Below, piece after piece: positions 1-64,000 of a stretch of 64,000 bases of DNA (positions within the stretch are counted from its first letter, which is position 1; each line of letters begins with the position of its first letter). The position numbers were made by a program, and so were the translations under genes. This DNA is from Rhizobium sp. Q54 (lineage in GTDB: Bacteria > Pseudomonadota > Alphaproteobacteria > UBA2966 > CAIVPW01): assembly GCA_945947575.1 (NCBI GenBank), contig CAMEYM010000001.1, forward strand, positions 30,582 to 94,581, given 5' to 3'. A model generated the notes under the pieces. That model did not search any database. It saw only the letters and a program-made list of their open reading frames with translations, and was not told the origin of the DNA.

Positions 1-1
1 G

Positions 2-403
2 GGCACCGCGGTGGCCGCCAAGCCGGTGGTGCTGTTCCGCTCGCACCGCGCCGGGGTTGCCGATGGCGACCAGGCGCGCGACTTTGTCTACGTCGATGAC
101 GCCGTCGACGTCGTGCTGTGGTTCCTCGACCACCCGGAGGTGTCCGGCCTGTTCAATCTCGGCTCGGGCAAGGCGCGCTCGTTCAAGGATCTCGCCCATG
201 CGGTGTTCGCGGCATCCGGACGCAAGGCGAACATCGAGTTCATCGACACGCCCGCCGCGATCCGCGAGCGCTACCAGTACTTCACCGAGGCGCCCATGCG
301 GCGGCTGCGCGACGCAGGCTACACGCGCCCGTTCACGTCGCTGGAGGATGGCGTGCGCCGGTACGTTCAGGACTTCCTGGCGACCAACCACCCCTATCGC
401 TGA
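2..403 (+). CDS. hldD: ADP-L-glycero-D-manno-heptose 6-epimerase, C-terminal part
   Basis: Cytosolic epimerase that makes the L,D-heptose donor for the lipopolysaccharide inner core. The frame is open to the left window edge, so the Rossmann N-terminus and true start lie outside; the GTG at base 11 used in the ORF track is internal. The visible part matches the end of the RfaD/HldD family: an RDFVYVDD stretch followed by LWFLD, then FNLGSG, then a RYQYFTEA segment equivalent to the RYQAFTQA segment of E. coli RfaD. It ends with a TGA three bases before the convergent mmcB stop. Family assignment rests on my memory of RfaD sequences. The catalytic Tyr-x-x-x-Lys is not in the window. Confidence 0.88.
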   Translation, partial: GTAVAAKPVVLFRSHRAGVADGDQARDFVYVDDAVDVVLWFLDHPEVSGLFNLGSGKARSFKDLAHAVFAASGRKANIEFIDTPAAIRERYQYFTEAPMRRLRDAGYTRPFTSLEDGVRRYVQDFLATNHPYR

Positions 404-405
404 GC

Positions 406-894
406 TTAGAACTCGACGTCCTGCACCAGCGGCAGGCTCGGGTCATAGGTGCTGCTGAGGCGGAACGCGGCGGCGCGGGCGAAGCGCAAGGTCAGCGCCT
501 TGCGGCGCGCTGCGGCGATCGGGAGCGTGCTGGGAGCAGCGCGCAGCACTTGACCGCCAAAGCGATCGGCGATGATCAGCCCGGTATCGGCCGGCAGCAC
601 GTCGCGCGGGAACGTCTCCGGCACGGCGAAGTAGAAGACGTCGCAGAAACCGAGGTACTCGGTCCACTTCTTGTCGGCGCGGAAGTCGGCCAGGCTCGAC
701 TTGACCTCGGCGATGGCGACGGTGCCGTCCCGGCGCAGGCCCGCCACGTCCACCCGCCGGCCGATGCCGAGGGGAAACTCCAGTAGCGCGCAGTAGCCCA
801 TGTCGTGGAACAGTCGCGCCACGCCGCGCGCCAGGGCCATGCCGTCCGGCGACAGCGGCGCCTCGTCATTGGGGAACGGCAGCGATTCATCCAT
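406..894 (-). CDS. mmcB: MmcB-family DNA repair protein
   Basis: A 162-residue protein of the MmcB-like family, known from Caulobacter as an SOS-regulated gene for mitomycin C resistance. The core is a compact restriction-nuclease-like fold: GRRVDVAGL near residue 48 followed by IAEVKSS near residue 62, the D...E-x-K arrangement of PD-(D/E)xK proteins, then DKKWTEYLGFCDVFYFAVP. Nuclease activity is inferred from this pattern only. The ORF track extends the start to 1035, over the start of the divergent cbbY gene. I prefer the ATG at 894, where the family-like sequence MDESLPFP begins and the overlap disappears. No LexA box could be confirmed by eye in the 52-base divergent gap. Confidence 0.82.
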   Translation of the reverse strand: MDESLPFPNDEAPLSPDGMALARGVARLFHDMGYCALLEFPLGIGRRVDVAGLRRDGTVAIAEVKSSLADFRADKKWTEYLGFCDVFYFAVPETFPRDVLPADTGLIIADRFGGQVLRAAPSTLPIAAARRKALTLRFARAAAFRLSSTYDPSLPLVQDVEF

Positions 895-946
895 GACGCC
901 GTTCAGTGTATCTTCCGCGCCCGCCTGACCTGAAGAGTTGAGTGAA

Positions 947-1714
947 ATGAGCTTGCAAGCACTGATCTGGGACGTCGACGGCACCCTCGCCGAGACCGAA
1001 GAAGCCCACCGCCACGCCTTCAACCGTACGTTCAAGGCGCACGGCTACGACTGGGAGTGGAGCCAGGACAAGTACCGCGAGCTCCTCAAGACCACCGGCG
1101 GCGTCGAGCGCATCACGCACTACCTGCGCACCGATCGCCCGGGAGCCCTCCCCGAAGGGGAGTTCATCGACATCGTCAAGAAGCTGCACAAGGCCAAGAC
1201 CGCGACCTACGTCGCCGCCATCGAGAACGGCGAAGTGCCGCTGCGCCCGGGCGTCGCGCGGCTGATGCGCGAAGCGCGCGCCGCCGGCGTGCGTCTCGCT
1301 ATCGCCACCACGACGAGCGCGCCCAACGTCGAGGCGTTGCTCAACAACTGCGCCGAGGGCGTGCGCATGGATTGGTTCGATGCCGTAGGCGCCGGCAACA
1401 TCGTGCCCAAGAAGAAGCCCGCCCCCGACATCTACAATTGGACGATCGAGAAACTTGGGCCCGACCCGCGCGACTGCGTGGCGCTCGAGGACTCGCGCAA
1501 CGGTCTGTTCTCCGCACAGGCGGCAGGCATCCCGTGCGTCATTACGTACTCCAGCTACACCGACGACCAAGAGTTCCCGGGAGCGCTCGCCGTTGCCGAC
1601 ACCTTCGGCGAGCCGAACGAGCCGGTGAAGATCGTCAGCGGCGATTTCGCCGGACGCAAGCATATCGACCTCGATCTCGTGCGCCGCTGGCACGGCGCGC
1701 GGAACACGCGCTAG
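947..1714 (+). CDS. cbbY: HAD-family phosphatase, CbbY type
   Basis: Haloacid-dehalogenase superfamily phosphatase closely resembling CbbY of photosynthetic and autotrophic alphaproteobacteria, which removes the Rubisco inhibitor xylulose-1,5-bisphosphate. All four HAD motifs are visible: DVDGTLAETEE at the N-terminus (nucleophile Asp), TTTSAPNVEAL, the KKKPAPDIY lysine motif, and ALEDSRNG. The helical cap carries the KYRELLKTTGG pattern typical of CbbY. The ORF track uses TTG 938, but GAAGAG at 932-937 is well spaced for the ATG at 947, so I use that start. No Calvin-cycle gene is present in the window, so a broader sugar-phosphatase role is equally possible. Confidence 0.82.
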   Translation: MSLQALIWDVDGTLAETEEAHRHAFNRTFKAHGYDWEWSQDKYRELLKTTGGVERITHYLRTDRPGALPEGEFIDIVKKLHKAKTATYVAAIENGEVPLRPGVARLMREARAAGVRLAIATTTSAPNVEALLNNCAEGVRMDWFDAVGAGNIVPKKKPAPDIYNWTIEKLGPDPRDCVALEDSRNGLFSAQAAGIPCVITYSSYTDDQEFPGALAVADTFGEPNEPVKIVSGDFAGRKHIDLDLVRRWHGARNTR

Positions 1715-1741
1715 GCGCGCGCAGCGCGCCTTCGGCACGAC
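1714..1741. repeat. Dispersed 28-bp intergenic palindromic repeat, copy A
   Basis: This 28-base element contains the 7-bp inverted repeat GGCGCGC / GCGCGCC followed by TTCGGCACGAC. It recurs at 49438-49465 with 27 of 28 bases identical. It lies between the convergent cbbY and serine-protease genes. On the minus strand it begins two bases after the protease stop codon. A transcription terminator or a small repetitive palindromic element are both reasonable readings. Confidence 0.6.
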
Positions 1742-1743
1742 TG

Positions 1744-3735
1744 CTAGATGCGCGGCTCGACCTGGTTGCGCCGCAGGAAGTCGAACACCTCGGCGTAGTG
1801 GATGGCGAAGTTCAACCCTTGGGTCTCGCGCAGGCCCCAGGTGTTGACGCCGACGACGCGGTCGCCGAGGAACAGCGGTCCGCCAGAGTTGCCGGGATTG
1901 ATCGCCGTGTCGGTCTGCAGGTAGCGGACCCTGGGACCGGCGGTGACGCCCGCCGCTTCCATGTCGCGCACGGCGCTGACGACGCCGCGGGTGAGCGAAT
2001 AGTCGAGCCCCTTGGGATGCCCGATCGCCTCGACCGTGGCGCCCACCGGCAGCGCCGCCTCGCTGCGGAACAGCACGGGTTCTCCGCGCGTCTGCACCGC
2101 CACCAAGGCGAGATCGCGTAACGAATCCTCGGCGATGACGCGGCCGACGCTGTCGGCGCCCGAGAGCTGCTTCACGGTCACCAGGCGGCTTCCTTCGATG
2201 ACGTGGAAGTTCGTCAGCACGAGGTCCGGCGCCACATAGAATCCGCTACCCGACCCGGTCGGCGTCTCGATGGCCACGACGCTGCCGAACCGCCGGTCGC
2301 CCGTGGCCGGTGCTGCCGCGCGCGGGGCGGCGGTGTTCGCCACGGCCGGCGCTGCGGTCAAGGCCGCCCGCAACTCTGCTGCGCTGGGCATGGGCCGGGG
2401 CGTCATGGCTTCCGCGGCGCGCAGGACGTCGGCAAGTCTGACGGTCACGACCGCATCCTCGAACGCCGTGACGTCGCGCTCGGTGCCAGTGCCGGCCAGA
2501 TGCTGCGTTCGGTTGCGATCGTCGGCGTGCAGGTCGTAGACCAGGCGGAAGTCGCGCGACTCGCGCAGGTCCAGTGCGCCCGTGAAGTACGCGTTGCCCG
2601 CCCGGTCGAGCACGTGGAACGCCACCATCCCTGCCTTCTGGACGCCGATCGTGCCGCGCCAGAAGCGATACGAGCGCCACACCGGCTCATCGACCTGCTG
2701 CGGTGTGCGGCCTAGGGTGAGGAGTGCGTCGTCGTACTCCTTGCGCGCCTTCGCCAGTCCTTCGGTCGTCGGCGCGAACGCGCCGAGCAGATTGATCAGA
2801 CGCGCCTGCCCGACCTCCTCACGCTCCACGGCCTGACGCGCGCGCAGAAGGTTCACCTCGGCGATCTGAAACTCGATGTTGGGAACCGTGCGGACGCCGG
2901 CTTTGTATTCCGAGTCAATGGCTTCGCGATTGCTCGCTGTGCGAGTGACGCGCGCCGCGCCGGGAGCAACGACGACCAGCAGTCCGTTGCCGGGTGTGCT
3001 CAAGGCAAGGTCGAGGGACGCGCGCTCGGCGGGGAACCCATCGTTGGCAGCAAGCGCCATCGGGAAGCCACCGCGCTGGGTGGGCGCCGTGGCGATCAAG
3101 TCGACCAACGTCAGCGGCGCGGCCGCGCTGGCGCCCATGGGCAACCCCGCGGCGCGCGCCTTCGCCTGCACTTCGCCGTTGGCACGCGCCGCAGCAACCG
3201 TGCCGCGCTGTCGCGCCGCCGCGATCTCGGCCGCCGCCAGCGCCGCGTGGCGCGTGACCAGCTCGGTGCGCGCCGCGTTCGGCAGGTGGTCGCGGTAGCG
3301 CGCATGCACTTCAGCGAGCTCCGCGCTGGTCGCGAACGCCACATAACGGGCTGCGGCGTCGGCGTTGTCCCGGTGGAACTGCGCGACGTCGAGCGCGACG
3401 GGATACGAGGAAAAGAAGTTCGGCTCGGTGAGCAGCGCGTAGCGCGCAAATGCATCCGCCGCGCCTGCGCGCATCTGCGCTTCGAGGGCGCGCACCTCGT
3501 TCTCGGTCCCGGGCACGGTGCGGGCCTGCTGCAGCGCAGTCTGGATCGTTCGCCACTCGCTCGGCGGCGCCGGCCAGCGCACCGTCGCGAGCGGCGACGG
3601 GGCGGCAACCGCAACGGCGGCGGGGGATGCGTTGGCAAGCCGTGCCGCGCCCGGCTCCGGCGCCGTGGTGGGTGCGCAGGCTGCGACCGACATCGCCAGC
3701 GCCGCCACGAGCATCCGTCCCCACAAACCCGACAT
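1744..3735 (-). CDS. Lipoprotein with C-terminal trypsin-like serine protease domain
   Basis: A 663-residue exported protein. Residues 1-20 form a lipoprotein signal with lipobox VAAC (Cys20), so it is probably membrane-anchored on the periplasmic side. Residues 21-475 are a long alanine-rich region with no domain I recognise. From about residue 479 there is a DegP/HtrA-like chymotrypsin-fold protease: NFHVIEG (His about 511), SLRDLALV (Asp about 541) and NPGNSGGPL (Ser about 617). No PDZ domain follows, so it is not a classical DegP. The start is supported by GGAGGGG upstream of ATG 3735. The substrate is unknown. It stands alone on its strand between cbbY and an outer-membrane protein gene. 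Confidence 0.8.
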   Translation of the reverse strand: MSGLWGRMLVAALAMSVAACAPTTAPEPGAARLANASPAAVAVAAPSPLATVRWPAPPSEWRTIQTALQQARTVPGTENEVRALEAQMRAGAADAFARYALLTEPNFFSSYPVALDVAQFHRDNADAAARYVAFATSAELAEVHARYRDHLPNAARTELVTRHAALAAAEIAAARQRGTVAAARANGEVQAKARAAGLPMGASAAAPLTLVDLIATAPTQRGGFPMALAANDGFPAERASLDLALSTPGNGLLVVVAPGAARVTRTASNREAIDSEYKAGVRTVPNIEFQIAEVNLLRARQAVEREEVGQARLINLLGAFAPTTEGLAKARKEYDDALLTLGRTPQQVDEPVWRSYRFWRGTIGVQKAGMVAFHVLDRAGNAYFTGALDLRESRDFRLVYDLHADDRNRTQHLAGTGTERDVTAFEDAVVTVRLADVLRAAEAMTPRPMPSAAELRAALTAAPAVANTAAPRAAAPATGDRRFGSVVAIETPTGSGSGFYVAPDLVLTNFHVIEGSRLVTVKQLSGADSVGRVIAEDSLRDLALVAVQTRGEPVLFRSEAALPVGATVEAIGHPKGLDYSLTRGVVSAVRDMEAAGVTAGPRVRYLQTDTAINPGNSGGPLFLGDRVVGVNTWGLRETQGLNFAIHYAEVFDFLRRNQVEPRI

Positions 3736-3874
3736 GGCGCGAGCCCCTCCGCGATGAGAACAAAACAGGATCGCCCCGAATCCCAGCTCCGGTCAAGCCC
3801 TCGTCAGGGACGCCCGCGACTCGCCGGGCGTGCGGGAGTATCCTGGCCGCAGTACGAGTTCCGGGGGGTCTTCC

Positions 3875-4882
3875 ATGCAGCGTAGCTTTGTTGCGGCTCT
3901 CGCCGGTGCCGCCGCCAATGTTGTTGTCGCGGCGGCCGCGTCCGCCAATCCCACAGCCTACAACGTCGCCCCACTGCTCCAAGCGCGCGATGCGTTCGCC
4001 GACCGCTTTTGGGGACTGCTGCAAGGACCGGTCGCTCCGGTGCAACCGCCCGCGACGCAGGGCCAGCTCTACGATTTCCGCCAGGTACTGGGTCAGCCGG
4101 ATCCGTTCGCGCAGCGCTTCTACGGCCAGGCCATCCCGCCGCCGCCCGCCGCGACCGCGCCGCAGGCCCGGCTCGCGCCGGCACCCGCGCCCGTTACCGC
4201 GCCTCCCACTGCCGTCCTGGCCGCGCCGGCACCGGTGCCGGTGCAGATCGTCCAGGCGCCGGCGCCTGCCGCGCGTGCGATCCCGCCGGGTCTCGCCCTC
4301 GCCGCCGCAGCCGAGCCGAGCCGCTGGTACATGTCGGGCGCCGTCGGCGCCGCCACCCTCAGCGAGGCGACCACCACGGGCGCCGCCGTCTCCAACCAGT
4401 CTGCCTACGACGTCGGTCCGGTCCTGGCGTTCGCGATCGGCAACCGGCGCAATGCCAACCTCGCCTACGAAGGCGAGTTCTCGATGCGCACGTTCGGTCT
4501 TTCGACCATCACGCCGGCGGGCGGAGCGCCCGCCTCGGCGACGGGCACCGTTTCCAACGTGGCGCTGCTCGCCAACGTCGTGTGGAACACGAACTTCGGC
4601 TGGCGCTTCAATCCGTACCTGTTGGGCGGCGCCGGCCTGGCCCAGCACAAGCTCGACGCCGTCGATGCGCCGGGCATCGTTGCCACCACCGGCGACGATC
4701 TCGTCATCGCCTATCAGTTGGGATTCGGCGCGGACTTGCCGCTAAACCAGCGCTGGTCGCTCGACACGTCCTACCGCTATTTTGCGACGCTTGCGCCGGA
4801 GTTCACCGACGCGGCCGGCAATACATTTGAAACCGCGGTCGCGAGCCACAACTTCCTAGTCGGCGCCCGTTATCGCTTCTAG
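3875..4882 (+). CDS. Outer-membrane beta-barrel protein with proline-rich N-terminal spacer
   Basis: A 335-residue protein with an alanine-rich signal peptide ending near ASA-NP. Mature residues up to about 90 contain two imperfect copies of an F-A-x-R-F-aromatic-G motif (DAFADRFWG and DPFAQRFYG), followed by a proline/alanine-rich linker. The remainder, from about SRWYMSGAVGA, looks like an OmpA/OmpW-type eight-strand barrel with alternating aromatic and glycine residues. It ends in GARYRF, the terminal-phenylalanine signature for outer-membrane insertion. The ORF track starts at 3830; ATG 3875 is chosen because it begins the signal peptide. Ligand and function are unknown. Confidence 0.75.
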   Translation: MQRSFVAALAGAAANVVVAAAASANPTAYNVAPLLQARDAFADRFWGLLQGPVAPVQPPATQGQLYDFRQVLGQPDPFAQRFYGQAIPPPPAATAPQARLAPAPAPVTAPPTAVLAAPAPVPVQIVQAPAPAARAIPPGLALAAAAEPSRWYMSGAVGAATLSEATTTGAAVSNQSAYDVGPVLAFAIGNRRNANLAYEGEFSMRTFGLSTITPAGGAPASATGTVSNVALLANVVWNTNFGWRFNPYLLGGAGLAQHKLDAVDAPGIVATTGDDLVIAYQLGFGADLPLNQRWSLDTSYRYFATLAPEFTDAAGNTFETAVASHNFLVGARYRF

Positions 4883-4902
4883 GCAGGATCGGACCCCCGG
4901 GG

Positions 4903-5505
4903 ATGAGACACGACGCGATGTTCTTTGCCCGCTGGCTGCGCGATCCGCGCGGCATGGGCAGCGTCGTGCCCAGCGGGCGAACCCTCGCGTTGGCAATGGC
5001 CGAGCCCGCCGCCAAAGCCTACAAGACTCCCATCCTCGAGCTCGGCGGCGGCACCGGCACCGTTACCGAAGCTCTGCTGGAGTGCGGCCTCGACCCGAAC
5101 GATCTGATCGTCTTCGAGCGCGACGTGCAGCTGCACCGTCACTTGGAGCAGCGATTCCCGCAGGTGCGGGTGGTGCTTGGCGATGCCGCGCACGCCGATC
5201 GCGTATTGGCGCAGATGGGCGTCGAAGCGGTGGGGGGAGTCGTCTCCAGCCTGCCGCTCCTGTCGATGCCGCTGCTGACGCGCCGGCGCATCCTCGGCTC
5301 GGCGTTCCGCTGCCTCGGGCCCGAAGGATTCCTGCTGCAGTTCACCTACGGTCCGGTGTCGCCGCTGCCCGATCGGATGCTCTCGAATCTCGGCCTGCGC
5401 GGCCGTGCCATCGACCGGGTTTGGCGCAACGTTCCGCCCGCCACGGTGTGGCGCTACGAGCGCCATCCATTCACCGCCGCAGTAGTCCCCAGGCCAAGTC
5501 CTTGA
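4903..5505 (+). CDS. Class I SAM-dependent methyltransferase, phospholipid N-methyltransferase-like
   Basis: A 200-residue methyltransferase resembling the soluble phosphatidylethanolamine N-methyltransferases (PmtA type) of alphaproteobacteria, which convert PE toward phosphatidylcholine. The SAM-binding loop is LELGGGTGTVTEAL near residues 44-57, with the acidic post-II motif FERD. GVVSSLPLLSMP and the QFTYGPVSP segment are typical of this group. It follows the outer-membrane protein gene by 20 bases on the same strand. The TGA overlaps a TTGACT that may be the -35 element of the next gene. Related proteins are sometimes annotated as rRNA adenine methyltransferase-like, so the lipid substrate is probable but not proven. 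Confidence 0.72.
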   Translation: MRHDAMFFARWLRDPRGMGSVVPSGRTLALAMAEPAAKAYKTPILELGGGTGTVTEALLECGLDPNDLIVFERDVQLHRHLEQRFPQVRVVLGDAAHADRVLAQMGVEAVGGVVSSLPLLSMPLLTRRRILGSAFRCLGPEGFLLQFTYGPVSPLPDRMLSNLGLRGRAIDRVWRNVPPATVWRYERHPFTAAVVPRPSP

Positions 5506-5686
5506 CTTTCGCGGCAGATCGCCGCATATACCCCTCGTACTCCGGTCCTGACGCGCCAACTCGCCGCTGGTGAGGGCGCGTCTTGCGATAGATGGGGTAC
5601 GAGTAGGTACCTCGACGATCGCGCGTGGCTCCAGTCCCTGGAAGCCTCGTCCCGAGTTCCCTAAAGAGTAATACGGCCAGGCCCCG
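5502..5686 (+). promoter_or_regulatory. Putative promoter and structured 5' leader of the DEAD-box gene
   Basis: TTGACT at 5502-5507 and CATATA at 5525-5530 are separated by 17 bases and could be a housekeeping promoter. The rest of the leader can fold. CTCGTAC at 5534-5540 pairs with GTACGAG at 5597-5603, enclosing ACGCGCC at 5551-5557 paired with GGCGCGT at 5575-5581. Bacterial DEAD-box helicase mRNAs often carry long structured leaders used in cold or autoregulatory control. That role is an inference here. Confidence 0.4.
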
Positions 5687-6991
<1,305 letters not shown>

Positions 6992-7000
6992 CGGCTTGGA

Positions 7001-7034
7001 ACGGTCCCCTCTCTTGGGAGGGGGAGGGGACCGT
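7001..7034 (+). terminator. Hairpin terminator after the DEAD-box gene
   Basis: ACGGTCCCCT at 7001-7010 pairs perfectly with AGGGGACCGT at 7025-7034, giving a 10-bp GC-rich stem 10 bases after the helicase stop. There is no uridine run behind it, so the termination mechanism is uncertain. Confidence 0.5.
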
Positions 7035-7071
7035 ATCCATTCCTGCCAGACCTAGGATTTCTGCGGCTTCT

Positions 7072-7097
7072 CGGCCCATCGATTTTTCGATGGGCCG
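7072..7097. terminator. Perfect 11-bp hairpin between helicase and tRNA-Arg
   Basis: CGGCCCATCGA and TCGATGGGCCG form a perfect 11-bp stem with a TTTT loop. The hairpin sits between the plus-strand helicase and the minus-strand tRNA-Arg gene, so it could terminate either transcript. Neither strand has a strong T run after the stem. Confidence 0.45.
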
Positions 7098-7196
7098 TTG
7101 TCGATTCCGGCCGGGGTAGCATCGAGCCCCTCCCGCCGGGAGTGACGCCACTTCGAATAGACGACGTCTATCGCAAGCATCATGTCTTGTGAGGAG

Positions 7197-7273
7197 TGGC
7201 GCGCCCGGCAGGATTCGAACCTGCGACCCCTGGCTTCGGAGGCCAGTGCTCTAATCCACTGAGCTACGGGCGC
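7197..7273 (-). tRNA. tRNA-Arg (anticodon CCG)
   Basis: The reverse complement folds as a full cloverleaf. Acceptor GCGCCCG pairs with CGGGCGC, followed by discriminator G and an encoded CCA. The D arm is AGCTCAGTGGATTAGAGC. Anticodon stem CTGGC/GCCAG closes the loop CTCCGAA, giving anticodon CCG for the CGG codon. T stem GCAGG/CCTGC closes TTCGAAT. No integrase or direct repeat was seen beside it, so it is not an obvious attachment site. Confidence 0.97.
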
Positions 7274-7370
7274 GCGATGGGGTCACCATACTCTGCCCAG
7301 GAAGCCGCGCAAACTGCCGCATACGCCTGCGGTGACGGGCCAAGTCCCGGGCGCTATCATCCGCCCCCTC

Positions 7371-7568
7371 ATGACCGCGACCACCACCACCACCGACGCC
7401 CCCGAGATCGTCCAGTCGGACTCGACCAAGGTCATCTGCGACGGCAATGGCCTCGGCGGCCATCCGCGGGTGTATCTCACCATGGGCGCGGGCGACGGGG
7501 TCGACTGCCCGTACTGCGACCGCCGCTTCGTGTTGAAACCCGGCGCCAAGGCCGCGTCCGGCCACTAG
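7371..7568 (+). CDS. Small zinc-finger (zf-CHCC / NDUFS6-like) protein
   Basis: A 65-residue protein with the CHCC zinc-finger pattern C-x(8)-H...C-x-x-C: CDGNGLGGHPRV, then VDCPYCDRRFVL. This family is conserved in alphaproteobacteria and related to the mitochondrial complex I accessory subunit NDUFS6. A link to respiratory-complex assembly is family knowledge, not visible here. The ORF track begins at 7332; ATG 7371 is chosen because the longer N-terminus is not family-like. It ends 10 bases before the MOSC gene and may be co-transcribed with it. Confidence 0.8.
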   Translation: MTATTTTTDAPEIVQSDSTKVICDGNGLGGHPRVYLTMGAGDGVDCPYCDRRFVLKPGAKAASGH

Positions 7569-7578
7569 GTCCCCCAGC

Positions 7579-8238
7579 ATGCGTATTGTTTCCGTCAACG
7601 TTGGCGGCCTCAGCGAGATGCTGAATCGCCGCGGACAGCCGTATCTATCCGGCATCCTGAAGTCGCCCGTCTCCGGCCCCGTCAACGTCACCTTCGCCGG
7701 CGTCATCGGCGATGCCCAGGGCAACCAGAAGGTGCACGGCGGCCCCGACAACGCGGTGTACGCGTACTCGGCCGATCACTACGCCGCCTGGCGGCGCGAG
7801 GAAGGGCGCGACGACCTGGCGCCCGGCTTCTTCGGCGAGAACCTCACCGTCGCGGCGCTGCACGAACAGGACGTGCGCATCGGCGACGTCTATCGCGCCG
7901 GCTCGGCGCTGCTCGAGGTGACGCAGCCGCGCCTGCCCTGCGACACGCTCGGCGTGCGCGTCGGTGACAAGCATTTCCCCGATCGCTTCCTCAAGAGCCG
8001 CCGCACCGGCATGTACCTGCGCGTGCTCAAGGAAGGCACGGTGCACGCGGGCGACGAGTTTCTTCGCGAGCGCACCGGCAGCGTGACGATTCCCGACGCC
8101 GTCGACATCATCGAGGGCGACGCGGGCACCACCGCAACGCTGCGCAAGCTCTCCGCCGAATCGGCGCTCTCCAAGCGCTGGCGCGCCAAGGTGGACAAGA
8201 AGCTCGCCGACCTGGCCGCTCCGGCCGCCGCGCCATGA
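7579..8238 (+). CDS. MOSC-domain protein (YiiM-like)
   Basis: A 219-residue protein with a MOSC domain, the fold that receives sulfur from cysteine desulfurases and binds molybdenum cofactor in some relatives. Family signatures are GDAQGNQKVHGGPDNAVYAY, then GFFGENLT, and the conserved cysteine in QPRLPCDTLG. YiiM-type members reduce N-hydroxylated compounds using molybdenum cofactor; that activity is inferred. The C-terminal three-helix extension (SAESALSKRWR) also fits YiiM. Its stop overlaps the ATGATG start of the following gene by four bases, indicating translational coupling. Confidence 0.83.
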   Translation: MRIVSVNVGGLSEMLNRRGQPYLSGILKSPVSGPVNVTFAGVIGDAQGNQKVHGGPDNAVYAYSADHYAAWRREEGRDDLAPGFFGENLTVAALHEQDVRIGDVYRAGSALLEVTQPRLPCDTLGVRVGDKHFPDRFLKSRRTGMYLRVLKEGTVHAGDEFLRERTGSVTIPDAVDIIEGDAGTTATLRKLSAESALSKRWRAKVDKKLADLAAPAAAP

Positions 8239-9344
8239 TGCGCGGCGCCACTCTCGCCGCGCTGCTCGCCACGGGCGTGGCCTTCGTCGCGCTGGCGCAA
8301 CAGGCGCCGCCCATGCCGGGGATGCCGCCGCCCGCCCAGCCCAACGCGCAAATGCAGCAGGCTGCCGCCGGCGGTCCCAACTGCCACCAGACCCACACCG
8401 CGCTCAGCCGCGACGGCATGGCCTTTAACGCCGAGGGCGAGATCCTCGTGCGCGCCTCGGTGCCCGATGGCGTGCGCCTCCCGGGCGGCACGCTCGGCGT
8501 CTACTACGTCACCGGCGGCGACGACCACGGCATCTTCCTGGGCAAGCCGTCCGGCAATCGCTGGGAGCGCGGCGAGAAGGTGCTGCTCGACGGAGTCTTC
8601 GACGGCAACGCCGTCGATCCCGACGCGGTCAACCTGCCCGACGGGCGCATCCGTCTCTTCTACTACAAGGGTTCGTTCGTCGGCGGCGCGGCGCCGTCGC
8701 CGATCGCGCCGTTCTACTCGGCGATCTCCACCGACGGCGTGCGCTTCACCGTCGAGGGCAAGGTGTTCGAGATCGAAGGCGGCACCGACCCGTCCGTCGT
8801 GGTACTGCCGGACGGCTCCTGGCTGCTCGCGGTGGCGCGCGCCCAGCAGCAGCAGATGGTGGTCGCGCGCTCGACCGACGGCACCCGCTTCGAGACCGTC
8901 GCGACGCTCGCCAACGGCGGCATCCCCGAGCTGCTCGTGCTGCCGAACGGCAGCGTGCGCCTGTTCTTCAACGGCTCCGGCGGCAATGGGGTGCCGCCCG
9001 GCATGGTCAGCCGCATCTCCACCGACGGCGGCCGCACGTGGCGCGACGAGCTAGGCACGCGCCTCAATCACCCCGGCTTCGCCGCCGATCCGTCGGTCGT
9101 GCGCTTGGACAACGGCCAGTACCGGATGTTCTACAAGACCGCCGACCAGGCCTGCGAGCAGGCCAATCGTCCGGCGATGCCGCCTGGCGCGCCCGCGGGC
9201 GCAATGCCCCCCGGCGCCCCCATCGGCCCGCCGCAGACGTTCGGCCCCGGTCAGCAGCCGCTGCCTCCCATGCCGGGCGGCCCCGCGGGCGGCGTACCGC
9301 AAGGCCAGCCAAAAGGCCAGCCCAAGGGCCCGCCCACGCCCTAG
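8235..9344 (+). CDS. Secreted beta-propeller protein (BNR/sialidase-like repeats), proline-rich tail
   Basis: A 369-residue exported protein. A signal peptide covers about residues 1-21 (cleavage near ALA-QQ). A proline-rich spacer follows, then a region of about 250 residues with repeated strand-turn units including STDGVRF, STDGTRF and STDGGRTW. These resemble the Asp-box/BNR turns of five- or six-bladed propellers and GH43/sialidase-like folds. The last about 55 residues are Pro/Gly/Gln-rich and probably disordered. I see no confident catalytic residues, so enzymatic activity is not claimed. Its ATG overlaps the MOSC stop; functional coupling is unexplained. Confidence 0.65.
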   Translation: MMRGATLAALLATGVAFVALAQQAPPMPGMPPPAQPNAQMQQAAAGGPNCHQTHTALSRDGMAFNAEGEILVRASVPDGVRLPGGTLGVYYVTGGDDHGIFLGKPSGNRWERGEKVLLDGVFDGNAVDPDAVNLPDGRIRLFYYKGSFVGGAAPSPIAPFYSAISTDGVRFTVEGKVFEIEGGTDPSVVVLPDGSWLLAVARAQQQQMVVARSTDGTRFETVATLANGGIPELLVLPNGSVRLFFNGSGGNGVPPGMVSRISTDGGRTWRDELGTRLNHPGFAADPSVVRLDNGQYRMFYKTADQACEQANRPAMPPGAPAGAMPPGAPIGPPQTFGPGQQPLPPMPGGPAGGVPQGQPKGQPKGPPTP

Positions 9345-9372
9345 TTCGGGGCGGCACGGCGCGAACGCGAGT

Positions 9373-9873
9373 CTACTTCGGCAGCACCGCCGGTGCCGTG
9401 AACACGTGGTCGCGGTTGGCGACCGGTGTGTGACATGTCACGCACTCCTGGGAGAATTCGGCGTTGGCGCCGTACGGCCGCTGCTCCGCTGCCAACCAGC
9501 GCGCCCATCCCCAGCCGCGCGTCGCCGCATACTTCTGGGTGTCCTTGAACATAAACTCGGCGTGGACGAAAGCCCCCGGGCCCTTGGCGGTCGGCCAGCC
9601 GGGCACCTCGCCCTCGCGCCACACGACCTTGCCCAGGATGGCTCCGTTCGGCCACGGGTTGGTGTTGCCAGCGCGGGCCGCGGCAACGGCGATATCGTTG
9701 CCGATGACCACGCGAATGGTGTTGTTGTCGGTCCGGTAGCTGGGCGCGACGATCTGCCAGTTCTGCCAGCCGGTCGGATAGGCGATCCCGTTCGGCGCCG
9801 GATCTGCGGCGTACGCCGCGGAAAGAGTCATACCGACCACCATCATCGTGGCGGCGATGAGTTTCGACTGCAT
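9373..9873 (-). CDS. Cytochrome P460 family protein
   Basis: A 166-residue periplasmic haem protein. The signal peptide ends at AYA-AD; the haem-binding motif CVTCH is close to the C-terminus, as in cytochrome P460/c'-beta proteins that oxidise hydroxylamine or bind NO. The segment YPTGWQNWQIV and the repeated W/Y positions fit the P460 beta-sheet fold. The lysine that crosslinks to haem in true P460 cannot be assigned by eye, so a c'-beta-like NO-binding role is equally possible. The start is well supported by AGGGGGGA before ATG 9873. It is monocistronic and divergent from polA. Confidence 0.78.
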   Translation of the reverse strand: MQSKLIAATMMVVGMTLSAAYAADPAPNGIAYPTGWQNWQIVAPSYRTDNNTIRVVIGNDIAVAAARAGNTNPWPNGAILGKVVWREGEVPGWPTAKGPGAFVHAEFMFKDTQKYAATRGWGWARWLAAEQRPYGANAEFSQECVTCHTPVANRDHVFTAPAVLPK

Positions 9874-9986
9874 AGCGTCCCCCCTCAGGTTGCAGGAGCC
9901 TGATCATACCAGCCCCGCAAGCTCAGTCGGAACAGTTCGTCGCCGCGCAGGCCGGCACCTGCCGGTCGCGGTATATATCTGCCCGC

Positions 9987-12860
9987 ATGTCCAAGCCCGC
10001 TGCGCCCGCCGCGACCCCGCTCTACCTGGTTGACGGCTCCGGCTACATCTTCCGCGCCTATCACGCCCTGCCGCCGTTGACGCGCAAGCGCGACGGCACT
10101 CCGACAGGCGCGGTGTACGGCTTCTGCAACATGCTGGCGAAGCTTCTCGCCGACATCGAGGCGCAGGGCGGAGCGGGCCACCTCGCCGTGCTGTTCGACG
10201 CCGGCCGCAAGACCTTCCGCTCCGAGCTCTATCCCGCCTACAAGGCGCAGCGCCCGCCGCCGCCCGATGACTTGGTGCCGCAGTTCAAGCTGATCCGCGA
10301 CGCGGTGCGCGCATTCAACCTGCCGTGCATCGAGCAGGAAGGCTTCGAGGCCGACGACATTATCGCCACCTACGCACGCCTCGCGCGCGAGGCCGGCACC
10401 GACGTGGTGATCGTCTCGTCCGACAAGGACATGATGCAGCTCATCCGTCCCGGCGTGCGCATGCACGATCCCCTCAAGGATCGCGCCATCGGCGAGGCCG
10501 AGGTGAAGGAGAAGTTCGGCGTCGCGCCCGCCCTGCTCGCCGATCTCCTGGCGCTTACCGGCGATACTTCCGACAACGTGCCCGGCATTCCCGGCGTCGG
10601 CCCGAAGACCGCGGCCGAGCTTCTGACCGCCTACGGCAATCTCGAGTCGTTGCTGGAGCACGCCAGCGAGATCAAGCAGCCCAAGCGCCGCGAAGCGGTG
10701 ATGGCCAACGCCGACAAGGCGCGCATCAGCCGCAAGCTGGTGGCTCTCGACGAGAACGTTCCCGTCGCGCACACGGTGGACGACCTCGCTGTGCGCATGC
10801 CGGACCCCAAGGTCCTGTTCCCGTTCCTCGAAGACCTCGAGTTCAGCAACCTGGCGACGCGCCTGCGCGCCCGCTACGGCACGGACACTGCCGCAACGAA
10901 AGCCGACAAGAGTCCGTCACCGGCCGTCGTCGAGTCGGCTCCGGTTCCCGCGCCGCGCGAGCCGTCGGGCGGTACGCCCGCCTACGGCGGGACCCCGCTC
11001 GCCGGTCCCGCCGTGCGCCTCACGCCGCCGACGCGCTACGCGACTCTCACGACGTTCGACGCGCTGGCCGCTCTCGCGGACGAGGCGCGCAGCACCGGCA
11101 TCCTCGGCCTGCACGTCGAGATCGACCCGCCCGACGACAACGGCGGCGACATCGTCGGCGTCGCGCTCGCGGCGCAACCCGGCATCGGCTGGTACGCGCC
11201 TCTCGCGGTTGCGCGCTCGCAATCCTCGCTGGCCATCGAAGGCCCCGACGAAGAGCACGCCTTCGGCCTGGCCGAAGCCCTCGACATCCTCAAGCCGCTG
11301 TTCGAGGACCCCTCGGTCCTCAAGGTTCTCTACGACGCCAAGCGCACCATGAAGGTCCTGGCGCGTCACGGCGTGACCCTGTCGCCGGTCGATGACACAC
11401 TGCTGATGTCCTTCGTTCTCGGCGGCGGCCGCGACGAGCACGGCCACGGCGACATCTGCGAGCGCGAGCTGGGCATGCGCCCGCCGCCGCGCAAGGAGAT
11501 CGTGGGTTCCGGCAAGACCGCGATCTCCTTCCAACAGGTGCCGCTCGATCGCGCCACACCGTATGCCGCCGGCCTGGCCGACACCGTGCTGCAGAGCCGG
11601 GAATGCTTGCGCCGCCGCATCCTCAGCGAACGCCTGGTCTCGGTGTACGAGACCATCGAGCGTCCGCTCGTCCCCGTGCTGCTCGCCATGGAGCAGGCCG
11701 GCGTGCGGATCGACCCCGAGGCGCTCGCGGCACTCTCCGCCGATTTCGGCAAGCGCATGACGACGCTCGAAGCCGACGTCTATCGCGTCGCCGGCCGCGA
11801 ATTCAACATTGGTTCCCCGAAGCAGCTCGGCGAAATCCTCTTCGACACCATGAAGCTCGAAGGCGGCCGCAAGACCAAGACCGGCGCCTGGAGCACCGAT
11901 GCCGACGTCCTCGACGCCCTCGCCGCCGAAGGCCACGAACTGCCGCAGAAGATTCTCGACTGGCGCCTCGTCTCCAAGCTCAAGTCCACCTACACCGACA
12001 CGCTCGGTCATCAGATCGACCGCGTCACCGGCCGCGTCCACACGTCGTACCTGATGGCCGGCGCCGCCACCGGGCGCTTGGCGTCGACCGAGCCCAATCT
12101 GCAGAACATTCCGATCCGCACCGAGGAGGGGCGCCGCATCCGCCGCGCCTTCGTCGCACCCCGCGGCCACAAGCTGGTTTCCGCCGACTACTCGCAGATC
12201 GAGCTACGGCTCTTGGCCCACGTCGCCAAGATCGATTCGCTGAAAGAGGCGTTCCACAAGGGCGTCGATATCCACGCCCTCACCGCGAGCCAGGTCTTCG
12301 GCATTCCGCTCGATCAACTCGACCGCGACACGCGCAACCGCGCCAAGGCGATTAACTTCGGCATCATCTACGGCATCTCGGCGTTCGGTCTCGCCCGCCA
12401 GCTCGGCATTCCGCGCGGCGACGCCGGCCGCTACATCGAGGCGTACTTCGAGCGCTACCCGGGCATCCGCGCCTACATGGATAGCGCCAAGGAATTCGCC
12501 AAGCGCAACGGCTACGTGGTGACGCTGTTCGGCCGGCGCGTGCACATGCCCGGCATCCACGATCGCAACCACTCCATGCGCTCCTTCTCCGAGCGCGCCA
12601 GCATCAACGCGCCGCTGCAGGGCACCGCGGCCGACATTCTGAAGCGCGCCATGGTGCGCATGCACCGCGCCCTCGCCGAGTCGCGCCTCAAGTCGCGCAT
12701 GCTGCTCTCGGTGCACGACGAGCTCCTGTTCGAGGCGCCCAACGGCGAAGTCGAAGCGCTCAAGGCGCTCGCCAAGAAGGTGATGGAGGGGTCGGCGGCC
12801 CTCGACGTGCCGCTGACCGTGGAGACAGGCGCCGGCGACAATTGGGGCGAGGCGCACTAG
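9987..12860 (+). CDS. polA: DNA polymerase I
   Basis: A 957-residue family A polymerase for Okazaki-fragment processing and repair. The 5' nuclease domain (about 1-295) has VDGSGYIFRAYHA, EADDIIATYA, SSDKDMMQL and GDTSDNVPGIPGVGPKTAAEL. Polymerase motifs are intact: A (SADYSQIELRLLAHV), B (RAKAINFGIIYG) and C (SVHDELLFE). The middle 3'-5' exonuclease domain is present in length, but three of four metal-binding carboxylates are replaced: E. coli D355, D424 and D501 align with H376, T454 and L530; only E378 remains. Proofreading is therefore probably lost. A TATATA element about 10-15 bases upstream of ATG leaves little room for a leader. Confidence 0.95.
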   Translation: MSKPAAPAATPLYLVDGSGYIFRAYHALPPLTRKRDGTPTGAVYGFCNMLAKLLADIEAQGGAGHLAVLFDAGRKTFRSELYPAYKAQRPPPPDDLVPQFKLIRDAVRAFNLPCIEQEGFEADDIIATYARLAREAGTDVVIVSSDKDMMQLIRPGVRMHDPLKDRAIGEAEVKEKFGVAPALLADLLALTGDTSDNVPGIPGVGPKTAAELLTAYGNLESLLEHASEIKQPKRREAVMANADKARISRKLVALDENVPVAHTVDDLAVRMPDPKVLFPFLEDLEFSNLATRLRARYGTDTAATKADKSPSPAVVESAPVPAPREPSGGTPAYGGTPLAGPAVRLTPPTRYATLTTFDALAALADEARSTGILGLHVEIDPPDDNGGDIVGVALAAQPGIGWYAPLAVARSQSSLAIEGPDEEHAFGLAEALDILKPLFEDPSVLKVLYDAKRTMKVLARHGVTLSPVDDTLLMSFVLGGGRDEHGHGDICERELGMRPPPRKEIVGSGKTAISFQQVPLDRATPYAAGLADTVLQSRECLRRRILSERLVSVYETIERPLVPVLLAMEQAGVRIDPEALAALSADFGKRMTTLEADVYRVAGREFNIGSPKQLGEILFDTMKLEGGRKTKTGAWSTDADVLDALAAEGHELPQKILDWRLVSKLKSTYTDTLGHQIDRVTGRVHTSYLMAGAATGRLASTEPNLQNIPIRTEEGRRIRRAFVAPRGHKLVSADYSQIELRLLAHVAKIDSLKEAFHKGVDIHALTASQVFGIPLDQLDRDTRNRAKAINFGIIYGISAFGLARQLGIPRGDAGRYIEAYFERYPGIRAYMDSAKEFAKRNGYVVTLFGRRVHMPGIHDRNHSMRSFSERASINAPLQGTAADILKRAMVRMHRALAESRLKSRMLLSVHDELLFEAPNGEVEALKALAKKVMEGSAALDVPLTVETGAGDNWGEAH

Positions 12861-12925
12861 GCGCACCCTTGGACACGGCGGCGGGCGTTCCCATCTAGGG
12901 GGCTCTCGCCTCGGAGCCACCCGCC

Positions 12926-13639
12926 ATGTTCGACGCCAAACGCCTTCTCGATCAGTTCCTCGGTCCCAACTCCGTCGGAGGCCTGCAGCAGCGCGCCAAC
13001 GCGCTCGGCCAGCGTGCCGGCGTCGGCAATATCGGCTCGCGCGACGTCGGAAGTGCCGCGATCGGCGCCGGTCTCACGGCGCTACTCATGGGGGCCGGGC
13101 GCGGCCGCCGCGGCATGGGCATCGGCGAGCTCGGCGGCATGGCCGCCATCGGCATGCTCGCGTACCAAGGCTACAAGAAGTGGCAGGCCGGGCAGGGCGC
13201 CACCGCGATTCCGGCCATGCCGTGGGGCGAGCCGCCCCCCAGCGGCACGCCGTTCAACCCCATCAGCGTGCCCGAACAGCAATCGCTCGGCCGGCACCTG
13301 CTGCGCGCCATGATCGCCGCCGCCAAGTCGGACGGTCACATGGACGCCGCCGAGCAGCAGACCGTCTTTGCCCAAATGGACAAGATGAACCTCGACGCCG
13401 CCGACAAGGCATTCGTCATCGACGAGCTGCGCGCCCCGCTCGACGTTGCCGCGGTCGCGCGCGGCGCGCGCAACCCCGAGGAAGCCGCCGAGATCTACAC
13501 AGCGTCGTTGCTAGCGGTGGACGTGGACCAGCCGTCCGAGCGCGCATACCTCTCCCAGCTTGCGCAGCACCTGAAGCTCGATCCCAAGCTGGCGGAGCAT
13601 CTGCACGCCACCGTCGAGCATGCGACAGTGACCGCATAG
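12926..13639 (+). CDS. DUF533 / TerB-like inner-membrane-associated protein
   Basis: A 237-residue protein of the DUF533 (YebE-like) family. The N-terminal third is a glycine-rich hydrophobic stretch (SAAIGAGLTALLMGAG, then GGMAAIGMLAYQGYKKW) that probably inserts in or lies on the membrane. The C-terminal half is a TerB-like helical domain with acidic pairs (AAAKSDGHMDAAEQQ, AVDVDQPSE), a fold found in tellurite-resistance TerB and in DjlA. Cellular function is unknown. It begins 65 bases after polA and may be transcribed from polA read-through. No tellurite-resistance partner genes are nearby. Confidence 0.78.
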   Translation: MFDAKRLLDQFLGPNSVGGLQQRANALGQRAGVGNIGSRDVGSAAIGAGLTALLMGAGRGRRGMGIGELGGMAAIGMLAYQGYKKWQAGQGATAIPAMPWGEPPPSGTPFNPISVPEQQSLGRHLLRAMIAAAKSDGHMDAAEQQTVFAQMDKMNLDAADKAFVIDELRAPLDVAAVARGARNPEEAAEIYTASLLAVDVDQPSERAYLSQLAQHLKLDPKLAEHLHATVEHATVTA

Positions 13640-13662
13640 ACTCTAGCGGTTCGGTCTGCCGG

Positions 13663-13690
13663 TTGACTTTCCCGACGGTGCTATCAAAAT
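13663..13690 (+). promoter_or_regulatory. Putative vapBC promoter
   Basis: TTGACT at 13663-13668 and CAAAAT at 13685-13690 are separated by 16 bases. Initiation about 7-8 bases after CAAAAT would place the transcript start at or beside the A of the vapB ATG at 13698, implying a leaderless mRNA. No Shine-Dalgarno sequence is present between promoter and ATG. Confidence 0.5.
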
Positions 13691-13697
13691 AGATAGC
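13680..13697. promoter_or_regulatory. Palindromic operator abutting vapB start
   Basis: GCTATC and GATAGC form a perfect 6-bp inverted repeat with a 6-base spacer, ending at the base before the vapB ATG and overlapping the putative -10 element. Ribbon-helix-helix antitoxins bind such inverted repeats to repress their own operon, so this is the likely VapB/VapBC autoregulatory site. Confidence 0.6.
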
Positions 13698-13934
13698 ATG
13701 GCGCAGTTGCTGGTTCGCAATATCGACGATGCGGTCGTCCAGTCGCTGAAGCGCAAGGCGCGGCTCCACGGACGCTCGCTCGAGGAAGAGTTGCGGCTGA
13801 TCTTGAGCGAGGCGGCGAAGCTTTCTCCTGAGGAGCGCGTCGCCGTCGCCAATCACATCCGCGCCATGACGCCATCCGCCGCGCGGCAGACAGACAGCAC
13901 CGACCTCATTCGCGAGGATCGTGATCGCCGGTGA
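13698..13934 (+). CDS. vapB: Type II antitoxin, ribbon-helix-helix (FitA/VapB-like)
   Basis: A 78-residue antitoxin. Residues 1-45 form a ribbon-helix-helix DNA-binding domain of the FitA type: beta strand QLLVRNIDD, then VVQSLKRKARLHGRSLEEELRLIL, with the characteristic RSLEEE turn. The remainder is a flexible tail (TDSTDLIREDRDRR) likely to wrap and inhibit the toxin. It overlaps the PIN-domain toxin gene by four bases (GTGA), the usual antitoxin-first arrangement. Control is probably by the inverted repeat immediately before its ATG. FitA- and VapB-type names are used interchangeably for this class. Confidence 0.88.
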   Translation: MAQLLVRNIDDAVVQSLKRKARLHGRSLEEELRLILSEAAKLSPEERVAVANHIRAMTPSAARQTDSTDLIREDRDRR

Positions 13935-14356
13935 CGCTCGTCGTTGATGCCAGCGTCGCGTTCAAATGGTTCATCGAGGAGCTGCAATCGGACGCCGCGC
14001 TGCGCGTGCCGGCGCTTCCCGAAGACCTGATTGCACCAGATCTCATCGTTGTTGAGGTGGCGAACGCGCTGTGGCGCGGCGTGAGGGACGGGCGGGTGCT
14101 TCCTGTGCAGGCCACGGAGGCTGTCACGTCTCTCCCACGGTTCTTTGCCGAGCTTGCGAGCTCGGCAAGCCTCGCGCCGCGTGCGTTTGCCATCGCCTGC
14201 GAACTGTCGCATCCGGTCTACGACTGTTTGTACCTGGCGCTGGCGGAGCAGCGCGACGCGCGCGTCGTCAGCGCGGACGCGCGACTCAAGAGCAAGGTTG
14301 CGGGGACCGAGTGGGCGCGACGTGTGGTCGGACTTGGAGCGCGGCGGCTTGGATAA
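13931..14356 (+). CDS. vapC: PIN-domain ribonuclease toxin (VapC family)
   Basis: A 141-residue toxin that as a family cleaves tRNA or rRNA. The four acidic PIN-domain positions are visible: LVVDASVAFKW (Asp), VVEVANALWR (Glu), PVYDCLYLALAE (Asp) and VVSADARL (Asp). The start is GTG 13931, inside the antitoxin's last codons, so translation is coupled to VapB. The pair sits alone between a DUF533 gene and convergent motB, with no mobile-element remnants beside it. The RNA target cannot be predicted from sequence alone. Confidence 0.9.
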   Translation: MTLVVDASVAFKWFIEELQSDAALRVPALPEDLIAPDLIVVEVANALWRGVRDGRVLPVQATEAVTSLPRFFAELASSASLAPRAFAIACELSHPVYDCLYLALAEQRDARVVSADARLKSKVAGTEWARRVVGLGARRLG

Positions 14357-14377
14357 GGAGGCCGGTCGGGCGCCGCG

Positions 14378-15064
14378 CTACCGCTCGATGCGAATCACCA
14401 CGCGCCGGTTCTCGGCGCGATTCTCGGGCAGCGGGTTGCCGGCTTGGTCGCGGTTGGGAAGCTTGGGCTTCGTATCGGCATAGCCAAGCACCGTGATGCG
14501 ATCCGCCTTGACGCCGCGGCTGATCAGGAAGCGCGCCACGGCCGAGGCGCGCGCGCTCGACAGTTCCCAGTTGGATGGGAAGGCCGCCGTGTTGATCGGC
14601 ACGTCGTCGGTGTGGCCCTCGACGTCGATGCGATAGTTCGTTACGCCGAGGAAGATCAGGTTTTGCGCGACGCGGTCGAGGAGCGGCTCGGCCGCCGTCA
14701 GGATGGTGGCCTGGCCCACGGCGAACATGTCGCCGGTCTTGAAGTCGAAGGTCGAGCCGCGCTTGTTCACCTGCGCTTGCGCGGCGTCCATCTCGACGCC
14801 CTCTACCGCCAGCTCCTGCTGCATGTTCTTCACCAGCTGCTGGAACGGCGTCGGCGGCGGTGGCGCGTTCTCCTGGGTGGTGAACGCCTTGGTGATCGAC
14901 TGTGCCGCGGTCTCGAACTTGCCGGGGTCCGGATCCGAGAGCGAGTACAGCACCAGGAACAAGGCCATCATGTTGACGACCAGGTCGGCGAAGCTGAGAA
15001 GCCAGCCCTCTTCTTCTTCCGCTTGATGCGGAGGGTCGGGCGGGCCGCTGCCGCCGCCGCTCAT
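14378..15064 (-). CDS. motB: MotB-like motor/OmpA-domain protein
   Basis: A 228-residue stator-type protein. One transmembrane helix near residues 20-42 (LLSFADLVVNMMALFLVLYSL) carries the proton-carrying aspartate in FAD, as in MotB. The C-terminal OmpA/MotB peptidoglycan-binding domain includes DVEGHTDDVPI, WELSSARASAVARFL and the NRAENRRVVI end. Its ATG overlaps the stop of the upstream motA-like gene (ATGA), so the two are co-translated. No other flagellar genes occur in the window, so a flagellar stator is likely but another proton-driven motor cannot be excluded. Confidence 0.85.
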   Translation of the reverse strand: MSGGGSGPPDPPHQAEEEEGWLLSFADLVVNMMALFLVLYSLSDPDPGKFETAAQSITKAFTTQENAPPPPTPFQQLVKNMQQELAVEGVEMDAAQAQVNKRGSTFDFKTGDMFAVGQATILTAAEPLLDRVAQNLIFLGVTNYRIDVEGHTDDVPINTAAFPSNWELSSARASAVARFLISRGVKADRITVLGYADTKPKLPNRDQAGNPLPENRAENRRVVIRIER

Positions 15065-15879
15065 GCGGCCTTCTTACCCTTGCCGCCGCCACTCTTCTGG
15101 TCGATGTGGTAGTGGATCGCCGGGTCGAGGTAGCTGTTCATCTTGTCCTGGATGTAGCGCGGGCTCTTCTGGTCCGCGAGCATGGCGAACCCTTCCGACA
15201 CCAGGAAGTTGCGGAAGCGCAGGATCGATTCCTTCTGCATCAGCTTCGACGCGGCGGGCATGAAGATCATGCGCGCGCTGATCACGCCGTACAGCGTCGC
15301 GAGAATGGCGACGGCGAAGCCCTCGCCGATGCCTTCCGGGTTGCTCTGCAACGACTGCAACATGACGACGAGGCCGACGAGCGTGCCGACCATTCCGAAC
15401 GCCGGTCCGTTGCCCGCCATCGACTTGAGAATTTCGACCGGGATGGTCGCGCGGCTGAACGCGCCGTTCGACGCGGCGCCGAGCATCTGGCGCACCTCGT
15501 CACCGGAATAGCCGGTGATGACGAGCTCGATGCCGTAGTTCATGAAGTGGTCCTGGTTCTTCGCGCCCTTGATCTCCTTTTCGAGCGCGACCAGGCCGCT
15601 CTTCTTCACCAGGTAGCCCCAGCGAATGATCTTGCCGGTCTCGACCGTCAGCATCGAGCGGTTGGCCTTGCCACGGATGAACACGCCGCCAACGGCTCCC
15701 AGCGACTGCATCACGTAGCGGAACTCGTAGCCCATGAAGGCCGAGGCCAGCGTGCCGCCAAACACCAGCAGCATGCCGGACATGTGGAAGAACGACGCGA
15801 AATCCGTCGTGATCTCGATGATCACGATGAAGATGATCGCGATGCACGCGAGGAAGCCAAAAAGCGAGGCTAGTGACAT
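15061..15879 (-). CDS. motA: MotA/PomA-type stator protein
   Basis: A 272-residue inner-membrane protein of the MotA/TolQ/ExbB family, closer by eye to PomA-type MotA. Hydrophobic segments lie near residues 5-25, 30-50, about 150-172 and about 183-205. The conserved membrane segment AGNGPAFGMVGTLVGLVVML includes the proline and glycines essential in PomA/MotA; VAILATLYGVISARM follows. It forms the proton channel with the MotB-like protein encoded by the overlapping next gene. A TATAGT sequence about 35 bases upstream on the minus strand is a possible -10 element. Confidence 0.87.
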   Translation of the reverse strand: MSLASLFGFLACIAIIFIVIIEITTDFASFFHMSGMLLVFGGTLASAFMGYEFRYVMQSLGAVGGVFIRGKANRSMLTVETGKIIRWGYLVKKSGLVALEKEIKGAKNQDHFMNYGIELVITGYSGDEVRQMLGAASNGAFSRATIPVEILKSMAGNGPAFGMVGTLVGLVVMLQSLQSNPEGIGEGFAVAILATLYGVISARMIFMPAASKLMQKESILRFRNFLVSEGFAMLADQKSPRYIQDKMNSYLDPAIHYHIDQKSGGGKGKKAA

Positions 15880-16056
15880 CTGTGTCGTGGACCCCCGGGG
15901 CAGGGACTATACACGATCCATGCCGCGCCCTTGAAGGCTCCAAAGCCACGGAATCCCTGGTCAAGACCCAGCCACGGGGGGGCTGGCCGGGCCGTCTCTC
16001 CTGGACGCTGCATCGCCCCGTATGGAAAGGTGGCCGCCCTTCGCCTCAGGGCCCCG

Positions 16057-16668
16057 ATGCGCAGCTTTTTCCTCCTAGTACTCACCCTGCTGTGTCTGAC
16101 CGTCGCGCCGGCCCGCGCCCAGGACCTTGATGCCCTGGCGGTCCAGGCACGCGCCGCCTTCTTCGACACCGCCTGGGCCGAGGCCGAGCGCCTCGACCGC
16201 ATCGGCTACGAGGGCGCGGCGCAGGAGTTTGGGCCCGAGTCTCCCGAGGCGGGGTGGTGGCTGGCGGCCCTCGCCGACGCCATGTGCCGCGCCGATTGGA
16301 CGCCCGTGAATCGTCCGTGGACCGATCGCGCCCACAGCCAGGCGCTGCCTCTGGCCGAGCGCGCCGTGCGCATTCTCGAGCGCGCGTACGGCAAGGACGA
16401 CATCCGCACGGCCAACGCCTACATGTCCCTGACGGTGGCGTTGGCGGGGCTCTATCGCCACCCCGAAGGCGACCCCTATGGGCGCGCCGCGCTGCGTATC
16501 GTCGAGAAGACGCAGCCCAGTGCCGAGCGCGACCTGCTGGTGCTGAAGCTTTGGTACTACGCGACGCACCTGCACATCATCGACCACAACGTCGAGGCGC
16601 AGGAATACGAGGAGCGTCTGAGCTTCGCGCAGTACGGGCGCCTGATCGACCCGGCGCGGATCGAGTAG
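16057..16668 (+). CDS. Secreted TPR-like helical protein, function unknown
   Basis: A 203-residue protein with a clear signal peptide (MRSFFLLVLTLLCLTVAPARA, cleaved before QDLD). The mature part is almost all helical, with tetratricopeptide-like spacing (AERAVRILERAYGKDDIRTANAYMSLTVALAGLY). It resembles solubly exported TPR scaffolds but has no catalytic motif. The ORF track begins at 15931; the ATG at 16057 is chosen because it begins the signal peptide. It is divergent from motA. Its role is unknown; a periplasmic protein-protein interaction role is a guess from the fold. Confidence 0.6.
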   Translation: MRSFFLLVLTLLCLTVAPARAQDLDALAVQARAAFFDTAWAEAERLDRIGYEGAAQEFGPESPEAGWWLAALADAMCRADWTPVNRPWTDRAHSQALPLAERAVRILERAYGKDDIRTANAYMSLTVALAGLYRHPEGDPYGRAALRIVEKTQPSAERDLLVLKLWYYATHLHIIDHNVEAQEYEERLSFAQYGRLIDPARIE

Positions 16669-16677
16669 CGGGGAGCG

Positions 16678-16887
16678 CTACTCCCCGATGGCGCGGCGGA
16701 CGTCCCGCCACTGGACGTGGTGCAGGGACGCCTCCGCCCGGTCGAGCTTGGCGCACTCGGCGCACAGCCGCTTGCCGCCCGATCCGTCGATGCGCTGCTT
16801 ACCCGCGAGTCCGCGACCGGCCCAGCAGTCGCTGTTGTCGTGATAGATGCCTTCCAATGGCGCGTGCCACGGCACGGTCCTCGACAT
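16678..16887 (-). CDS. Small cysteine/histidine protein, possible zinc ribbon
   Basis: A 69-residue hypothetical protein. The N-terminus MSRTVPWHAPLEGIYHDN is followed by a cysteine, and a GSGGKRLCAECAKL segment gives C-x-x-C, so His/Cys...C-x-x-C could bind one zinc. The ORF track begins at 16923; ATG 16887 is preceded by GGGGTACGAAC, which supports this start. It ends 10 bases from the convergent TPR-like gene. I do not recognise a named family. Confidence 0.55.
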   Translation of the reverse strand: MSRTVPWHAPLEGIYHDNSDCWAGRGLAGKQRIDGSGGKRLCAECAKLDRAEASLHHVQWRDVRRAIGE

Positions 16888-17037
16888 GTTCGTACCCCTA
16901 AGCCCGAAAGCCCCTCGTTCCACGTACGGCTAGGCTAAGGCCTGGTGACGGGATACCACATACGGCACATACCTGAGCGGGGCCGTGCGAAGGGCATACC
17001 TCAAACGAGGCAGGCAGACCCCAGCGCCGCGAACCTG

Positions 17038-17745
17038 CTAGACGGGAGTGGTCGTTGCGGAGTCCAGCGCCGCTCGGATCGCGCCCGGATCCGGTAGCGC
17101 GTCGGCGAACGTCAAACGCGCGGTTGCGGTGTCGGCGCGCACGTCGATGCCTTCGGAATCGATGCCGCAGACCGTCCACTCTCCCGGCCCCAGCTTCCGC
17201 GTCAGCTGGGTGCGCACGGCCGAGTCGTCGTTGAGCATCCCGAGCATCTTGGCCTCGGCCGCCACGAACGCGGCGGCCGCCAAAGGCGGCAGCAGAATCT
17301 CGCGCTCGTCCACCCAGTGGATGCGCCCGAAGCCCGCGACCAGGTGGGCGCGTTCGACCGCGATGCGGAACAATCCGAAGTCGGCGAAGCCCGCGTAGGC
17401 CTCAGCCTCCGGGTGGCGCGCGATGAACCGCCCGAGCTCGCCCTTGTCCGGCGTGCGCATGGCGCGGCCCAGCACGGTGGCGCGGCTGCCGGCGAGGCGG
17501 CTCGGACTCGTCTCCGTGCCGTCGAACAGCAGCGACACGCGCGCGTCGCCGGCGATGTTCTTGGTGTGCTCGGCCAGGCGCGACAGCAGCAGCAGCGGCG
17601 CGCCGTCGCCGGCGGTCGCCACCAGCACCAGTGATGCATAGGGCCAGCCGCTGCCCGCCAGCTGGGTGGCCAGGGTAGCGGTGGCGCGGCCGCGCATCAG
17701 CCGGCGCACTTCGGTGCCAGTGCCCAGGGGTGCGGGGTTGTTCAT
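17038..17745 (-). CDS. HugZ-like FMN-binding split-barrel protein with DUF2470 domain
   Basis: A 235-residue protein of the pyridoxamine-phosphate-oxidase-like superfamily. The N-terminal split barrel shows ATLATQLAGSGWPYASLVLVA, LLLLSRLAEHTKNI and RVSLLFDG. The C-terminal DUF2470 domain (LTRKLGPGEWTVCGIDSEGIDVR) is the combination seen in HugZ haem-utilisation proteins and related flavin/F420-type proteins. Haem degradation is a family-based possibility only; no haem-transport genes are nearby. ATG 17745 is used instead of the TTG at 17757 in the track. It is divergent from chvI. Confidence 0.75.
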   Translation of the reverse strand: MNNPAPLGTGTEVRRLMRGRATATLATQLAGSGWPYASLVLVATAGDGAPLLLLSRLAEHTKNIAGDARVSLLFDGTETSPSRLAGSRATVLGRAMRTPDKGELGRFIARHPEAEAYAGFADFGLFRIAVERAHLVAGFGRIHWVDEREILLPPLAAAAFVAAEAKMLGMLNDDSAVRTQLTRKLGPGEWTVCGIDSEGIDVRADTATARLTFADALPDPGAIRAALDSATTTPV

Positions 17746-17885
17746 GAGAGCTCGCAATTCGCCATCGAAGCGCCCAAATCTCCAGGCATCATGCTGATGT
17801 CTGTTCGGCTAGCAAGGACCGGCGCGCCCCGTGCGTACTGCACGCCAAAGGCGCAACGCCGGCCGTCCTCCCGGAGGCCCTAGTG

Positions 17886-17891
17886 TATACT
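17886..17891 (+). promoter_or_regulatory. Probable -10 element of chvI
   Basis: TATACT lies 42 bases upstream of the preferred chvI GTG start and overlaps the upstream GTG used in the ORF track. If it is the -10 element, transcription begins about 17898, which makes the track's GTG 17883 impossible. No good -35 match is visible 16-18 bases before it. Confidence 0.4.
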
Positions 17892-17933
17892 CAACGGGAC
17901 GAGACCCAGCCGGCTGCCTTGCTGGGGGATAAC

Positions 17934-18656
17934 GTGCCGCACACCATTGCGCTGGTCGATGACGACTCGAACATCCTGACCTCGGTCTCCATGGCCTTGG
18001 AAACGGAGGGGTTCAAGGTTCGCACCTTCACGGACGGGGCCGAGGCTCTGCGCTCGCTGACTGCGAAGCCGGCCGACCTCGTCGTGCTCGACATCAAGAT
18101 GCCGCGCCTCGACGGCATGGAGCTGCTCTCCCGCCTGCGCCGCATCTCCGACGTGCCGGCGATCTTCCTCACCTCCAAGGACGACGAAGTCGACGAGGCA
18201 CTCGGCCTCAAGATGGGCGCCGACGACTATGTGCGGAAGCCGTTCTCCCAGCGCCTGCTGGTCGAGCGCATTCGCGCCGTGCTGCGCCGTGTCTCGACGG
18301 CCCCCGACAGTGCGGAGGAGGCGGCGGAGAAGCCGCTGGTGCGCGGCGACCTCATGCTCGATCCGATCCGCCACCGCTGCATCTGGCGCGGCCGTGAGGT
18401 CGCGCTCACGGTCACCGAGTTCCTCATCCTGCGCGCGCTCGCCCAGCGCCCTGGTCACGTCAAGAGCCGCGATCAGTTGATGGACATCGCCTACGACGAC
18501 AACGTCTACGTCGACGACCGCACCATCGACAGCCACATCAAGCGCTTGCGCAAGAAGTTCCGCGAGGTCGATCCGGAGTTCTCCAGCATCGAGACGCTGT
18601 ACGGCGTCGGCTACCGCTATAGCGAGCAAGGCGCGCCGGCCGGCGCCGCCGACTGA
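17934..18656 (+). CDS. chvI: Response regulator ChvI
   Basis: A 240-residue OmpR-family regulator that, with ChvG, controls envelope, acid and exopolysaccharide responses in alphaproteobacteria. The receiver domain has the acidic pocket VDDD (residues 8-11), phospho-acceptor D53 in VLDIKMP, T in FLTSKDD and K in RKPFSQ. The C-terminal winged helix runs from LMLDPIRHR to GVGYRY, with the [17 protein letters not shown] recognition region. I choose GTG 17934, preceded by GGGGGATAAC, because the family protein begins with a short leader before TIALVDDD and because a likely -10 element overlaps the longer start. Confidence 0.9.
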
Positions 18657-18722
18657 AGCGTGTGCGCGTGTCGCGCGGTACGCGCATCAGGCACGCGATG
18701 CGCGCTTTCGTAACGAACCGCC

Positions 18723-20417
18723 ATGGTCGCTGAGACCGAAACTCGCCGGACGCCGCACTTCGGCGCGCATGCTGCGCCCGGGCGCGCCGCTGTCGACGAA
18801 GCGCACGTCGACGCGACGCGGGTGCGGCGCCGCTGGCTGCCGTCGCCCCTCACCGTCCGCATCCTGGCGCTCAACATTCCGGCGCTCGGCATCCTGTTGG
18901 GGGGCGCGCTGTTCCTCGGCCAGTACCGCGAGGGCCTGGTCGAAGCGAAGTTCGAGAGCCTGCGCGCCGAAGGCGCCATCATCGCCGCCGCGCTCGGCGA
19001 AAGCGCCGTGCCGCTCGATGGCCCCAACTTCGAGCGCGACCTCGCCCGCCAACTGGTGCGCCGCCTCGCCGCGACCGGCGCGTCGCGTGCCCGCCTGTTC
19101 GACACCGAAGGCTTTCTCGTCGCCGACAGTCAGGGCTTGGGTCCGGCGGCGCTCGCCGTGCGCGCCCAGAGGCTGCCGGAGCCGGGCCAAGAGTCTTGGT
19201 TCGATCGCGTCGTCGGCGGCATCGACGCGTTCATCCTGCGGGCTCCGCTCAATCCCGAGCGCCTGCCGCCGTACCGCGAGAACGCCGTGCAGCTCGCCCC
19301 CGACTACGACGAGGTGATTCAAGCCCTGTCGGGCGAGATCGGCACGGCGCTGCGGCTGCTCTCCGATGGTGAGCTGCTCGTCTCCGTCGCCATCCCGGTG
19401 CAGCGCTTCAAGCGCGTGCTCGGCGCGCTCATGCTCACCGTCGAGGGCGGCGACATCGAGGAGAAGGTGCGCGACGTGCGCGTCGCCATCCTGCAGGTGT
19501 TCGGTCTGGCGCTCGCCGTCACCGTGCTGATGTCGATCTACCTGTCCGGCACCATCGCCCGCCCGATCCAGAGCCTGGCCACCGCGGCGCATCGCGCCCG
19601 TGTGCGCTCGGGCCGCCGCACCGACATTCCCGACTTCACCGCGCGCAAGGACGAAATCGGCGACCTGTCCGGCGCGCTGCGCGAGATGACCGACGCGCTG
19701 TACAGCCGCATGGACGCCATCGAGGCGTTCGCCGCCGATGTCGCCCACGAGATTCGCAACCCGCTGTCGAGCATCCGCAGCGCCATCGAGCTGTTGCCGC
19801 GCACCGAGGACACCGAGCGCCGCGCCAAGCTGGTGGCGATCATCTACGCCGACGTGCGTCGCCTCGAGCGCCTCATCAACGACATCTCCGATGCCAGCCG
19901 CCTCGGCGCCGAGCTCGCCCGCTCCGAGTCGCACTCGGTCGACATCGTGCTCATCGTGCGCACCCTGGTCGAGGTGCTCGGCGAGACCGAAGCGGCGGCC
20001 AAGGCAGGCGTGACGTTCCAGATCGCCAACGACGGCCCGGTGCCTGTGCGCTGCGTCGAGGACCGCATCGGCCAGGTCCTGCGCAACCTGCTCGCCAACG
20101 CCATCTCCTTCAGCCCGCGCGGCGGCACCATCCGCATTGTGCTGAACCGGGCGCAGAAGGAAGTGGAAGTGGCCGTCGAGGACGACGGCCCCGGTGTGCC
20201 GCCCGACAAGCTCGACGCGGTGTTCGACCGCTTCTATTCGCTGCGTCCGCCAGGCGAGCCGTTCGGCTTGCACTCGGGCCTCGGCTTGTCGATCTCCAAG
20301 CAGATCGTCGAGGCCCACGGCGGCCACATCTGGGCCGAGAATCGCGTCGGACCCAAAGGCCACGGCCAAACTGCCATCCTCGGCGCCCGCTTCGTCTTCA
20401 CCCTGCCGACCGACTAG
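18723..20417 (+). CDS. chvG: Sensor histidine kinase ChvG
   Basis: A 564-residue inner-membrane kinase, partner of ChvI. Two transmembrane helices (about 45-66 and about 255-278) flank a periplasmic sensor domain of about 190 residues. After a HAMP segment comes the H box FAADVAHEIRNPLSSI (His342), the N box QVLRNLLANAISFSP, the G1 box VEDDGPGVP and the G2 box GLGLSI. The gene starts 66 bases after chvI and is followed by hprK at four bases, the usual alphaproteobacterial order. In Sinorhizobium its output is held off by ExoR; no exoR is present here. Confidence 0.92.
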   Translation: MVAETETRRTPHFGAHAAPGRAAVDEAHVDATRVRRRWLPSPLTVRILALNIPALGILLGGALFLGQYREGLVEAKFESLRAEGAIIAAALGESAVPLDGPNFERDLARQLVRRLAATGASRARLFDTEGFLVADSQGLGPAALAVRAQRLPEPGQESWFDRVVGGIDAFILRAPLNPERLPPYRENAVQLAPDYDEVIQALSGEIGTALRLLSDGELLVSVAIPVQRFKRVLGALMLTVEGGDIEEKVRDVRVAILQVFGLALAVTVLMSIYLSGTIARPIQSLATAAHRARVRSGRRTDIPDFTARKDEIGDLSGALREMTDALYSRMDAIEAFAADVAHEIRNPLSSIRSAIELLPRTEDTERRAKLVAIIYADVRRLERLINDISDASRLGAELARSESHSVDIVLIVRTLVEVLGETEAAAKAGVTFQIANDGPVPVRCVEDRIGQVLRNLLANAISFSPRGGTIRIVLNRAQKEVEVAVEDDGPGVPPDKLDAVFDRFYSLRPPGEPFGLHSGLGLSISKQIVEAHGGHIWAENRVGPKGHGQTAILGARFVFTLPTD

Positions 20418-20421
20418 CGCG

Positions 20422-20886
20422 GTGCGCGTTCACGCCACCTGCGTCGCCGTCGCGGACCGGGGCGCGCTGCTGCTCGGCCCCTCCGGCAGTGGCAAGTCGG
20501 ACCTCGCCCTGCGCCTCATCGATGCCGGCGCGGTTCTCGTGGCCGACGATCAGGTTGCGCTCACCGTGCGCGGCGGCGTCCTGGTGGCGAGCGCGCCGCC
20601 CCTGCTGCCGTCGCTCCTCGAGGTGCGTGGCGTCGGCCTCGTCCCCATGCCCCGTCGCGCCGAGGTTGCCGTCGCGGCGGCCTTCGCCCTGCGTCCCGGC
20701 GGCCATCCCGAACGCCTGCCCGAGCCCGCTTTCTGGCGTCACGCCGGCGTCGCGGTGCCCCTGTACACTCTCGATCCGGTGGCCGCCTCGGCGGCGGCGC
20801 GCGTCCGCCTCCTGGTCAGGCAGGCCCCGCTTGCCGTAGAACCGCTGGAGGTGGAGTGGAAGTCCGATGAGCCGACCGGTCCGTGA
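20422..20886 (+). CDS. hprK: HPr kinase/phosphorylase, short alphaproteobacterial form
   Basis: A 154-residue protein equivalent to only the C-terminal catalytic domain of Gram-positive HprK. Walker A is GPSGSGKSDLALRL, then VLVADDQVAL and LEVRGVGLVPMP, the HPr-K signature. It phosphorylates the regulatory serine of HPr. The start is GTG 20422, four bases after the chvG stop. The ORF track merges it with an upstream out-of-gene extension. Its 3' end overlaps rapZ by 20 bases. The lack of the N-terminal domain is normal for this lineage. Confidence 0.88.
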   Translation: MRVHATCVAVADRGALLLGPSGSGKSDLALRLIDAGAVLVADDQVALTVRGGVLVASAPPLLPSLLEVRGVGLVPMPRRAEVAVAAAFALRPGGHPERLPEPAFWRHAGVAVPLYTLDPVAASAAARVRLLVRQAPLAVEPLEVEWKSDEPTGP

Positions 20887-21814
20887 AGGTTCGCCCGCCC
20901 TGGTAGCGGTGCCGTCGGCCGCCCGCACGCCCGTGGTCGTCGTCACCGGCCTGTCCGGCGCCGGCAAATCGAGCGCGCTGCACATCCTCGAAGACGTCGG
21001 CTACGAGGCCATCGACAACATTCCCGTCTCCCTGCTCGGCCGCCTGCTGTGGCCCGGCAACGAGCACAAGCACACTCAGCGGGAGCCGCTTGCGGTGGGC
21101 GTCGACATCCGCACCCGGGACTTTCATGCCGATGCGTTTCCGCGCGAGGTCGCGCCGCTCAGGGCCCGCGCCGACCTCGATCTGAGCCTCGTCTTCCTCG
21201 ACTGCGAGTCGAGCGTGCTGGTGCGCCGCTTCACCGAGACGCGCCGCCGTCATCCCCTGCATCCCGACCGTCCGGTCGACGACAGCATCCGCACCGAGCG
21301 CTCGTTGCTGGCGCCGGTGCGCGAGGCCGCCGACGTCGTCATCGACACCTCGCAGCTGTCGGTGGCCGAGCTGCGCCGCCTGCTCGAGCGCAGGTTTGCG
21401 CCGGAGGGCCAGCACAGGCTCACCCTCTCGGTCGTCTCGTTCGCCTACGGCAAGGGCCTGCCGCGCGAGGCCGACCTCGTCTTCGACGTGCGCTTCCTGC
21501 AGAACCCCCACTACGTCGAAGCGCTGCGCCCGGGCAGCGGCCTCGATGCCAATGTTGCCGCCTACATCGAGCAGGACCGCGGTTTCGCGCCGTTCTTCGA
21601 GTCCCTCACGGTGATGCTCGGCGGCCTGCTGCCGCGCTACCGCGAGGAGGGCAAGAGCTACCTGACCATTGCCGTCGGCTGCACCGGCGGGCGCCATCGC
21701 TCGGTGCTGGTGGCCGAGCGCCTCGCCGCCCACCTGCGCGCCCACGGCGACAACGCGGTCCTGCGTCACCGCGACCTGGAACCGGCGCGCGCGCGTCCCG
21801 AAGACCCGCTATAA
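20867..21814 (+). CDS. rapZ: RapZ-family nucleotide-binding protein
   Basis: A 315-residue RapZ/YvcJ protein. The N-terminal P-loop is VVVTGLSGAGKSSALHILED, followed by AIDNIPVSLL. The C-terminal domain has SFAYGKGLPREADLVFDVRFLQNP and the IAVGCTGGRHRSVLVAE motif used for RNA/metabolite binding in E. coli RapZ, where it controls glmS mRNA and so amino-sugar supply for the envelope. Whether the small-RNA role holds in alphaproteobacteria is not known from this sequence. It overlaps hprK and precedes the HPr gene by 9 bases, so it belongs to the same operon. Confidence 0.92.
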   Translation: MSRPVREGSPALVAVPSAARTPVVVVTGLSGAGKSSALHILEDVGYEAIDNIPVSLLGRLLWPGNEHKHTQREPLAVGVDIRTRDFHADAFPREVAPLRARADLDLSLVFLDCESSVLVRRFTETRRRHPLHPDRPVDDSIRTERSLLAPVREAADVVIDTSQLSVAELRRLLERRFAPEGQHRLTLSVVSFAYGKGLPREADLVFDVRFLQNPHYVEALRPGSGLDANVAAYIEQDRGFAPFFESLTVMLGGLLPRYREEGKSYLTIAVGCTGGRHRSVLVAERLAAHLRAHGDNAVLRHRDLEPARARPEDPL

Positions 21815-21823
21815 ATCACCACG

Positions 21824-22114
21824 ATGGTCACGGACGGTGAGCCGTCGGTCCGCGCGACCGTCGTCGTCGGCAATGTGCGCGGCATTCATGCTCGCGCCGC
21901 GGCCAAGGTCGTCAAGCTCGCCAAGACGTTCGAGGCGCGCCTGACCGTCACCAAAGACGGCGAAACCGTGGGTGCCGACTCCATCCTGGGGCTGCTGATG
22001 CTGGCCGCAACCCCCGGCACTACGCTCGAGCTCGCCGCCACCGGCCGCGACGCCGCCGCCGCGCTCGACGCGCTGGCCAAGCTGCTGTCGGCCGGCGACA
22101 TGGGCGAGATATGA
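21824..22114 (+). CDS. Phosphocarrier protein HPr (PtsO/NPr type)
   Basis: A 96-residue HPr. The phosphorylatable histidine is His22 in RGIHARAAAK, and the regulatory serine is Ser53 in GADSILGLLML, the target of HprK encoded upstream. Its stop overlaps the ATG of the enzyme I gene (ATGA). In many alphaproteobacteria an EIIA-Man gene (ptsM) sits between rapZ/hprK and HPr; here rapZ is followed directly by HPr. PtsN at 59 kb is the only EIIA in the window. Confidence 0.93.
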   Translation: MVTDGEPSVRATVVVGNVRGIHARAAAKVVKLAKTFEARLTVTKDGETVGADSILGLLMLAATPGTTLELAATGRDAAAALDALAKLLSAGDMGEI

Positions 22115-23892
22115 ACGAAAGCGCCGACACCGCGCCCAAGGAAACCAGGACCGAGCGCGTGCTTGAAGGCCTCGGCGTCGCCCCCGGCGTCGCCATCGGC
22201 CCGGCCCACGTCATCGAGGTCGGCCGCCTGCGCGTGCGCGAATACAAGATCGGCGCGGGCGACGTTGCCGCCGAGCGCGAGCGCTTTGCCGAGGCGGTGT
22301 CTGCCTCCGTGCGCCAGCTCAAGAAGCTGCAGGGCCGCACCGAGGGGATGTCGGGCGCGGCTGCCGAGGAGCTCGGCTTCCTGCTCGAGGCGAGCCTGCA
22401 GATCCTGCAATCCTCGCGCCTGATCCGCCGGGTCGACGAGCGCATCGCCGGCGAGCGCGTCAACGCCGAGTCCGCCGTCCAGGTCGAGGTCGGCCGCATC
22501 GAGGCAGAGTTCGCCCAGCTGCCCGACGCGTACCTGGCGGCGCGTGCCCAGGACATCCACGAGGTTGGCGCACGCCTGATCCGCCGCCTGTCCAACGTGC
22601 CCTACGCCGGCTTCGCCGATCTGCCCAAGGGCTCGATCATCATCGCCCACGCCATCACGCCCGCTGACACGGTCTTGATGGACCCCGCCCGCATCGGCGG
22701 CTTCGCCGCCGCGGTCGGCGGACCCGAAAGCCACTCCGCCATCATGGCGCGCTCGCTCGGCTTGCCGGCGGTGCTCGGCATCCAGGACCTCGAGGAGAAG
22801 ATCCCGGCCGGCGAGACCATCATCATCGACGGCGCCATAGGCCTCATCATCGTCGCGCCGTCGTCTGCCACTCTCGCCGAGTACACGCGGACGCGCCGCA
22901 GGCTGGTGCGCGAGCGCGGGCTTCTCAACCGCCTGCGCACGCTGCGCTCGGTCACCCTCGACGGCACCAAGGTGATGCTGCAGGCCAACGTCGAGCTGCC
23001 CTTCGAGGCGGAGGCCGCCGTGCGTGCCGGCGCCGAGGGCATCGGCCTGTTGCGCACCGAGTTCCTGTTCATGAACCGTGACGAGCTGCCCACCGAGGAC
23101 GAGCAGTACGCGGCCCTGAAGCCGTTCGTCGTCGCCATGAACGGCAAGCCCGTCACCATCCGCACCCTCGACGTTGGCGGCGACAAGCTCGCGCCGGCGT
23201 TGCGCGAGAAGATGCCGAGCGGCCCCAATCCGGCGCTCGGCCTGCGCGCCATCCGTCTGTCGCTCAAGTATCGCCCGCTGCTGGAGGCGCAGCTCGCCGC
23301 CATCCTGCGGGTCGGCGCGCTGGGCCCCGTGCGCCTGCTGCTGCCGATGGTCGGCACCGCCAGCGACCTCATCAAGGTGCGCGCTGCCATGGGCCGCGTT
23401 GCGGCGCGCCTGAAGAAAGCCAAGGTGCGCATCGCCGATCCGCTGCCACCGCTCGGCGCCATGATCGAAGTGCCCGCCGCCGCGCTCGCGGTGAAGTCTA
23501 TCGCCGCCGCCGCCGACTTCCTGTCGCTCGGCACCAACGATCTGACCATGTACACGCTCGCCATCGATCGCGGCGACGAGCACGTCGCCGATCTCTACGA
23601 TCCGCTGCACCCTGCGGTGCTGCAGCTCATCCACCACGCCATCCTGGGCGCCAACACCGCCGGCGTCCCCATCGGCCTGTGCGGCGAGATGGGCGGCGAT
23701 CCGCGCTACACCTCGCTGCTGCTCGGCCTTGGCCTGCGCGATTTGTCGATGCGCGCCACCGGCCTCGCTCGCGTCAAGCAGCGCGTGCGCGCCGTGGACA
23801 TTCACGAGGTGACGCGGCGCGCCCACCTGATGCTGGAGCAGCCGGATTCGGCACACATCGCCAAGCTCCTGGAACAACAGAAGGGGGCGTAG
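22111..23892 (+). CDS. ptsI: PTS enzyme I (phosphoenolpyruvate-protein phosphotransferase)
   Basis: A 593-residue enzyme I that autophosphorylates from phosphoenolpyruvate and feeds HPr. The active histidine is in GGPESHSAIMARSLGLPAVLG. The barrel domain has GIGLLRTEFLFMNR, GGDKLAP and the C-terminal GLCGEMGGDP loop. It lacks the N-terminal GAF domain of nitrogen-PTS PtsP, so by length it is PtsI-like although its neighbours (HprK, HPr) suggest a regulatory relay. No sugar permease (EIIB/C) is encoded in the window. It is the last gene of the chvI-to-ptsI run. Confidence 0.92.
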   Translation: MNESADTAPKETRTERVLEGLGVAPGVAIGPAHVIEVGRLRVREYKIGAGDVAAERERFAEAVSASVRQLKKLQGRTEGMSGAAAEELGFLLEASLQILQSSRLIRRVDERIAGERVNAESAVQVEVGRIEAEFAQLPDAYLAARAQDIHEVGARLIRRLSNVPYAGFADLPKGSIIIAHAITPADTVLMDPARIGGFAAAVGGPESHSAIMARSLGLPAVLGIQDLEEKIPAGETIIIDGAIGLIIVAPSSATLAEYTRTRRRLVRERGLLNRLRTLRSVTLDGTKVMLQANVELPFEAEAAVRAGAEGIGLLRTEFLFMNRDELPTEDEQYAALKPFVVAMNGKPVTIRTLDVGGDKLAPALREKMPSGPNPALGLRAIRLSLKYRPLLEAQLAAILRVGALGPVRLLLPMVGTASDLIKVRAAMGRVAARLKKAKVRIADPLPPLGAMIEVPAAALAVKSIAAAADFLSLGTNDLTMYTLAIDRGDEHVADLYDPLHPAVLQLIHHAILGANTAGVPIGLCGEMGGDPRYTSLLLGLGLRDLSMRATGLARVKQRVRAVDIHEVTRRAHLMLEQPDSAHIAKLLEQQKGA

Positions 23893-23940
23893 AGGGGCAG
23901 GATAGGGAGCGCCCCAGCGCGCTCTGCCACCCGTCGCGCC

Positions 23941-24456
23941 TCAGCGCCCTTCGCGGCCCATGTCCGGCAGCTCGGCGATCAGGTCCGCCAGGTGTCGCTC
24001 CGGTCGCGGCGCATGCCGGTTCCAGAATGGCAGGCGCACGCGCGCCGGGGGCGACAGCGAAGTGCCCATGTTGGCCAGGAACGTGAGCGAGGGCAGGGCG
24101 ACCAGCTCCATCTGGCAGCTCGTGTTGAAGCCGCGCACCAGGTACGGAATGTAGTAGCCCGAGAAGCTCTCGGTGCATTTCACCAGCGCGACCGTGCCGA
24201 CCTCGTCCGGCGTCTCTGCCCGTACTGTCTCCGGCAGGCGGTCGTGGATGCCATCGACGCGCAGGTTGTCCGCGTCCAGCACCAGCACCCGGCCGCGCCG
24301 CTGGAACGGCGCGACGCTGACCGTGTCTTCCTTCGGCGCAACGAAGAACGCCGCGATGTCGCCCTCGAACGCGGCGCCGCCGCGGTCCCAGCGCGACCAG
24401 ACCAAGACCCCGGCCGCGACCACGGCCGCCACGACAACGATCTCCAAAGGCCTCAT
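23941..24456 (-). CDS. Membrane-anchored hypothetical protein
   Basis: A 171-residue protein with one N-terminal hydrophobic helix (IVVVAAVVAAGVLVW) and a periplasmic remainder. Two cysteines (VKCTES and NTSCQME) are spaced to form a disulfide. The start is supported by GGGGGGACGCC before ATG 24456. No domain was recognised. It is divergent from the two DsbA-like genes, so a disulfide substrate or partner relation is conceivable but only by proximity. Confidence 0.55.
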   Translation of the reverse strand: MRPLEIVVVAAVVAAGVLVWSRWDRGGAAFEGDIAAFFVAPKEDTVSVAPFQRRGRVLVLDADNLRVDGIHDRLPETVRAETPDEVGTVALVKCTESFSGYYIPYLVRGFNTSCQMELVALPSLTFLANMGTSLSPPARVRLPFWNRHAPRPERHLADLIAELPDMGREGR

Positions 24457-24524
24457 GGCGTCCCCCCGGGCGCGGCCGCAAGCAAGCGCGCAAGTCTAGC
24501 GCACCCGCCTGCTACCATGGAGCC

Positions 24525-25148
24525 ATGTCGCGCCGCACGCTCGCCGCCCTCGTCCTCGGCCTCGCCGCCGCCGCCAGCATCGCCTTCTTTGCGCTTTCCG
24601 GCCGCGGGCCCGACGCGGCCGCGATCCTGACCGTGCGCCCCGACGACGTGACGATCGGTGCGGCCGACGCGCCCGTCGTCGTCGTCGCGTACTACGCGTT
24701 CACCTGCACCGCGTGCGCCGACTTCCATCGCACGACGTTGCCGGCGCTGAAGCAGCGGTGGATCGACACCGGCCGCGTGCTCTTCGTCTACCGCGACCTG
24801 CCGCGCGGCGAGCGCGACCTCGCCATCTCGACCCTGTCGCGCTGCGCCGCCGGTCTGCAGAAGGATCGCTACCTGGTTTGGCTCGACCTGTTGTTCGCGC
24901 GCCAGGCCGAATGGCTGCGCACGCCCGAGCCGCTCTCGACGCTGTTCGACCTGGCCCGCGAAACCGACTTCGTCGGCTTCGACCGTTTCCAGCTGTGCCA
25001 GGGCAATCCCGCCACCGAGGCCGCCGTCCTGGAGGCGGTCGCCCGCACGGAGCGCGCCGGCGTCCGCACCGTGCCCGCGGTCTTCGTTCAGGGCCGCCGC
25101 GTCGCCCCCGCCGCCCTCGAGCGGGCGCTGGCGGCGCTCTCCGGCTAG
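24525..25148 (+). CDS. DsbA-family thioredoxin-fold protein 1
   Basis: A 207-residue exported DsbA-like protein. An N-terminal hydrophobic segment (about 5-24) anchors or exports it; the active-site C-x-x-C is CTAC in AFTCTACADFHR. The inserted helical domain carries a further C-Q-G segment (FQLCQGNP). The cis-proline loop is TVPAVFVQGRRV. This is the Thioredoxin_4/BdbD-like subgroup that oxidises or isomerises periplasmic disulfides. Ten bases separate it from a paralogue with the same domain plan, indicating a tandem duplication. Confidence 0.8.
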   Translation: MSRRTLAALVLGLAAAASIAFFALSGRGPDAAAILTVRPDDVTIGAADAPVVVVAYYAFTCTACADFHRTTLPALKQRWIDTGRVLFVYRDLPRGERDLAISTLSRCAAGLQKDRYLVWLDLLFARQAEWLRTPEPLSTLFDLARETDFVGFDRFQLCQGNPATEAAVLEAVARTERAGVRTVPAVFVQGRRVAPAALERALAALSG

Positions 25149-25157
25149 ACTGCCCGC

Positions 25158-25778
25158 ATGCGCCGCCCTCGTACGTTGATCGCGCTCGCGCTGCTCGGCG
25201 TCGTCGCCGCGGTCGCCGTGTGGCTGTGGGACCCCGTGCGCGCCGACGTCATGGCCGCGCAGCCCGATGATCTCGTGCTCGGCGATCCCAACGCTCCCGT
25301 GCGCATCGTCGCCTACGTCGCCCCGTCGTGCCTCGCCTGTGGCGCCTTCCATCGCGACCTGGTGCCGCGTCTCAAGGCCGAGTGGCTCGACTCGCGCCGC
25401 GCCGTTCTCGTCTATCGCAACGCACCCACCAGCGACACCGACCTCGTCGTGTCCAAGTTCCTGCGCTGCATCGCCCCGACCAGCCGCCCCGACCAGTCGC
25501 TGGCGTGGCTCGAAGTCGCCTTCCAAACCCAGGCCACTTGGCTCGCCGCATCCGATCCGGTCCAGGGCCTGCAGCGGGCCGGACGCGAGCTCGGTCGCTC
25601 CAACTTCGACCGCCTGTGCCTCGACCATCCGGTGGTCGAGGAGAGCGTCCTGCGCGCCCGCGATGCCGCCGCCGACGCCGGTATCCGCAGTCTGCCGGCG
25701 ATCTTCGTGCAGGGCCGCAAGGTCGCGCCCGCCGACCTCGACCGCACGCTTGCCAAGGTCGCGAACGCCCAACGATAG
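25158..25778 (+). CDS. DsbA-family thioredoxin-fold protein 2
   Basis: A 206-residue paralogue of the preceding gene. It has an N-terminal transmembrane segment, an active site CLAC in PSCLACGAFHRDLVP, and the cis-proline loop SLPAIFVQGRKV. Helical-domain cysteines KFLRCIAP and RLCLDHP match positions in the first copy. The differing dipeptides between the active-site cysteines (TA versus LA) suggest different redox potentials or substrates. It is probably co-transcribed with its sister. No DsbB is visible in the window. Confidence 0.8.
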   Translation: MRRPRTLIALALLGVVAAVAVWLWDPVRADVMAAQPDDLVLGDPNAPVRIVAYVAPSCLACGAFHRDLVPRLKAEWLDSRRAVLVYRNAPTSDTDLVVSKFLRCIAPTSRPDQSLAWLEVAFQTQATWLAASDPVQGLQRAGRELGRSNFDRLCLDHPVVEESVLRARDAAADAGIRSLPAIFVQGRKVAPADLDRTLAKVANAQR

Positions 25779-25840
25779 GGTTTCGATCCGCCGCGTGCTA
25801 CGCGAGGCGCGGGAACGGCGAGTCCGGGGGGACCACACCA

Positions 25841-26371
25841 ATGACCAGAAGCCGGATCGCGTTTTGGCTGCTCTTCGCCGTGACGATGGCGGTGTACGCG
25901 ACCATGCTGTTGTGGTCGCTGCCCATCGTCGCCGCCGCCGCCGGCGGCCAGGTGCCGTTCGACATGCGCCCTGGCGGCTACTCGTTCGCCGAGGCCCGCG
26001 CCTTCCTGATTGCATTGTCGGAGGAGGGACGCGACTTCTACCTCACCGTCCAGCATCGGCTTGATCTCGCGTACCCGGCGCTCATCGCCGCGACGCTGTT
26101 CTTCGCCATCGCCGCGTTGGTGCCGGCGCGCGCCAGGCCCTGGCGCTGGTGGGTCGCCGCACCCGCGCTCGTCATCGCGGCGTTCGACTACGCCGAGAAC
26201 AGCGCGGTCGCCGCCATGCTGGCGGCGGGTCCCGCCGGCCTGTCGCCGGAGCTCGTCGAGCGGGCGAGCCGCTGGACGGTATGGAAGTCGACCCTCACCG
26301 CGGTGGTGATGACCGCGGTGCTCGTGCTGCTCGTCTGGCGTGCGGTCGTCTGGTTCCGCGGCCGCGCCTAG
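25841..26371 (+). CDS. Four-helix integral membrane protein, function unknown
   Basis: A 176-residue membrane protein that the ORF track joins to an upstream out-of-gene frame. ATG 25841 is preceded by GGGGGGACC and is the natural start. Hydrophobic segments lie at about residues 8-30, 74-92, 98-113 and 146-168. A polar loop AFDYAENSAVAAML and the ERASRWTVWKS segment are the most distinctive parts. I do not recognise a characterised family. Its stop overlaps the convergent desaturase gene by four bases. Confidence 0.6.
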   Translation: MTRSRIAFWLLFAVTMAVYATMLLWSLPIVAAAAGGQVPFDMRPGGYSFAEARAFLIALSEEGRDFYLTVQHRLDLAYPALIAATLFFAIAALVPARARPWRWWVAAPALVIAAFDYAENSAVAAMLAAGPAGLSPELVERASRWTVWKSTLTAVVMTAVLVLLVWRAVVWFRGRA

Positions 26372-27552
26372 GCCGTCGCGCGGGGCGCCCGTACCGGCGC
26401 CAGGTGTGCGCCCACCGAGCGCAGCAACAGAATGTACGCCTGGTCGGCGACCTCGCCGATCGAGCGGGTGCGCGCGAACATGGCGCGCGCTTGCGCCAGA
26501 CACTCCTCGCGGCTCGGCAATTGCGGCAGGTGCAGGCTCGCCAGCACCTCGTGGGCGCGGTCGCGGGCGTGCTCCAACTTGCCCTGCAGCGCGGCCAGCT
26601 CCGGCCCATGCAGCGCCGCGGCTATTGCCGCCGCGATGCGTTCGGAATTGAACTGCGCGGCAAGCTGCTCCGACGCGCGCTCGATGACGCGGCTGCCTAG
26701 GCGCTGCTCGTTGCGCACGACCGCCACGGGCGGCGTCTTCAGGTCCCACACCACGCGCACCCACGACAGCGCGCGCAGGATGTAATAGGTCGGATCGTAT
26801 TCCCACCAGCGGAAGCCCTGGCGCACGCTGCTCTGATAGGCGTGGTGGTTGTTGTGCCACCCTTCGCCCATGGTGAAAATCGCCAGCAGCCAGTTGTTGC
26901 GCGACTCGTCGCCGGTCAGATAGCGCTTGGCGCCGCGCACGTGCGCCAGCGAGTTGATGCAGAACGTCGCGTGATAGACGAGCACCGTGCTCCACAGGAA
27001 GCCGACCACCAGGCCGGACCATCCGGCGATCGCGAAGCACAGCGCCGCCAGCGCGAACGCCGGCGCCAGCTCGAAGCGGTGCAGCAGCATCAGCTCCGGC
27101 GCGCTGGCAAGGTCCGCGACCTTGGTCAGGTCCGTCTTGTCGTGATGCTTGCGATCGAAGACCCAGCCGACGTGGCTGTAGAGGAATCCCTTGCGCACCG
27201 GCGAATGCACGTCGTCCTCGGTGTCCGAGTGCAGGTGGTGATGCCGGTGCTTGGCTGCCCACCACAGGATGCTCTTCTGCGCCGTGCTCTGCGCCAGCAC
27301 CGCGATGACGAAGCGGAACACGCGGCTCGTGCTGTAGGCGCGGTGGGAGAAGTAGCGGTGATAGCCGGCGCCGATGGCGAAGATGCGCACCCAGTACAGG
27401 GCCACCCCCAGCACCACCGCCTCGACCGTCACGCCCGTCCAGATCGCCGCCAGGCAGCCGAGGTGAACGAGAACGAACGGGATCGCCTGCGGATACAGGA
27501 TGTCGTCGTGGACGGCGGGCGCAACGGCGCCCTTCGGGGTCACGTGGTTCAC
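26368..27552 (-). CDS. Membrane fatty-acid (acyl-CoA/acyl-lipid) desaturase
   Basis: A 394-residue integral membrane desaturase of the delta-9 type that introduces double bonds into acyl chains to tune membrane fluidity. The three di-iron histidine boxes are HRYFSH (65-70), HRHHH (102-106) and HNNHH (233-237), with the usual hydrophobic pairs between them. The C-terminal about 110 residues are an extra helical region beyond the standard core. The start is GTG 27552. It is transcribed divergently from ahcY across a 415-base gap. Confidence 0.88.
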   Translation of the reverse strand: MNHVTPKGAVAPAVHDDILYPQAIPFVLVHLGCLAAIWTGVTVEAVVLGVALYWVRIFAIGAGYHRYFSHRAYSTSRVFRFVIAVLAQSTAQKSILWWAAKHRHHHLHSDTEDDVHSPVRKGFLYSHVGWVFDRKHHDKTDLTKVADLASAPELMLLHRFELAPAFALAALCFAIAGWSGLVVGFLWSTVLVYHATFCINSLAHVRGAKRYLTGDESRNNWLLAIFTMGEGWHNNHHAYQSSVRQGFRWWEYDPTYYILRALSWVRVVWDLKTPPVAVVRNEQRLGSRVIERASEQLAAQFNSERIAAAIAAALHGPELAALQGKLEHARDRAHEVLASLHLPQLPSREECLAQARAMFARTRSIGEVADQAYILLLRSVGAHLAPVRAPRATA

Positions 27553-27675
27553 GGAGGGCTACTTACTCCAACAGGATGCCGCGCCGGTTCGGGCGGGAAC
27601 GAAGGCCTGCAGACATGCGGGAGCGCACAAGGTGCCACGAAGGCCCCGAACCGTACATAGCGCCAGCGCCCGATC

Positions 27676-27704
27676 TTGACACGAATAGTATCGTATGTTA
27701 TACA
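27676..27704 (+). promoter_or_regulatory. Putative ahcY promoter
   Basis: TTGACA at 27676-27681 and TATACA at 27699-27704 are separated by exactly 17 bases. The -35 is perfect and the -10 matches four of six consensus bases. Initiation near 27711 would give ahcY a leader of about 256 bases. Confidence 0.6.
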
Positions 27705-27859
27705 AATAGTGCGAAGGCGTTGCGCGGCTGGGACGGCCTGAGAAACAAGCGGGCCATATTTCCCGTTATTTCCCCGCATTCACCGTACTTCGTAGAGAAA
27801 TTCTCGAATCGTATCGAGCCCTCACATTCCTACATAAAGATTTCCTTATGCTTCGTGCG

Positions 27860-27904
27860 GGCCCGTGCTATATCGGCGGCGCCCTCCAGGGGGCAGCACG
27901 GGCC
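27860..27904 (+). promoter_or_regulatory. Leader hairpin upstream of ahcY
   Basis: GGCCCGTGCT at 27860-27869 pairs perfectly with AGCACGGGCC at 27895-27904, giving a 10-bp stem around an inner GC-rich segment that can form a second small hairpin. The position, 63 bases before the ahcY ATG, is right for an RNA control element. The sequence does not match the SAH or SAM-II riboswitch patterns I know. Confidence 0.4.
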
Positions 27905-27967
27905 GACGCCAGGGCATTCAGCACGTGGCGCGCCCATTCCATTCCAGCGCAGAGAGCTGACCGCATC

Positions 27968-29323
<1,356 letters not shown>

Positions 29324-29332
29324 CGTCGCATT

Positions 29333-29375
29333 GTCACGGCCATGGCGGCGCATCCGCGCTACCATGGCCGCTGAC
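29333..29375 (+). terminator. Hairpin between ahcY and the PAS gene
   Basis: CGGCCATGG at 29337-29345 pairs with CCATGGCCG at 29362-29370. The stem can be extended by GTCA/TGAC across one unpaired base. It lies 10 bases after the ahcY stop and 30 bases before the next gene. There is no T run, so partial termination or mRNA stabilisation is the likely role. Confidence 0.45.
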
Positions 29376-29405
29376 GGACGCTGAACGAGCGCGGGGGATG
29401 CGCGC

Positions 29406-31181
29406 GTGTTGAGGCGAGGCGGAGCATGTGCGTGCGTGCTGGCGGGCCTGTTGGCGCCGCTTGCTTCAGCGCATGCGCAGGCCACCAGCCTCGCCGCCGC
29501 CCGCTCCGAGGCCATCGCCGCGCTGGCGCTGACCGGCGCCATCGTCCTCTCCATCATCGCGCTCGGGCTCGGCTTCCTCGTGGCCTGGCGCAGCCGCCGC
29601 CGCGCCGCCGCCGACCGCCGCCGCATCCGCGAGCTGTTCGGCACCCTGGCACGCACCACCGCCGTGCTTGACGCGGCACCCGCCGGCTTCTTCGAGTGGT
29701 CCGCGCTCTCCGGCCTCGAGACCTGCTCGTCCGGCCTCGCCCAGTCGCTGGGCGCATCGCCCGTCGCGGTGAAGACCTTCCGCGACCTGTCGCCCTACTT
29801 CACCGAGACCGACTTCGCCATGCTCGATGCCGCCGTCGATGCCCTGCGCGCCGAGCGCAAACCCTTCGACCGTGTCGTGCGCGCCAAGAACGGCCGCGTG
29901 CTCGAGGCGTGCGGCCGCATCGTGTTCGCCGCCGGCACCGGCGAGCCGCTGTCCTTCACCCTCTGGTTCCACGACGCCACTGCTTTCGCCGGTGACGTTG
30001 CGGTGGGCCGGGCCGCCATCGCCGCCGCCTCGGCCGAGCGCGATCGCCTCGCCGAGATCCTCAACCTCGCGCCCTTCCCGGCGTGGCGGCGCGACGCCGA
30101 CTTGCGCATCGCCTGGGTCAACCGCGCCTACGCCGCGGCGGTCGAGTCCGACCTCGGCACCATCGTCGCCAACTCGGTCGAGTTCGCCCCCGGCGCCGGC
30201 CCGCAGCAGTCGCGCTCGCTGGCCGCCATGTCGCGCGAGACCGGCGTCGCGCAGACCGACACGCGCCGCTTCAACGCCGCCGGCGAGCGCCGCGTCTACG
30301 AGATCACCGAGGCGTCTCTGTCCGACGGCGGCGCCATGGGCTTCGCTCGCGACGTCACGGCCCGCGAGGAAGCGCACGCCGAGCTGAAGCGCCACACCCA
30401 GGCCCACGCCGCGGTCATGGACCGTCTGCGCTCGGCCATCGCCATCTTCGGCCCCGATCGCAAGCTGCGCTTCTTCAACGAGGCCTACTTCCGCCTGTGG
30501 AAGCTCGACGAGCCGTGGCTGCAGACCGGCCCCAGCCACGCCGAGATCCTCGAAGTGTTGCGCGAGGCGCGCCGCATCCCCGAGGCTGCCGACTTCCGCG
30601 CCTACAAGTCCCAGGTGATGGGCCTGTACGCCTCGGTGCTGGCGCCCGAGGAAGAGGTGCAGCACCTCCCCGACGGCCGCACCCTGCGCGTCATCACGTC
30701 GCCGCATCCCTTCGGCGGCCTGATGTTCCTCTACGAGGACGTCTCCGACCGCCTCGAGCTCGAACGCGCCCGCAACACGCTCGCCGAGGTGCAGCGCGCC
30801 ACCTTCGACCACCTGTTCGAGGGCGTGGCCGTGTTCGGCGGCGACGGCCGCCTGAAGCTCTACAACAAGCGCTTCGCGTCCCTGTGGGCACTGGAGGAAA
30901 TGTTCCTCAAGTCCGAGCCCCACGTCGCCGACGTCGCCGAGCGGTGCCGCGACCTGTTCCCGCACGGGGGCGCGCCGTGGCCGGTGCTGAAGGACAAGAT
31001 CGTCAGCCGCGCCCTCGACCGCACCGCGCGCAACGCCCGCCTGACGCGTCCGGACGGATTGGTGGTGCAGTACGCTTCGGTACCGCTGCCGGACGGCAAC
31101 ACCCTCTACACCTACCTCGACATCAGCGAGGAGCGTCCGGCATCGGTGACTCACCGGAGGGGAGCCGCGGGCGCCAGCTGA
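29406..31181 (+). CDS. Multi-PAS membrane protein related to a sensor histidine kinase but lacking the kinase domain
   Basis: A 591-residue protein with a signal/transmembrane N-terminus (helix about 37-58) and at least three or four PAS-like modules. These include FAPFPAWRRDADLRIAWVNRAYA-type, FNEAYFRLWKLDEPWL and YNKRFASLWALEE units, the last two being the PAS-7 form seen in DivL-like kinases. Relatives continue directly into an ELRTPL phospho-acceptor helix and ATPase domain. Here the protein stops about 20 residues after the last PAS (TYLDISEE). The following DNA encodes an unrelated lipoprotein and no H box is found downstream. It could act as a signal-sensing scaffold or be a degraded kinase. 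Confidence 0.7.
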   Translation: MLRRGGACACVLAGLLAPLASAHAQATSLAAARSEAIAALALTGAIVLSIIALGLGFLVAWRSRRRAAADRRRIRELFGTLARTTAVLDAAPAGFFEWSALSGLETCSSGLAQSLGASPVAVKTFRDLSPYFTETDFAMLDAAVDALRAERKPFDRVVRAKNGRVLEACGRIVFAAGTGEPLSFTLWFHDATAFAGDVAVGRAAIAAASAERDRLAEILNLAPFPAWRRDADLRIAWVNRAYAAAVESDLGTIVANSVEFAPGAGPQQSRSLAAMSRETGVAQTDTRRFNAAGERRVYEITEASLSDGGAMGFARDVTAREEAHAELKRHTQAHAAVMDRLRSAIAIFGPDRKLRFFNEAYFRLWKLDEPWLQTGPSHAEILEVLREARRIPEAADFRAYKSQVMGLYASVLAPEEEVQHLPDGRTLRVITSPHPFGGLMFLYEDVSDRLELERARNTLAEVQRATFDHLFEGVAVFGGDGRLKLYNKRFASLWALEEMFLKSEPHVADVAERCRDLFPHGGAPWPVLKDKIVSRALDRTARNARLTRPDGLVVQYASVPLPDGNTLYTYLDISEERPASVTHRRGAAGAS

Positions 31182-31237
31182 CGGGACTACTCCCGAAGGG
31201 CGCCCCGGGCCCGCTCGAGCCCGCGCTAGGCTCCGGC

Positions 31238-31621
31238 ATGCGCCCAATCCTCGTCGGCCTCGCCATCCTGGCTCTCAGCGGCTGCGCCGCCGTGGGAGGT
31301 CCGGTTCGGCTCGCCACGGGCGTCGAGGTCCCGTGTGATCTGCCCGCCGAGGAGCTGCGCAACCTGCGCGGCCGCACCAGCGCCATGGAGCGCCTCGAGA
31401 AGGCGGAGCTGAGCCGCTCCCTGGCCCTCGTCGATGCCGCCGCGATCCTCGGTGGCGACGTGCGCGCCATCCGCCAGGGCCTGATCGACCGCTCCAACGC
31501 CAACCTGCGCTTGGCCATCGGCCTCGAAGCCGACATCGCCTGCGGCTACGCCGCGCCGCGTGCGCCGCTCGCCCAACCGGCACAGGCGTTGCGCCCCGCC
31601 ATTCCCACCGTCCGCATTTGA
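31238..31621 (+). CDS. Small lipoprotein, function unknown
   Basis: A 127-residue protein with a short lipoprotein signal, ILALSGC, giving the lipidated cysteine at residue 16. The mature part is mostly helical and charged (LRNLRGRTSAMERLEKAELSRSLALVDAAAIL), suggesting a coiled-coil-like rod. No partner or domain was recognised. The ORF track hides it inside a longer shadow frame; ATG 31238 starts the signal peptide. It ends directly at the AAGGAG ribosome site of the next gene. Confidence 0.6.
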   Translation: MRPILVGLAILALSGCAAVGGPVRLATGVEVPCDLPAEELRNLRGRTSAMERLEKAELSRSLALVDAAAILGGDVRAIRQGLIDRSNANLRLAIGLEADIACGYAAPRAPLAQPAQALRPAIPTVRI

Positions 31622-31631
31622 AGGAGCCCCC

Positions 31632-31883
31632 GTGGTCATCAACAAGAACAACAACCCGGTGTGGCTTGCCGCCGGCATCGCGCTGGGCATGCTGATCGGG
31701 GTCAGCATCCGCACCACACCCGTGGTAGCCGATCAAGGCACCTACTCCGCCGGCAACTGGGTCGTGGTGGACGTGACGGGCGAGGCGCCGAACCGCGAAG
31801 TGGTGCGCTACAACGCCGCGACCGGCGTCATGCATCTGTGCAACTTCACGACACTAACCTGCGGCAACACCTTGTTGCCGTAG
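31632..31883 (+). CDS. Short membrane-anchored hypothetical protein
   Basis: An 83-residue protein starting at GTG 31632, with an ideal AAGGAG six bases upstream formed over the stop of the preceding lipoprotein gene. Residues 9-27 are a hydrophobic segment (VWLAAGIALGMLIGVSI). The remaining exported part has two cysteines (LCNFTTLTC) near the C-terminus. Tight spacing implies co-transcription with the lipoprotein. I do not recognise it. Confidence 0.55.
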   Translation: MVINKNNNPVWLAAGIALGMLIGVSIRTTPVVADQGTYSAGNWVVVDVTGEAPNREVVRYNAATGVMHLCNFTTLTCGNTLLP

Positions 31884-31919
31884 GCACTGCCGCTAGATCG
31901 GGTGGAGAACCCAGTAGCG

Positions 31920-32459
31920 CTAGTGAGTGTCGGTTGGCAGGCTAGCGAAGTACTCGTCCTCGCCGCCGACGTTGGCTTTCTCGAATCGCTGGTCGGCGAT
32001 TCGTGCAGTGGTCCCTTGCATGTGGTACGCCGGGTCAAACGCAAACTGCCGTACGAAGTCCTCCCAGGTGTAGACGATCATTCTCCCGCTGAGCGCCACT
32101 ATCAAAGGGAACTTCCCTTCACCCCAGAAGTGTCGTGAGGCCTCGTGGGACGGATCAGAGAACCGATGGACGACCCGGCCGGCGTAGCGAAAAAGTTTGC
32201 TCTCTAGGAGTAGGAAGTAGTCACCAACCTTCATCTTGCGGAGCACACGCTCTGCTCCTGCGGGCAGGCCCCAGATCTGAAAGCCGTCTGGGGCTAATCG
32301 CCGAATGCGCTCCGCTGCACCTGTCGTGTCGCCAACGGTGAGCGATGCTGGCAAGTCTTGCCACCCGAAGCGGCACATCCCGTGCACCGGATGTCGAATG
32401 GTCTGCGGGCAATCTCGTTGCCATAGGTGCAGGCCAATGTGCTGATAGAAGACGCTCAT
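31920..32459 (-). CDS. Stand-alone EVE/PUA-like domain protein
   Basis: A 179-residue single-domain protein. GDYFLLLES followed by FRYAGRVVHRF and then HFWGEGKFPLIVAL matches the pattern of EVE/PUA-like domains. These are known as modified-base or nucleic-acid binders and as specificity modules of restriction-type proteins. No nuclease, HNH or ATPase domain is attached. Base composition is visibly less GC-rich than the surrounding genes, which suggests more recent acquisition. It starts 10 bases after the stop of the ferredoxin-NADP reductase gene on the same strand, so co-transcription is likely. The family call is by pattern and moderately secure. Confidence 0.5.
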   Translation of the reverse strand: MSVFYQHIGLHLWQRDCPQTIRHPVHGMCRFGWQDLPASLTVGDTTGAAERIRRLAPDGFQIWGLPAGAERVLRKMKVGDYFLLLESKLFRYAGRVVHRFSDPSHEASRHFWGEGKFPLIVALSGRMIVYTWEDFVRQFAFDPAYHMQGTTARIADQRFEKANVGGEDEYFASLPTDTH

Positions 32460-32469
32460 GTCCCGCCCT

Positions 32470-33516
32470 TCAATTCGCGCCCGGTACGCCCTTCGAGGTC
32501 GAGTACTCGAAGTGCAGCGCCTTGTCGGGGTTGAGGATGGGGTGGATGGCGTGGGCAGCCTGTGCAGCCTCGGCGAAGCCCGACAAAATGAGCTTCAGCT
32601 TGCCCGGATAGGTGGCGATGTCGCCGACCGCGAACACACCGTGCAGGTTGGTGGCGCACGTCGCCGGATCCACGACGATGTGCTTCATCTGGTCCAGCGT
32701 GATGCCCCACTCGGCGATCGGGCCGAGGTTGTTGACGAGTCCGAAGAACGCCAGCACCACGTCTGCGTCGAGCGCCTTCTCCTCGCCATCCAGGGTCGCG
32801 ACCTTGACGGCACTGAGGTGCCCGCCTTGGCCTTCGAGACCGGACAGCTGATAGGGGATGACCATCTCGATGGCGCCGCTCGCCGCAAGCTCGTGCATCT
32901 TGCGCACGCTCTCGGGTGCGGCGCGGAACTTGTCGCGCCGGTGCACGACCCACACCTTGGCCGCGATGCCGGCCAGCGCCAGCGCCCAGTCCACCGCCGA
33001 GTCGCCGCCGCCGGCGATGACGACGCGCTTGCCGGCGAGGTCGCCCTTGCGTCGCACCAAGTAGAACACCGACTTGCCTTCGAACGCCTCGACACCCGGC
33101 AGCGGCAGGCGCACCGGTCCGAACGCGCCCGTACCGCCGGCGATGATGACTGCGCGCGCTTCGATGGCGGCGCCGCCGGCGATCTCGAGCCGCCAGCCGT
33201 CGTTGCTGCCGTCGGGTCGCGCGCGGATCGGCGACACGCGCAGCACCGGATGGCCGAGTCGATAGTTGGGCTTGAACGGGGCGGCCTGCTCCAGCAGGCG
33301 GTCGATCAGCTCCATCGCCATCACCGAGGGGTAGCCGGGGATGTCGTAGATCGGCTTCTCTGGATAGAGCGCCGCGCACTGACCGCCGGCCGTGTCGAGC
33401 ACGTCCACCACGGTCGAGCGGAAGCCCAGCATCCCGACCTCGAACACCGAGAACAGGCCAACGGGGCCTGCGCCGATGATGGCGACGTCGGTCATGACAT
33501 CTGCGTGCGCGTCCAT
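32470..33516 (-). CDS. Ferredoxin/flavodoxin-NADP+ reductase, thioredoxin-reductase-like (YumC type)
   Basis: A 348-residue flavoprotein. The FAD motif is IIGAGPVGLFS, followed by the group signature GGQCAALYPEKPIYDIPGYP. The NADPH motif is VVIAGGGDSAVDWAL. The C-terminal FAD contact is GVFAVGDIATYPGKLKLI. There is no C-x-x-C redox pair, which separates this group from true thioredoxin reductases. It moves electrons between NADPH and ferredoxin or flavodoxin. The ORF track begins at 33552; ATG 33516 has AAGGTAA upstream. It is followed closely by the EVE-like gene. Confidence 0.87.
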   Translation of the reverse strand: MDAHADVMTDVAIIGAGPVGLFSVFEVGMLGFRSTVVDVLDTAGGQCAALYPEKPIYDIPGYPSVMAMELIDRLLEQAAPFKPNYRLGHPVLRVSPIRARPDGSNDGWRLEIAGGAAIEARAVIIAGGTGAFGPVRLPLPGVEAFEGKSVFYLVRRKGDLAGKRVVIAGGGDSAVDWALALAGIAAKVWVVHRRDKFRAAPESVRKMHELAASGAIEMVIPYQLSGLEGQGGHLSAVKVATLDGEEKALDADVVLAFFGLVNNLGPIAEWGITLDQMKHIVVDPATCATNLHGVFAVGDIATYPGKLKLILSGFAEAAQAAHAIHPILNPDKALHFEYSTSKGVPGAN

Positions 33517-33579
33517 CGGGTTACCTTGTAGGCAAGCGTAGGCGCCGCGCAAGGCCGCGCGGCGGGGCCCAGAGCGGGC

Positions 33580-34221
33580 CTAATTCCCCCAGTAGAACGT
33601 GCTGAAAAGGCGCAGGAAGTCGATGCGCCGCGCGTTGAACGCTGCGTCGGCCGCCTTCAGGTCGGCGCCCGTGGTCGCACAGGTCACGTGCCAGACGCGC
33701 CCGGGCGGCGTGCGCACCAGGAACATCATCATCACCGTCGGTTGCTGCGCCCTGGTGTCAGTGGCGGCGATCATCGACACGCGCGCCGGCAGGTTGCCGA
33801 TCTTGGTGGGAAGGAGGTCGCGCACCTCTACGTTGGTGTAGCGCGCCGCCGGCAGCCCTTCGGCCATATGCTCGTTGAAGGTCGGGTGGTTGTTCATGCC
33901 CCAATCGAGCTGCGGTTGGGTCAGGCCCCAATACTCATCGACGTCGCGCAGGATGACCTGACAGCTCGCCGGGTTCGGACCCGGTGGCGAGTAGAGCACC
34001 GTCTTGACGGTCGGCTCGGTCGCCTCGCCCACGACCCAGTCGGCCGGGTGCGCCAGGCGGAAGCCGAACTCGGCATTGCGCAGGCTGCGCTGGCCAACGG
34101 CCTGAGCGAGCTGCACGCCCTGTGGTGCGCCCACCGCGGGTGCGGCGTACTCGGCCGTCACCGCCGGTGGGGCGCATAGGGCCACAGCGACGGCCAACAG
34201 GGATGCATGGCGTGCGTCCAT
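33580..34221 (-). CDS. Secreted hypothetical protein
   Basis: A 213-residue protein with a signal peptide (SLLAVAVALCAPPAVTA, cleaved near EYA). The mature part begins a FGFRLAHPADW segment like those opening PsbP/DUF1795-type folds and contains two cysteines (ASCQVIL and VTCATTG). That fold suggestion is weak and no function follows from it. The ORF track begins at 34257; ATG 34221 starts the signal sequence. It is divergent from tsaE, with 89 bases between the starts. Confidence 0.55.
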   Translation of the reverse strand: MDARHASLLAVAVALCAPPAVTAEYAAPAVGAPQGVQLAQAVGQRSLRNAEFGFRLAHPADWVVGEATEPTVKTVLYSPPGPNPASCQVILRDVDEYWGLTQPQLDWGMNNHPTFNEHMAEGLPAARYTNVEVRDLLPTKIGNLPARVSMIAATDTRAQQPTVMMMFLVRTPPGRVWHVTCATTGADLKAADAAFNARRIDFLRLFSTFYWGN

Positions 34222-34310
34222 TGCGCGTAGCTTGGCCGGGCGCGCGCGCAGGCGCAAGACCCGCCGAATCGGGCTACAAACAGGGCGGGGGACGGGCGTC
34301 TCAGCGCACC

Positions 34311-34766
34311 ATGCACGTGAATCTGCGCAATTTGGATGACACCGAGCGCCTTGCGGCGCGCGTCGCCGTGCGGGCGCTGGCCGGCGACTTCATCGGCCTG
34401 TCCGGCCCGCTCGGCGCCGGCAAGACGGCGTTCGCCCGCGCCTTCCTGATGGCGATGGCGGCACGCCAGAGGGTGCCGGCACCGGCGGAGGTGCCGAGTC
34501 CGACCTTCACGCTGGTGCAGAGCTACCAGCTCGGCGCCATCGAAGTGGCGCACTACGACCTCTATCGCATCAACTCGCCCGAGGAAGCGGCCGAGCTCGG
34601 CCTCGATGAGGCGCATGCGCGCGGCATCGTCCTGGTCGAATGGCCCGAGCGCCTCGGCGATCGTCTGCCGCGCGACCGCCTCGATATCGCGCTGTCCGTG
34701 GACGCAACCGAGCAGCGCCAGGCGACCCTGACCACGCACGGCACGTGGCGGACGCGCGCCCTATGA
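34311..34766 (+). CDS. tsaE: tRNA threonylcarbamoyladenosine biosynthesis ATPase TsaE
   Basis: A 151-residue ATPase of the TsaBDE complex that makes t6A37 in ANN-decoding tRNAs. Walker A is GLSGPLGAGKTAFARAFL; the family signature VPSPTFTLVQSY is followed by VAHYDLYRI and LVEWPERLGDRLP. The ORF track begins upstream at 34122; ATG 34311 gives the family start. Its stop overlaps the addB ATG (ATGA). In related genomes MurNAc-recycling genes (amgK, murU) often lie between tsaE and addB; here they are absent. Confidence 0.93.
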   Translation: MHVNLRNLDDTERLAARVAVRALAGDFIGLSGPLGAGKTAFARAFLMAMAARQRVPAPAEVPSPTFTLVQSYQLGAIEVAHYDLYRINSPEEAAELGLDEAHARGIVLVEWPERLGDRLPRDRLDIALSVDATEQRQATLTTHGTWRTRAL

Positions 34767-37700
34767 ATCCGACCCCGACGGTCTTCAACGTCCCGCCCGG
34801 CGTCGCCTTCGTCGACGCGCTGGTCGCCGGCATCCGCGCCAGGCACGGCATCGACCCGATCGCGCTCAGCGGTGTCACCGTGTTGCTGCCGACGCGCCGC
34901 GCCTGCCGTGCCTTGCGTGACGCCTTCCTGCGCCTGTCCAACGGCCGCCCGACGCTGCTGCCGGTTATGCGTCCCATCGGCGACGTCGAGGAGGACGAAC
35001 TGGCGCTCGCGCTCGGCGAGCAGGATTGGGAGGGGGACGATCCGCGCGCAACGCTGGATCTTGCGCCGGCTCTCTCGCCCCTGCGGCGGCGCCTGCTGCT
35101 GTCGCGCCTGGTGCTCGCCAGCCGTCCCGACACGCCGCCCGACCAAGCGTTGTTCCTAGCGGGCGAACTCGCACGCTTGCTGGACCAGATGCAGATCGAG
35201 GAGGTCTCGTTCGACGCGCTGCATGGAATCGTGCGGCCCGACCTCGCCGAGCATTGGCAGAAGATCCTGACCTTCCTCGAGATCCTGTCGCACGCTTGGC
35301 CCGCCATTCTGCAGTCGGAGGGCATGCAGGATCCCGCGGTGCGGCGCAGCAAGCTGCTCGACGCGCAGGCCAAGGCGTGGGGGCGCCAACCACCGCACGG
35401 ACCTGTGATCGCCGCCGGTTCGACCGGCACCGTACCAGCTACCGCGCGCCTGCTGCGCGTGATCGGACGTCTGCCGCAGGGTTGCATCGTGCTGCCGGGC
35501 CTCGACGGCGCCATGTCCGAGGCGGTGTGGGAGCAAATCGATCCGACTCACCCGCAATTCGCTATGAAGCATCTCCTCGATCGCCTGGGTGTTGCGCGCG
35601 GTGCGGTGCAGGATTGGCCGTCCGGCCTTGGCCTCGCGTCGTCACCCGCGCGGATTGCGTTGCTCGCCGAGGCGTTGAAGCCGCCGCCGGCGTGGGCCGA
35701 GCCATCGCCCGTGCGCATCGATGCGGCAGCCTGCGCGGGAGTGCATCGCCTCGACTGCGCCAATCCCGAAGAAGAAGCGCGCGCCGTCGCCCTCGCCATG
35801 CGCGAGGCCCTCGAGACCGAGGGACGCACGGCGGCGCTAGTCACACCCGATCGCGGCTTGGCGCGGCGCGTCACCGCCGAGCTCGCGCGCTGGGACTTGG
35901 CGGTGGATGACTCCGCGGGCACGCCGCTTGGTCTCACACCGGCCGGAACGTTCCTGCGCCTCACGGCGGTGATGATCGCGGACCGGCTCCCGCCGGTCGC
36001 ATTGCTGGCGGCGTTGAAGCATCCGCTCGCCGCCGGCGGCGGCGAAGCGTGGAAGTTCCGCCGACTCGCACGACGCCTCGATCGCACCGTGCTGCGCGGT
36101 CCGCGCCCCGCGCCCGGCTTCGCCGGACTGCAGCGCGCCGTCGATCTGCTGCCCAAGGAGGCCGCCGAGACCGCAGCAGAACTGCGCCCCTGGCTCGCGC
36201 ACCTCGCCGCCCTCGCCGCCCCGTTCGCGGCCGTGATCGAACAGGCCGATGTCGAGCTTCCCGCGCTGCTGCGCACCCATGTGCGCTTGGCGGAAGCGCT
36301 CGCCGCTGACTCGGACAAGGCCGACGCTGGCCTGCGGCTGTGGGCCAACGAGGACGGCGAGGCCGCCGCCGTGTGGCTCGAGGAGTTGTTGCGCGTCGCG
36401 GCGGGAGATACTGCGCCGCGGTTCGACGGCCGCCACTACCCGCGTGTGCTCGCCGAGCTGATGGCGGGAGTCACGGTCCGCCCGCGCTACGCAAAGCATC
36501 CGCGGCTGCACATCTGGGGTCCGTTGGAAGCGCGCTTGCAGCAGGCCGACGTGGTGATCCTCGCTGGCCTGAACGAAGGTACGTGGCCGCCCGATGTATC
36601 GACCGACGCGTGGATGTCGCGGCCGATGCGTCACAAAGCCGGCCTGCCCGTGCCCGAACGGCGGGTCGGCCTTGCCGCCCATGACTTCGTCCAGGCCGCC
36701 GCGGCGCCGCTCGTGTTGCTGACGCGCTCGACCAAGGTCGATGGCGCGCCGACCGTGCCGTCGCGCTGGCTCGACCGTCTGCAGGCGGTGCTCGGCGCCA
36801 ACGCCCTCACCCTTCCCAGCGTGCACTGGCTCGACTGGCAGCGGAAGTTGGTCGACCCCGAGCGGGTGAATCCGCTGCCCGCCCCGGCGCCACGGCCGCC
36901 GGTTAGCAAGCGGCCGCGGGCGATGTCTGCCACCACTATCGAAAAGTGGGTGCGCGATCCGTACGAGATCTATGCAAAGCACGTTCTGCGCCTCAGGGCC
37001 CTCGACAAGATCGACGAGGACCCCGGCGCGCGCGAGCGCGGCCAGGTCATCCACGACGCGATCGACAGGTTCCTCAAGTGTGGCATCGACGCGCGCGCGC
37101 CCGAGGCCTTGGCGCAGATGATCGAGTCGGGCCGCATGGCGTTCGACGAGCTGCTCGTGCGTCCGGGCGTCTGGGCGTTCTGGTGGCCGCGCTATCGGCG
37201 TATCGCCGAGTGGTTCATCGCAACCGAACGCGGCCGCAGCCCCGAGGCGCGCCTGGCGGCGAGCGAGATCAAGGGCAGCCTCGATATCGGCGGCTTCACC
37301 GTCAGCGCCACGGCCGATCGCATCGACCGGCGGACGGACGGCAGCCTGGTCATCATCGACTACAAGACCGGCTCGGTGCCGACCGGCCCCGAAATCGAAC
37401 GGGGCTTTGCGCCGCAGCTCCCCATCGAGGGGATGCTCGCCGCCGCCGGCGCCTTCCCCGGTGTGCCCAAGGACATCGTGGCGCAACTCTCGTTCTGGAA
37501 GCTGAGCGGCCTGCGCGAAGGTGGTGCCATCTCGTTCCCCGCCGAAACGCCCGATGAGGCCAAGGACCTCATCGACAAGTTGACGGAAGGGCTGCGCGCT
37601 TTCATCGACGCCTTCGACGATCCGAACATGCCGTACCGCTCGCGGCCGCGGCCCGAGTTCGGTCCGCGCTATTCGGATTACGACCACCTGGCGCGCGTGC

Positions 37701-37768
37701 GCGAATGGTCGGCCGGTCCCGGCGAGGACGACGTCATCGCCCTGGTGCCGCTGCAGGGGCCGCGGTGA
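34763..37768 (+). CDS. addB: AddB-type double-strand break repair nuclease subunit
   Basis: A 1001-residue subunit of the AddAB helicase-nuclease (the alphaproteobacterial counterpart of RecBCD). The N-terminal helicase-like part has VTVLLPTRRACRALRDAF in place of a perfect Walker A, normal for AddB. WGPLEARLQQADVVILAGLNEGTWPP is a family landmark. The C-terminal PD-(D/E)xK nuclease contains TADRIDRRTDGSLVIIDYKTG. No iron-sulfur cysteine cluster is evident around the nuclease, as usual for this lineage. It overlaps tsaE by four bases and addA by four bases. The longer track start at 34640 lies inside tsaE. Confidence 0.93.
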   Translation: MNPTPTVFNVPPGVAFVDALVAGIRARHGIDPIALSGVTVLLPTRRACRALRDAFLRLSNGRPTLLPVMRPIGDVEEDELALALGEQDWEGDDPRATLDLAPALSPLRRRLLLSRLVLASRPDTPPDQALFLAGELARLLDQMQIEEVSFDALHGIVRPDLAEHWQKILTFLEILSHAWPAILQSEGMQDPAVRRSKLLDAQAKAWGRQPPHGPVIAAGSTGTVPATARLLRVIGRLPQGCIVLPGLDGAMSEAVWEQIDPTHPQFAMKHLLDRLGVARGAVQDWPSGLGLASSPARIALLAEALKPPPAWAEPSPVRIDAAACAGVHRLDCANPEEEARAVALAMREALETEGRTAALVTPDRGLARRVTAELARWDLAVDDSAGTPLGLTPAGTFLRLTAVMIADRLPPVALLAALKHPLAAGGGEAWKFRRLARRLDRTVLRGPRPAPGFAGLQRAVDLLPKEAAETAAELRPWLAHLAALAAPFAAVIEQADVELPALLRTHVRLAEALAADSDKADAGLRLWANEDGEAAAVWLEELLRVAAGDTAPRFDGRHYPRVLAELMAGVTVRPRYAKHPRLHIWGPLEARLQQADVVILAGLNEGTWPPDVSTDAWMSRPMRHKAGLPVPERRVGLAAHDFVQAAAAPLVLLTRSTKVDGAPTVPSRWLDRLQAVLGANALTLPSVHWLDWQRKLVDPERVNPLPAPAPRPPVSKRPRAMSATTIEKWVRDPYEIYAKHVLRLRALDKIDEDPGARERGQVIHDAIDRFLKCGIDARAPEALAQMIESGRMAFDELLVRPGVWAFWWPRYRRIAEWFIATERGRSPEARLAASEIKGSLDIGGFTVSATADRIDRRTDGSLVIIDYKTGSVPTGPEIERGFAPQLPIEGMLAAAGAFPGVPKDIVAQLSFWKLSGLREGGAISFPAETPDEAKDLIDKLTEGLRAFIDAFDDPNMPYRSRPRPEFGPRYSDYDHLARVREWSAGPGEDDVIALVPLQGPR

Positions 37769-40700
37769 CCAAGCAGCACACCGCGCGACCTAAGGCGACG
37801 CTCGATCAGTCGGCGGCGTCGCACCCACGCGTCTCGTCGTGGGTGACGGCGTCCGCCGGCACCGGCAAGACCCAGGTGCTCACCGACCGCGTCCTGCGGC
37901 TGCTTCTCGCGGACGCGAGGCCGGGCGCCATCTTGTGCCTCACCTTCACCCGTGCCGCTGCGGCGGTGATGAAGGCACGCGTCACCACGGCACTCGCCAA
38001 GTGGGCCACCGCGCCCGACGACGTCCTGCAAGAAGACATCCGCCGCATGCGCTACGGCGAGGCGGCGACAGCGGCCGAGGTCGCCAAGGCGCGGCGGCTG
38101 TTCGCCGATGTCCTCGACGCACCGGGCGGGCTGCGCATCGTCACCATTCACGCGTTCTGCGAATCGCTGCTGGCGCGCTTTCCCATCGAAAGCGGCGTGG
38201 CGCCGCACTTCCAGGTGATGGACGAGCGCACTGCCGCCGAGCACCTGGAAGAGGCGCGCGACCACGTGTTGGAGCGCGCCCGCCAGGACGAGAGTCTGGC
38301 GACGCGCATCGGCGGCGTTACCGCCCGCGTCAACGAGCAGCGCTTTGGCGAACTCATGGCCGAGCTTGCCAAGCAGCGCGCCCGCGTCGGGCCCCTGGTC
38401 GACCCGAATCTAAACGCCGGGCTCGCCCGCATTCGCGCGTGCCTGTTATTGGAAGAGGGCGAGACGGCGGACAGCGTTCTGGCGGCGGCGTGCGCCGAGA
38501 GCGCCTTCGATGCGCTCGGTCTCGAAGGAGCCTGCCGCGAGCTCGCCAAGGGCGCCAAGACCTACATGGCCCGCGGCGCGCTGATCCGGTCGTGGCTCAC
38601 CGCCGAGGTCGCGGGGCGCTCGGCGCGCTGGTCCGAATACCGGCACGCCTATTTCCAGAAGAGCAAACCCGCCGAGCAATACGCCGACCTGATCGCCAAG
38701 AAGGCGGCCGACGCGATGCCGCACGTCGAGCGCGCCCTGCGGCGAGAGGCCGAACGGATCGCGGCCGTGGTCGAGCGCCTGAACAAGGTCGAGGTGTACG
38801 AGGCGACCGCGTGCCTGCTCGCCTTCGGCGTCGAGCTGCTGGAGGAGTACCGGCGCGGCAAGCTGCGCCACGCGCTGCTCGACTACGATGACCTCATCCT
38901 CAAGACCATCGATCTGCTGGAGCGCGAGGGCGTGGCACCGTGGGTGCTCTACAAGCTCGACGGTGGCATCGACCACATCCTGATCGACGAGGCACAGGAC
39001 ACCAATCCGGGCCAGTGGCGCGTCATTCAGGCGATCGCGGGCGAGTTCTTCGCCGGCAAGGGCGCCTACGACGAGCGGCAGAACGGCGCCGCGCCGCGCA
39101 CGGTGTTCGCGGTCGGCGACGCCAAGCAGTCCATCTACAGCTTCCTGCAGGCCGACCCCCATGCGTTCCAGGACATGAAGCACTACTTCGCGCAGCGGGT
39201 CACCGCTGTCGAGGAGGACTGGAAGCCGCAGGACCTGTTCAACTCGTTCCGCTCCGTCGAGTCCGTGCTGAAGGCGGTCGACTTCGTCTTCGCCGAAGGA
39301 CCGGCCCGCGATGGCGTGGTGCCGTCGGACCAGCCCGCGATCCGTCACGTTGCCAGCCGCCGCGGCCAAGCGGGCTACGTCGAGCTGTGGCAGGAAGTGC
39401 GCGAGGAGGACCCGCCGGAAGCGCTTGCATGGGACCCGCCGCGCGAGCAGCAGCACCGCCACTCCGCCACCGCCATCGTCGCAGAGCGCATCGCGCGCAC
39501 CGTGCGGGAGTGGATCGGCACCGAGTTCCTGCCGGCGCGGGGACGCACCGTGCGTGCCGAGGACATCCTGATCCTGGTGCAGCGCCGCGGCACCTTCGTC
39601 GAGGAAGTCATTCGTGCCCTCAAGACCAAGAACGTGCCGGTCGCGGGCACCGACCGCATGCTCATCACCGAGCAATTGCCGGTGCAGGACCTGATGGCAC
39701 TCGGCGCGTTCGCGCTGCTGCCCGGCGACAGCCTCAATCTTGCCGCCGTGCTCAAGGGTCCGCTCGTCGGGCTGTCCGAGCAGGCGCTCTACGACCTCGC
39801 CGTCGACCGCACGGGGTCGCTATGGGAGGTGCTGCGCGCGCGCGCCGCCGAGCGGGCGGACTTCACGGCGGCGCACAAGTTCCTGAGCGGCATCTTGGGC
39901 CGCGCCGACTACGCCACGCCGCATGCGTTCTACGCCAACCTGCTTGCCACCGGGGGCCGGCGGGCGATCCTCTCTCGCCTCGGCCTCGAGGCGAACGATC
40001 CCATCGACGAGTTCCTCGCCCGGGCGCTCGAGTACGAGCAGGCGCACGCACCGTCGCTGCAGGGCTTCCTCGACTGGATCGGCCGCGGCCAGGTGGTCGT
40101 CGCCCGTGACCTCGAGGTCGGGCGCGACGAGGTGCGCGTGCTCACGGTGCACGGCGCCAAGGGTCTGCAGGCGCCGATCGTGTTCCTGCCCGACACGTTC
40201 TTCATCGGCCAGGGCGAGCCGCTGATCTACTGGCGCAAGCAAGACGCCACCGATGTACTGCTGTGGATGCACCTCGCCAAGAATGCCGACGCGGTTCTGA
40301 CCGCCGAGCGCGAAGCCGCCAAGCGCCAGCGCGAGGAGGAGCATCACCGGCTGCTCTACGTTGCGATGACGCGCGCCGAGGATCGCCTCATCGTGTGCGG
40401 CTTCGCGCCGAAGAAGCCGAAGAGCGGCGAGAGCAAGCGTGAGGCGCGCACCTGGTACCATCTGATCGCCGAAGGCCTCACCCGCATGGGCGCAGGCATC
40501 CCGCACGGTCCGGACGTCTTGCGCTGGGAAAACGCCCAGACCGAGCTGCCCGACGGCGGCAAGGGAGAGGATGCGGCGGCCCAAGGGGCGCCACCGCTGC
40601 CCGCGTGGGCGCACCGCGCCGCCCCGGCCGAACCGGCGCCCAAGAGCCCGCTGACGCCGAGCCGTCCCAGCGGCATGGAGCCTCCGGCCTACTCCCCGCT

Positions 40701-41223
40701 CACCGGCGCCGCCGACAACGCCGGCATCCGCCGTGGTGTGCTGATTCATCGCCTGCTCCAGCTGCTGCCGCAGCTGCCTCCGGACGCGCGCACGGTGGCC
40801 GCGCAGCGGTTCCTCGCCGCGAACGCTGCCGAGTTCGCCGCTGCGGCGCGCGAGGAGATGGCGAGCGCGACCCTCGCCGTGATTGAGGAGCCGTCGTTCG
40901 CGCACCTGTTCGGTCCGAACAGCCGCGCCGAAGTGCCCCTCGTCGGTGCGGTGCGCCTGGGCAAGGATCACGAGGCCGTGCTGGCCGGGCAGATCGATCG
41001 TCTCGTGGTTGGGGAGAAGGACGTCCTCATCGTCGACTACAAGACCCATCGTCCGGCGCCGCAAGATCTGGCCGGAGTACCGCCGATCTATCGCCAACAG
41101 ATGGCGGCCTATCGCGCCGCCCTCGCGGCGATATACCCCGGGCGGACGATTCGCTGCGCGCTTCTGTGGACCGATGGGCCGCGCCTCATGGAGCTGCCGG
41201 CGGCGCAATTCACTAGTGTCTAA
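37765..41223 (+). CDS. addA: AddA-type UvrD-like helicase-nuclease subunit
   Basis: A 1152-residue helicase-nuclease. Helicase motifs: Walker A ASAGTGKTQVL, Ia LTFTRAAAAVM, II DEAQDTNPGQW, III GDAKQSIYSFLQADP, V VLTVHGAKGLQAPIVFLPD and VI LLYVAMTRAEDRL. The C-terminal RecB-type nuclease has LAGQIDRLVVGEKDVLIVDYKTH. With AddB it resects double-strand breaks for RecA loading. The start is GTG 37765, overlapping the addB stop. A TTGACG...TACTTT promoter for trxA follows, so thioredoxin need not depend on this operon. Confidence 0.95.
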   Translation: MTKQHTARPKATLDQSAASHPRVSSWVTASAGTGKTQVLTDRVLRLLLADARPGAILCLTFTRAAAAVMKARVTTALAKWATAPDDVLQEDIRRMRYGEAATAAEVAKARRLFADVLDAPGGLRIVTIHAFCESLLARFPIESGVAPHFQVMDERTAAEHLEEARDHVLERARQDESLATRIGGVTARVNEQRFGELMAELAKQRARVGPLVDPNLNAGLARIRACLLLEEGETADSVLAAACAESAFDALGLEGACRELAKGAKTYMARGALIRSWLTAEVAGRSARWSEYRHAYFQKSKPAEQYADLIAKKAADAMPHVERALRREAERIAAVVERLNKVEVYEATACLLAFGVELLEEYRRGKLRHALLDYDDLILKTIDLLEREGVAPWVLYKLDGGIDHILIDEAQDTNPGQWRVIQAIAGEFFAGKGAYDERQNGAAPRTVFAVGDAKQSIYSFLQADPHAFQDMKHYFAQRVTAVEEDWKPQDLFNSFRSVESVLKAVDFVFAEGPARDGVVPSDQPAIRHVASRRGQAGYVELWQEVREEDPPEALAWDPPREQQHRHSATAIVAERIARTVREWIGTEFLPARGRTVRAEDILILVQRRGTFVEEVIRALKTKNVPVAGTDRMLITEQLPVQDLMALGAFALLPGDSLNLAAVLKGPLVGLSEQALYDLAVDRTGSLWEVLRARAAERADFTAAHKFLSGILGRADYATPHAFYANLLATGGRRAILSRLGLEANDPIDEFLARALEYEQAHAPSLQGFLDWIGRGQVVVARDLEVGRDEVRVLTVHGAKGLQAPIVFLPDTFFIGQGEPLIYWRKQDATDVLLWMHLAKNADAVLTAEREAAKRQREEEHHRLLYVAMTRAEDRLIVCGFAPKKPKSGESKREARTWYHLIAEGLTRMGAGIPHGPDVLRWENAQTELPDGGKGEDAAAQGAPPLPAWAHRAAPAEPAPKSPLTPSRPSGMEPPAYSPLTGAADNAGIRRGVLIHRLLQLLPQLPPDARTVAAQRFLAANAAEFAAAAREEMASATLAVIEEPSFAHLFGPNSRAEVPLVGAVRLGKDHEAVLAGQIDRLVVGEKDVLIVDYKTHRPAPQDLAGVPPIYRQQMAAYRAALAAIYPGRTIRCALLWTDGPRLMELPAAQFTSV

Positions 41224-41241
41224 AGGCTGCAGTCCGCGACC

Positions 41242-41270
41242 TTGACGATGGGGGGTGGCCTCCCTACTTT
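41242..41270 (+). promoter_or_regulatory. Putative trxA promoter
   Basis: TTGACG at 41242-41247 and TACTTT at 41265-41270 are separated by 17 bases, placing initiation about 55 bases before the trxA ATG. The -35 is strong and the -10 weak. A G-rich/C-rich pair in the spacer (GGGGGG...CTCCC) could also act as a weak addA terminator. Confidence 0.45.
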
Positions 41271-41331
41271 TGTGCACACGCCTCCGCGATGGCTACCGCC
41301 GCGCGGGGGCGCTTGATCCTAGGAGCGCACC

Positions 41332-41667
41332 ATGAGCCAGGCCACCAGCGACGACACCTTCGATGCCGATGTGCTTGGCAGCAAGAAGCCCGTGCTCGTC
41401 GACTATTGGGCTGAGTGGTGCGGGCCGTGCTTGCAGATCGCTCCGGCGCTCGAAGAGATTGCCAAGGAGTTCGACGGCAAGCTGACCGTGGCCAAGCTCA
41501 ACATCGACGATCACCCGATGACGCCGACCAAGTACGGCGTGCGCGGCATCCCGACGTTGATGCTGTTCAAGGACGGTCAGGTCGCGGCGACCATGGTCGG
41601 CGCTCGCCCCAAGGGCAAGCTGGTCGAGTGGATCAACTCGGTTATCGGCCCTGCGGCTGTCGCGTAA
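41332..41667 (+). CDS. trxA: Thioredoxin
   Basis: A 111-residue cytosolic thioredoxin. The redox site is [18 protein letters not shown], and the cis-proline loop is [14 protein letters not shown]. It reduces ribonucleotide reductase, PAPS reductase and other disulfides. Its position after addA is the conserved alphaproteobacterial order. The motif is followed by L rather than the common K (CGPCK), which may alter the redox potential slightly. It is convergent with folC, with a 253-base gap containing a terminator hairpin. Confidence 0.95.
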
Positions 41668-41725
41668 GCCTGCCGTCGCCTAACCGTCTCGCGAGCTTAG
41701 CACCCCCACCCCTGTCGCGCGGAAC

Positions 41726-41751
41726 GCGCGCCCCTTGATTTGAGGGCGCGC
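41726..41751. terminator. Hairpin between convergent trxA and folC
   Basis: GCGCGCCC at 41726-41733 and GGGCGCGC at 41744-41751 form an 8-bp stem around a 10-base loop. It lies between two convergent genes and could stop transcription in both directions. No U run follows on either strand. The 41668-41920 gap contains nothing else that I can name. Confidence 0.4.
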
Positions 41752-41920
41752 CTCTGGCGCGGCGCGCGCTCCTCACGGGGCGCGCCGGGAACCTGTCTGC
41801 GATCGAGCTCCTCCCGCCATCCTGGGAGCTCGGCGGGTCATTGGCCTGCACGCGGATTGCGTTGTCCCCGGTCGACGCGCGCCTTGGACGCGTGCTGGCG
41901 CCGGGTGGGGGTGCGATGAC

Positions 41921-43261
41921 CTATTTGGAGAGGTCGCGGCCGTCGGCCTCGAGGATGTGGCCGGTGAGGTAAAGGGAGCCGGTAATCAGCACGCGTGCCG
42001 GGGGGCCCTTGTCGGTCGCCGACGCAGCCTGCTCGTAGGCGTCCGCCAGCGACTTTGCCGCCTTCGCCTTGATGCCGGCCTTGGCTGCTGCGGCGGCCAG
42101 CTCCTTCGCCGGGATGCTCGCCTCCTGGCCCGGCACGTCCACCGTCACCAGCGCCTGCACGTGCGGCGCCAGCGGCTTGAAGTAGCTGACCGCGTCCTTG
42201 GTGTTGATCATGCCGACGATCAGCACCAGCGGCTTCGGCGACTTCTTCTTCCACTCGGCAAAGGTCTCGGCCAGAGCGGCCGCGGCGCCCGGATTATGCG
42301 CGCCGTCCACCCACAGCTCGGTGCCCTGGTTGAAGTTCTTGATGAGCTTGCCGTCGTCGATGCGCTGCAGCCGCCCCGGCCACTTCACGTCGCGCAAGGC
42401 CTCGGTCAGCGCGTAATGGCCGACCATGTACTCGCCGAGCTGGTCGACGGCGGTCACCGCGAGGCCGGCGTTGAGCAGCTGATGCGGCCCGGCGAGTCCC
42501 GGCACCGGCAGGCGCTCGTAGGTGAGTGTCGGCACCTTCACATGGATCTTGTCGTCCTCGTGCTCTGAGCGCCGCACCGACCAGTCGCGGCCGTGCAGGA
42601 TGAGCTTCTTGACACCGACTTCCTCGGCGCGCTTCTCGATGGCGGCAAGCGCCGCCGGCTCTTGCGGCCCGATCACCGCGACGACGTTCGGCTTAAGGAT
42701 GCCCGCCTTCTCCGCGGCGATACCGGCGAGATCGTCGCCGAGGAAGGCGACGTGGTCGATGGACACGGGAGTGATGACGGATAGGCGCGTCTTCGGAATG
42801 ACGTTGGTGGCGTCGAGGCGGCCGCCCAGACCTACCTCGAGGATGACCGCTTCGGCGGGCGCGCGCGAGAACGCGAGGAACGCCGCCGCCGTGGTGATCT
42901 CGAAGAAGGTGATCGGATCGCCCTCGTTGACCTTCTCGACCTCGTCGAGCACCGCGACCAGCTCTTCCTCCGTGATCAGCGACGAGACGGAGGCGCGCCG
43001 GGCGAGGCGGATACGCTCGTGGAAGCGCACCAGGTGCGGCGACGTATAGGTGTGCACGCGCTTGCCGGTCGCCTCCAGCGCGCCGCGGATGTACTGCACC
43101 ACGGAGCCCTTGCCGTTGGTGCCGGCGACGTGGATGACCGGCGCCAGGCGCTGCTCGGGGTTGCCGAGCTTGTCGAGCAGGCGCTGGATGCGATCCAGCG
43201 AAAGGTCAATCTTCTTGGGATGGAGCGCAGCCAAGCGCTCCAGGACTTCGTTGCTGGCCAT
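41921..43261 (-). CDS. folC: Bifunctional dihydrofolate synthase/folylpolyglutamate synthase
   Basis: A 446-residue ATP-dependent ligase that joins dihydropteroate to glutamate and extends the polyglutamate tail. The P-loop is VAGTNGKGSVVQYIRGAL; TYTSPHLVRFHERIRL follows. The later GLGGRLDATNVI, DHVAFLGD and VDGAHNPGAAAAL are standard family marks. It starts 10 bases after the accD stop on the same strand, matching the accD-folC pair of many Gram-negatives. The last about 90 residues are lysine- and alanine-rich (AAAAKAGIKAKAAKSLAD). Confidence 0.94.
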   Translation of the reverse strand: MASNEVLERLAALHPKKIDLSLDRIQRLLDKLGNPEQRLAPVIHVAGTNGKGSVVQYIRGALEATGKRVHTYTSPHLVRFHERIRLARRASVSSLITEEELVAVLDEVEKVNEGDPITFFEITTAAAFLAFSRAPAEAVILEVGLGGRLDATNVIPKTRLSVITPVSIDHVAFLGDDLAGIAAEKAGILKPNVVAVIGPQEPAALAAIEKRAEEVGVKKLILHGRDWSVRRSEHEDDKIHVKVPTLTYERLPVPGLAGPHQLLNAGLAVTAVDQLGEYMVGHYALTEALRDVKWPGRLQRIDDGKLIKNFNQGTELWVDGAHNPGAAAALAETFAEWKKKSPKPLVLIVGMINTKDAVSYFKPLAPHVQALVTVDVPGQEASIPAKELAAAAAKAGIKAKAAKSLADAYEQAASATDKGPPARVLITGSLYLTGHILEADGRDLSK

Positions 43262-43271
43262 GGGGGCTAGA

Positions 43272-44234
43272 CTATTCGGCGGCGCGTTTCAGGTCGCTGT
43301 CTTCGTTGGCGCTATCGCCGCGAAAGACCGAGGGCGGGCTGAACGGAATGGCGATGGTGCCGTCCGCGTCGCTCGCCTCGCCACGCTTCTTGTTCATCAG
43401 CAGGTCGATGACGCGGATTAGCGTGTCGCGCAGTTCGCGGCGGTGCACAACCATGTCGACCATGCCGTGGTCCAAGAGGTACTCGGACTTCTGGAAGCCG
43501 GCGGGGAGCTTTTCCTTGATGGTGTTCTCGATGACGCGCGGGCCGGTGAAGGCGATCAGCGCGCCCGGCTCGGCGATGGCGATGTCACCCAGCATCGCGA
43601 ACGACGCGGTGACGCCGCCGGTGGTCGGATCAGTCAGCACGACGATGTAGGGCAGGCCGGCGTCGCGCACCATGCTGGCCGCGACGATCGTGCGCGGCAT
43701 CTGCATGAGCGACAGGATGCCTTCCTGCATGCGCGCGCCGCCCGAAGCGGACAGCGCGATCAGCGGCGCCTTGCGCGCCACGGCTTCGCGCGCTGCGGTC
43801 ACCAGCGCCTCGCCGCCCGCCATGCCGAGCGAGCCGCCGAGGAAAGCAAAATTCTGCGCGGCCACGACGACTTCGTTGCGGCCCATGGTGCCGCGCGCCA
43901 CCAGAATGGCATCGTCGTCACCGGTCTTGGCGCGGTTCTCCTTGAGGCGCTCGGAGTAGCGCTTGGCGTCGCGGAACTTGAGGGGGTCGGCGACGACGCT
44001 GGAGACCGCGATCTGCTCGTACTCGCCGCGATCGAACAGGCTCTTCAGGCGGTCGCGCACGCCGAGGCGCATGTGATGCTCGCAATGCGGGCACACCGAG
44101 AGGTTGGCCACCAGGTCGCGGTGGAACACCATCTTCTCGCAGCCGGTGCACTTCTCCCACAGGTTCTCCGGCAGCTCGCGCTTGCGCACGAGGGAGCGGA
44201 TGGTGGGGCGAACGAAGTTGGTCAGCCAGTTCAT
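43272..44234 (-). CDS. accD: Acetyl-CoA carboxylase carboxyltransferase subunit beta
   Basis: A 320-residue subunit that with AccA transfers the carboxyl group from biotin to acetyl-CoA, the first committed step of fatty-acid synthesis. The N-terminal four-cysteine zinc finger is [14 protein letters not shown] followed by CPHCEHHM. The carboxylase core contains [32 protein letters not shown] and [16 protein letters not shown]. It follows trpA by 14 bases, a conserved trpA-accD-folC arrangement. The last about 25 residues are a charged extension beyond E. coli AccD. Confidence 0.95.
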
Positions 44235-44248
44235 GCGAACCTCATGAG

Positions 44249-45087
44249 CTACTGCCTGGACGCACGCCGCACGCCCCCCGCGAGCTCGCGGGTGAGCGCC
44301 GCTGCGCTGGCCACGATTTCCGCTGGTTTCTTACCCCCGGCGGCGGCCTCTCCGATGCAGTCTACCAAAGCCGAGCCCACCACGGCAGCGTCCGCGACGC
44401 GAGCAATGGCCTCGGCCTGGCTGGCGGTGCGAATGCCGAAGCCCACCGCCACCGGCAGGGGGGTCTTGGCCTTCAGGCGCTGGACGGCCGCCGCGACCGC
44501 CGCGGGGTCGACCGCCCCCACCCCGGTAATGCCCGCGAGAGACACGTAGTACAGGAATCCGGAGGTGTTCTGCAGCACCTTGGGCAGGCGCTTGGCATCG
44601 GTGGTCGGGGTCGCCAGGCGGATGAACGAGAGCCCGACGGCGCGGGTGGGGAGGGCCAGCTCCTGGTCCTCCTCGGGTGGCACGTCCACGCAGATGAGGC
44701 CGTCGCATCCGGCCGCCTTCGCGTCCTTCAGGAACGCCGGCACGCCGTACGCATGGATCGGGTTGTAGTAGCCCATCAGCACGACCGGGGTCATTTGGTC
44801 GGTTTTGCGGAACTGCGTCAGCATGGCGAGCGTCTTCTTGACCGTCACGCCGGCCTTCAGCGCACGCAAGTTGGCGCGCTGGATGGCGGGGCCGTCGGCC
44901 ATCGGGTCGGTGAATGGCATGCCGATCTCGATCAGGTCGGCGCCCGCCGCCGGCAGCGCCTTCAGCACCTCCAGCGACGTCTCCATGTTGGGATCGCCCG
45001 CCGTCAGGAACGTGATCAGTCCGCTGCGCTTCTCGGCCTTCAGCGCTGCGAAGCGTGCCGCGATGCGCGGCTCCCCCGTGGCAACCA

Positions 45088-45088
<1 letters not shown>
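44249..45088 (-). CDS. trpA: Tryptophan synthase alpha chain
   Basis: A 279-residue TIM-barrel lyase that splits indole-3-glycerol phosphate and passes indole to TrpB. The catalytic glutamate is in [15 protein letters not shown] and the catalytic aspartate in ICVDVPPEE. The phosphate loop [15 protein letters not shown] and GSALVD complete the barrel. The start overlaps the trpB stop (TGATG), ensuring coupled translation of the two subunits. The ORF track extends it to 45331 inside trpB. Confidence 0.95.
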
Positions 45089-46302
<1,214 letters not shown>

Positions 46303-46304
46303 CG

Positions 46305-46943
46305 CTAGAGCGCGCGGACTATCTTCAGGAATTCTGCAATCCGTTCGGGACTCTTGTGCCCGGGCTTGTCCTCGACGCCGGAGGATACGTCCACCGCGGC
46401 CGCTCCGCTCGCCTTCACCGCCTGGGCGACGTTGGCGGCGGTCAACCCACCGGACAACATCCACGGCTTGCGCCATTTGGTGCCGGTCAGGAGCTTCCAG
46501 TCGAACGACGTGGCGTTGCCGCCGGGAAGCGATCCGCTTGTAGGCGGTTTGGCATCGAACAGCAACCAATCGGCCACGCCCTCGTAGGCCTTGGCCGCCG
46601 TTACGTCCGCCGCGTCGCCGATGGATATGGCCTTCATCACCGGCCGGCCGGTGCGCGTGCGGATCGTCTCGACGCGCTGCGGCGTTTCGGCGCCGTGTAG
46701 TTGGATGACTTCGATCGGCACCTGGGCCAGCACGCGCTCGAGCTGCGGATCGGTCGGATCGACGAACACGCCGACTCGTTGCACGCTCTCCGCGCGCCCG
46801 GCGAGCTTGGCGGCGTCCGGCGTCGCGACGAAGCGCGGCGACTTCTGCACGAACATGAATCCGACGAAGGTGGCGCCACCGGCAACAGCGGCGTCGATCG
46901 CCGCGGCGCTGTTGACGCCGCAGATTTTTGCTTGCACGGGCAT
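46305..46943 (-). CDS. trpF: Phosphoribosylanthranilate isomerase
   Basis: A 212-residue TIM-barrel isomerase in tryptophan synthesis. The catalytic cysteine is in AKICGVN at the N-terminus, and the general acid aspartate is in [43 protein letters not shown] and VDVSSGVED fit the family. It starts four bases after the pyrF stop. The tryptophan genes trpE/G/D/C are not in the window and must lie elsewhere. Confidence 0.95.
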
Positions 46944-46947
46944 GGTC

Positions 46948-47694
46948 CTAATGTGCCTTGGCGCGGCGCGCCGCGGCGACTTCATCCCACAGCGCCGCTG
47001 CGGCGCTGCGCGGATCGGGTGCCTCGGTGATGGGGCGGCCGATCACCAGGTAGTCGGCGCCGTTGCGAATGGCGTTGGCGGGCGTGTCCATGCGCTTCTG
47101 ATCTTCGTTCTTGGCGGCGCCGCCGCTGCGCAGTCCTGGCACCAGCAGCAGGAATTCCGGTGATAGCGCGTCGCGTAGCATGCGCACCTCTTGGGGCGAG
47201 CACACGACGCCGTCGCAGCCCGCGTCCTGCGCAAGCTCCGCGAGCGCACGCACGTGCGCGTGCACCGCGCGCTCGACGCCGAGGTCCTTGAGGTCGTTGA
47301 GGTCCAAGCTGGTCAGCATGGTCACGGCGAACACCTTCGGCGGCTTCTCGGCCTCGCGCGCCGCTTTCACTGCTGCTTCCATCATGCCGCGACCGCCGTT
47401 GGTATGGATCGTCGTCAGTGCGACACCCAGCTTAGCCACGCCGCGCATCGCCGCCGCGACCGTGTTCGGAATGTCGTGCAGTTTCAGGTCCAAGAAGATC
47501 GGCAGCCCTTCGCTGGTCATCGCCTTGATGCCGGCGGGACCCTCGGTGGCGAAGAACTCCAACCCGAGCTTGAGGCCGCCGACCGCGCCCTGCACTTGGC
47601 CGGCGAGCTTGCGCGCGGCAGCAAGGCTCGGCGTGTCCACGGCGACGAAGATCGGGTTGGCGACAGTGGTGCCGGCGGTGGCGACGGGACTCAT
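46948..47694 (-). CDS. pyrF: Orotidine 5'-phosphate decarboxylase
   Basis: A 248-residue decarboxylase giving UMP in pyrimidine synthesis. The catalytic D-x-K-x-x-D is present in IFLDLKLHDIPNTV. VAVDTPSLAAA, HTNGGRGMMEAAV and LLVPGLRS support the family. The ORF track begins at 47826 in the lapA gene; ATG 47694 is in a four-base overlap with the lapA stop. The lapA-pyrF-trpF order is seen in other alphaproteobacteria. Confidence 0.95.
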   Translation of the reverse strand: MSPVATAGTTVANPIFVAVDTPSLAAARKLAGQVQGAVGGLKLGLEFFATEGPAGIKAMTSEGLPIFLDLKLHDIPNTVAAAMRGVAKLGVALTTIHTNGGRGMMEAAVKAAREAEKPPKVFAVTMLTSLDLNDLKDLGVERAVHAHVRALAELAQDAGCDGVVCSPQEVRMLRDALSPEFLLLVPGLRSGGAAKNEDQKRMDTPANAIRNGADYLVIGRPITEAPDPRSAAAALWDEVAAARRAKAH

Positions 47695-48026
47695 GGGCCG
47701 GCCCCCGGAGCGGCGATACGCGGTGCCTGGGTGGCCGAGGGCTGTGCCGTGCGTGCACGGAAGCCCTCGATCTCGCCTTCCAAGTGCTTCACCCGGCGGT
47801 GCAGATCGCGGGCGCGGGCGCGCCAATGGTGCTGGCCGAACCAGGTGGCGACGCCACCGATCATCAGGCCGAAGAACACGGCGCCGATCAGCAACAGGTA
47901 CAGAGGCATCTCCAGGGCGTAGGGCAGGGGCTGGAAGTCGACGAAGGCCGCCTCGCGGTTGTTGACCGCGAACACGGCCATGGCTACCGCAAGCGGCAGG
48001 ATCACCAGCCAGAACAGGAATCGCAC
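47691..48026 (-). CDS. lapA: LapA-domain (DUF1049) inner-membrane protein
   Basis: A 111-residue protein with two transmembrane helices (about 3-21 and 42-64), the N-N-R-E-A-A-F-V-D turn typical of LapA, and a cytosolic coiled-coil tail (RDLHRRVKHLEGEIEGF). In E. coli, LapA with LapB regulates LPS synthesis through LpxC. No lapB is seen here and many DUF1049 proteins remain uncharacterised. It overlaps pyrF by four bases. Confidence 0.78.
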   Translation of the reverse strand: MRFLFWLVILPLAVAMAVFAVNNREAAFVDFQPLPYALEMPLYLLLIGAVFFGLMIGGVATWFGQHHWRARARDLHRRVKHLEGEIEGFRARTAQPSATQAPRIAAPGAGP

Positions 48027-48117
48027 GGCCCCTACTTACATCAACTTTTGCGGCCCGGCACTGGCCGCGGGCCCCAGATTGCGCGCCCGGGCACGCCCAG
48101 GTGCGACGGCCGCAAGC

Positions 48118-48435
48118 TCAGCCGGGGACCTTGGCGCGGGCCGCCGGGGCGGGGCCGTCCGAATTCAGGCGCTGGCGCAGCTCCTTGCCGGTCTTGAAGA
48201 ACGGCACATGCTTCTCGGCCACGTAGACGGCCTCGCCGGTGCGGGGATTGCGCGCCATGCGCGAGGCGCGGCGCTTCACCGAATAGGCGCCGAAGCCACG
48301 CAACTCGACGCGGTCGCCGCGCGCCAAAGCCCGGGAAATCTCGTCGAAGATCGTCGTGACGATCCGCTCGATGTCGCGCTGGAACAGGTGCGGATTCCGC
48401 TCCGCCAGACGCGCGATCAGCTCGGACTTGACCAT
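48118..48435 (-). CDS. ihfB: Integration host factor beta subunit (HU/IHF family)
   Basis: A 105-residue DNA-bending protein. It has the full HU/IHF fold: [45 protein letters not shown], the beta-arm tip [10 protein letters not shown] with its intercalating proline, and [16 protein letters not shown]. Location downstream of rpsA/sppA matches ihfB (himD) in many proteobacteria. The short Pro/Ala tail is lineage variation. It acts as a heterodimer with IhfA, whose gene is not in the window. It lies between sppA and lapA on the minus strand. Confidence 0.93.
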
Positions 48436-48476
48436 TCGGGGCCTCCCGCCGGGGCCCCGACCCCTCCGGTCAAGGC

Positions 48477-49388
48477 TTAGCGAAGGCCTTCAGGTTGCCA
48501 GAGCGATATTAGGCCGTCAATCCTAAGTGTTTCAGAAAACAGCGTTTTTCGCACCAGACCGAACACCCCGGTGGGCACGTCGAGGCCGCGGCCGGGCTCG
48601 ATCCGGTCGAGGGGGAGATCCCGGCTGACGTCGCGCGCCTCGGCCAGCCAGACCCGAGCCTCGTCGATCCCGCCGGTGGCGTCGATCAGGTTCAGGGACG
48701 CCGCTTGGCGGCCGGTGTAGATGCGGCCATCGGACAGCTGCAGGGCGGCGGCTGGGGCCAATCCGCGGCGCTGCACCACCAGCTCCACGAACCAGCGGTA
48801 GGTGTCGTCCACGACTGCCTGGATGGCCGCCCGCGCCGCCGGCGTGATCGGCTCGAACGGGTTCGGCTGGTCCTTGAGCGGCGCGCTCTTGATCAGGGTC
48901 GGCGTGACGCCGAGCTTCTGCATGGTTCCGCTCAGGTCGAAGGTCTGCAGGACCACGCCGATCGATCCGGTGATGGAGTTCTCGCGGGCGATAATGCGAT
49001 CCGTGGCAAGCGCCACCATGTAGGCCGCTGAGGCGCCGGTGCCGGCGATGATCGCCACCACCGGCTTGGTCGCCGCCAACTCCCGCACCGCGCGATAGAG
49101 CTCTTCACCGGCGACCACGGTGCCGCCGGGGCTATCGATGCGCAGGATGATCGCCTTGACCGAATCGTCGGCGCCGAGCCGCGCCAGCGTACGCAGGCGT
49201 TCTTCGTCGTTGAGGATGACGCCGTCGATTTCGATCTGCGCGATGCGATCGCCAAGAGAGATGCGGTCGTCGTCCCACACCAGGAATCCGACCGCGCCGA
49301 TCGCGATCACCACGGCGAGCAGGCGCCAGAAGACGAGACGGCGCTTCAAGCGGCGGCGGTCGGCAATTGCGTCGGCGTCGAGCGACAT
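48477..49388 (-). CDS. sppA: Signal peptide peptidase SppA (S49 family)
   Basis: A 303-residue inner-membrane serine protease that degrades cleaved signal peptides. One transmembrane helix (about 19-38) anchors it. The catalytic serine is in [14 protein letters not shown], and SITGSIGVV follows; the partner lysine is in [27 protein letters not shown] is the conserved substrate-loop segment. The length matches the short, one-domain form. The gene lies between rpsA and ihfB, separated from rpsA by a large inverted repeat. Confidence 0.9.
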
Positions 49389-49405
49389 GAGCTTGGCCCT
49401 AACAA

Positions 49406-49481
49406 TAACCCCTCGACGTCGCGCGTGTCGCGCGCCGGGCGCGCGGAGCGCGCCTTCGGCACGACGGCCGTCGAGGGGTTA
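49406..49481. terminator. Long stem-loop between rpsA and sppA, with nested repeat copy B
   Basis: TAACCCCTCGACG at 49406-49418 and CGTCGAGGGGTTA at 49469-49481 form a perfect 13-bp stem. The loop of 50 bases is itself palindromic and contains the 28-base repeat at 49438-49465. On the minus strand the stem is followed by TTATTGTTAG, a weak T-rich tail, so it may terminate rpsA transcription. Confidence 0.55.
49438..49465. repeat. Dispersed 28-bp intergenic palindromic repeat, copy B
   Basis: Twenty-seven of 28 bases match the copy at 1714-1741, including the GGCGCGC/GCGCGCC inverted repeat and the TTCGGCACGAC flank. It lies inside the loop of the rpsA-sppA stem-loop. Confidence 0.65.
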
Positions 49482-49511
49482 CTAGCGTTAACAGCGAATG
49501 TCGCCAGAGGG

Positions 49512-51284
49512 TTACTCGGCGTCGGCCTCGCCGCCGCCTTCGTCGTCCTTGGCCTTCTTCTTGGTGCCGGCCTTCTTGGGCTCCACGTCGCCCTTGGCGC
49601 GCATGGCGGCGCCGAGGATGTCGCCGAGCGAGGCACCCGAGTCGGACGAGCCGTAGGCGGCCATTGCCTCCCGCTCGTCGGAGATCTCCAGCGCCTTCAC
49701 CGACAGCCCAATCTTGCGGGCGTCGGCGTCGATGTTGGTGACCTTGGCGTCGACCTTGTCGCCGACAGCGAAGCGCTCGGGCCGCTGCTCGGAGCGGTCG
49801 CGGGCGAGGTCCTGCTTGCGGATGTAGGACGTCAGGCCTTCGCCGAACGCCACGTCGATGCCGCCGGCATGGACCGCCGAGATGGTGCAGGTGACGGTGT
49901 CGCCCTTCTTGTACTTGACGACGCCCGCCTGTGGATCAGCGCCCAGCTGCTTGATGCCGAGGCTGATGCGCTCCTTCTCGACGTCCGTGTCGAGGACCTT
50001 CGCCTCGACCATGTCGCCCTTCTTGTAGTCGTTGATGACCGTCTCGCCCGGCTTGTCCCAAGACAGGTCGGAGAGGTGCACCATGCCATCGACGCCGCCG
50101 TCCAGGCCGATGAACAGGCCGAACTCGGTGATCGACTTGATCTCGCCCTTGATGACGGTGCCGGGCGGGTGACCTTCGGCGAACTGGCCCCACGGATTCT
50201 CGGTGCACTGCTTGATGCCGAGCGAAACGCGGCGGCGGTTCGGATCGACGTCGAGCACCATCACCTCGATCTCCTGGGAGGTCGAGACGATCTTGCCTGG
50301 GTGCACGTTCTTCTTGGTCCAGCTCATCTCGGAGACATGGACCAGGCCTTCGACGCCCGGCTCCAGCTCCACGAAGGCGCCGTAGTCGGTAATGTTGGTG
50401 ACGCGACCCTTGAACTTGGCGTTCACCGGGTACTTCGTGTCGACGCCCTGCCACGGATCGGCCTCGAGCTGCTTCATGCCCAAGGAGATGCGCTGGGTAT
50501 CCGGGTTCACGCGGATAACCTGCACCTTCACGGTATCGCCGATGGCGACGACCTCGGTCGGGTGATTGACGCGGCGCCACGCCATGTCGGTGACGTGCAG
50601 CAGGCCGTCGATGCCGCCGAGGTCCACGAACGCACCGTAGTCGGTGATGTTCTTGACCACGCCTTCCAGCACCTGACCCTCGGTCAGGTTGGCGATCAGC
50701 TCCTGGCGCGCTTCCGCACGAGTCTCTTCAAGAACCGCGCGGCGCGACACCACGATGTTGCCGCGGCGGCGATCCATCTTGAGGATCTGGAACCACTGGT
50801 CGGTGCCCATCAGATGCGAGACGTCCCGCACCGGACGCACATCGACCTGGCTGCCCGGCAGGAACGCCACGGCGCCGGAAAGATCGACGGTGAAGCCACC
50901 CTTCACGCGGCCGAACAGCACGCCCTGGACGCGCTTGTTGGCCTTGAACGACTTCTCGAGTTCGGCCCACGCCTCTTCGCGACGTGCCTTCTCTCGCGAC
51001 AGGACGGCTTCGCCCTGGGCGTTTTCCATGCGCTCGAGGAAGACTTCGACCTCGTCGCCCGGCTTGATCTCGGCGGCGCGGCCACGCTCGGAGAACTCGC
51101 GCAGCGAGATGCGGCCTTCGGACTTCAGGCCGACGTCGATCAAGGCGGTGTCGTTCTCGATCGAGATGACGCGCCCTTTGACGACCGACCCCTCGAGGCC
51201 GTCGCTGGAGCCGTAGGACTCTTTCAGCAGGTCGGCAAAAATCTCTTTGGACGCGGAAGCAGCGGTGGTGGTGGGTGGGGTCAT
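49512..51284 (-). CDS. rpsA: 30S ribosomal protein S1
   Basis: A 590-residue RNA-binding protein that delivers structured mRNAs to the 30S subunit. Six S1 repeats can be followed, each with the G-x-V-x-x-I/V-T-D/E-Y/F-G-A/V-F-V-D/E-L pattern: for example VVKNITDYGAFVDLGGIDGL, VTNITDYGAFVELEPGVEGL and IKSITEFGLFIGLDGGVDGM. The protein begins MTPPTTTAASASKEIFADLL; the ORF track's longer start at 51347 is not family-like. It ends in a lysine/glutamate-rich tail. It follows cmk, the standard cmk-rpsA pair. Confidence 0.96.
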   Translation of the reverse strand: MTPPTTTAASASKEIFADLLKESYGSSDGLEGSVVKGRVISIENDTALIDVGLKSEGRISLREFSERGRAAEIKPGDEVEVFLERMENAQGEAVLSREKARREEAWAELEKSFKANKRVQGVLFGRVKGGFTVDLSGAVAFLPGSQVDVRPVRDVSHLMGTDQWFQILKMDRRRGNIVVSRRAVLEETRAEARQELIANLTEGQVLEGVVKNITDYGAFVDLGGIDGLLHVTDMAWRRVNHPTEVVAIGDTVKVQVIRVNPDTQRISLGMKQLEADPWQGVDTKYPVNAKFKGRVTNITDYGAFVELEPGVEGLVHVSEMSWTKKNVHPGKIVSTSQEIEVMVLDVDPNRRRVSLGIKQCTENPWGQFAEGHPPGTVIKGEIKSITEFGLFIGLDGGVDGMVHLSDLSWDKPGETVINDYKKGDMVEAKVLDTDVEKERISLGIKQLGADPQAGVVKYKKGDTVTCTISAVHAGGIDVAFGEGLTSYIRKQDLARDRSEQRPERFAVGDKVDAKVTNIDADARKIGLSVKALEISDEREAMAAYGSSDSGASLGDILGAAMRAKGDVEPKKAGTKKKAKDDEGGGEADAE

Positions 51285-51419
51285 GAATGGGTGCCGGAAT
51301 TCTTGCCCGCGGCGGGGGATTAAGGGTTGCAACAGGCGGGGACGCACACGTCTCAGGACGAAAGGGTCCCACCGTTGCGTCGCTCTAGCGACACAACCGC
51401 AGGACCTCTGCGAACCACG

Positions 51420-52052
51420 CTAGTTCTGGCCGGAAACAAAGGCTTTCGCGGCGTCGAACGCCGCGTCTATATCCAGTTTCGTCGTATCAAGCAAGAACGC
51501 CCCCGCGGCCATGCGGAGGGAGGACTGGGCCCGTTCCTGGTCGCGGCGGTCCCGCTCGACCACGGATTTCAGCACTTCTGCGAGGGTCACAGCCGCCCCG
51601 CCGGCCGCCAGTTCGCGCCAGCGCCGCTCCGCCCGAACCTCCGCCGAGGCCGTGACGAACAGCTTCTTGTCGGCATCGGGGAGTACCACCGTGCCGATGT
51701 CGCGGCCTTCGACCACAGCGCCCGGGCGGCCCTCGGGCGGGTGCCGGGCGAACGTGCGCTGGAACTCGAGCAGGGCGGCGCGCACGCCCGGTACTGTCGC
51801 CACCCGCGATGCGGCGTCGGAAACGCGCTCGGTGCGCAGGTCGGAGGCGCGCAGGTCGGTGCCGGTCAGCGCTTCCGCTTCGCGCGCCGCGGCGGCGGCG
51901 TCGTCGGGGCTCGCCCCGGCGCGCAGTACGCGCGACGCCACGGCGCGATAGAGCGCGCCGGTGTCCAGATGCGCGAAGCCATAGTGGTCGGCGAGCTTGC
52001 GCGCGAGCGTGCCTTTGCCCGCTGCGGCGGGCCCATCGATGGCGACGATCAT
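51420..52052 (-). CDS. cmk: Cytidylate kinase
   Basis: A 210-residue kinase that phosphorylates CMP and dCMP. The P-loop is IVAIDGPAAAGKGTLARKLA, and DTGALYRAVA is the nucleotide-base contact. EGRDIGTVVLPDADKKLFVTASAEVRAERRW is the family signature that includes the catalytic arginines. It starts 13 bases after the aroA stop and is followed by rpsA, the aroA-cmk-rpsA order common in proteobacteria. Confidence 0.95.
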   Translation of the reverse strand: MIVAIDGPAAAGKGTLARKLADHYGFAHLDTGALYRAVASRVLRAGASPDDAAAAAREAEALTGTDLRASDLRTERVSDAASRVATVPGVRAALLEFQRTFARHPPEGRPGAVVEGRDIGTVVLPDADKKLFVTASAEVRAERRWRELAAGGAAVTLAEVLKSVVERDRRDQERAQSSLRMAAGAFLLDTTKLDIDAAFDAAKAFVSGQN

Positions 52053-52065
52053 CGCTTCGCCAAGA

Positions 52066-53406
52066 TCAGCGGTTGGGAATCACGATGGAGGCGCCGAGGC
52101 TGCCCATCAGCGACGCGAACCCCGGAAAGCTGGTGGCGATGGTCTCGGTGCCATCGACGCCGATCGGCGATCTGCTCGCCAGTCCCAGCACCAGGAACGC
52201 CATGGCGATGCGGTGGTCGAGCGCCGCGTCCACCATCGCGCCGCCGGGCGGTGCGCCCCCCAGTCCCTCGACGGTCAGCGCGTCGCCGTCCTCGGCAACG
52301 CGCACGCCGCACGCCTTCAGGCCGACGGCGATCGCCGCAAGGCGATTGCTCTCTTTGACCTTCAGCTCAGCAAGTCCTTCCATGCGCGTCGTGCCCTTGG
52401 CGAGCGAAGCAGCCATGGCGAACACCGGATATTCGTCGATCATGCTCGGCGCGCGCTCGGCCGGCACGGAGATGCCCCGCAGCCGGCTCGCCTTGACGAC
52501 GATGTCGGCGGTCGGCTCGTCGTCCTGGTCGCGGCGGTTCTCGAAGCGGATGTCGGCGCCCATCTCGCGTAACGAATCGAAGATGCCGGTGCGCAACGGG
52601 TTCATGCCGACGTTCTCGATGCGGATCTCCGATCCCGGCACGCTCAGCGCCGCGACGGTAAGGAACGCCGCCGAGCTCGGATCGCCCGGCACGTTGACCG
52701 CATTCGGGCGCAGCTCCGGCTCGCCCACGATGGTGACGTGGCGCAGCTTCTTGCCGCCCACCAGCTTGTCCCCGACGCGCACGGTGGCGCCGAAGCGGCG
52801 CAGCATGCGCTCGGTGTGGTCGCGGGTCGGCTCCGGCTCGATCACGGTCGTCTCGCCGGCGGTGCCGAGTCCGGCGAACAGGATCGCCGACTTCACCTGC
52901 GCGGACGGCACGGGCAGCGTGTACTCGATCGGCGTCGTCTCCTCGGAGCCGGTGATGGCGAGCGGCAGCCGCGCGCCCGTGCGCGCCAGCACCTGCGCGC
53001 CCATCTTGCGCAAGGGATCGGTGACGCGCGCCATCGGCCGCTTGCACAGCGACGCGTCGCCGGTGAAGAAGCTGGTGAACGGTTGGGTCGCGACGACGCC
53101 CATCATCAGGCGCGCGCCGGTGCCGGAGTTGCCGAGGTCGAGCACGCCGGCCGGCTCCTGGAACGAGCCGAGTCCTGGCCCATCCACCACCCAGCGGCCG
53201 TCGGGCTGGCGCTCGATGCGGGCGCCGAGCGCGCGCAGCGCCCCTGCGGTGGACAGGATGTCGTCGCCTTCCAGCATGCCCGTGACCGTGGTGCGGCCTG
53301 CCGCCAGCGCCCCCACGATCAGGGCGCGGTGGGAGATCGACTTGTCACCGGGAACGCGGACGGCGCCGCGGAGCGGCCCGGACGGAGATGCGCGAAGCTT
53401 TGCCAT
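52066..53406 (-). CDS. aroA: 3-phosphoshikimate 1-carboxyvinyltransferase (EPSP synthase), class II-like
   Basis: A 446-residue shikimate-pathway enzyme. By sequence it is of the alphaproteobacterial type related to Agrobacterium CP4 rather than the E. coli type: GDKSISHRALI, then GDASLCKRPM, SAQVKSAILFAGL and RAPSMIDEYPVFAMAA. The position equivalent to CP4 Ala100 is glycine here (Gly95 in LGNSGTG), so the CP4-specific substitution is absent. It is first in an aroA-cmk-rpsA run and is divergent from the TIGR02300 gene. Confidence 0.95.
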   Translation of the reverse strand: MAKLRASPSGPLRGAVRVPGDKSISHRALIVGALAAGRTTVTGMLEGDDILSTAGALRALGARIERQPDGRWVVDGPGLGSFQEPAGVLDLGNSGTGARLMMGVVATQPFTSFFTGDASLCKRPMARVTDPLRKMGAQVLARTGARLPLAITGSEETTPIEYTLPVPSAQVKSAILFAGLGTAGETTVIEPEPTRDHTERMLRRFGATVRVGDKLVGGKKLRHVTIVGEPELRPNAVNVPGDPSSAAFLTVAALSVPGSEIRIENVGMNPLRTGIFDSLREMGADIRFENRRDQDDEPTADIVVKASRLRGISVPAERAPSMIDEYPVFAMAASLAKGTTRMEGLAELKVKESNRLAAIAVGLKACGVRVAEDGDALTVEGLGGAPPGGAMVDAALDHRIAMAFLVLGLASRSPIGVDGTETIATSFPGFASLMGSLGASIVIPNR

Positions 53407-53732
53407 GGTCCAATGGGTTGGCCGCGAGCCTCGCGGCGGCCGGAGAAGCGGCGCGTCTGTAGCATACGCCTCCGGATGCTAGCCAGGGCGCCAGCGGCCC
53501 CCGGACGCGGCCGGCTACGCCGTCTGTCGAGGTGCCTCGGGGCGCGCTTCCGTGCAAACCTGTGGACATGCCGGTGCCTTCGTGGCACACGGACGCGCCA
53601 ATTTTCAGTGCCCTCCGGCCCGTGGGCCGCGCTATTCCAGAGGTTGGCGATCGCGACTTGGCCAAGGGACATGGGCCGGAGGAACTCGCGGGGCAATGGC
53701 CCCGTGTGGGCTCGGCCGCAGGAGGTTCATAG
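53407..53732. other. 326-base divergent region between aroA and the TIGR02300 gene
   Basis: No protein-like gene is seen. Two short hairpins can be drawn: GTGCC-TTCGT-GGCAC at 53574-53588 and CGGCCC/GGGCCG at 53616-53629. Promoters for both directions should lie here, but I could not place convincing elements. A 66-codon plus-strand frame (53532-53732) lacks features of a real gene. AGGAGG at the right end is the ribosome site of the next gene. Confidence 0.4.
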
Positions 53733-54068
53733 GTGGCGAAAGCGGAACTCGGAGCCAAGCGGGAATGCCAGTCCTGCGGTACCAAGTACTACGACCTCGG
53801 CAAGGAGCCGCCGGTGTGCCCGCGCTGTGGCACCGTGTACAGCGCCACAGCCGCTAAGGCCGCCTCCGCGCCCGCACCCGTCGAGAAGCCGAAGCCGAAG
53901 CCGAAGCCGGCGCCGCGCGTCGCGCCGGTTGCCGCCGAGGGCGACGAGGAGGCGGAGCCGACCGTCGCCGACGAGGAGGCCGAGTTCGTCGACGACGAGG
54001 AGGAGTTCGTCGAGGAGGAGGCCGAAGAAGAGGAGGCCCCCTTCGAGCCGGAGCCGGAGGAAAAGTAA
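53733..54068 (+). CDS. TIGR02300 family zinc-ribbon protein
   Basis: A 111-residue conserved alphaproteobacterial protein. The N-terminus holds a four-cysteine zinc ribbon: RECQSCGTKYYDL then PPVCPRCGTVY. A Lys/Pro spacer (KPKPKPKPAP) and a strongly acidic tail (DDEEEFVEEEAEEEE) follow. Function is unknown; the acidic tail suggests binding to a basic partner. The start is GTG 53733 with AGGAGGTTCATAG upstream. Its position ahead of a tRNA-Ala gene fits the family as I know it. Confidence 0.85.
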   Translation: MAKAELGAKRECQSCGTKYYDLGKEPPVCPRCGTVYSATAAKAASAPAPVEKPKPKPKPAPRVAPVAAEGDEEAEPTVADEEAEFVDDEEEFVEEEAEEEEAPFEPEPEEK

Positions 54069-54195
54069 GCTCCTTGATTCCCAAGAACGGCCGGACATAA
54101 GGTCTGCCGCCGCCGGGCTCTCGCCCGCCCAAGACTTTCGCCCGGAGCTCACCTCCGGCCAAAGTGAGAAAGAGAAAGCACGCCGCAGGCGTGAC

Positions 54196-54271
<76 letters not shown>

Positions 54272-54278
54272 GTTCACG

Positions 54279-54306
54279 AAGGGCCCGGCCGCAAGGTCGG
54301 GCCTTT
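54279..54306 (+). terminator. Rho-independent terminator of tRNA-Ala
   Basis: AAGGGCCCGGCC and GGTCGGGCCTT form a 12-bp stem (two G-T pairs) around a GCAA tetraloop, followed by TCTGATTCC. It begins eight bases after the tRNA CCA. Confidence 0.75.
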
Positions 54307-54357
54307 CTGATTCCGAGCATCCTTTCGCCGCGGTTACGAGGCGGCTAGAACGGACGC

Positions 54358-55725
54358 ATGCCGGCACGGCCATGGCTGCTGCTTCCCGTCGAAGTCAAAG
54401 TCCGCGAATTCCACGCCAAGGTTCTGCAGGCGGTGGTCGCGGCCGAGCACGGCTTCGATGTGGTTCTGGGCGAGCAGAACGCGCTGCAGCGAGGTCTTGA
54501 TCTGCTGCCGCGCGGCATCGTCATCGACAAGAGCGTCGATCGCTCCAAGGCGCCGATCTTCCGGCGCGCCGTTTCGTTCGGCGATCGCCTGGCCTCGTGG
54601 TGCGAGGAAGGCCTCGTGTACCGGGACCGCGACACCTACCTGCACGAGCGCGTGCATCTGGAATCGCTCGCCCAGGTCGATCGCTTCTTCGCCTGGGGCG
54701 ACGTCCAGCAGGCCGACATCCTGCGCAAGGCGCCCGATGCCGCGTCGAAGATTCTTGTCACCGGCCATCCGCGCTTCGACTTGCTGCGCCCCGATGTGCG
54801 CGCCGTGCACGACCCCGATGTCGCCGACCTGCGCCGCCGCTTCGGCCGCTACATTCTCGTCGCGACCAACTTCAGCCGCTTCAACCACTTCATGGGCTAC
54901 GACTTCTGGATCGAGGCGCTGCAGCGGCGCGGCACCATCGCGACGCCCGAGCAGCTCGCCTTCTTCCACCGCTGGCGCGACTACATCGAGGTTCTCTACC
55001 GGGCCTTCGTCGCCGTCATCCCGGTGCTGCGGCGGGCCTTCCCCGATCACACCATCGTGGTACGCCCGCACCCGTCCGAGAACCACGAGCGTTGGCGCCA
55101 GGAAGCCGCGTGGCTCGACCGCGTCGCCGTGGTGTTCGAGGGCAGCGCCATCCCGTGGATCGCCGGCTGCGACGCGATGATCCACAACAGCTGCACCACC
55201 GGCGTCGAGGCGTACCTGCTCCACCGCCCGACCATCGCCTACCGGCCCGTGACCGACGAGGTGCTGGATTCGCATCTTCCACACGCGCTGAGCGAACAGG
55301 CCGCGACCGGCGACGACCTTGTCGCGCGTATCACCGCTGCGCTCGCCGGCAACGCGCGCGTCCCCTCCGGCGCTGCCGCCGAGGCAGCCCGCTACATTGC
55401 AGCGATCGACGGGCCGTTGGCGGCTGAGCGCGTCGTCAGCGGCCTCGCTGCGTTGAACATCGCTCCGCACGACTACCGCCCCGGTGCACGTGTCTACGCG
55501 CGCGTGGCGTTCGATCGTGTGCGCGAGACCGTCGCGCCGCTGGTGCGGCGCTGGCGTATGGGCTCGGGCTACGCCGCGTATGGAAAGCAGAAGTTTCCCG
55601 GCATCGCGCTCGGCGAGGTCACCGAGTTCGTCGCGCGTCTCGACGCCGTGACGGGGCGCTTCGGCGACGTCCGCGTGACACCGCTGCCGGTCCCGAGCTG
55701 CTTCCGGATCGGCCTTCACCGATAG
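54358..55725 (+). CDS. Surface carbohydrate biosynthesis protein (TIGR04396-like)
   Basis: A 455-residue protein of the family annotated as surface polysaccharide biosynthesis, with a GT-B glycosyltransferase-like layout. The opening LLLPVEVKVREFHAKVLQAVVAAEHG, the LGEQNALQRGLDLLPRGIVIDKS segment, GHPRFDLL, VVRPHPSENHERW and IHNSCTTGVEAYLLHRPTIAYRP are the diagnostic parts. The last resembles the donor-binding patch of CDP-glycerol/polysialyltransferase-like enzymes. The sugar transferred is unknown. It is convergent with a methyltransferase gene and lies near no other polysaccharide genes in the window. Confidence 0.75.
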   Translation: MPARPWLLLPVEVKVREFHAKVLQAVVAAEHGFDVVLGEQNALQRGLDLLPRGIVIDKSVDRSKAPIFRRAVSFGDRLASWCEEGLVYRDRDTYLHERVHLESLAQVDRFFAWGDVQQADILRKAPDAASKILVTGHPRFDLLRPDVRAVHDPDVADLRRRFGRYILVATNFSRFNHFMGYDFWIEALQRRGTIATPEQLAFFHRWRDYIEVLYRAFVAVIPVLRRAFPDHTIVVRPHPSENHERWRQEAAWLDRVAVVFEGSAIPWIAGCDAMIHNSCTTGVEAYLLHRPTIAYRPVTDEVLDSHLPHALSEQAATGDDLVARITAALAGNARVPSGAAAEAARYIAAIDGPLAAERVVSGLAALNIAPHDYRPGARVYARVAFDRVRETVAPLVRRWRMGSGYAAYGKQKFPGIALGEVTEFVARLDAVTGRFGDVRVTPLPVPSCFRIGLHR

Positions 55726-55746
55726 GCGCGTCGCAGCCAACAGCGG

Positions 55747-56625
55747 CTAGCGCCGGCGCAGCACCAAGAAGCGGATGTGGTAGGCGAACGGCGACAGCAG
55801 CAGGTTGCCGAGCACGTAGAAGGCGCGGAACGGTGGGAAGCCCTGGTGGGTCTCGACGTAGTGCAGAGCGCGGCCGAGCGGGCCGATCTCCTCGCGCAGT
55901 CCGATCATGCCGCCGCGGCCTTCCTCGTGCACGAGTTCGAAGCCGGCGCGGGCGAAATCCGCCGCGATGGTCGCGCTCGGAAACGCAAACTGCCAGAAGG
56001 CAGCGCGCTGCTCGGGGCCGTCGCGGTACTCCGGGTAGGCGCCGCGCCGGATCCCCAGCCGGTTGAGTGGCGACAGAGACGGGAAGGTCAGGAAGAGCGT
56101 GCCGCCCGGCCGCAGCACGCGCCGGATCTCCTCCTGAATGTTGCCATAGCCGCCGAAGAAGTGCTCGATGACGCCGAGCGACCAGTAGCCGTCGAAGCTC
56201 CCGTCACCAAAGGGTAGCCGCCGCACGTCGCCGCACACGATCGGCATCTCTGGCACCGCGGCGTGCACCGCGCGCACCGTCTCCGGCGCGAAATCGAGGC
56301 CGACCGCGTCGAACCCGGCGCGCCGCAGGGCATACACCTTGTCGCCAAGGCCGCAGCCGCCGTCGAGCACGCGCGCACCTGCCGCGAGGTGCCTCTTGCT
56401 GTTGCCGACGACGAACCAATTGCGCGGCGCAGTCACGGCGCGGCGCAGCGCGTCGTCGCCGCCCTTGGCGGCGCTATTCGCGCCGACGCCGCCCTTGGCG
56501 GCGCTATTCGCGCCGACGCGCCACCAGTCGTCCCATGCTGCCGTGGTGGCGGCGCGCCCGACGTACACGAGGCGGTCGTTCGCGCGGTCGTAGTAGCGGA
56601 CGTTGGTGGGCGGCGCGCCGGTCAT
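55747..56625 (-). CDS. Class I SAM-dependent methyltransferase with in-frame repeat insertion
   Basis: A 292-residue methyltransferase. The SAM loop is RVLDGGCGLGDKVYAL, with the acidic strand end GLDFAPE, CGDVRRLPFGDGSFDGYWSLGVIEHF and RRVLRPGGTLFLTFP all in order. The substrate is unknown; some relatives act on lipids or sugars. Residues about 37-56 are two exact copies of VGANSAAKGG, encoded by a 30-base tandem repeat placed between WDDWWR and the core, and probably form a flexible surface loop. It faces the polysaccharide gene convergently, so a cell-surface role is possible but unproven. Confidence 0.72.
   Translation of the reverse strand: MTGAPPTNVRYYDRANDRLVYVGRAATTAAWDDWWRVGANSAAKGGVGANSAAKGGDDALRRAVTAPRNWFVVGNSKRHLAAGARVLDGGCGLGDKVYALRRAGFDAVGLDFAPETVRAVHAAVPEMPIVCGDVRRLPFGDGSFDGYWSLGVIEHFFGGYGNIQEEIRRVLRPGGTLFLTFPSLSPLNRLGIRRGAYPEYRDGPEQRAAFWQFAFPSATIAADFARAGFELVHEEGRGGMIGLREEIGPLGRALHYVETHQGFPPFRAFYVLGNLLLSPFAYHIRFLVLRRR
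56461..56520. repeat. 30-bp tandem repeat inside the methyltransferase gene
   Basis: GCCCTTGGCGGCGCTATTCG with CGCCGACGC after it is repeated twice in tandem (56461-56490 and 56491-56520); only the last base differs. In the coding strand it adds two copies of VGANSAAKGG in frame. Each unit contains the short palindrome GGCGC-GAATA-GCGCC. Confidence 0.9.
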
Positions 56626-56792
56626 CGCGCGGACGGTAGCATCGCCGCCCGGCAGGGCGCGAATGCGGGGTCAGGTGTCACGCCGAAAGAATGCTGTGCG
56701 GGCCTAGCGTGCTCGCACGACGTCCGCGTTGACGCCGGGCTTCTGCCTGGGCATGGTCCGCGCGCCGCCCCCGCTCGCAAGGAATCGCATCG

Positions 56793-57920
56793 ATGACCAC
56801 CACCTGGTTCGACGAGACGCTGTACCCGTTCTATCGCCAAGGCATCCGCGTCGACGGCGTGCTCTTCAAGGGCCAGACCAAGTTCCAGACCGTCGAGATC
56901 CTTCAGAACGAGCGCTTGGGGCGAGTGCTGTGCCTCGACGGCGTCGTGCAGACCACCGAAGGCGACGAGTTCTACTACCACGAGAGCATGACCCACGTGG
57001 GCATGCTGGCCCACGGCCGCGTCGAGAGCGTACTCATCATCGGCGGCGCCGACGGCGGCATCCTGCGCGAGGTGCTCAAACATCCGAACGTCAAGGAAGT
57101 GGTCATCGTCGACATCGACGCCGAGCTCATCGACATGTGCAAGGAGCACCTGCCGCTCCACCACGCCGGCGCGTTCGACGATCCGCGCACCATCAACCTG
57201 CCCGGCGACGGCGCCGCCTACGTCGCTGAGACCGACAAGCGCTTTGACCTGATCCTGGTCGATTCAACCGACCCCCAGGGCCCCGGCATCGTCCTGTTCC
57301 AGGCGCCCTTCTTCCGCAACTGCAAGCGCGTCATGAAGAAGGGCGGCCTGATGGTCACCCAGAACGGCGTGTCGTTCTATCAGCAGGACGAGTTGCGCGA
57401 CGCCCACCACCACCGCCTCGAGGTGTTCAAGAACGCTGGCGCGTATCTGTCGCCGGTGCCGTGCTACGTCGGCGCCCACATGGCGTTCGGCTGGGCCAGC
57501 GACTCGATGATGCTGCCGAGCATTCCCCACGCCACCATCGCGCGCCGCCTGAGGCAGTCGGGTATCGAGACGCGCCACTACAATCCAGAGATGCACGCGG
57601 CGTACTTCGCCATCCCGAACAACCTGCGGCCGTTGCTGGCCGAAGGCCACGAGCGCACCGGCCTCGTCGGCCTGGTGAAGGCGATCGCCAGCCGCCTGGG
57701 CCGCAAGGCCAAGAAGGCCGCCGCCAAGGCGGCCCCCAAGAAAGCCGCTCCCAGGAAGGTTGCCGCCAAGAAGCCGGCGGCCAAAAAGGCCCCCGCGAAG
57801 AAGGGCGCGGCGCGCCGGTCTGCCCCAAAGGCGAAAGCCAAGCGTTCTGCCCCCAAGGGACGAGCCGCAGCCAAACGGGGCACCAAGGCGAAGAAGTCGG
57901 CTCGTTCGCGCCGTTCCTGA
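56793..57920 (+). CDS. speE: Spermidine synthase with C-terminal histone H1-like tail
   Basis: A 375-residue protein. Residues 1-290 are a full-length polyamine aminopropyltransferase, which makes spermidine from putrescine: RVLCLDGVVQTTEGDEFYYHE, LIIGGADGGILREV, VDIDAELI and VDSTDPQGPG. E. coli SpeE ends at the equivalent of AYFAIPNNLRPLLA. Here about 72 further residues follow (304-375), rich in Lys, Ala, Arg and Pro (AAKKP-type repeats such as AAKKPAAKKAPAKKGAARR), resembling histone H1 C-termini and bacterial H1-like proteins. The reading frame is continuous, so this is a fusion or tail acquisition. Confidence 0.9.
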   Translation: MTTTWFDETLYPFYRQGIRVDGVLFKGQTKFQTVEILQNERLGRVLCLDGVVQTTEGDEFYYHESMTHVGMLAHGRVESVLIIGGADGGILREVLKHPNVKEVVIVDIDAELIDMCKEHLPLHHAGAFDDPRTINLPGDGAAYVAETDKRFDLILVDSTDPQGPGIVLFQAPFFRNCKRVMKKGGLMVTQNGVSFYQQDELRDAHHHRLEVFKNAGAYLSPVPCYVGAHMAFGWASDSMMLPSIPHATIARRLRQSGIETRHYNPEMHAAYFAIPNNLRPLLAEGHERTGLVGLVKAIASRLGRKAKKAAAKAAPKKAAPRKVAAKKPAAKKAPAKKGAARRSAPKAKAKRSAPKGRAAAKRGTKAKKSARSRRS

Positions 57921-57926
57921 CGCTTC

Positions 57927-57954
57927 TTGATCGGGGCGGCTCTGCCCCCAATAT
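57927..57954 (+). promoter_or_regulatory. Putative heat-shock (RpoH) promoter of hsp20
   Basis: CTTGAT at 57927-57932 and CCCCAATA at 57947-57954 are separated by 14 bases, a good match to the sigma-32 pattern CTTGAA...CCCCATTTA. It lies about 110 bases before the hsp20 ATG and just after the speE stop. Confidence 0.5.
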
Positions 57955-58065
57955 TGGTCTTCTGACACAGCCGGTACCGCATGTCGGGCCTGCGGTGTCA
58001 TGGGCGGCGGGAAGGTGCCGAATTCGGGTCTTCCCGCGCCACTCGCTCTGGACGAGGAGACCTGT

Positions 58066-58524
58066 ATGACGCTGTTCGAAAGCCCCTTCCTGCTCGGGTT
58101 CGAGCAGTTCGAGCGAACCTTGAACCGCATAGCCAAGTCGGCGGGGGACGGCTACCCCCCGTACAACATCGAACAAGTCGGTGACGACGGCATTCGCATC
58201 ACCATCGCCGTTGCCGGCTTCACCAAAGACGACCTCGATGTTGCGCTGGAAGAGAACCAGCTCGTCATCCGTGGCAAGCGCCGCGGCGAACAGGACGAGC
58301 AAGATCGCGTCTTTCTGCATCGCGGCATCGCCGCGCGCCAGTTCCAGCGGGCGTTCGTGCTCGCCGACGGGATAGAGGTGGTCGGAGCGGCCCTCGACAG
58401 TGGCCTGCTCAGCATCGACCTCCGCCGCCCGTCACCGGAAACGGTGAGCCGGAAGATCGAGATCAAGGCCCCCGCCAAGACCGAGACGGCTATCAACGCC
58501 CCACGTCTCAAGGCCACCGGTTGA
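58066..58524 (+). CDS. Small heat-shock protein, Hsp20/IbpA family
   Basis: A 152-residue alpha-crystallin-type holdase. It starts MTLFESPFLLGFEQFER, then PPYNIEQVGDDGIRITIAVAGF and LVIRGKRRGEQDE, and later RGIAARQFQRAFVLADGIEVVGAALDSGLLSIDL, the full crystallin core. It binds unfolding proteins during heat stress. The ORF track begins at 58000; ATG 58066 has GAGGAGACC upstream. It is followed by a DUF1150 gene 28 bases on, a frequent alphaproteobacterial pair. Confidence 0.92.
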   Translation: MTLFESPFLLGFEQFERTLNRIAKSAGDGYPPYNIEQVGDDGIRITIAVAGFTKDDLDVALEENQLVIRGKRRGEQDEQDRVFLHRGIAARQFQRAFVLADGIEVVGAALDSGLLSIDLRRPSPETVSRKIEIKAPAKTETAINAPRLKATG

Positions 58525-58552
58525 ACCGGTCGCCTCTAGGAGGAGTTGGATC

Positions 58553-58756
58553 ATGGAACGCATCGAATTTGGACGCGCGGAGCTGCCGCCGCTGATCGAT
58601 CCGACGGTAGCGTACGTCAAGGCCGTCACCATCGAAGGTGTGCGCGCCTATGGCATCTACCTCGCGGACGGCACCCAGCTCGCGATTGCGCCGAGCCGCG
58701 ACGTTGCCTTCGCCGCCGTGCGCCAGCACGAACTGGAGCCGGTGTCGGTTCACTAG
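58553..58756 (+). CDS. DUF1150 family small protein
   Basis: A 67-residue conserved alphaproteobacterial protein with the segments VAYVKAVTIEGVRAYGIYLADGTQLAIAP and FAAVRQHELEPVSVH. It has no transmembrane segment or catalytic motif; it is probably a small beta-rich domain. It has an excellent ribosome site (AGGAGGAG) and directly follows hsp20, with which it is probably induced by heat. Molecular function is unknown. Confidence 0.85.
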   Translation: MERIEFGRAELPPLIDPTVAYVKAVTIEGVRAYGIYLADGTQLAIAPSRDVAFAAVRQHELEPVSVH

Positions 58757-58843
58757 GCCTGCTGATCGCGGGTTGGGCTTGCGTTCGGCCCATACCCTGG
58801 CACGATCAACCCCCACAAGCTGAAGCGGAACACGCGCCGAAAC

Positions 58844-58884
58844 GCGCACGGCGCCGGCAGCATTTGCTGTCCGGCGCCGTGCGC
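58844..58884. terminator. Very strong hairpin between DUF1150 and ptsN
   Basis: GCGCACGGCGCCGG and CCGGCGCCGTGCGC pair perfectly over 14 bp. The stem continues past one bulged T with CAGC/GCTG around an ATTT loop, giving 18 bp in all. It lies between convergent genes and is the most stable hairpin seen in the window, probably a bidirectional terminator. Confidence 0.7.
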
Positions 58885-58899
58885 TCGTATGGGGGTCCG

Positions 58900-59364
58900 C
58901 TAGGCCGCGTGCGGCGTCGCGCTCTCCGTGAGCAGTGCGTACAGCGCGTCGGCGTTGCGCGAGCCGCGCAGCTTCTCGCACATGGCGCGGTCGCGCAGGA
59001 CGCGGCTGACCTTGGCGAGGGCCTTGAGGTGATCGGCGCCGGCGCTCTCGGGCGCCAGCAGCATGAACACGAGGTCGACGGGCTCGCCGTCGATGGCGTC
59101 GAAGTCTACGGGCGTCTCGACGCGCGCGAAGAATCCGTACAGCCGATCGAGGCCGGGCACTTTGCCGTGCGGAATGGCGATACCGCCGCCGATGCCGGTG
59201 GTGCCCAGGCGCTCACGCTCCTGCACCACCTCGAAGATCAGGCGTTCGTCGAGCTTGGTGACCTTGGCGGCTCGCGCCGCCATCTCGGCAAAGACCTGCT
59301 TCTTGCTCGTAGCTTTGAGCGTCGGCACGACGTTGCCAGGGCCAAGCAAAGCGTTCAAATCCAT
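58900..59364 (-). CDS. ptsN: PTS IIA-like nitrogen-regulatory protein PtsN (EIIA-Ntr)
   Basis: A 154-residue EIIA of the nitrogen PTS. The phosphorylated histidine is His66 in GIAIPHGKVPGLD; GTTGIGGG before it and DLVFMLLAPESAGADHLKALA after it are conserved. It should accept phosphate from the HPr encoded at 21.8 kb and regulate potassium transport, nitrogen or stringent-response targets. The ORF track starts far upstream; ATG 59364 gives the family N-terminus MDLNALLGP. The usual upstream hpf/raiA gene is missing; the next minus-strand gene is rpoN, beyond an inserted adaptor gene. Confidence 0.93.
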   Translation of the reverse strand: MDLNALLGPGNVVPTLKATSKKQVFAEMAARAAKVTKLDERLIFEVVQERERLGTTGIGGGIAIPHGKVPGLDRLYGFFARVETPVDFDAIDGEPVDLVFMLLAPESAGADHLKALAKVSRVLRDRAMCEKLRGSRNADALYALLTESATPHAA

Positions 59365-59953
59365 GATCGAACCTCGCCCCCGTACTGAAAATGTGGGCAA
59401 CACACGCGTCTTCGGCCGGCGCTCATCGGCGCTGTCGGAGGACGCCATCCGTTCTGGGATCAGGCCGCGAATGACGACGACCCATGGAAACGCACCCGGG
59501 GGGGCTCCGTGCCGGCCACGATCATGGCCGGCCAAGCCAGACTCCGTCGAAAAAACGGGCACCCGGCGCATTTGGGACGCGGGACCATAGGCCCGCCCCC
59601 TGGGGGTGTCAACCGAACAGAATATGACAGTTTCGCAAGGGTCTCCGGCCGATTCCGCGCCTCCGGCGTGGCCTTGGCGGCGCACTCCTGCGACCGTTTG
59701 GCGCGGGAGGGGTGCCCCGCAAAGCGCCCCCGCCGGCGACCGAGTTCTTGGTTACGGTGCGTTGCCGTCGAACCGCCTGTCACGTGTTGTTACAAAACAG
59801 CCCTCCCTGCTACCCGCAGTGGGCATATTGCTGGCACCGCAAGCGCTTACATGTGATCGAGCGCAGCGCGGCGTGCCGATCGGAACACCCTGTCCTGTCC
59901 TCCCCGGGGTTCCCCGGCGCGCCACGCGCGCACTCGTTTGTCCGGGACCCGTG
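59365..59953. other. 589-base region between ptsN and the adaptor-protein gene
   Basis: No convincing gene is present; specifically no hpf-like frame is seen on the minus strand. A hairpin GCCGGCCA-CGATCA-TGGCCGGC lies at 59511-59532, within the upstream region of ptsN. The plus-strand reading frame 59606-59953 is the in-frame extension of the adaptor gene but is not protein-like. The composition around 59600-59640 and 59780-59830 is slightly more AT-rich, and promoters for both directions should lie there, but none was convincingly placed. Confidence 0.4.
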
Positions 59954-61429
59954 ATGGGATTGGTCGGCAGAATGGTACGGCTACGGTGGCTGCAGACCCG
60001 GTGGCGGTGGACCGCCGCCGGCTTGGCGCTGGTGGCTGGCGCAGGCGCCATGTGGGCGATCACCCGTGGCGGCGATGCTGGCAGTGCCGCGCTCCGTACC
60101 GCCACCATCGACCGCGGCTCCATCGTCACCGCCATCCCGGCGAGCGGCGCGATCCAGGCGATCGGCAGCGTCAACATCATGACGCAGGTCAGCGGCCAGC
60201 TCACCGAGGTCAACGTCGACTACAACACTCCTGTCACCGCCGGCATGGTGGTGGCGCGTCTCGATCCCGAGCTGTTCCAGTCGCGCCTCAATTCGGCCGA
60301 GGCCGACCTGGTGATGGCGCGCGCCGGTCTCGTCTCCGCCGAAGCGGCGGTCGATCGCGCCCGCACCGACATCCGCAGCTCCGAGGCCTCGCTCACCGCC
60401 AACCGCGCCCAGCTGGCCAATGCGCAACTGGCTCTGGAGCAGGCGCAGCGCGATCTCGATCGCGCCGCCGAGTTGTTCTCGCGCAACGTCGTCACCCAGG
60501 TCGCCGTGCGCGACGCCGAGACCAAGGTCAACCAGGCGCGCACCCAGATCGAGCAGACGACCGCCAACATCAACGGCCAGATCGCCAGCCTCGACGGCCG
60601 CCGCTCGTCGCTCATCATCGCCGAGGCCGGCGTGACGTCGGCGCGTGCCACCATTCAGCAGAAGCAGGCGTCGGTCACCGAGGCCAAGACCGAGCTGGAG
60701 CGCACCGTCATCAAGGCGCCCGCCGACGGCGTCATCATTGCCCGCAACGTCGAGGCCGGCCAATCGGTCATTGCCGGCACCAACCAGCCGACCATTCTGT
60801 TCAGCACCGCCCGTGACCTCGCCCAGATGGAGCTCCTGGTCAGCGTGGACGAATCCGACATCGCCAAGGTGCAGGTCGGACAGCCGGTGATGTTCACGGT
60901 CTCCAGCTACCCCGGCCGCAACTTCGCCGGCCGGGTGGCGCAGGTGCGTCTCGCCGCCAAGACGGTGCAGAACGTCACCACCTACCAAGTCGTCGTCGCC
61001 ATCAATAACAGCGACCTAGCCTTGCTGCCGGGCATGACGGCAAGCGGCAGCATCGTTCTCGCCCAGCGCGACGTGCTGCGCGTTCCCAACACGGCGCTGC
61101 GCTATGCGCCGGCCGGCGCCGTCACGGTCACCAACGCCCAGGCGCCCATGCAGAACGGCGGCCGCGCCGGCCGCGTGTTCGTCGAGGACGAAGCGGGCAA
61201 GCCGCAAATGGTGGCGATCGCCATCGGCGTTACCGACGGCCGCTTCACCGAGGTGCTGGCTGGCAATCTGACGCCCGGCCAGAAGATCATTACCGGCACC
61301 ACCGCCGATGTGGCGGCGCCCGCCGCGCCACAAGGTCCGCAGTTCCAGGTGTTCGGTCCCGGCGACGCCCCGCCGCCCGGCTTCCAGGCGCCGCCGGGCG
61401 CGCAAGTGCAGATCCGGATCGGTGGATAG
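59954..61429 (+). CDS. Periplasmic adaptor (MacA/HlyD-type membrane fusion protein)
   Basis: A 491-residue membrane fusion protein. It has a short cytosolic start, one transmembrane helix (about 20-38), a lipoyl-like hairpin half (SVNIMTQVSGQLTEVNVDYNTPVTAGMVVARLD), a coiled-coil hairpin of about 130 residues (RAQLANAQLALEQAQRDLDRAAELF), the second lipoyl half (VIKAPADGVIIARNVEAGQSV) and beta-barrel/membrane-proximal domains. It resembles MacA, which works with the ABC transporter MacB and an outer-membrane channel; neither follows here. The last about 50 residues are Pro/Ala/Gly-rich. ATG 59954 is preferred; ATG 59972 is possible. Confidence 0.8.
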   Translation: MGLVGRMVRLRWLQTRWRWTAAGLALVAGAGAMWAITRGGDAGSAALRTATIDRGSIVTAIPASGAIQAIGSVNIMTQVSGQLTEVNVDYNTPVTAGMVVARLDPELFQSRLNSAEADLVMARAGLVSAEAAVDRARTDIRSSEASLTANRAQLANAQLALEQAQRDLDRAAELFSRNVVTQVAVRDAETKVNQARTQIEQTTANINGQIASLDGRRSSLIIAEAGVTSARATIQQKQASVTEAKTELERTVIKAPADGVIIARNVEAGQSVIAGTNQPTILFSTARDLAQMELLVSVDESDIAKVQVGQPVMFTVSSYPGRNFAGRVAQVRLAAKTVQNVTTYQVVVAINNSDLALLPGMTASGSIVLAQRDVLRVPNTALRYAPAGAVTVTNAQAPMQNGGRAGRVFVEDEAGKPQMVAIAIGVTDGRFTEVLAGNLTPGQKIITGTTADVAAPAAPQGPQFQVFGPGDAPPPGFQAPPGAQVQIRIGG

Positions 61430-61430
61430 C

Positions 61431-61451
61431 GTCGTCCCGAAGGGGCGCAGC
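61431..61451. repeat. Related post-stop repeat element, copy C
   Basis: GTCGTCCCGAAGGGGCGCAGC begins two bases after the adaptor stop and matches 18 of the first 21 bases of the minus-strand form of repeat copies A and B (GTCGTGCCGAAGGCGCGCTGC). It lies between the convergent adaptor and rpoN stops. Confidence 0.45.
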
Positions 61452-62953
61452 TAGGCGATCATCTTCTTCAGACGCCGGCGATCCACCGACGAGGGAATGC
61501 GCATGGCTTCGCGGTACTTGGCGACCGTGCGGCGCGCGATGTCGATGTCGGCGCCGCGCAGGATCTCGACGATGCGATCATCGGACAGGATCGACTCCGG
61601 CGTCTCGTGATCGATCAGCTGGCGGATGCGCGCGCGCACCGATTCGGCCGAGTGATTGGCGCCGCCGTCGGCGGACGCGATCGCCGACGTAAAGAAGTAC
61701 TTCATCGGGAAGATGCCGCGCGGCGTCGTCATGTGCTTGTTCGCCGTGACGCGGCTCACCGTGCTCTCGTGCATGCTGATCGCCGTGGCGATATCGCGCA
61801 GGTTCAGCGGGCGCAGATAGGCGACGCCGTGCGTGAGGAACTCTTCCTGTTGCGCCACGATCTCGGTCGCAACCTTCAGGATGGTGTTGGCGCGCTGATC
61901 CAGCGACTTCACCAGCCAGTTGGCCGAGCTCAGCTTCTCCGAGAGATACGACTTGTCCGCTTCGGAGTTGGCGGATGACGAGATCCGCGAGTAGTAGCGC
62001 GTGTTGACGAGGACGGAGGGGAGCGTGTCGGCGTTGAGCTCGATCAGCCAGCCACCCTTCGGCCGGGCGCGCACGAACACGTCGGGCACCACGGTTTGGG
62101 CGAGGTCGGTGCCGAACGCCAGGCCCGGCTTCGGGTTGAGCGATTTGACCTCGGCGATCATGTCGAGCACGTCTTCGGTGCTCTGGCTGCAGACCTTGCA
62201 CAGCGCCGGCACGTCATTGCGCGCCAACAGGTCGAGACGGCTCAGCATCGCCTGCATGGCGGGATCGAGGTGGTCGCGCTCCTTGAGCTGGATCGCCAGG
62301 CACTCCGCCAACGTGCGTGCGAACACGCCGGGGGGATCGAAGCGCTGCAGGCGCGACAGCGTGCCCTCGACGCGCTCGACGGTAGTACCGACCGAATCGG
62401 CCACCGCTTCGAGGTCGCCGACCAGGTAGCCCGCCTCGTTGACGAGGTCGATGAGCTGCACTCCGATCAGCCGATCGACCATGTCGCCGACATCGAGGCC
62501 GAGCTGCGAGCGCAAGTGATCCTGCAGCGATTCGTCCTTCGACGTGGACTGCTCGAAGTCGAACTCCTCCGAGTCGAAGTCGCTGCGCCCGCCCTTGCTG
62601 TGCATGTAGAGGTCGCCACCGACGCCGTCGCCGGCGGACGGCTCGTCGGCGTTCATCGCCTCGTGCATGCCGACATCGAGCGGCGTGTCGTCCGTCTTAC
62701 CCTCGCGAACAATCTGATCGAGCGTCGTCGTGGAGGAGTCGCCCGTCGTCTGGGCGACCTGGTCGCCCGGCTCGTTCTCGACCGTGCGCTCGGCCTCGCG
62801 CTTCTCCAGCAGCGGATTCTGTTCGAGCTCACCCTCGACGTACTCGGCAAGCTCAAGATTGTTCAGCTGCAGCAGCTTGATTGCCTGCTGCAACTGCGGG
62901 GTCATCACCAGGGTCTGTGCCTGGCGGAGCTCTAGTCTGGGTGTGATTGCCAT
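61451..62953 (-). CDS. rpoN: RNA polymerase sigma-54 factor
   Basis: A 500-residue sigma factor for enhancer-dependent promoters. Region I is glutamine-rich (LELRQAQTLVMTPQLQQAIKLLQLNNLEL). An acidic region II follows, then the core-binding domain from about residue 125 (EQNPLLEKRE lies before it). The helix-turn-helix contains HESTVSRVTANKHMTTPRGIFPMKYFF, and the RpoN box is ARRTVAKYREAM near residue 482. It follows lptB by 11 bases. In the common cluster hpf and ptsN follow rpoN; here the adaptor gene intervenes. Confidence 0.95.
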   Translation of the reverse strand: MAITPRLELRQAQTLVMTPQLQQAIKLLQLNNLELAEYVEGELEQNPLLEKREAERTVENEPGDQVAQTTGDSSTTTLDQIVREGKTDDTPLDVGMHEAMNADEPSAGDGVGGDLYMHSKGGRSDFDSEEFDFEQSTSKDESLQDHLRSQLGLDVGDMVDRLIGVQLIDLVNEAGYLVGDLEAVADSVGTTVERVEGTLSRLQRFDPPGVFARTLAECLAIQLKERDHLDPAMQAMLSRLDLLARNDVPALCKVCSQSTEDVLDMIAEVKSLNPKPGLAFGTDLAQTVVPDVFVRARPKGGWLIELNADTLPSVLVNTRYYSRISSSANSEADKSYLSEKLSSANWLVKSLDQRANTILKVATEIVAQQEEFLTHGVAYLRPLNLRDIATAISMHESTVSRVTANKHMTTPRGIFPMKYFFTSAIASADGGANHSAESVRARIRQLIDHETPESILSDDRIVEILRGADIDIARRTVAKYREAMRIPSSVDRRRLKKMIA

Positions 62954-62964
62954 GGCGGGGTGCG

Positions 62965-63759
62965 CTAGAGGCTGAAGCGCTCTCCCAGGTACACACGGCG
63001 CACGTCCTTGTGCGCGACGATTTCGGCGGGCGGGCCCTCCATGAGCACGCGACCCTCGTGCAGGATGTAGGCGCGGTCGACGATGTCGAGCGCCTCGCGC
63101 ACGTTGTGGTCGGTGATCAGAACGCCGATGCCGCGGTCCTTCAGGTGCGACACGAGATCGCGGATGTCGGCGACGGCGATCGGGTCGATGCCGGCCAGCG
63201 GCTCGTCGAGCAGCATGAACGACGGCCGTGTCGCGAGCGCGCGCGCAATTTCCACGCGGCGGCGTTCGCCACCGGACAAGGCCTGCGCCGGCGTGCGGCG
63301 CAAGTGGCTGATGGAGAATTCGGCGAGCAGCTCGTCCAAGAGCGCCTCGCGCGCGTCGCGCATTGGCTCGACCACTTCGAGCACGGCGCGGATGTTTCCC
63401 TCGACCGTGAGGCCGCGGAAGATCGACGCCTCCTGCGGCAGGTAGCCGACGCCCAGCCGCGCGCGGCGGTACATGGGCAGATTGGTGATGTCGTGGCCGT
63501 CGAGGAAGATGCTGCCGTAGTCCGGCGCGATCAGTCCCGACAGGATGTAGAAGCAGGTCGTCTTGCCGGCGCCGTTCGGACCCAAGAGGCCGACCGCTTC
63601 GCCGCGCTGCAGCGACAGCGATACGTCGCGGAGAACAGGGCGCTTCTTGTAGGACTTGCCCAGCATGTTCGCGAGCAGGCCGTCGTTCGAGGCAACTAGG
63701 CGTGGACCGTTCGGGTCCTGGTTGGCGGATGAACCGGGAAGAGTGCCTGGGGCGCTCAT
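62965..63759 (-). CDS. lptB: LPS export ABC transporter ATP-binding protein
   Basis: A 264-residue ATPase of the LptB2FGC complex that extracts LPS from the inner membrane. Walker A is [16 protein letters not shown], with Q loop [13 protein letters not shown], signature [16 protein letters not shown], Walker [14 protein letters not shown] and H loop ITDHNVRE. The N-terminal about 30 residues are a Ser/Pro/Asn-rich extension common in alphaproteobacteria. The ORF track begins at 63879; ATG 63759 is chosen because it does not run into lptA. It follows lptA by 19 bases. Confidence 0.95.
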
Positions 63760-63778
63760 GGGTACCGCGCGGCGACCC

Positions 63779-64000
63779 CTACTTGGGGTTGCCGGCTGCC
63801 TCCGGAACGAAGACGCCGCGGACCCGGCCATCGGCGCCCACTCCGGCGGCGCCTTCCATGCGGCTTGTGCCATTCGCAAGGTTCAGTACCAGTCGTTCAC
63901 CACGCAGGACGTTCTCGCCTCGGGTGAGTACCACGGCACCGGTTAACGTAATGATACCGGGGGCCACCTCGTACACGGCGGTGTTGCCCTGGGCCGTTTC
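63779..64000 (-). CDS. lptA: LPS transport periplasmic protein LptA, C-terminal part
   Basis: End of the periplasmic beta-jellyroll protein that forms the bridge carrying LPS to the outer membrane. The frame continues past the right window edge, so the signal peptide and start are missing; the GTG at 63976 in the ORF track is internal. The visible [35 protein letters not shown] segment is the OstA/LptA repeat, followed by SRMEG. It is directly upstream of lptB, the conserved pair. Confidence 0.85.

What the first reader, a model, noticed from the sequence alone, without database searches (positions are those of the whole stretch)
29406..31181. PAS-module protein after ahcY that has lost its histidine kinase half
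The last two PAS units look like those of DivL-like kinases encoded near ahcY in other alphaproteobacteria, but the protein ends where the dimerisation/His helix should begin. No ELRTPL-like motif occurs downstream in any frame that I read. It may be a kinase-less sensor scaffold in cell-cycle signalling or a remnant.
Basis: partly seen in the sequence, partly recalled or inferred. Interest (0 to 1): 0.55.

Follow-up and report, generated by a model that had tools for sequence, protein, structure and literature searches.

The report
DivL cell-cycle protein without its pseudokinase
This gene encodes a shortened but intact DivL, a bacterial cell-cycle regulator that kept its membrane anchor and four PAS sensor domains but lost its kinase-like half, in a lineage that also lost DivK, the protein that half binds; such short DivLs were already known, so this is a new case rather than a new kind.

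Summary
The ORF at 29406-31181 (591 aa) has an N-terminal transmembrane helix and four PAS folds, and it stops 16 residues after the last PAS fold. No histidine-kinase segment lies downstream.

Syntenic full-length orthologs (ahcY-divL-fpr-tsaE-addB) are DivL: most have Tyr in place of the kinase His, and the best PDB match is DivL 4Q20. All seven sampled relatives in three of the family's four genera lack the pseudokinase half; one genus (G005) keeps it. The short gene is constrained (dN/dS 0.15-0.31 within the genus), so it is not a remnant.

CckA, ChpT and CtrA are encoded in the genome (its ChpT frame is interrupted). DivK, which docks on the lost half, is absent, cleanly missing between a DUF3572-like gene and pleD. 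Among 159 class-wide genomes with a classified DivL, 14 of 15 short DivLs occur without DivK, against 29 of 144 long ones.

This co-loss was published for Rhodobacterales. The window is a new, separate case of a known kind. The most interesting by-product is genus g5 of the same order, with short DivL but an intact, syntenic DivK, against the published rule. Function is inferred: a membrane PAS scaffold acting on CckA without DivK control.

The parts
29406..31181 (+). divL, short form (591 aa): N-terminal membrane anchor plus four PAS domains, no DHp-CA pseudokinase half
29517..29588 (+). Predicted transmembrane helix (about residues 38-61), preceded by a signal-like stretch and followed by a helix to about residue 90
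   Evidence: hydropathy; helix 29-90 in the model
29685..29975 (+). PAS fold 1 (residues about 94-190)
   Evidence: AlphaFold2 secondary structure
30081..30353 (+). PAS fold 2 (residues about 226-316; Pfam PAS_4)
30435..30740 (+). PAS fold 3 (residues about 344-445; Pfam PAS_7)
30822..31121 (+). PAS fold 4 (residues about 473-572), ending LPDGNTLYTYLDISE
31131..31181 (+). Truncation point: 16-residue unconserved tail and stop where full-length DivL continues into the coiled coil and Tyr-ELRTPL DHp domain
   Evidence: no remnant downstream
27848..29323 (+). ahcY (S-adenosylhomocysteine hydrolase), conserved upstream neighbour of divL
32470..33552 (-). FAD-dependent NAD(P)H oxidoreductase, ferredoxin--NADP reductase-like ('fpr'; named from the translated sequence), conserved downstream neighbour
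34122..37768 (+). tsaE then addB-like gene (overlapping open frames), conserved downstream neighbours completing the locus

Best explanation
The gene is the divL ortholog of this alphaproteobacterium, reduced to membrane anchor plus four PAS domains. The ancestral protein had a C-terminal DHp-CA pseudokinase (Tyr in place of His) whose known role in Caulobacter is docking of DivK~P. [quoted passage not shown] The most likely mechanism: the membrane-anchored PAS array contacts and stimulates CckA, the PAS-mediated function of DivL, so CckA/CtrA control no longer receives a DivJ/PleC-DivK input and must rely on PAS ligands, c-di-GMP or other partners. Shown here: orthology, truncation, constraint, co-absence of DivK, presence of CckA/ChpT/CtrA genes. 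Inferred: physical action on CckA, sense of regulation, the PAS signal.
For: Full-length orthologs at the same locus carry Tyr-ELRTPL plus HATPase_c, and the G015 one hits DivL 4Q20 best. All seven sampled genomes in three genera of the family are short; G005 is full. dN/dS within the genus is 0.15-0.31; ahcY 0.08-0.18 and pleD 0.11-0.21 against the same three genomes. No HK remnant downstream. DivK is absent from G000-G004, G006 and G007 but 68% identical to Caulobacter DivK in G005. At the syntenic site DUF3572-like gene-divK-pleD of G005, G000 has the DUF3572-like gene directly followed by pleD. CtrA 74% identical, ChpT and CckA with PAS-PAS-PAS-HisKA-HATPase-REC and HDFNNLLTAIIGYSDLLL are in the same genome; the sister genus g6, without ChpT and CtrA hits, has no divL or a decayed one. 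Class census: short DivL 14 without/1 with DivK, long 29/115, p=2e-8; by family 8/1 against 12/56, p=5e-5. Literature: DivL PAS domains are needed for CckA binding and HisKA/CA is the proposed DivK~P dock (PMC11500502); phosphorylation and the CA domain are dispensable in Caulobacter (PMC4211667).
Against: No experiment on this organism. DivL-CckA interaction was not modelled. In the window's own genome chpT is read in two frames, a sequencing error or real damage to the relay. In genus g5 DivL is short although DivK is present, so DivK loss is not required for truncation.
Confidence: 0.82

Rival explanations
1. It is a decaying remnant of divL, kept by chance after the CtrA circuit lost importance.
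For: The kinase half is gone. In the sister genus g6 divL does look decayed or absent (G012 short and diverging in the last PAS; G010, G013 no hit), together with missing ChpT and CtrA.
Against: In the window's family the short ORF is intact in all genomes where it lies wholly inside a contig, with dN/dS 0.15-0.31 within the genus and many invariant PAS positions over 11 orthologs. CckA and CtrA are present and intact in the same genome and ChpT is found in all five genomes of the genus.
Confidence: 0.05
2. The kinase half still exists as a separate or frameshifted gene and works in trans with the PAS half.
For: Other HKs with DHp-CA similarity to DivL exist in the genome (best 210 bits, G000:C13).
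Against: No match to the DivL kinase half beyond noise downstream of the gene. The best HKs elsewhere in G000 score 189-210 bits inside large kinase ORFs, against 378-380 bits for true DivL halves in G005 and G011. DivK, the ligand of that half, is absent too.
Confidence: 0.03
3. The short PAS protein is no longer part of the CckA circuit and has become an independent PAS sensor or adaptor for another pathway.
For: PAS arrays are versatile, and no direct evidence ties it to CckA in this lineage. A free-standing PAS protein (MopJ) acts on the Caulobacter cell cycle (PMC4432633, abstract).
Against: Presence of divL tracks the CckA-ChpT-CtrA relay within the order (missing together in g6). In Rhodobacter the PAS-only DivL is reported to act with CckA/ChpT on CtrA (PMC6363796, citing Westbye 2018, not read here).
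Confidence: 0.1

Closest known systems
Caulobacter crescentus DivL (pseudokinase; PDB 4Q20 for DHp-CA)
   Same: Membrane anchor and multiple PAS domains; full-length syntenic orthologs of this gene carry the DivL-type Tyr-ELRTPL DHp and CA domains, and one tested hits 4Q20 best.
   Different: The window protein lacks DHp and CA entirely, and its genome lacks DivK.
'Short DivL' of Rhodobacterales (R. capsulatus, R. sphaeroides; PMC2877005, PMC4211667, PMC9430884)
   Same: PAS-only DivL, DivK absent, CckA-ChpT-CtrA retained.
   Different: Apparently an independent truncation in another group: kinase-bearing relatives G005 and G011 stand beside it. PleD is kept here next to the divK gap. An Osp counterpart was not tested.
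MopJ (single-domain PAS cell-cycle protein of Caulobacter; PMC4432633, abstract only)
   Same: Kinase-free PAS protein acting in CtrA control.
   Different: MopJ has a single PAS domain; this protein is a membrane-anchored four-PAS DivL ortholog.

Membership tests
DivL (orthology) | Conserved locus and end-to-end similarity of the PAS region to full-length DivL across the class | tested here: met
   ahcY-divL with fpr/tsaE/addB in G002, G003, G005, G007, G009, G015; PAS region aligns with full-length DivL orthologs; PAS tree places it inside the order's DivL clade
DivL (orthology) | N-terminal transmembrane anchor followed by PAS domains | tested here: met
DivL (canonical, pseudokinase form) | DHp domain with Tyr (or other non-His) at the phospho-acceptor site, plus CA domain | tested here: not met
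   Absent in the window protein; present in syntenic orthologs G005, G011, G015
Short DivL (PAS-only form described in Rhodobacterales) | DivL PAS region without DHp-CA | tested here: met
Short DivL (PAS-only form described in Rhodobacterales) | DivK absent from the genome | tested here: met
   No DivK ortholog in seven kinase-less relatives including the window's genome; divK missing at the DUF3572-like gene-pleD site
Short DivL (PAS-only form described in Rhodobacterales) | CckA-ChpT-CtrA phosphorelay retained | tested here: met
   CckA, CtrA, ChpT (frame broken in the window's own genome; single HPTransfase match in each of its four congeners)
Short DivL (PAS-only form described in Rhodobacterales) | Acts on CtrA phosphorylation through CckA | not testable with these tools
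   Needs genetics or biochemistry; literature for Rhodobacter only (PMC6363796)

The most novel reading that the evidence does not exclude
Loss of the DivL pseudokinase is a repeated evolutionary step that need not follow loss of DivK. Genus g5 of the same order (G008, G009) has a short DivL yet keeps an intact DivK at its native divK-pleD locus, so DivK there must act without its known docking domain on DivL, either on PleD/c-di-GMP only or through a rewired contact.
Probability: 0.55. Interest if true: 0.45.

Novelty: new member of a known kind. Interest (0 to 1): 0.33.

Why it matters
DivL links the DivJ/PleC-DivK polarity module to the CckA-ChpT-CtrA relay. A lineage that deleted exactly the DivK-docking half of DivL and DivK itself, but kept the PAS half under selection, is a natural separation-of-function experiment: it implies that the PAS array alone does the job that matters for CckA. 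Nine sampled families carry PAS-only or kinase-replaced DivL, eight of them without DivK, which extends a rule stated for Rhodobacterales across the class. The one counter-example genus shows where the rule can be tested.

Tried and rejected
Frameshifted or separate kinase half: no downstream match and no DivL-grade half elsewhere.

Single truncation for the whole order: disfavoured, since G011 and G005 keep the kinase; well-supported branches force two changes and the best trees need three. A single loss inside the window's family is not rejected (AU p 0.14 and 0.37), so three losses in the order is favoured but not shown.

First CckA candidates (G000:C4 HK-REC-HPt, G000:C15) were set aside after reading their sequences; the protein with the expected CckA H-box and architecture is on C33.

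G011, with full DivL and no DivK hit, is not used as a counter-example: no PleD-like receiver was seen among its hits either, and the two genes are normally adjacent, so one assembly gap could explain it.

DivK and CtrA queries for searches were Caulobacter sequences written from memory; DivK was repeated class-wide with the G005 protein.

phmmer of the short protein against PDB finds nothing, and the Foldseek hits are generic PAS proteins. The model is a single-chain prediction with pTM 0.35, so inter-domain arrangement is not interpreted.

The genome-contig search gave three same-genus records plus one distant one; the submitter label 'Rhizobium sp. Q54' on two of them was not relied on.

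Full report
1. Observation. The interval 29406-31181 holds one intact ORF of 591 codons starting GTG, with a strong + strand coding signature (GC 0.71/0.52/0.93 by codon position). Pfam assigns PAS_7 (three stretches), PAS_4 and PAS_8 and no kinase domain. AlphaFold2 with 11 orthologs (mean pLDDT 77) gives a long N-terminal helix (29-90), which includes the hydrophobic stretch around 38-61, then four PAS folds at 94-190, 226-316, 344-445 and 473-572; confidence ends with the last PAS strand. Foldseek against PDB returns multi-PAS proteins (FixL, PpsR, DosP).

2. What it was. Homologs were found in 48 of the 61 genomes searched. Outside the truncated lineages most run on for about 250 residues with a coiled coil, a DHp motif that most often reads VSYELRTPL or VSYQLRTPL (Tyr where a kinase has His; other residues occur, for example His in G055 and Cys in G016) and an ATPase-like domain. 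The full-length ortholog from G015 matches DivL of Caulobacter (4Q20) best in PDB. Order ahcY-divL, then fpr, tsaE and addB, is conserved. The window gene is therefore divL, and the ancestral form had the pseudokinase half.

3. The loss. All five genomes of the window's genus (four read in full, one a contig-end fragment) and the genomes of two further genera of the family lack the half; the fourth genus (G005) has it. In the sister family, g5 (G008, G009) lacks it, G011 has it, and g6 has a decayed-looking gene (G012) or no hit. The PAS tree and a four-gene tree need three changes of state, with two forced by well-supported branches; one loss inside the window's family cannot be rejected. Nothing resembling the kinase half lies downstream of the short genes.

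4. Not a remnant. Nei-Gojobori dN/dS of the short gene against congeners is 0.15, 0.18 and 0.31, compared with 0.08-0.18 for ahcY and 0.11-0.21 for pleD against the same three genomes. The counting method ignores codon bias, so values are rough, but far below 1.

5. The circuit. In the same genome CtrA is 74% identical to the Caulobacter protein, CckA has the expected PAS-PAS-PAS-HisKA-HATPase-REC architecture and H-box, and ChpT is next to ctrA. DivK, the partner of the lost half, is absent in all seven kinase-less genomes of the family and present (68%) in G005. This is not only a matter of incomplete assemblies: in G005 the order is DUF3572-like gene, divK, pleD, whereas in G000 the DUF3572-like gene is directly followed by pleD; the DUF3572 name is from memory of the family, not from a profile hit. 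Genus g6, without ChpT and CtrA hits, has also lost or is losing divL.

6. Census. In 290 class-wide genomes of at least 95% completeness, 167 have a DivL PAS region and 133 have DivK. For 159 the sequence after the last PAS was read. Short DivL (kinase half absent or replaced): 14 without DivK and 1 with; kinase-bearing: 29 without and 115 with (Fisher 2e-8). Counted once per family, 8/1 against 12/56 (5e-5). Among kinase-bearing DivLs the half scores lower against the DivL kinase profile where DivK is missing (median 222 against 340 bits, Mann-Whitney 6e-7), as expected if the half decays once DivK is gone.

7. Literature. Brilli et al. 2010 (PMC2877005) reported kinase-less DivL in Rhodobacterales, always with DivK absent. 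Childers et al. 2014 (PMC4211667) state that alphaproteobacteria lacking DivK frequently lack DHp-CA of DivL, and show that DHp-CA binds DivK~P. The 2022 mBio paper (PMC9430884) maps DivK loss before DivL truncation in Rhodobacterales and reports one species with short DivL plus a DivK thought to be horizontally acquired. The finding is thus a new instance of a known kind.

8. What is new. (a) Truncations in this order and, in the census, in several further families. [quoted passage not shown] What DivK does there is unknown.

9. Mechanism. Best-supported reading: the PAS array, anchored in the membrane, keeps the CckA-directed function of DivL, and the DivK input has been removed. Orthology, truncation, constraint and co-loss are shown; contact with CckA and the sign of regulation are inferred from Caulobacter and Rhodobacter work.

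Noticed in passing
G008 (L009, L160) and G009 (L010, L161): Short DivL together with an intact DivK in the native divK-pleD pair, an exception to the published rule that short DivL goes with absence of DivK.
   Followed up: partly
G000:C18:36949-37292 (L166), G002:C19 (L169): ChpT of the window's own genome is read in two frames; in G002 the frame also seems to change, at a different place. Assembly error or real damage to the CtrA relay could not be told apart.
   Followed up: partly
G010, G012, G013 (genus g6, same order): This genus gives no ChpT and CtrA hits, and its divL is absent or decayed: apparent loss of the whole CtrA relay.
   Followed up: partly
L248 (G138), L243 (G297), L249 (G239), L250 (G020), L251 (G063), L241 (G157), L238 (G136), L287 (G065): Further families with PAS-only DivL and no DivK; in G138 the kinase half is replaced by 171 residues with no kinase match.
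   Followed up: partly
L242 (G284), L278 (G298), L279 (G109), L274 (G112): DivK-less genomes whose DivL kinase half is still present but degenerate (low profile score, acceptor motif altered), possible intermediates toward truncation.
   Followed up: no
L153 about 4040-4060 against L158 about 4140-4160: A TCAAGGTGGTAC motif upstream of divK in G005 is also found between the DUF3572-like gene and pleD in G000, where divK is missing; possibly a shared promoter element.
   Followed up: no
window 31222-31883: Two small ORFs between divL and the next gene (a lipoprotein-like 31238-31621 and 31635-31883) are found downstream of divL only in G002 and G003 among the compared loci.
   Followed up: no
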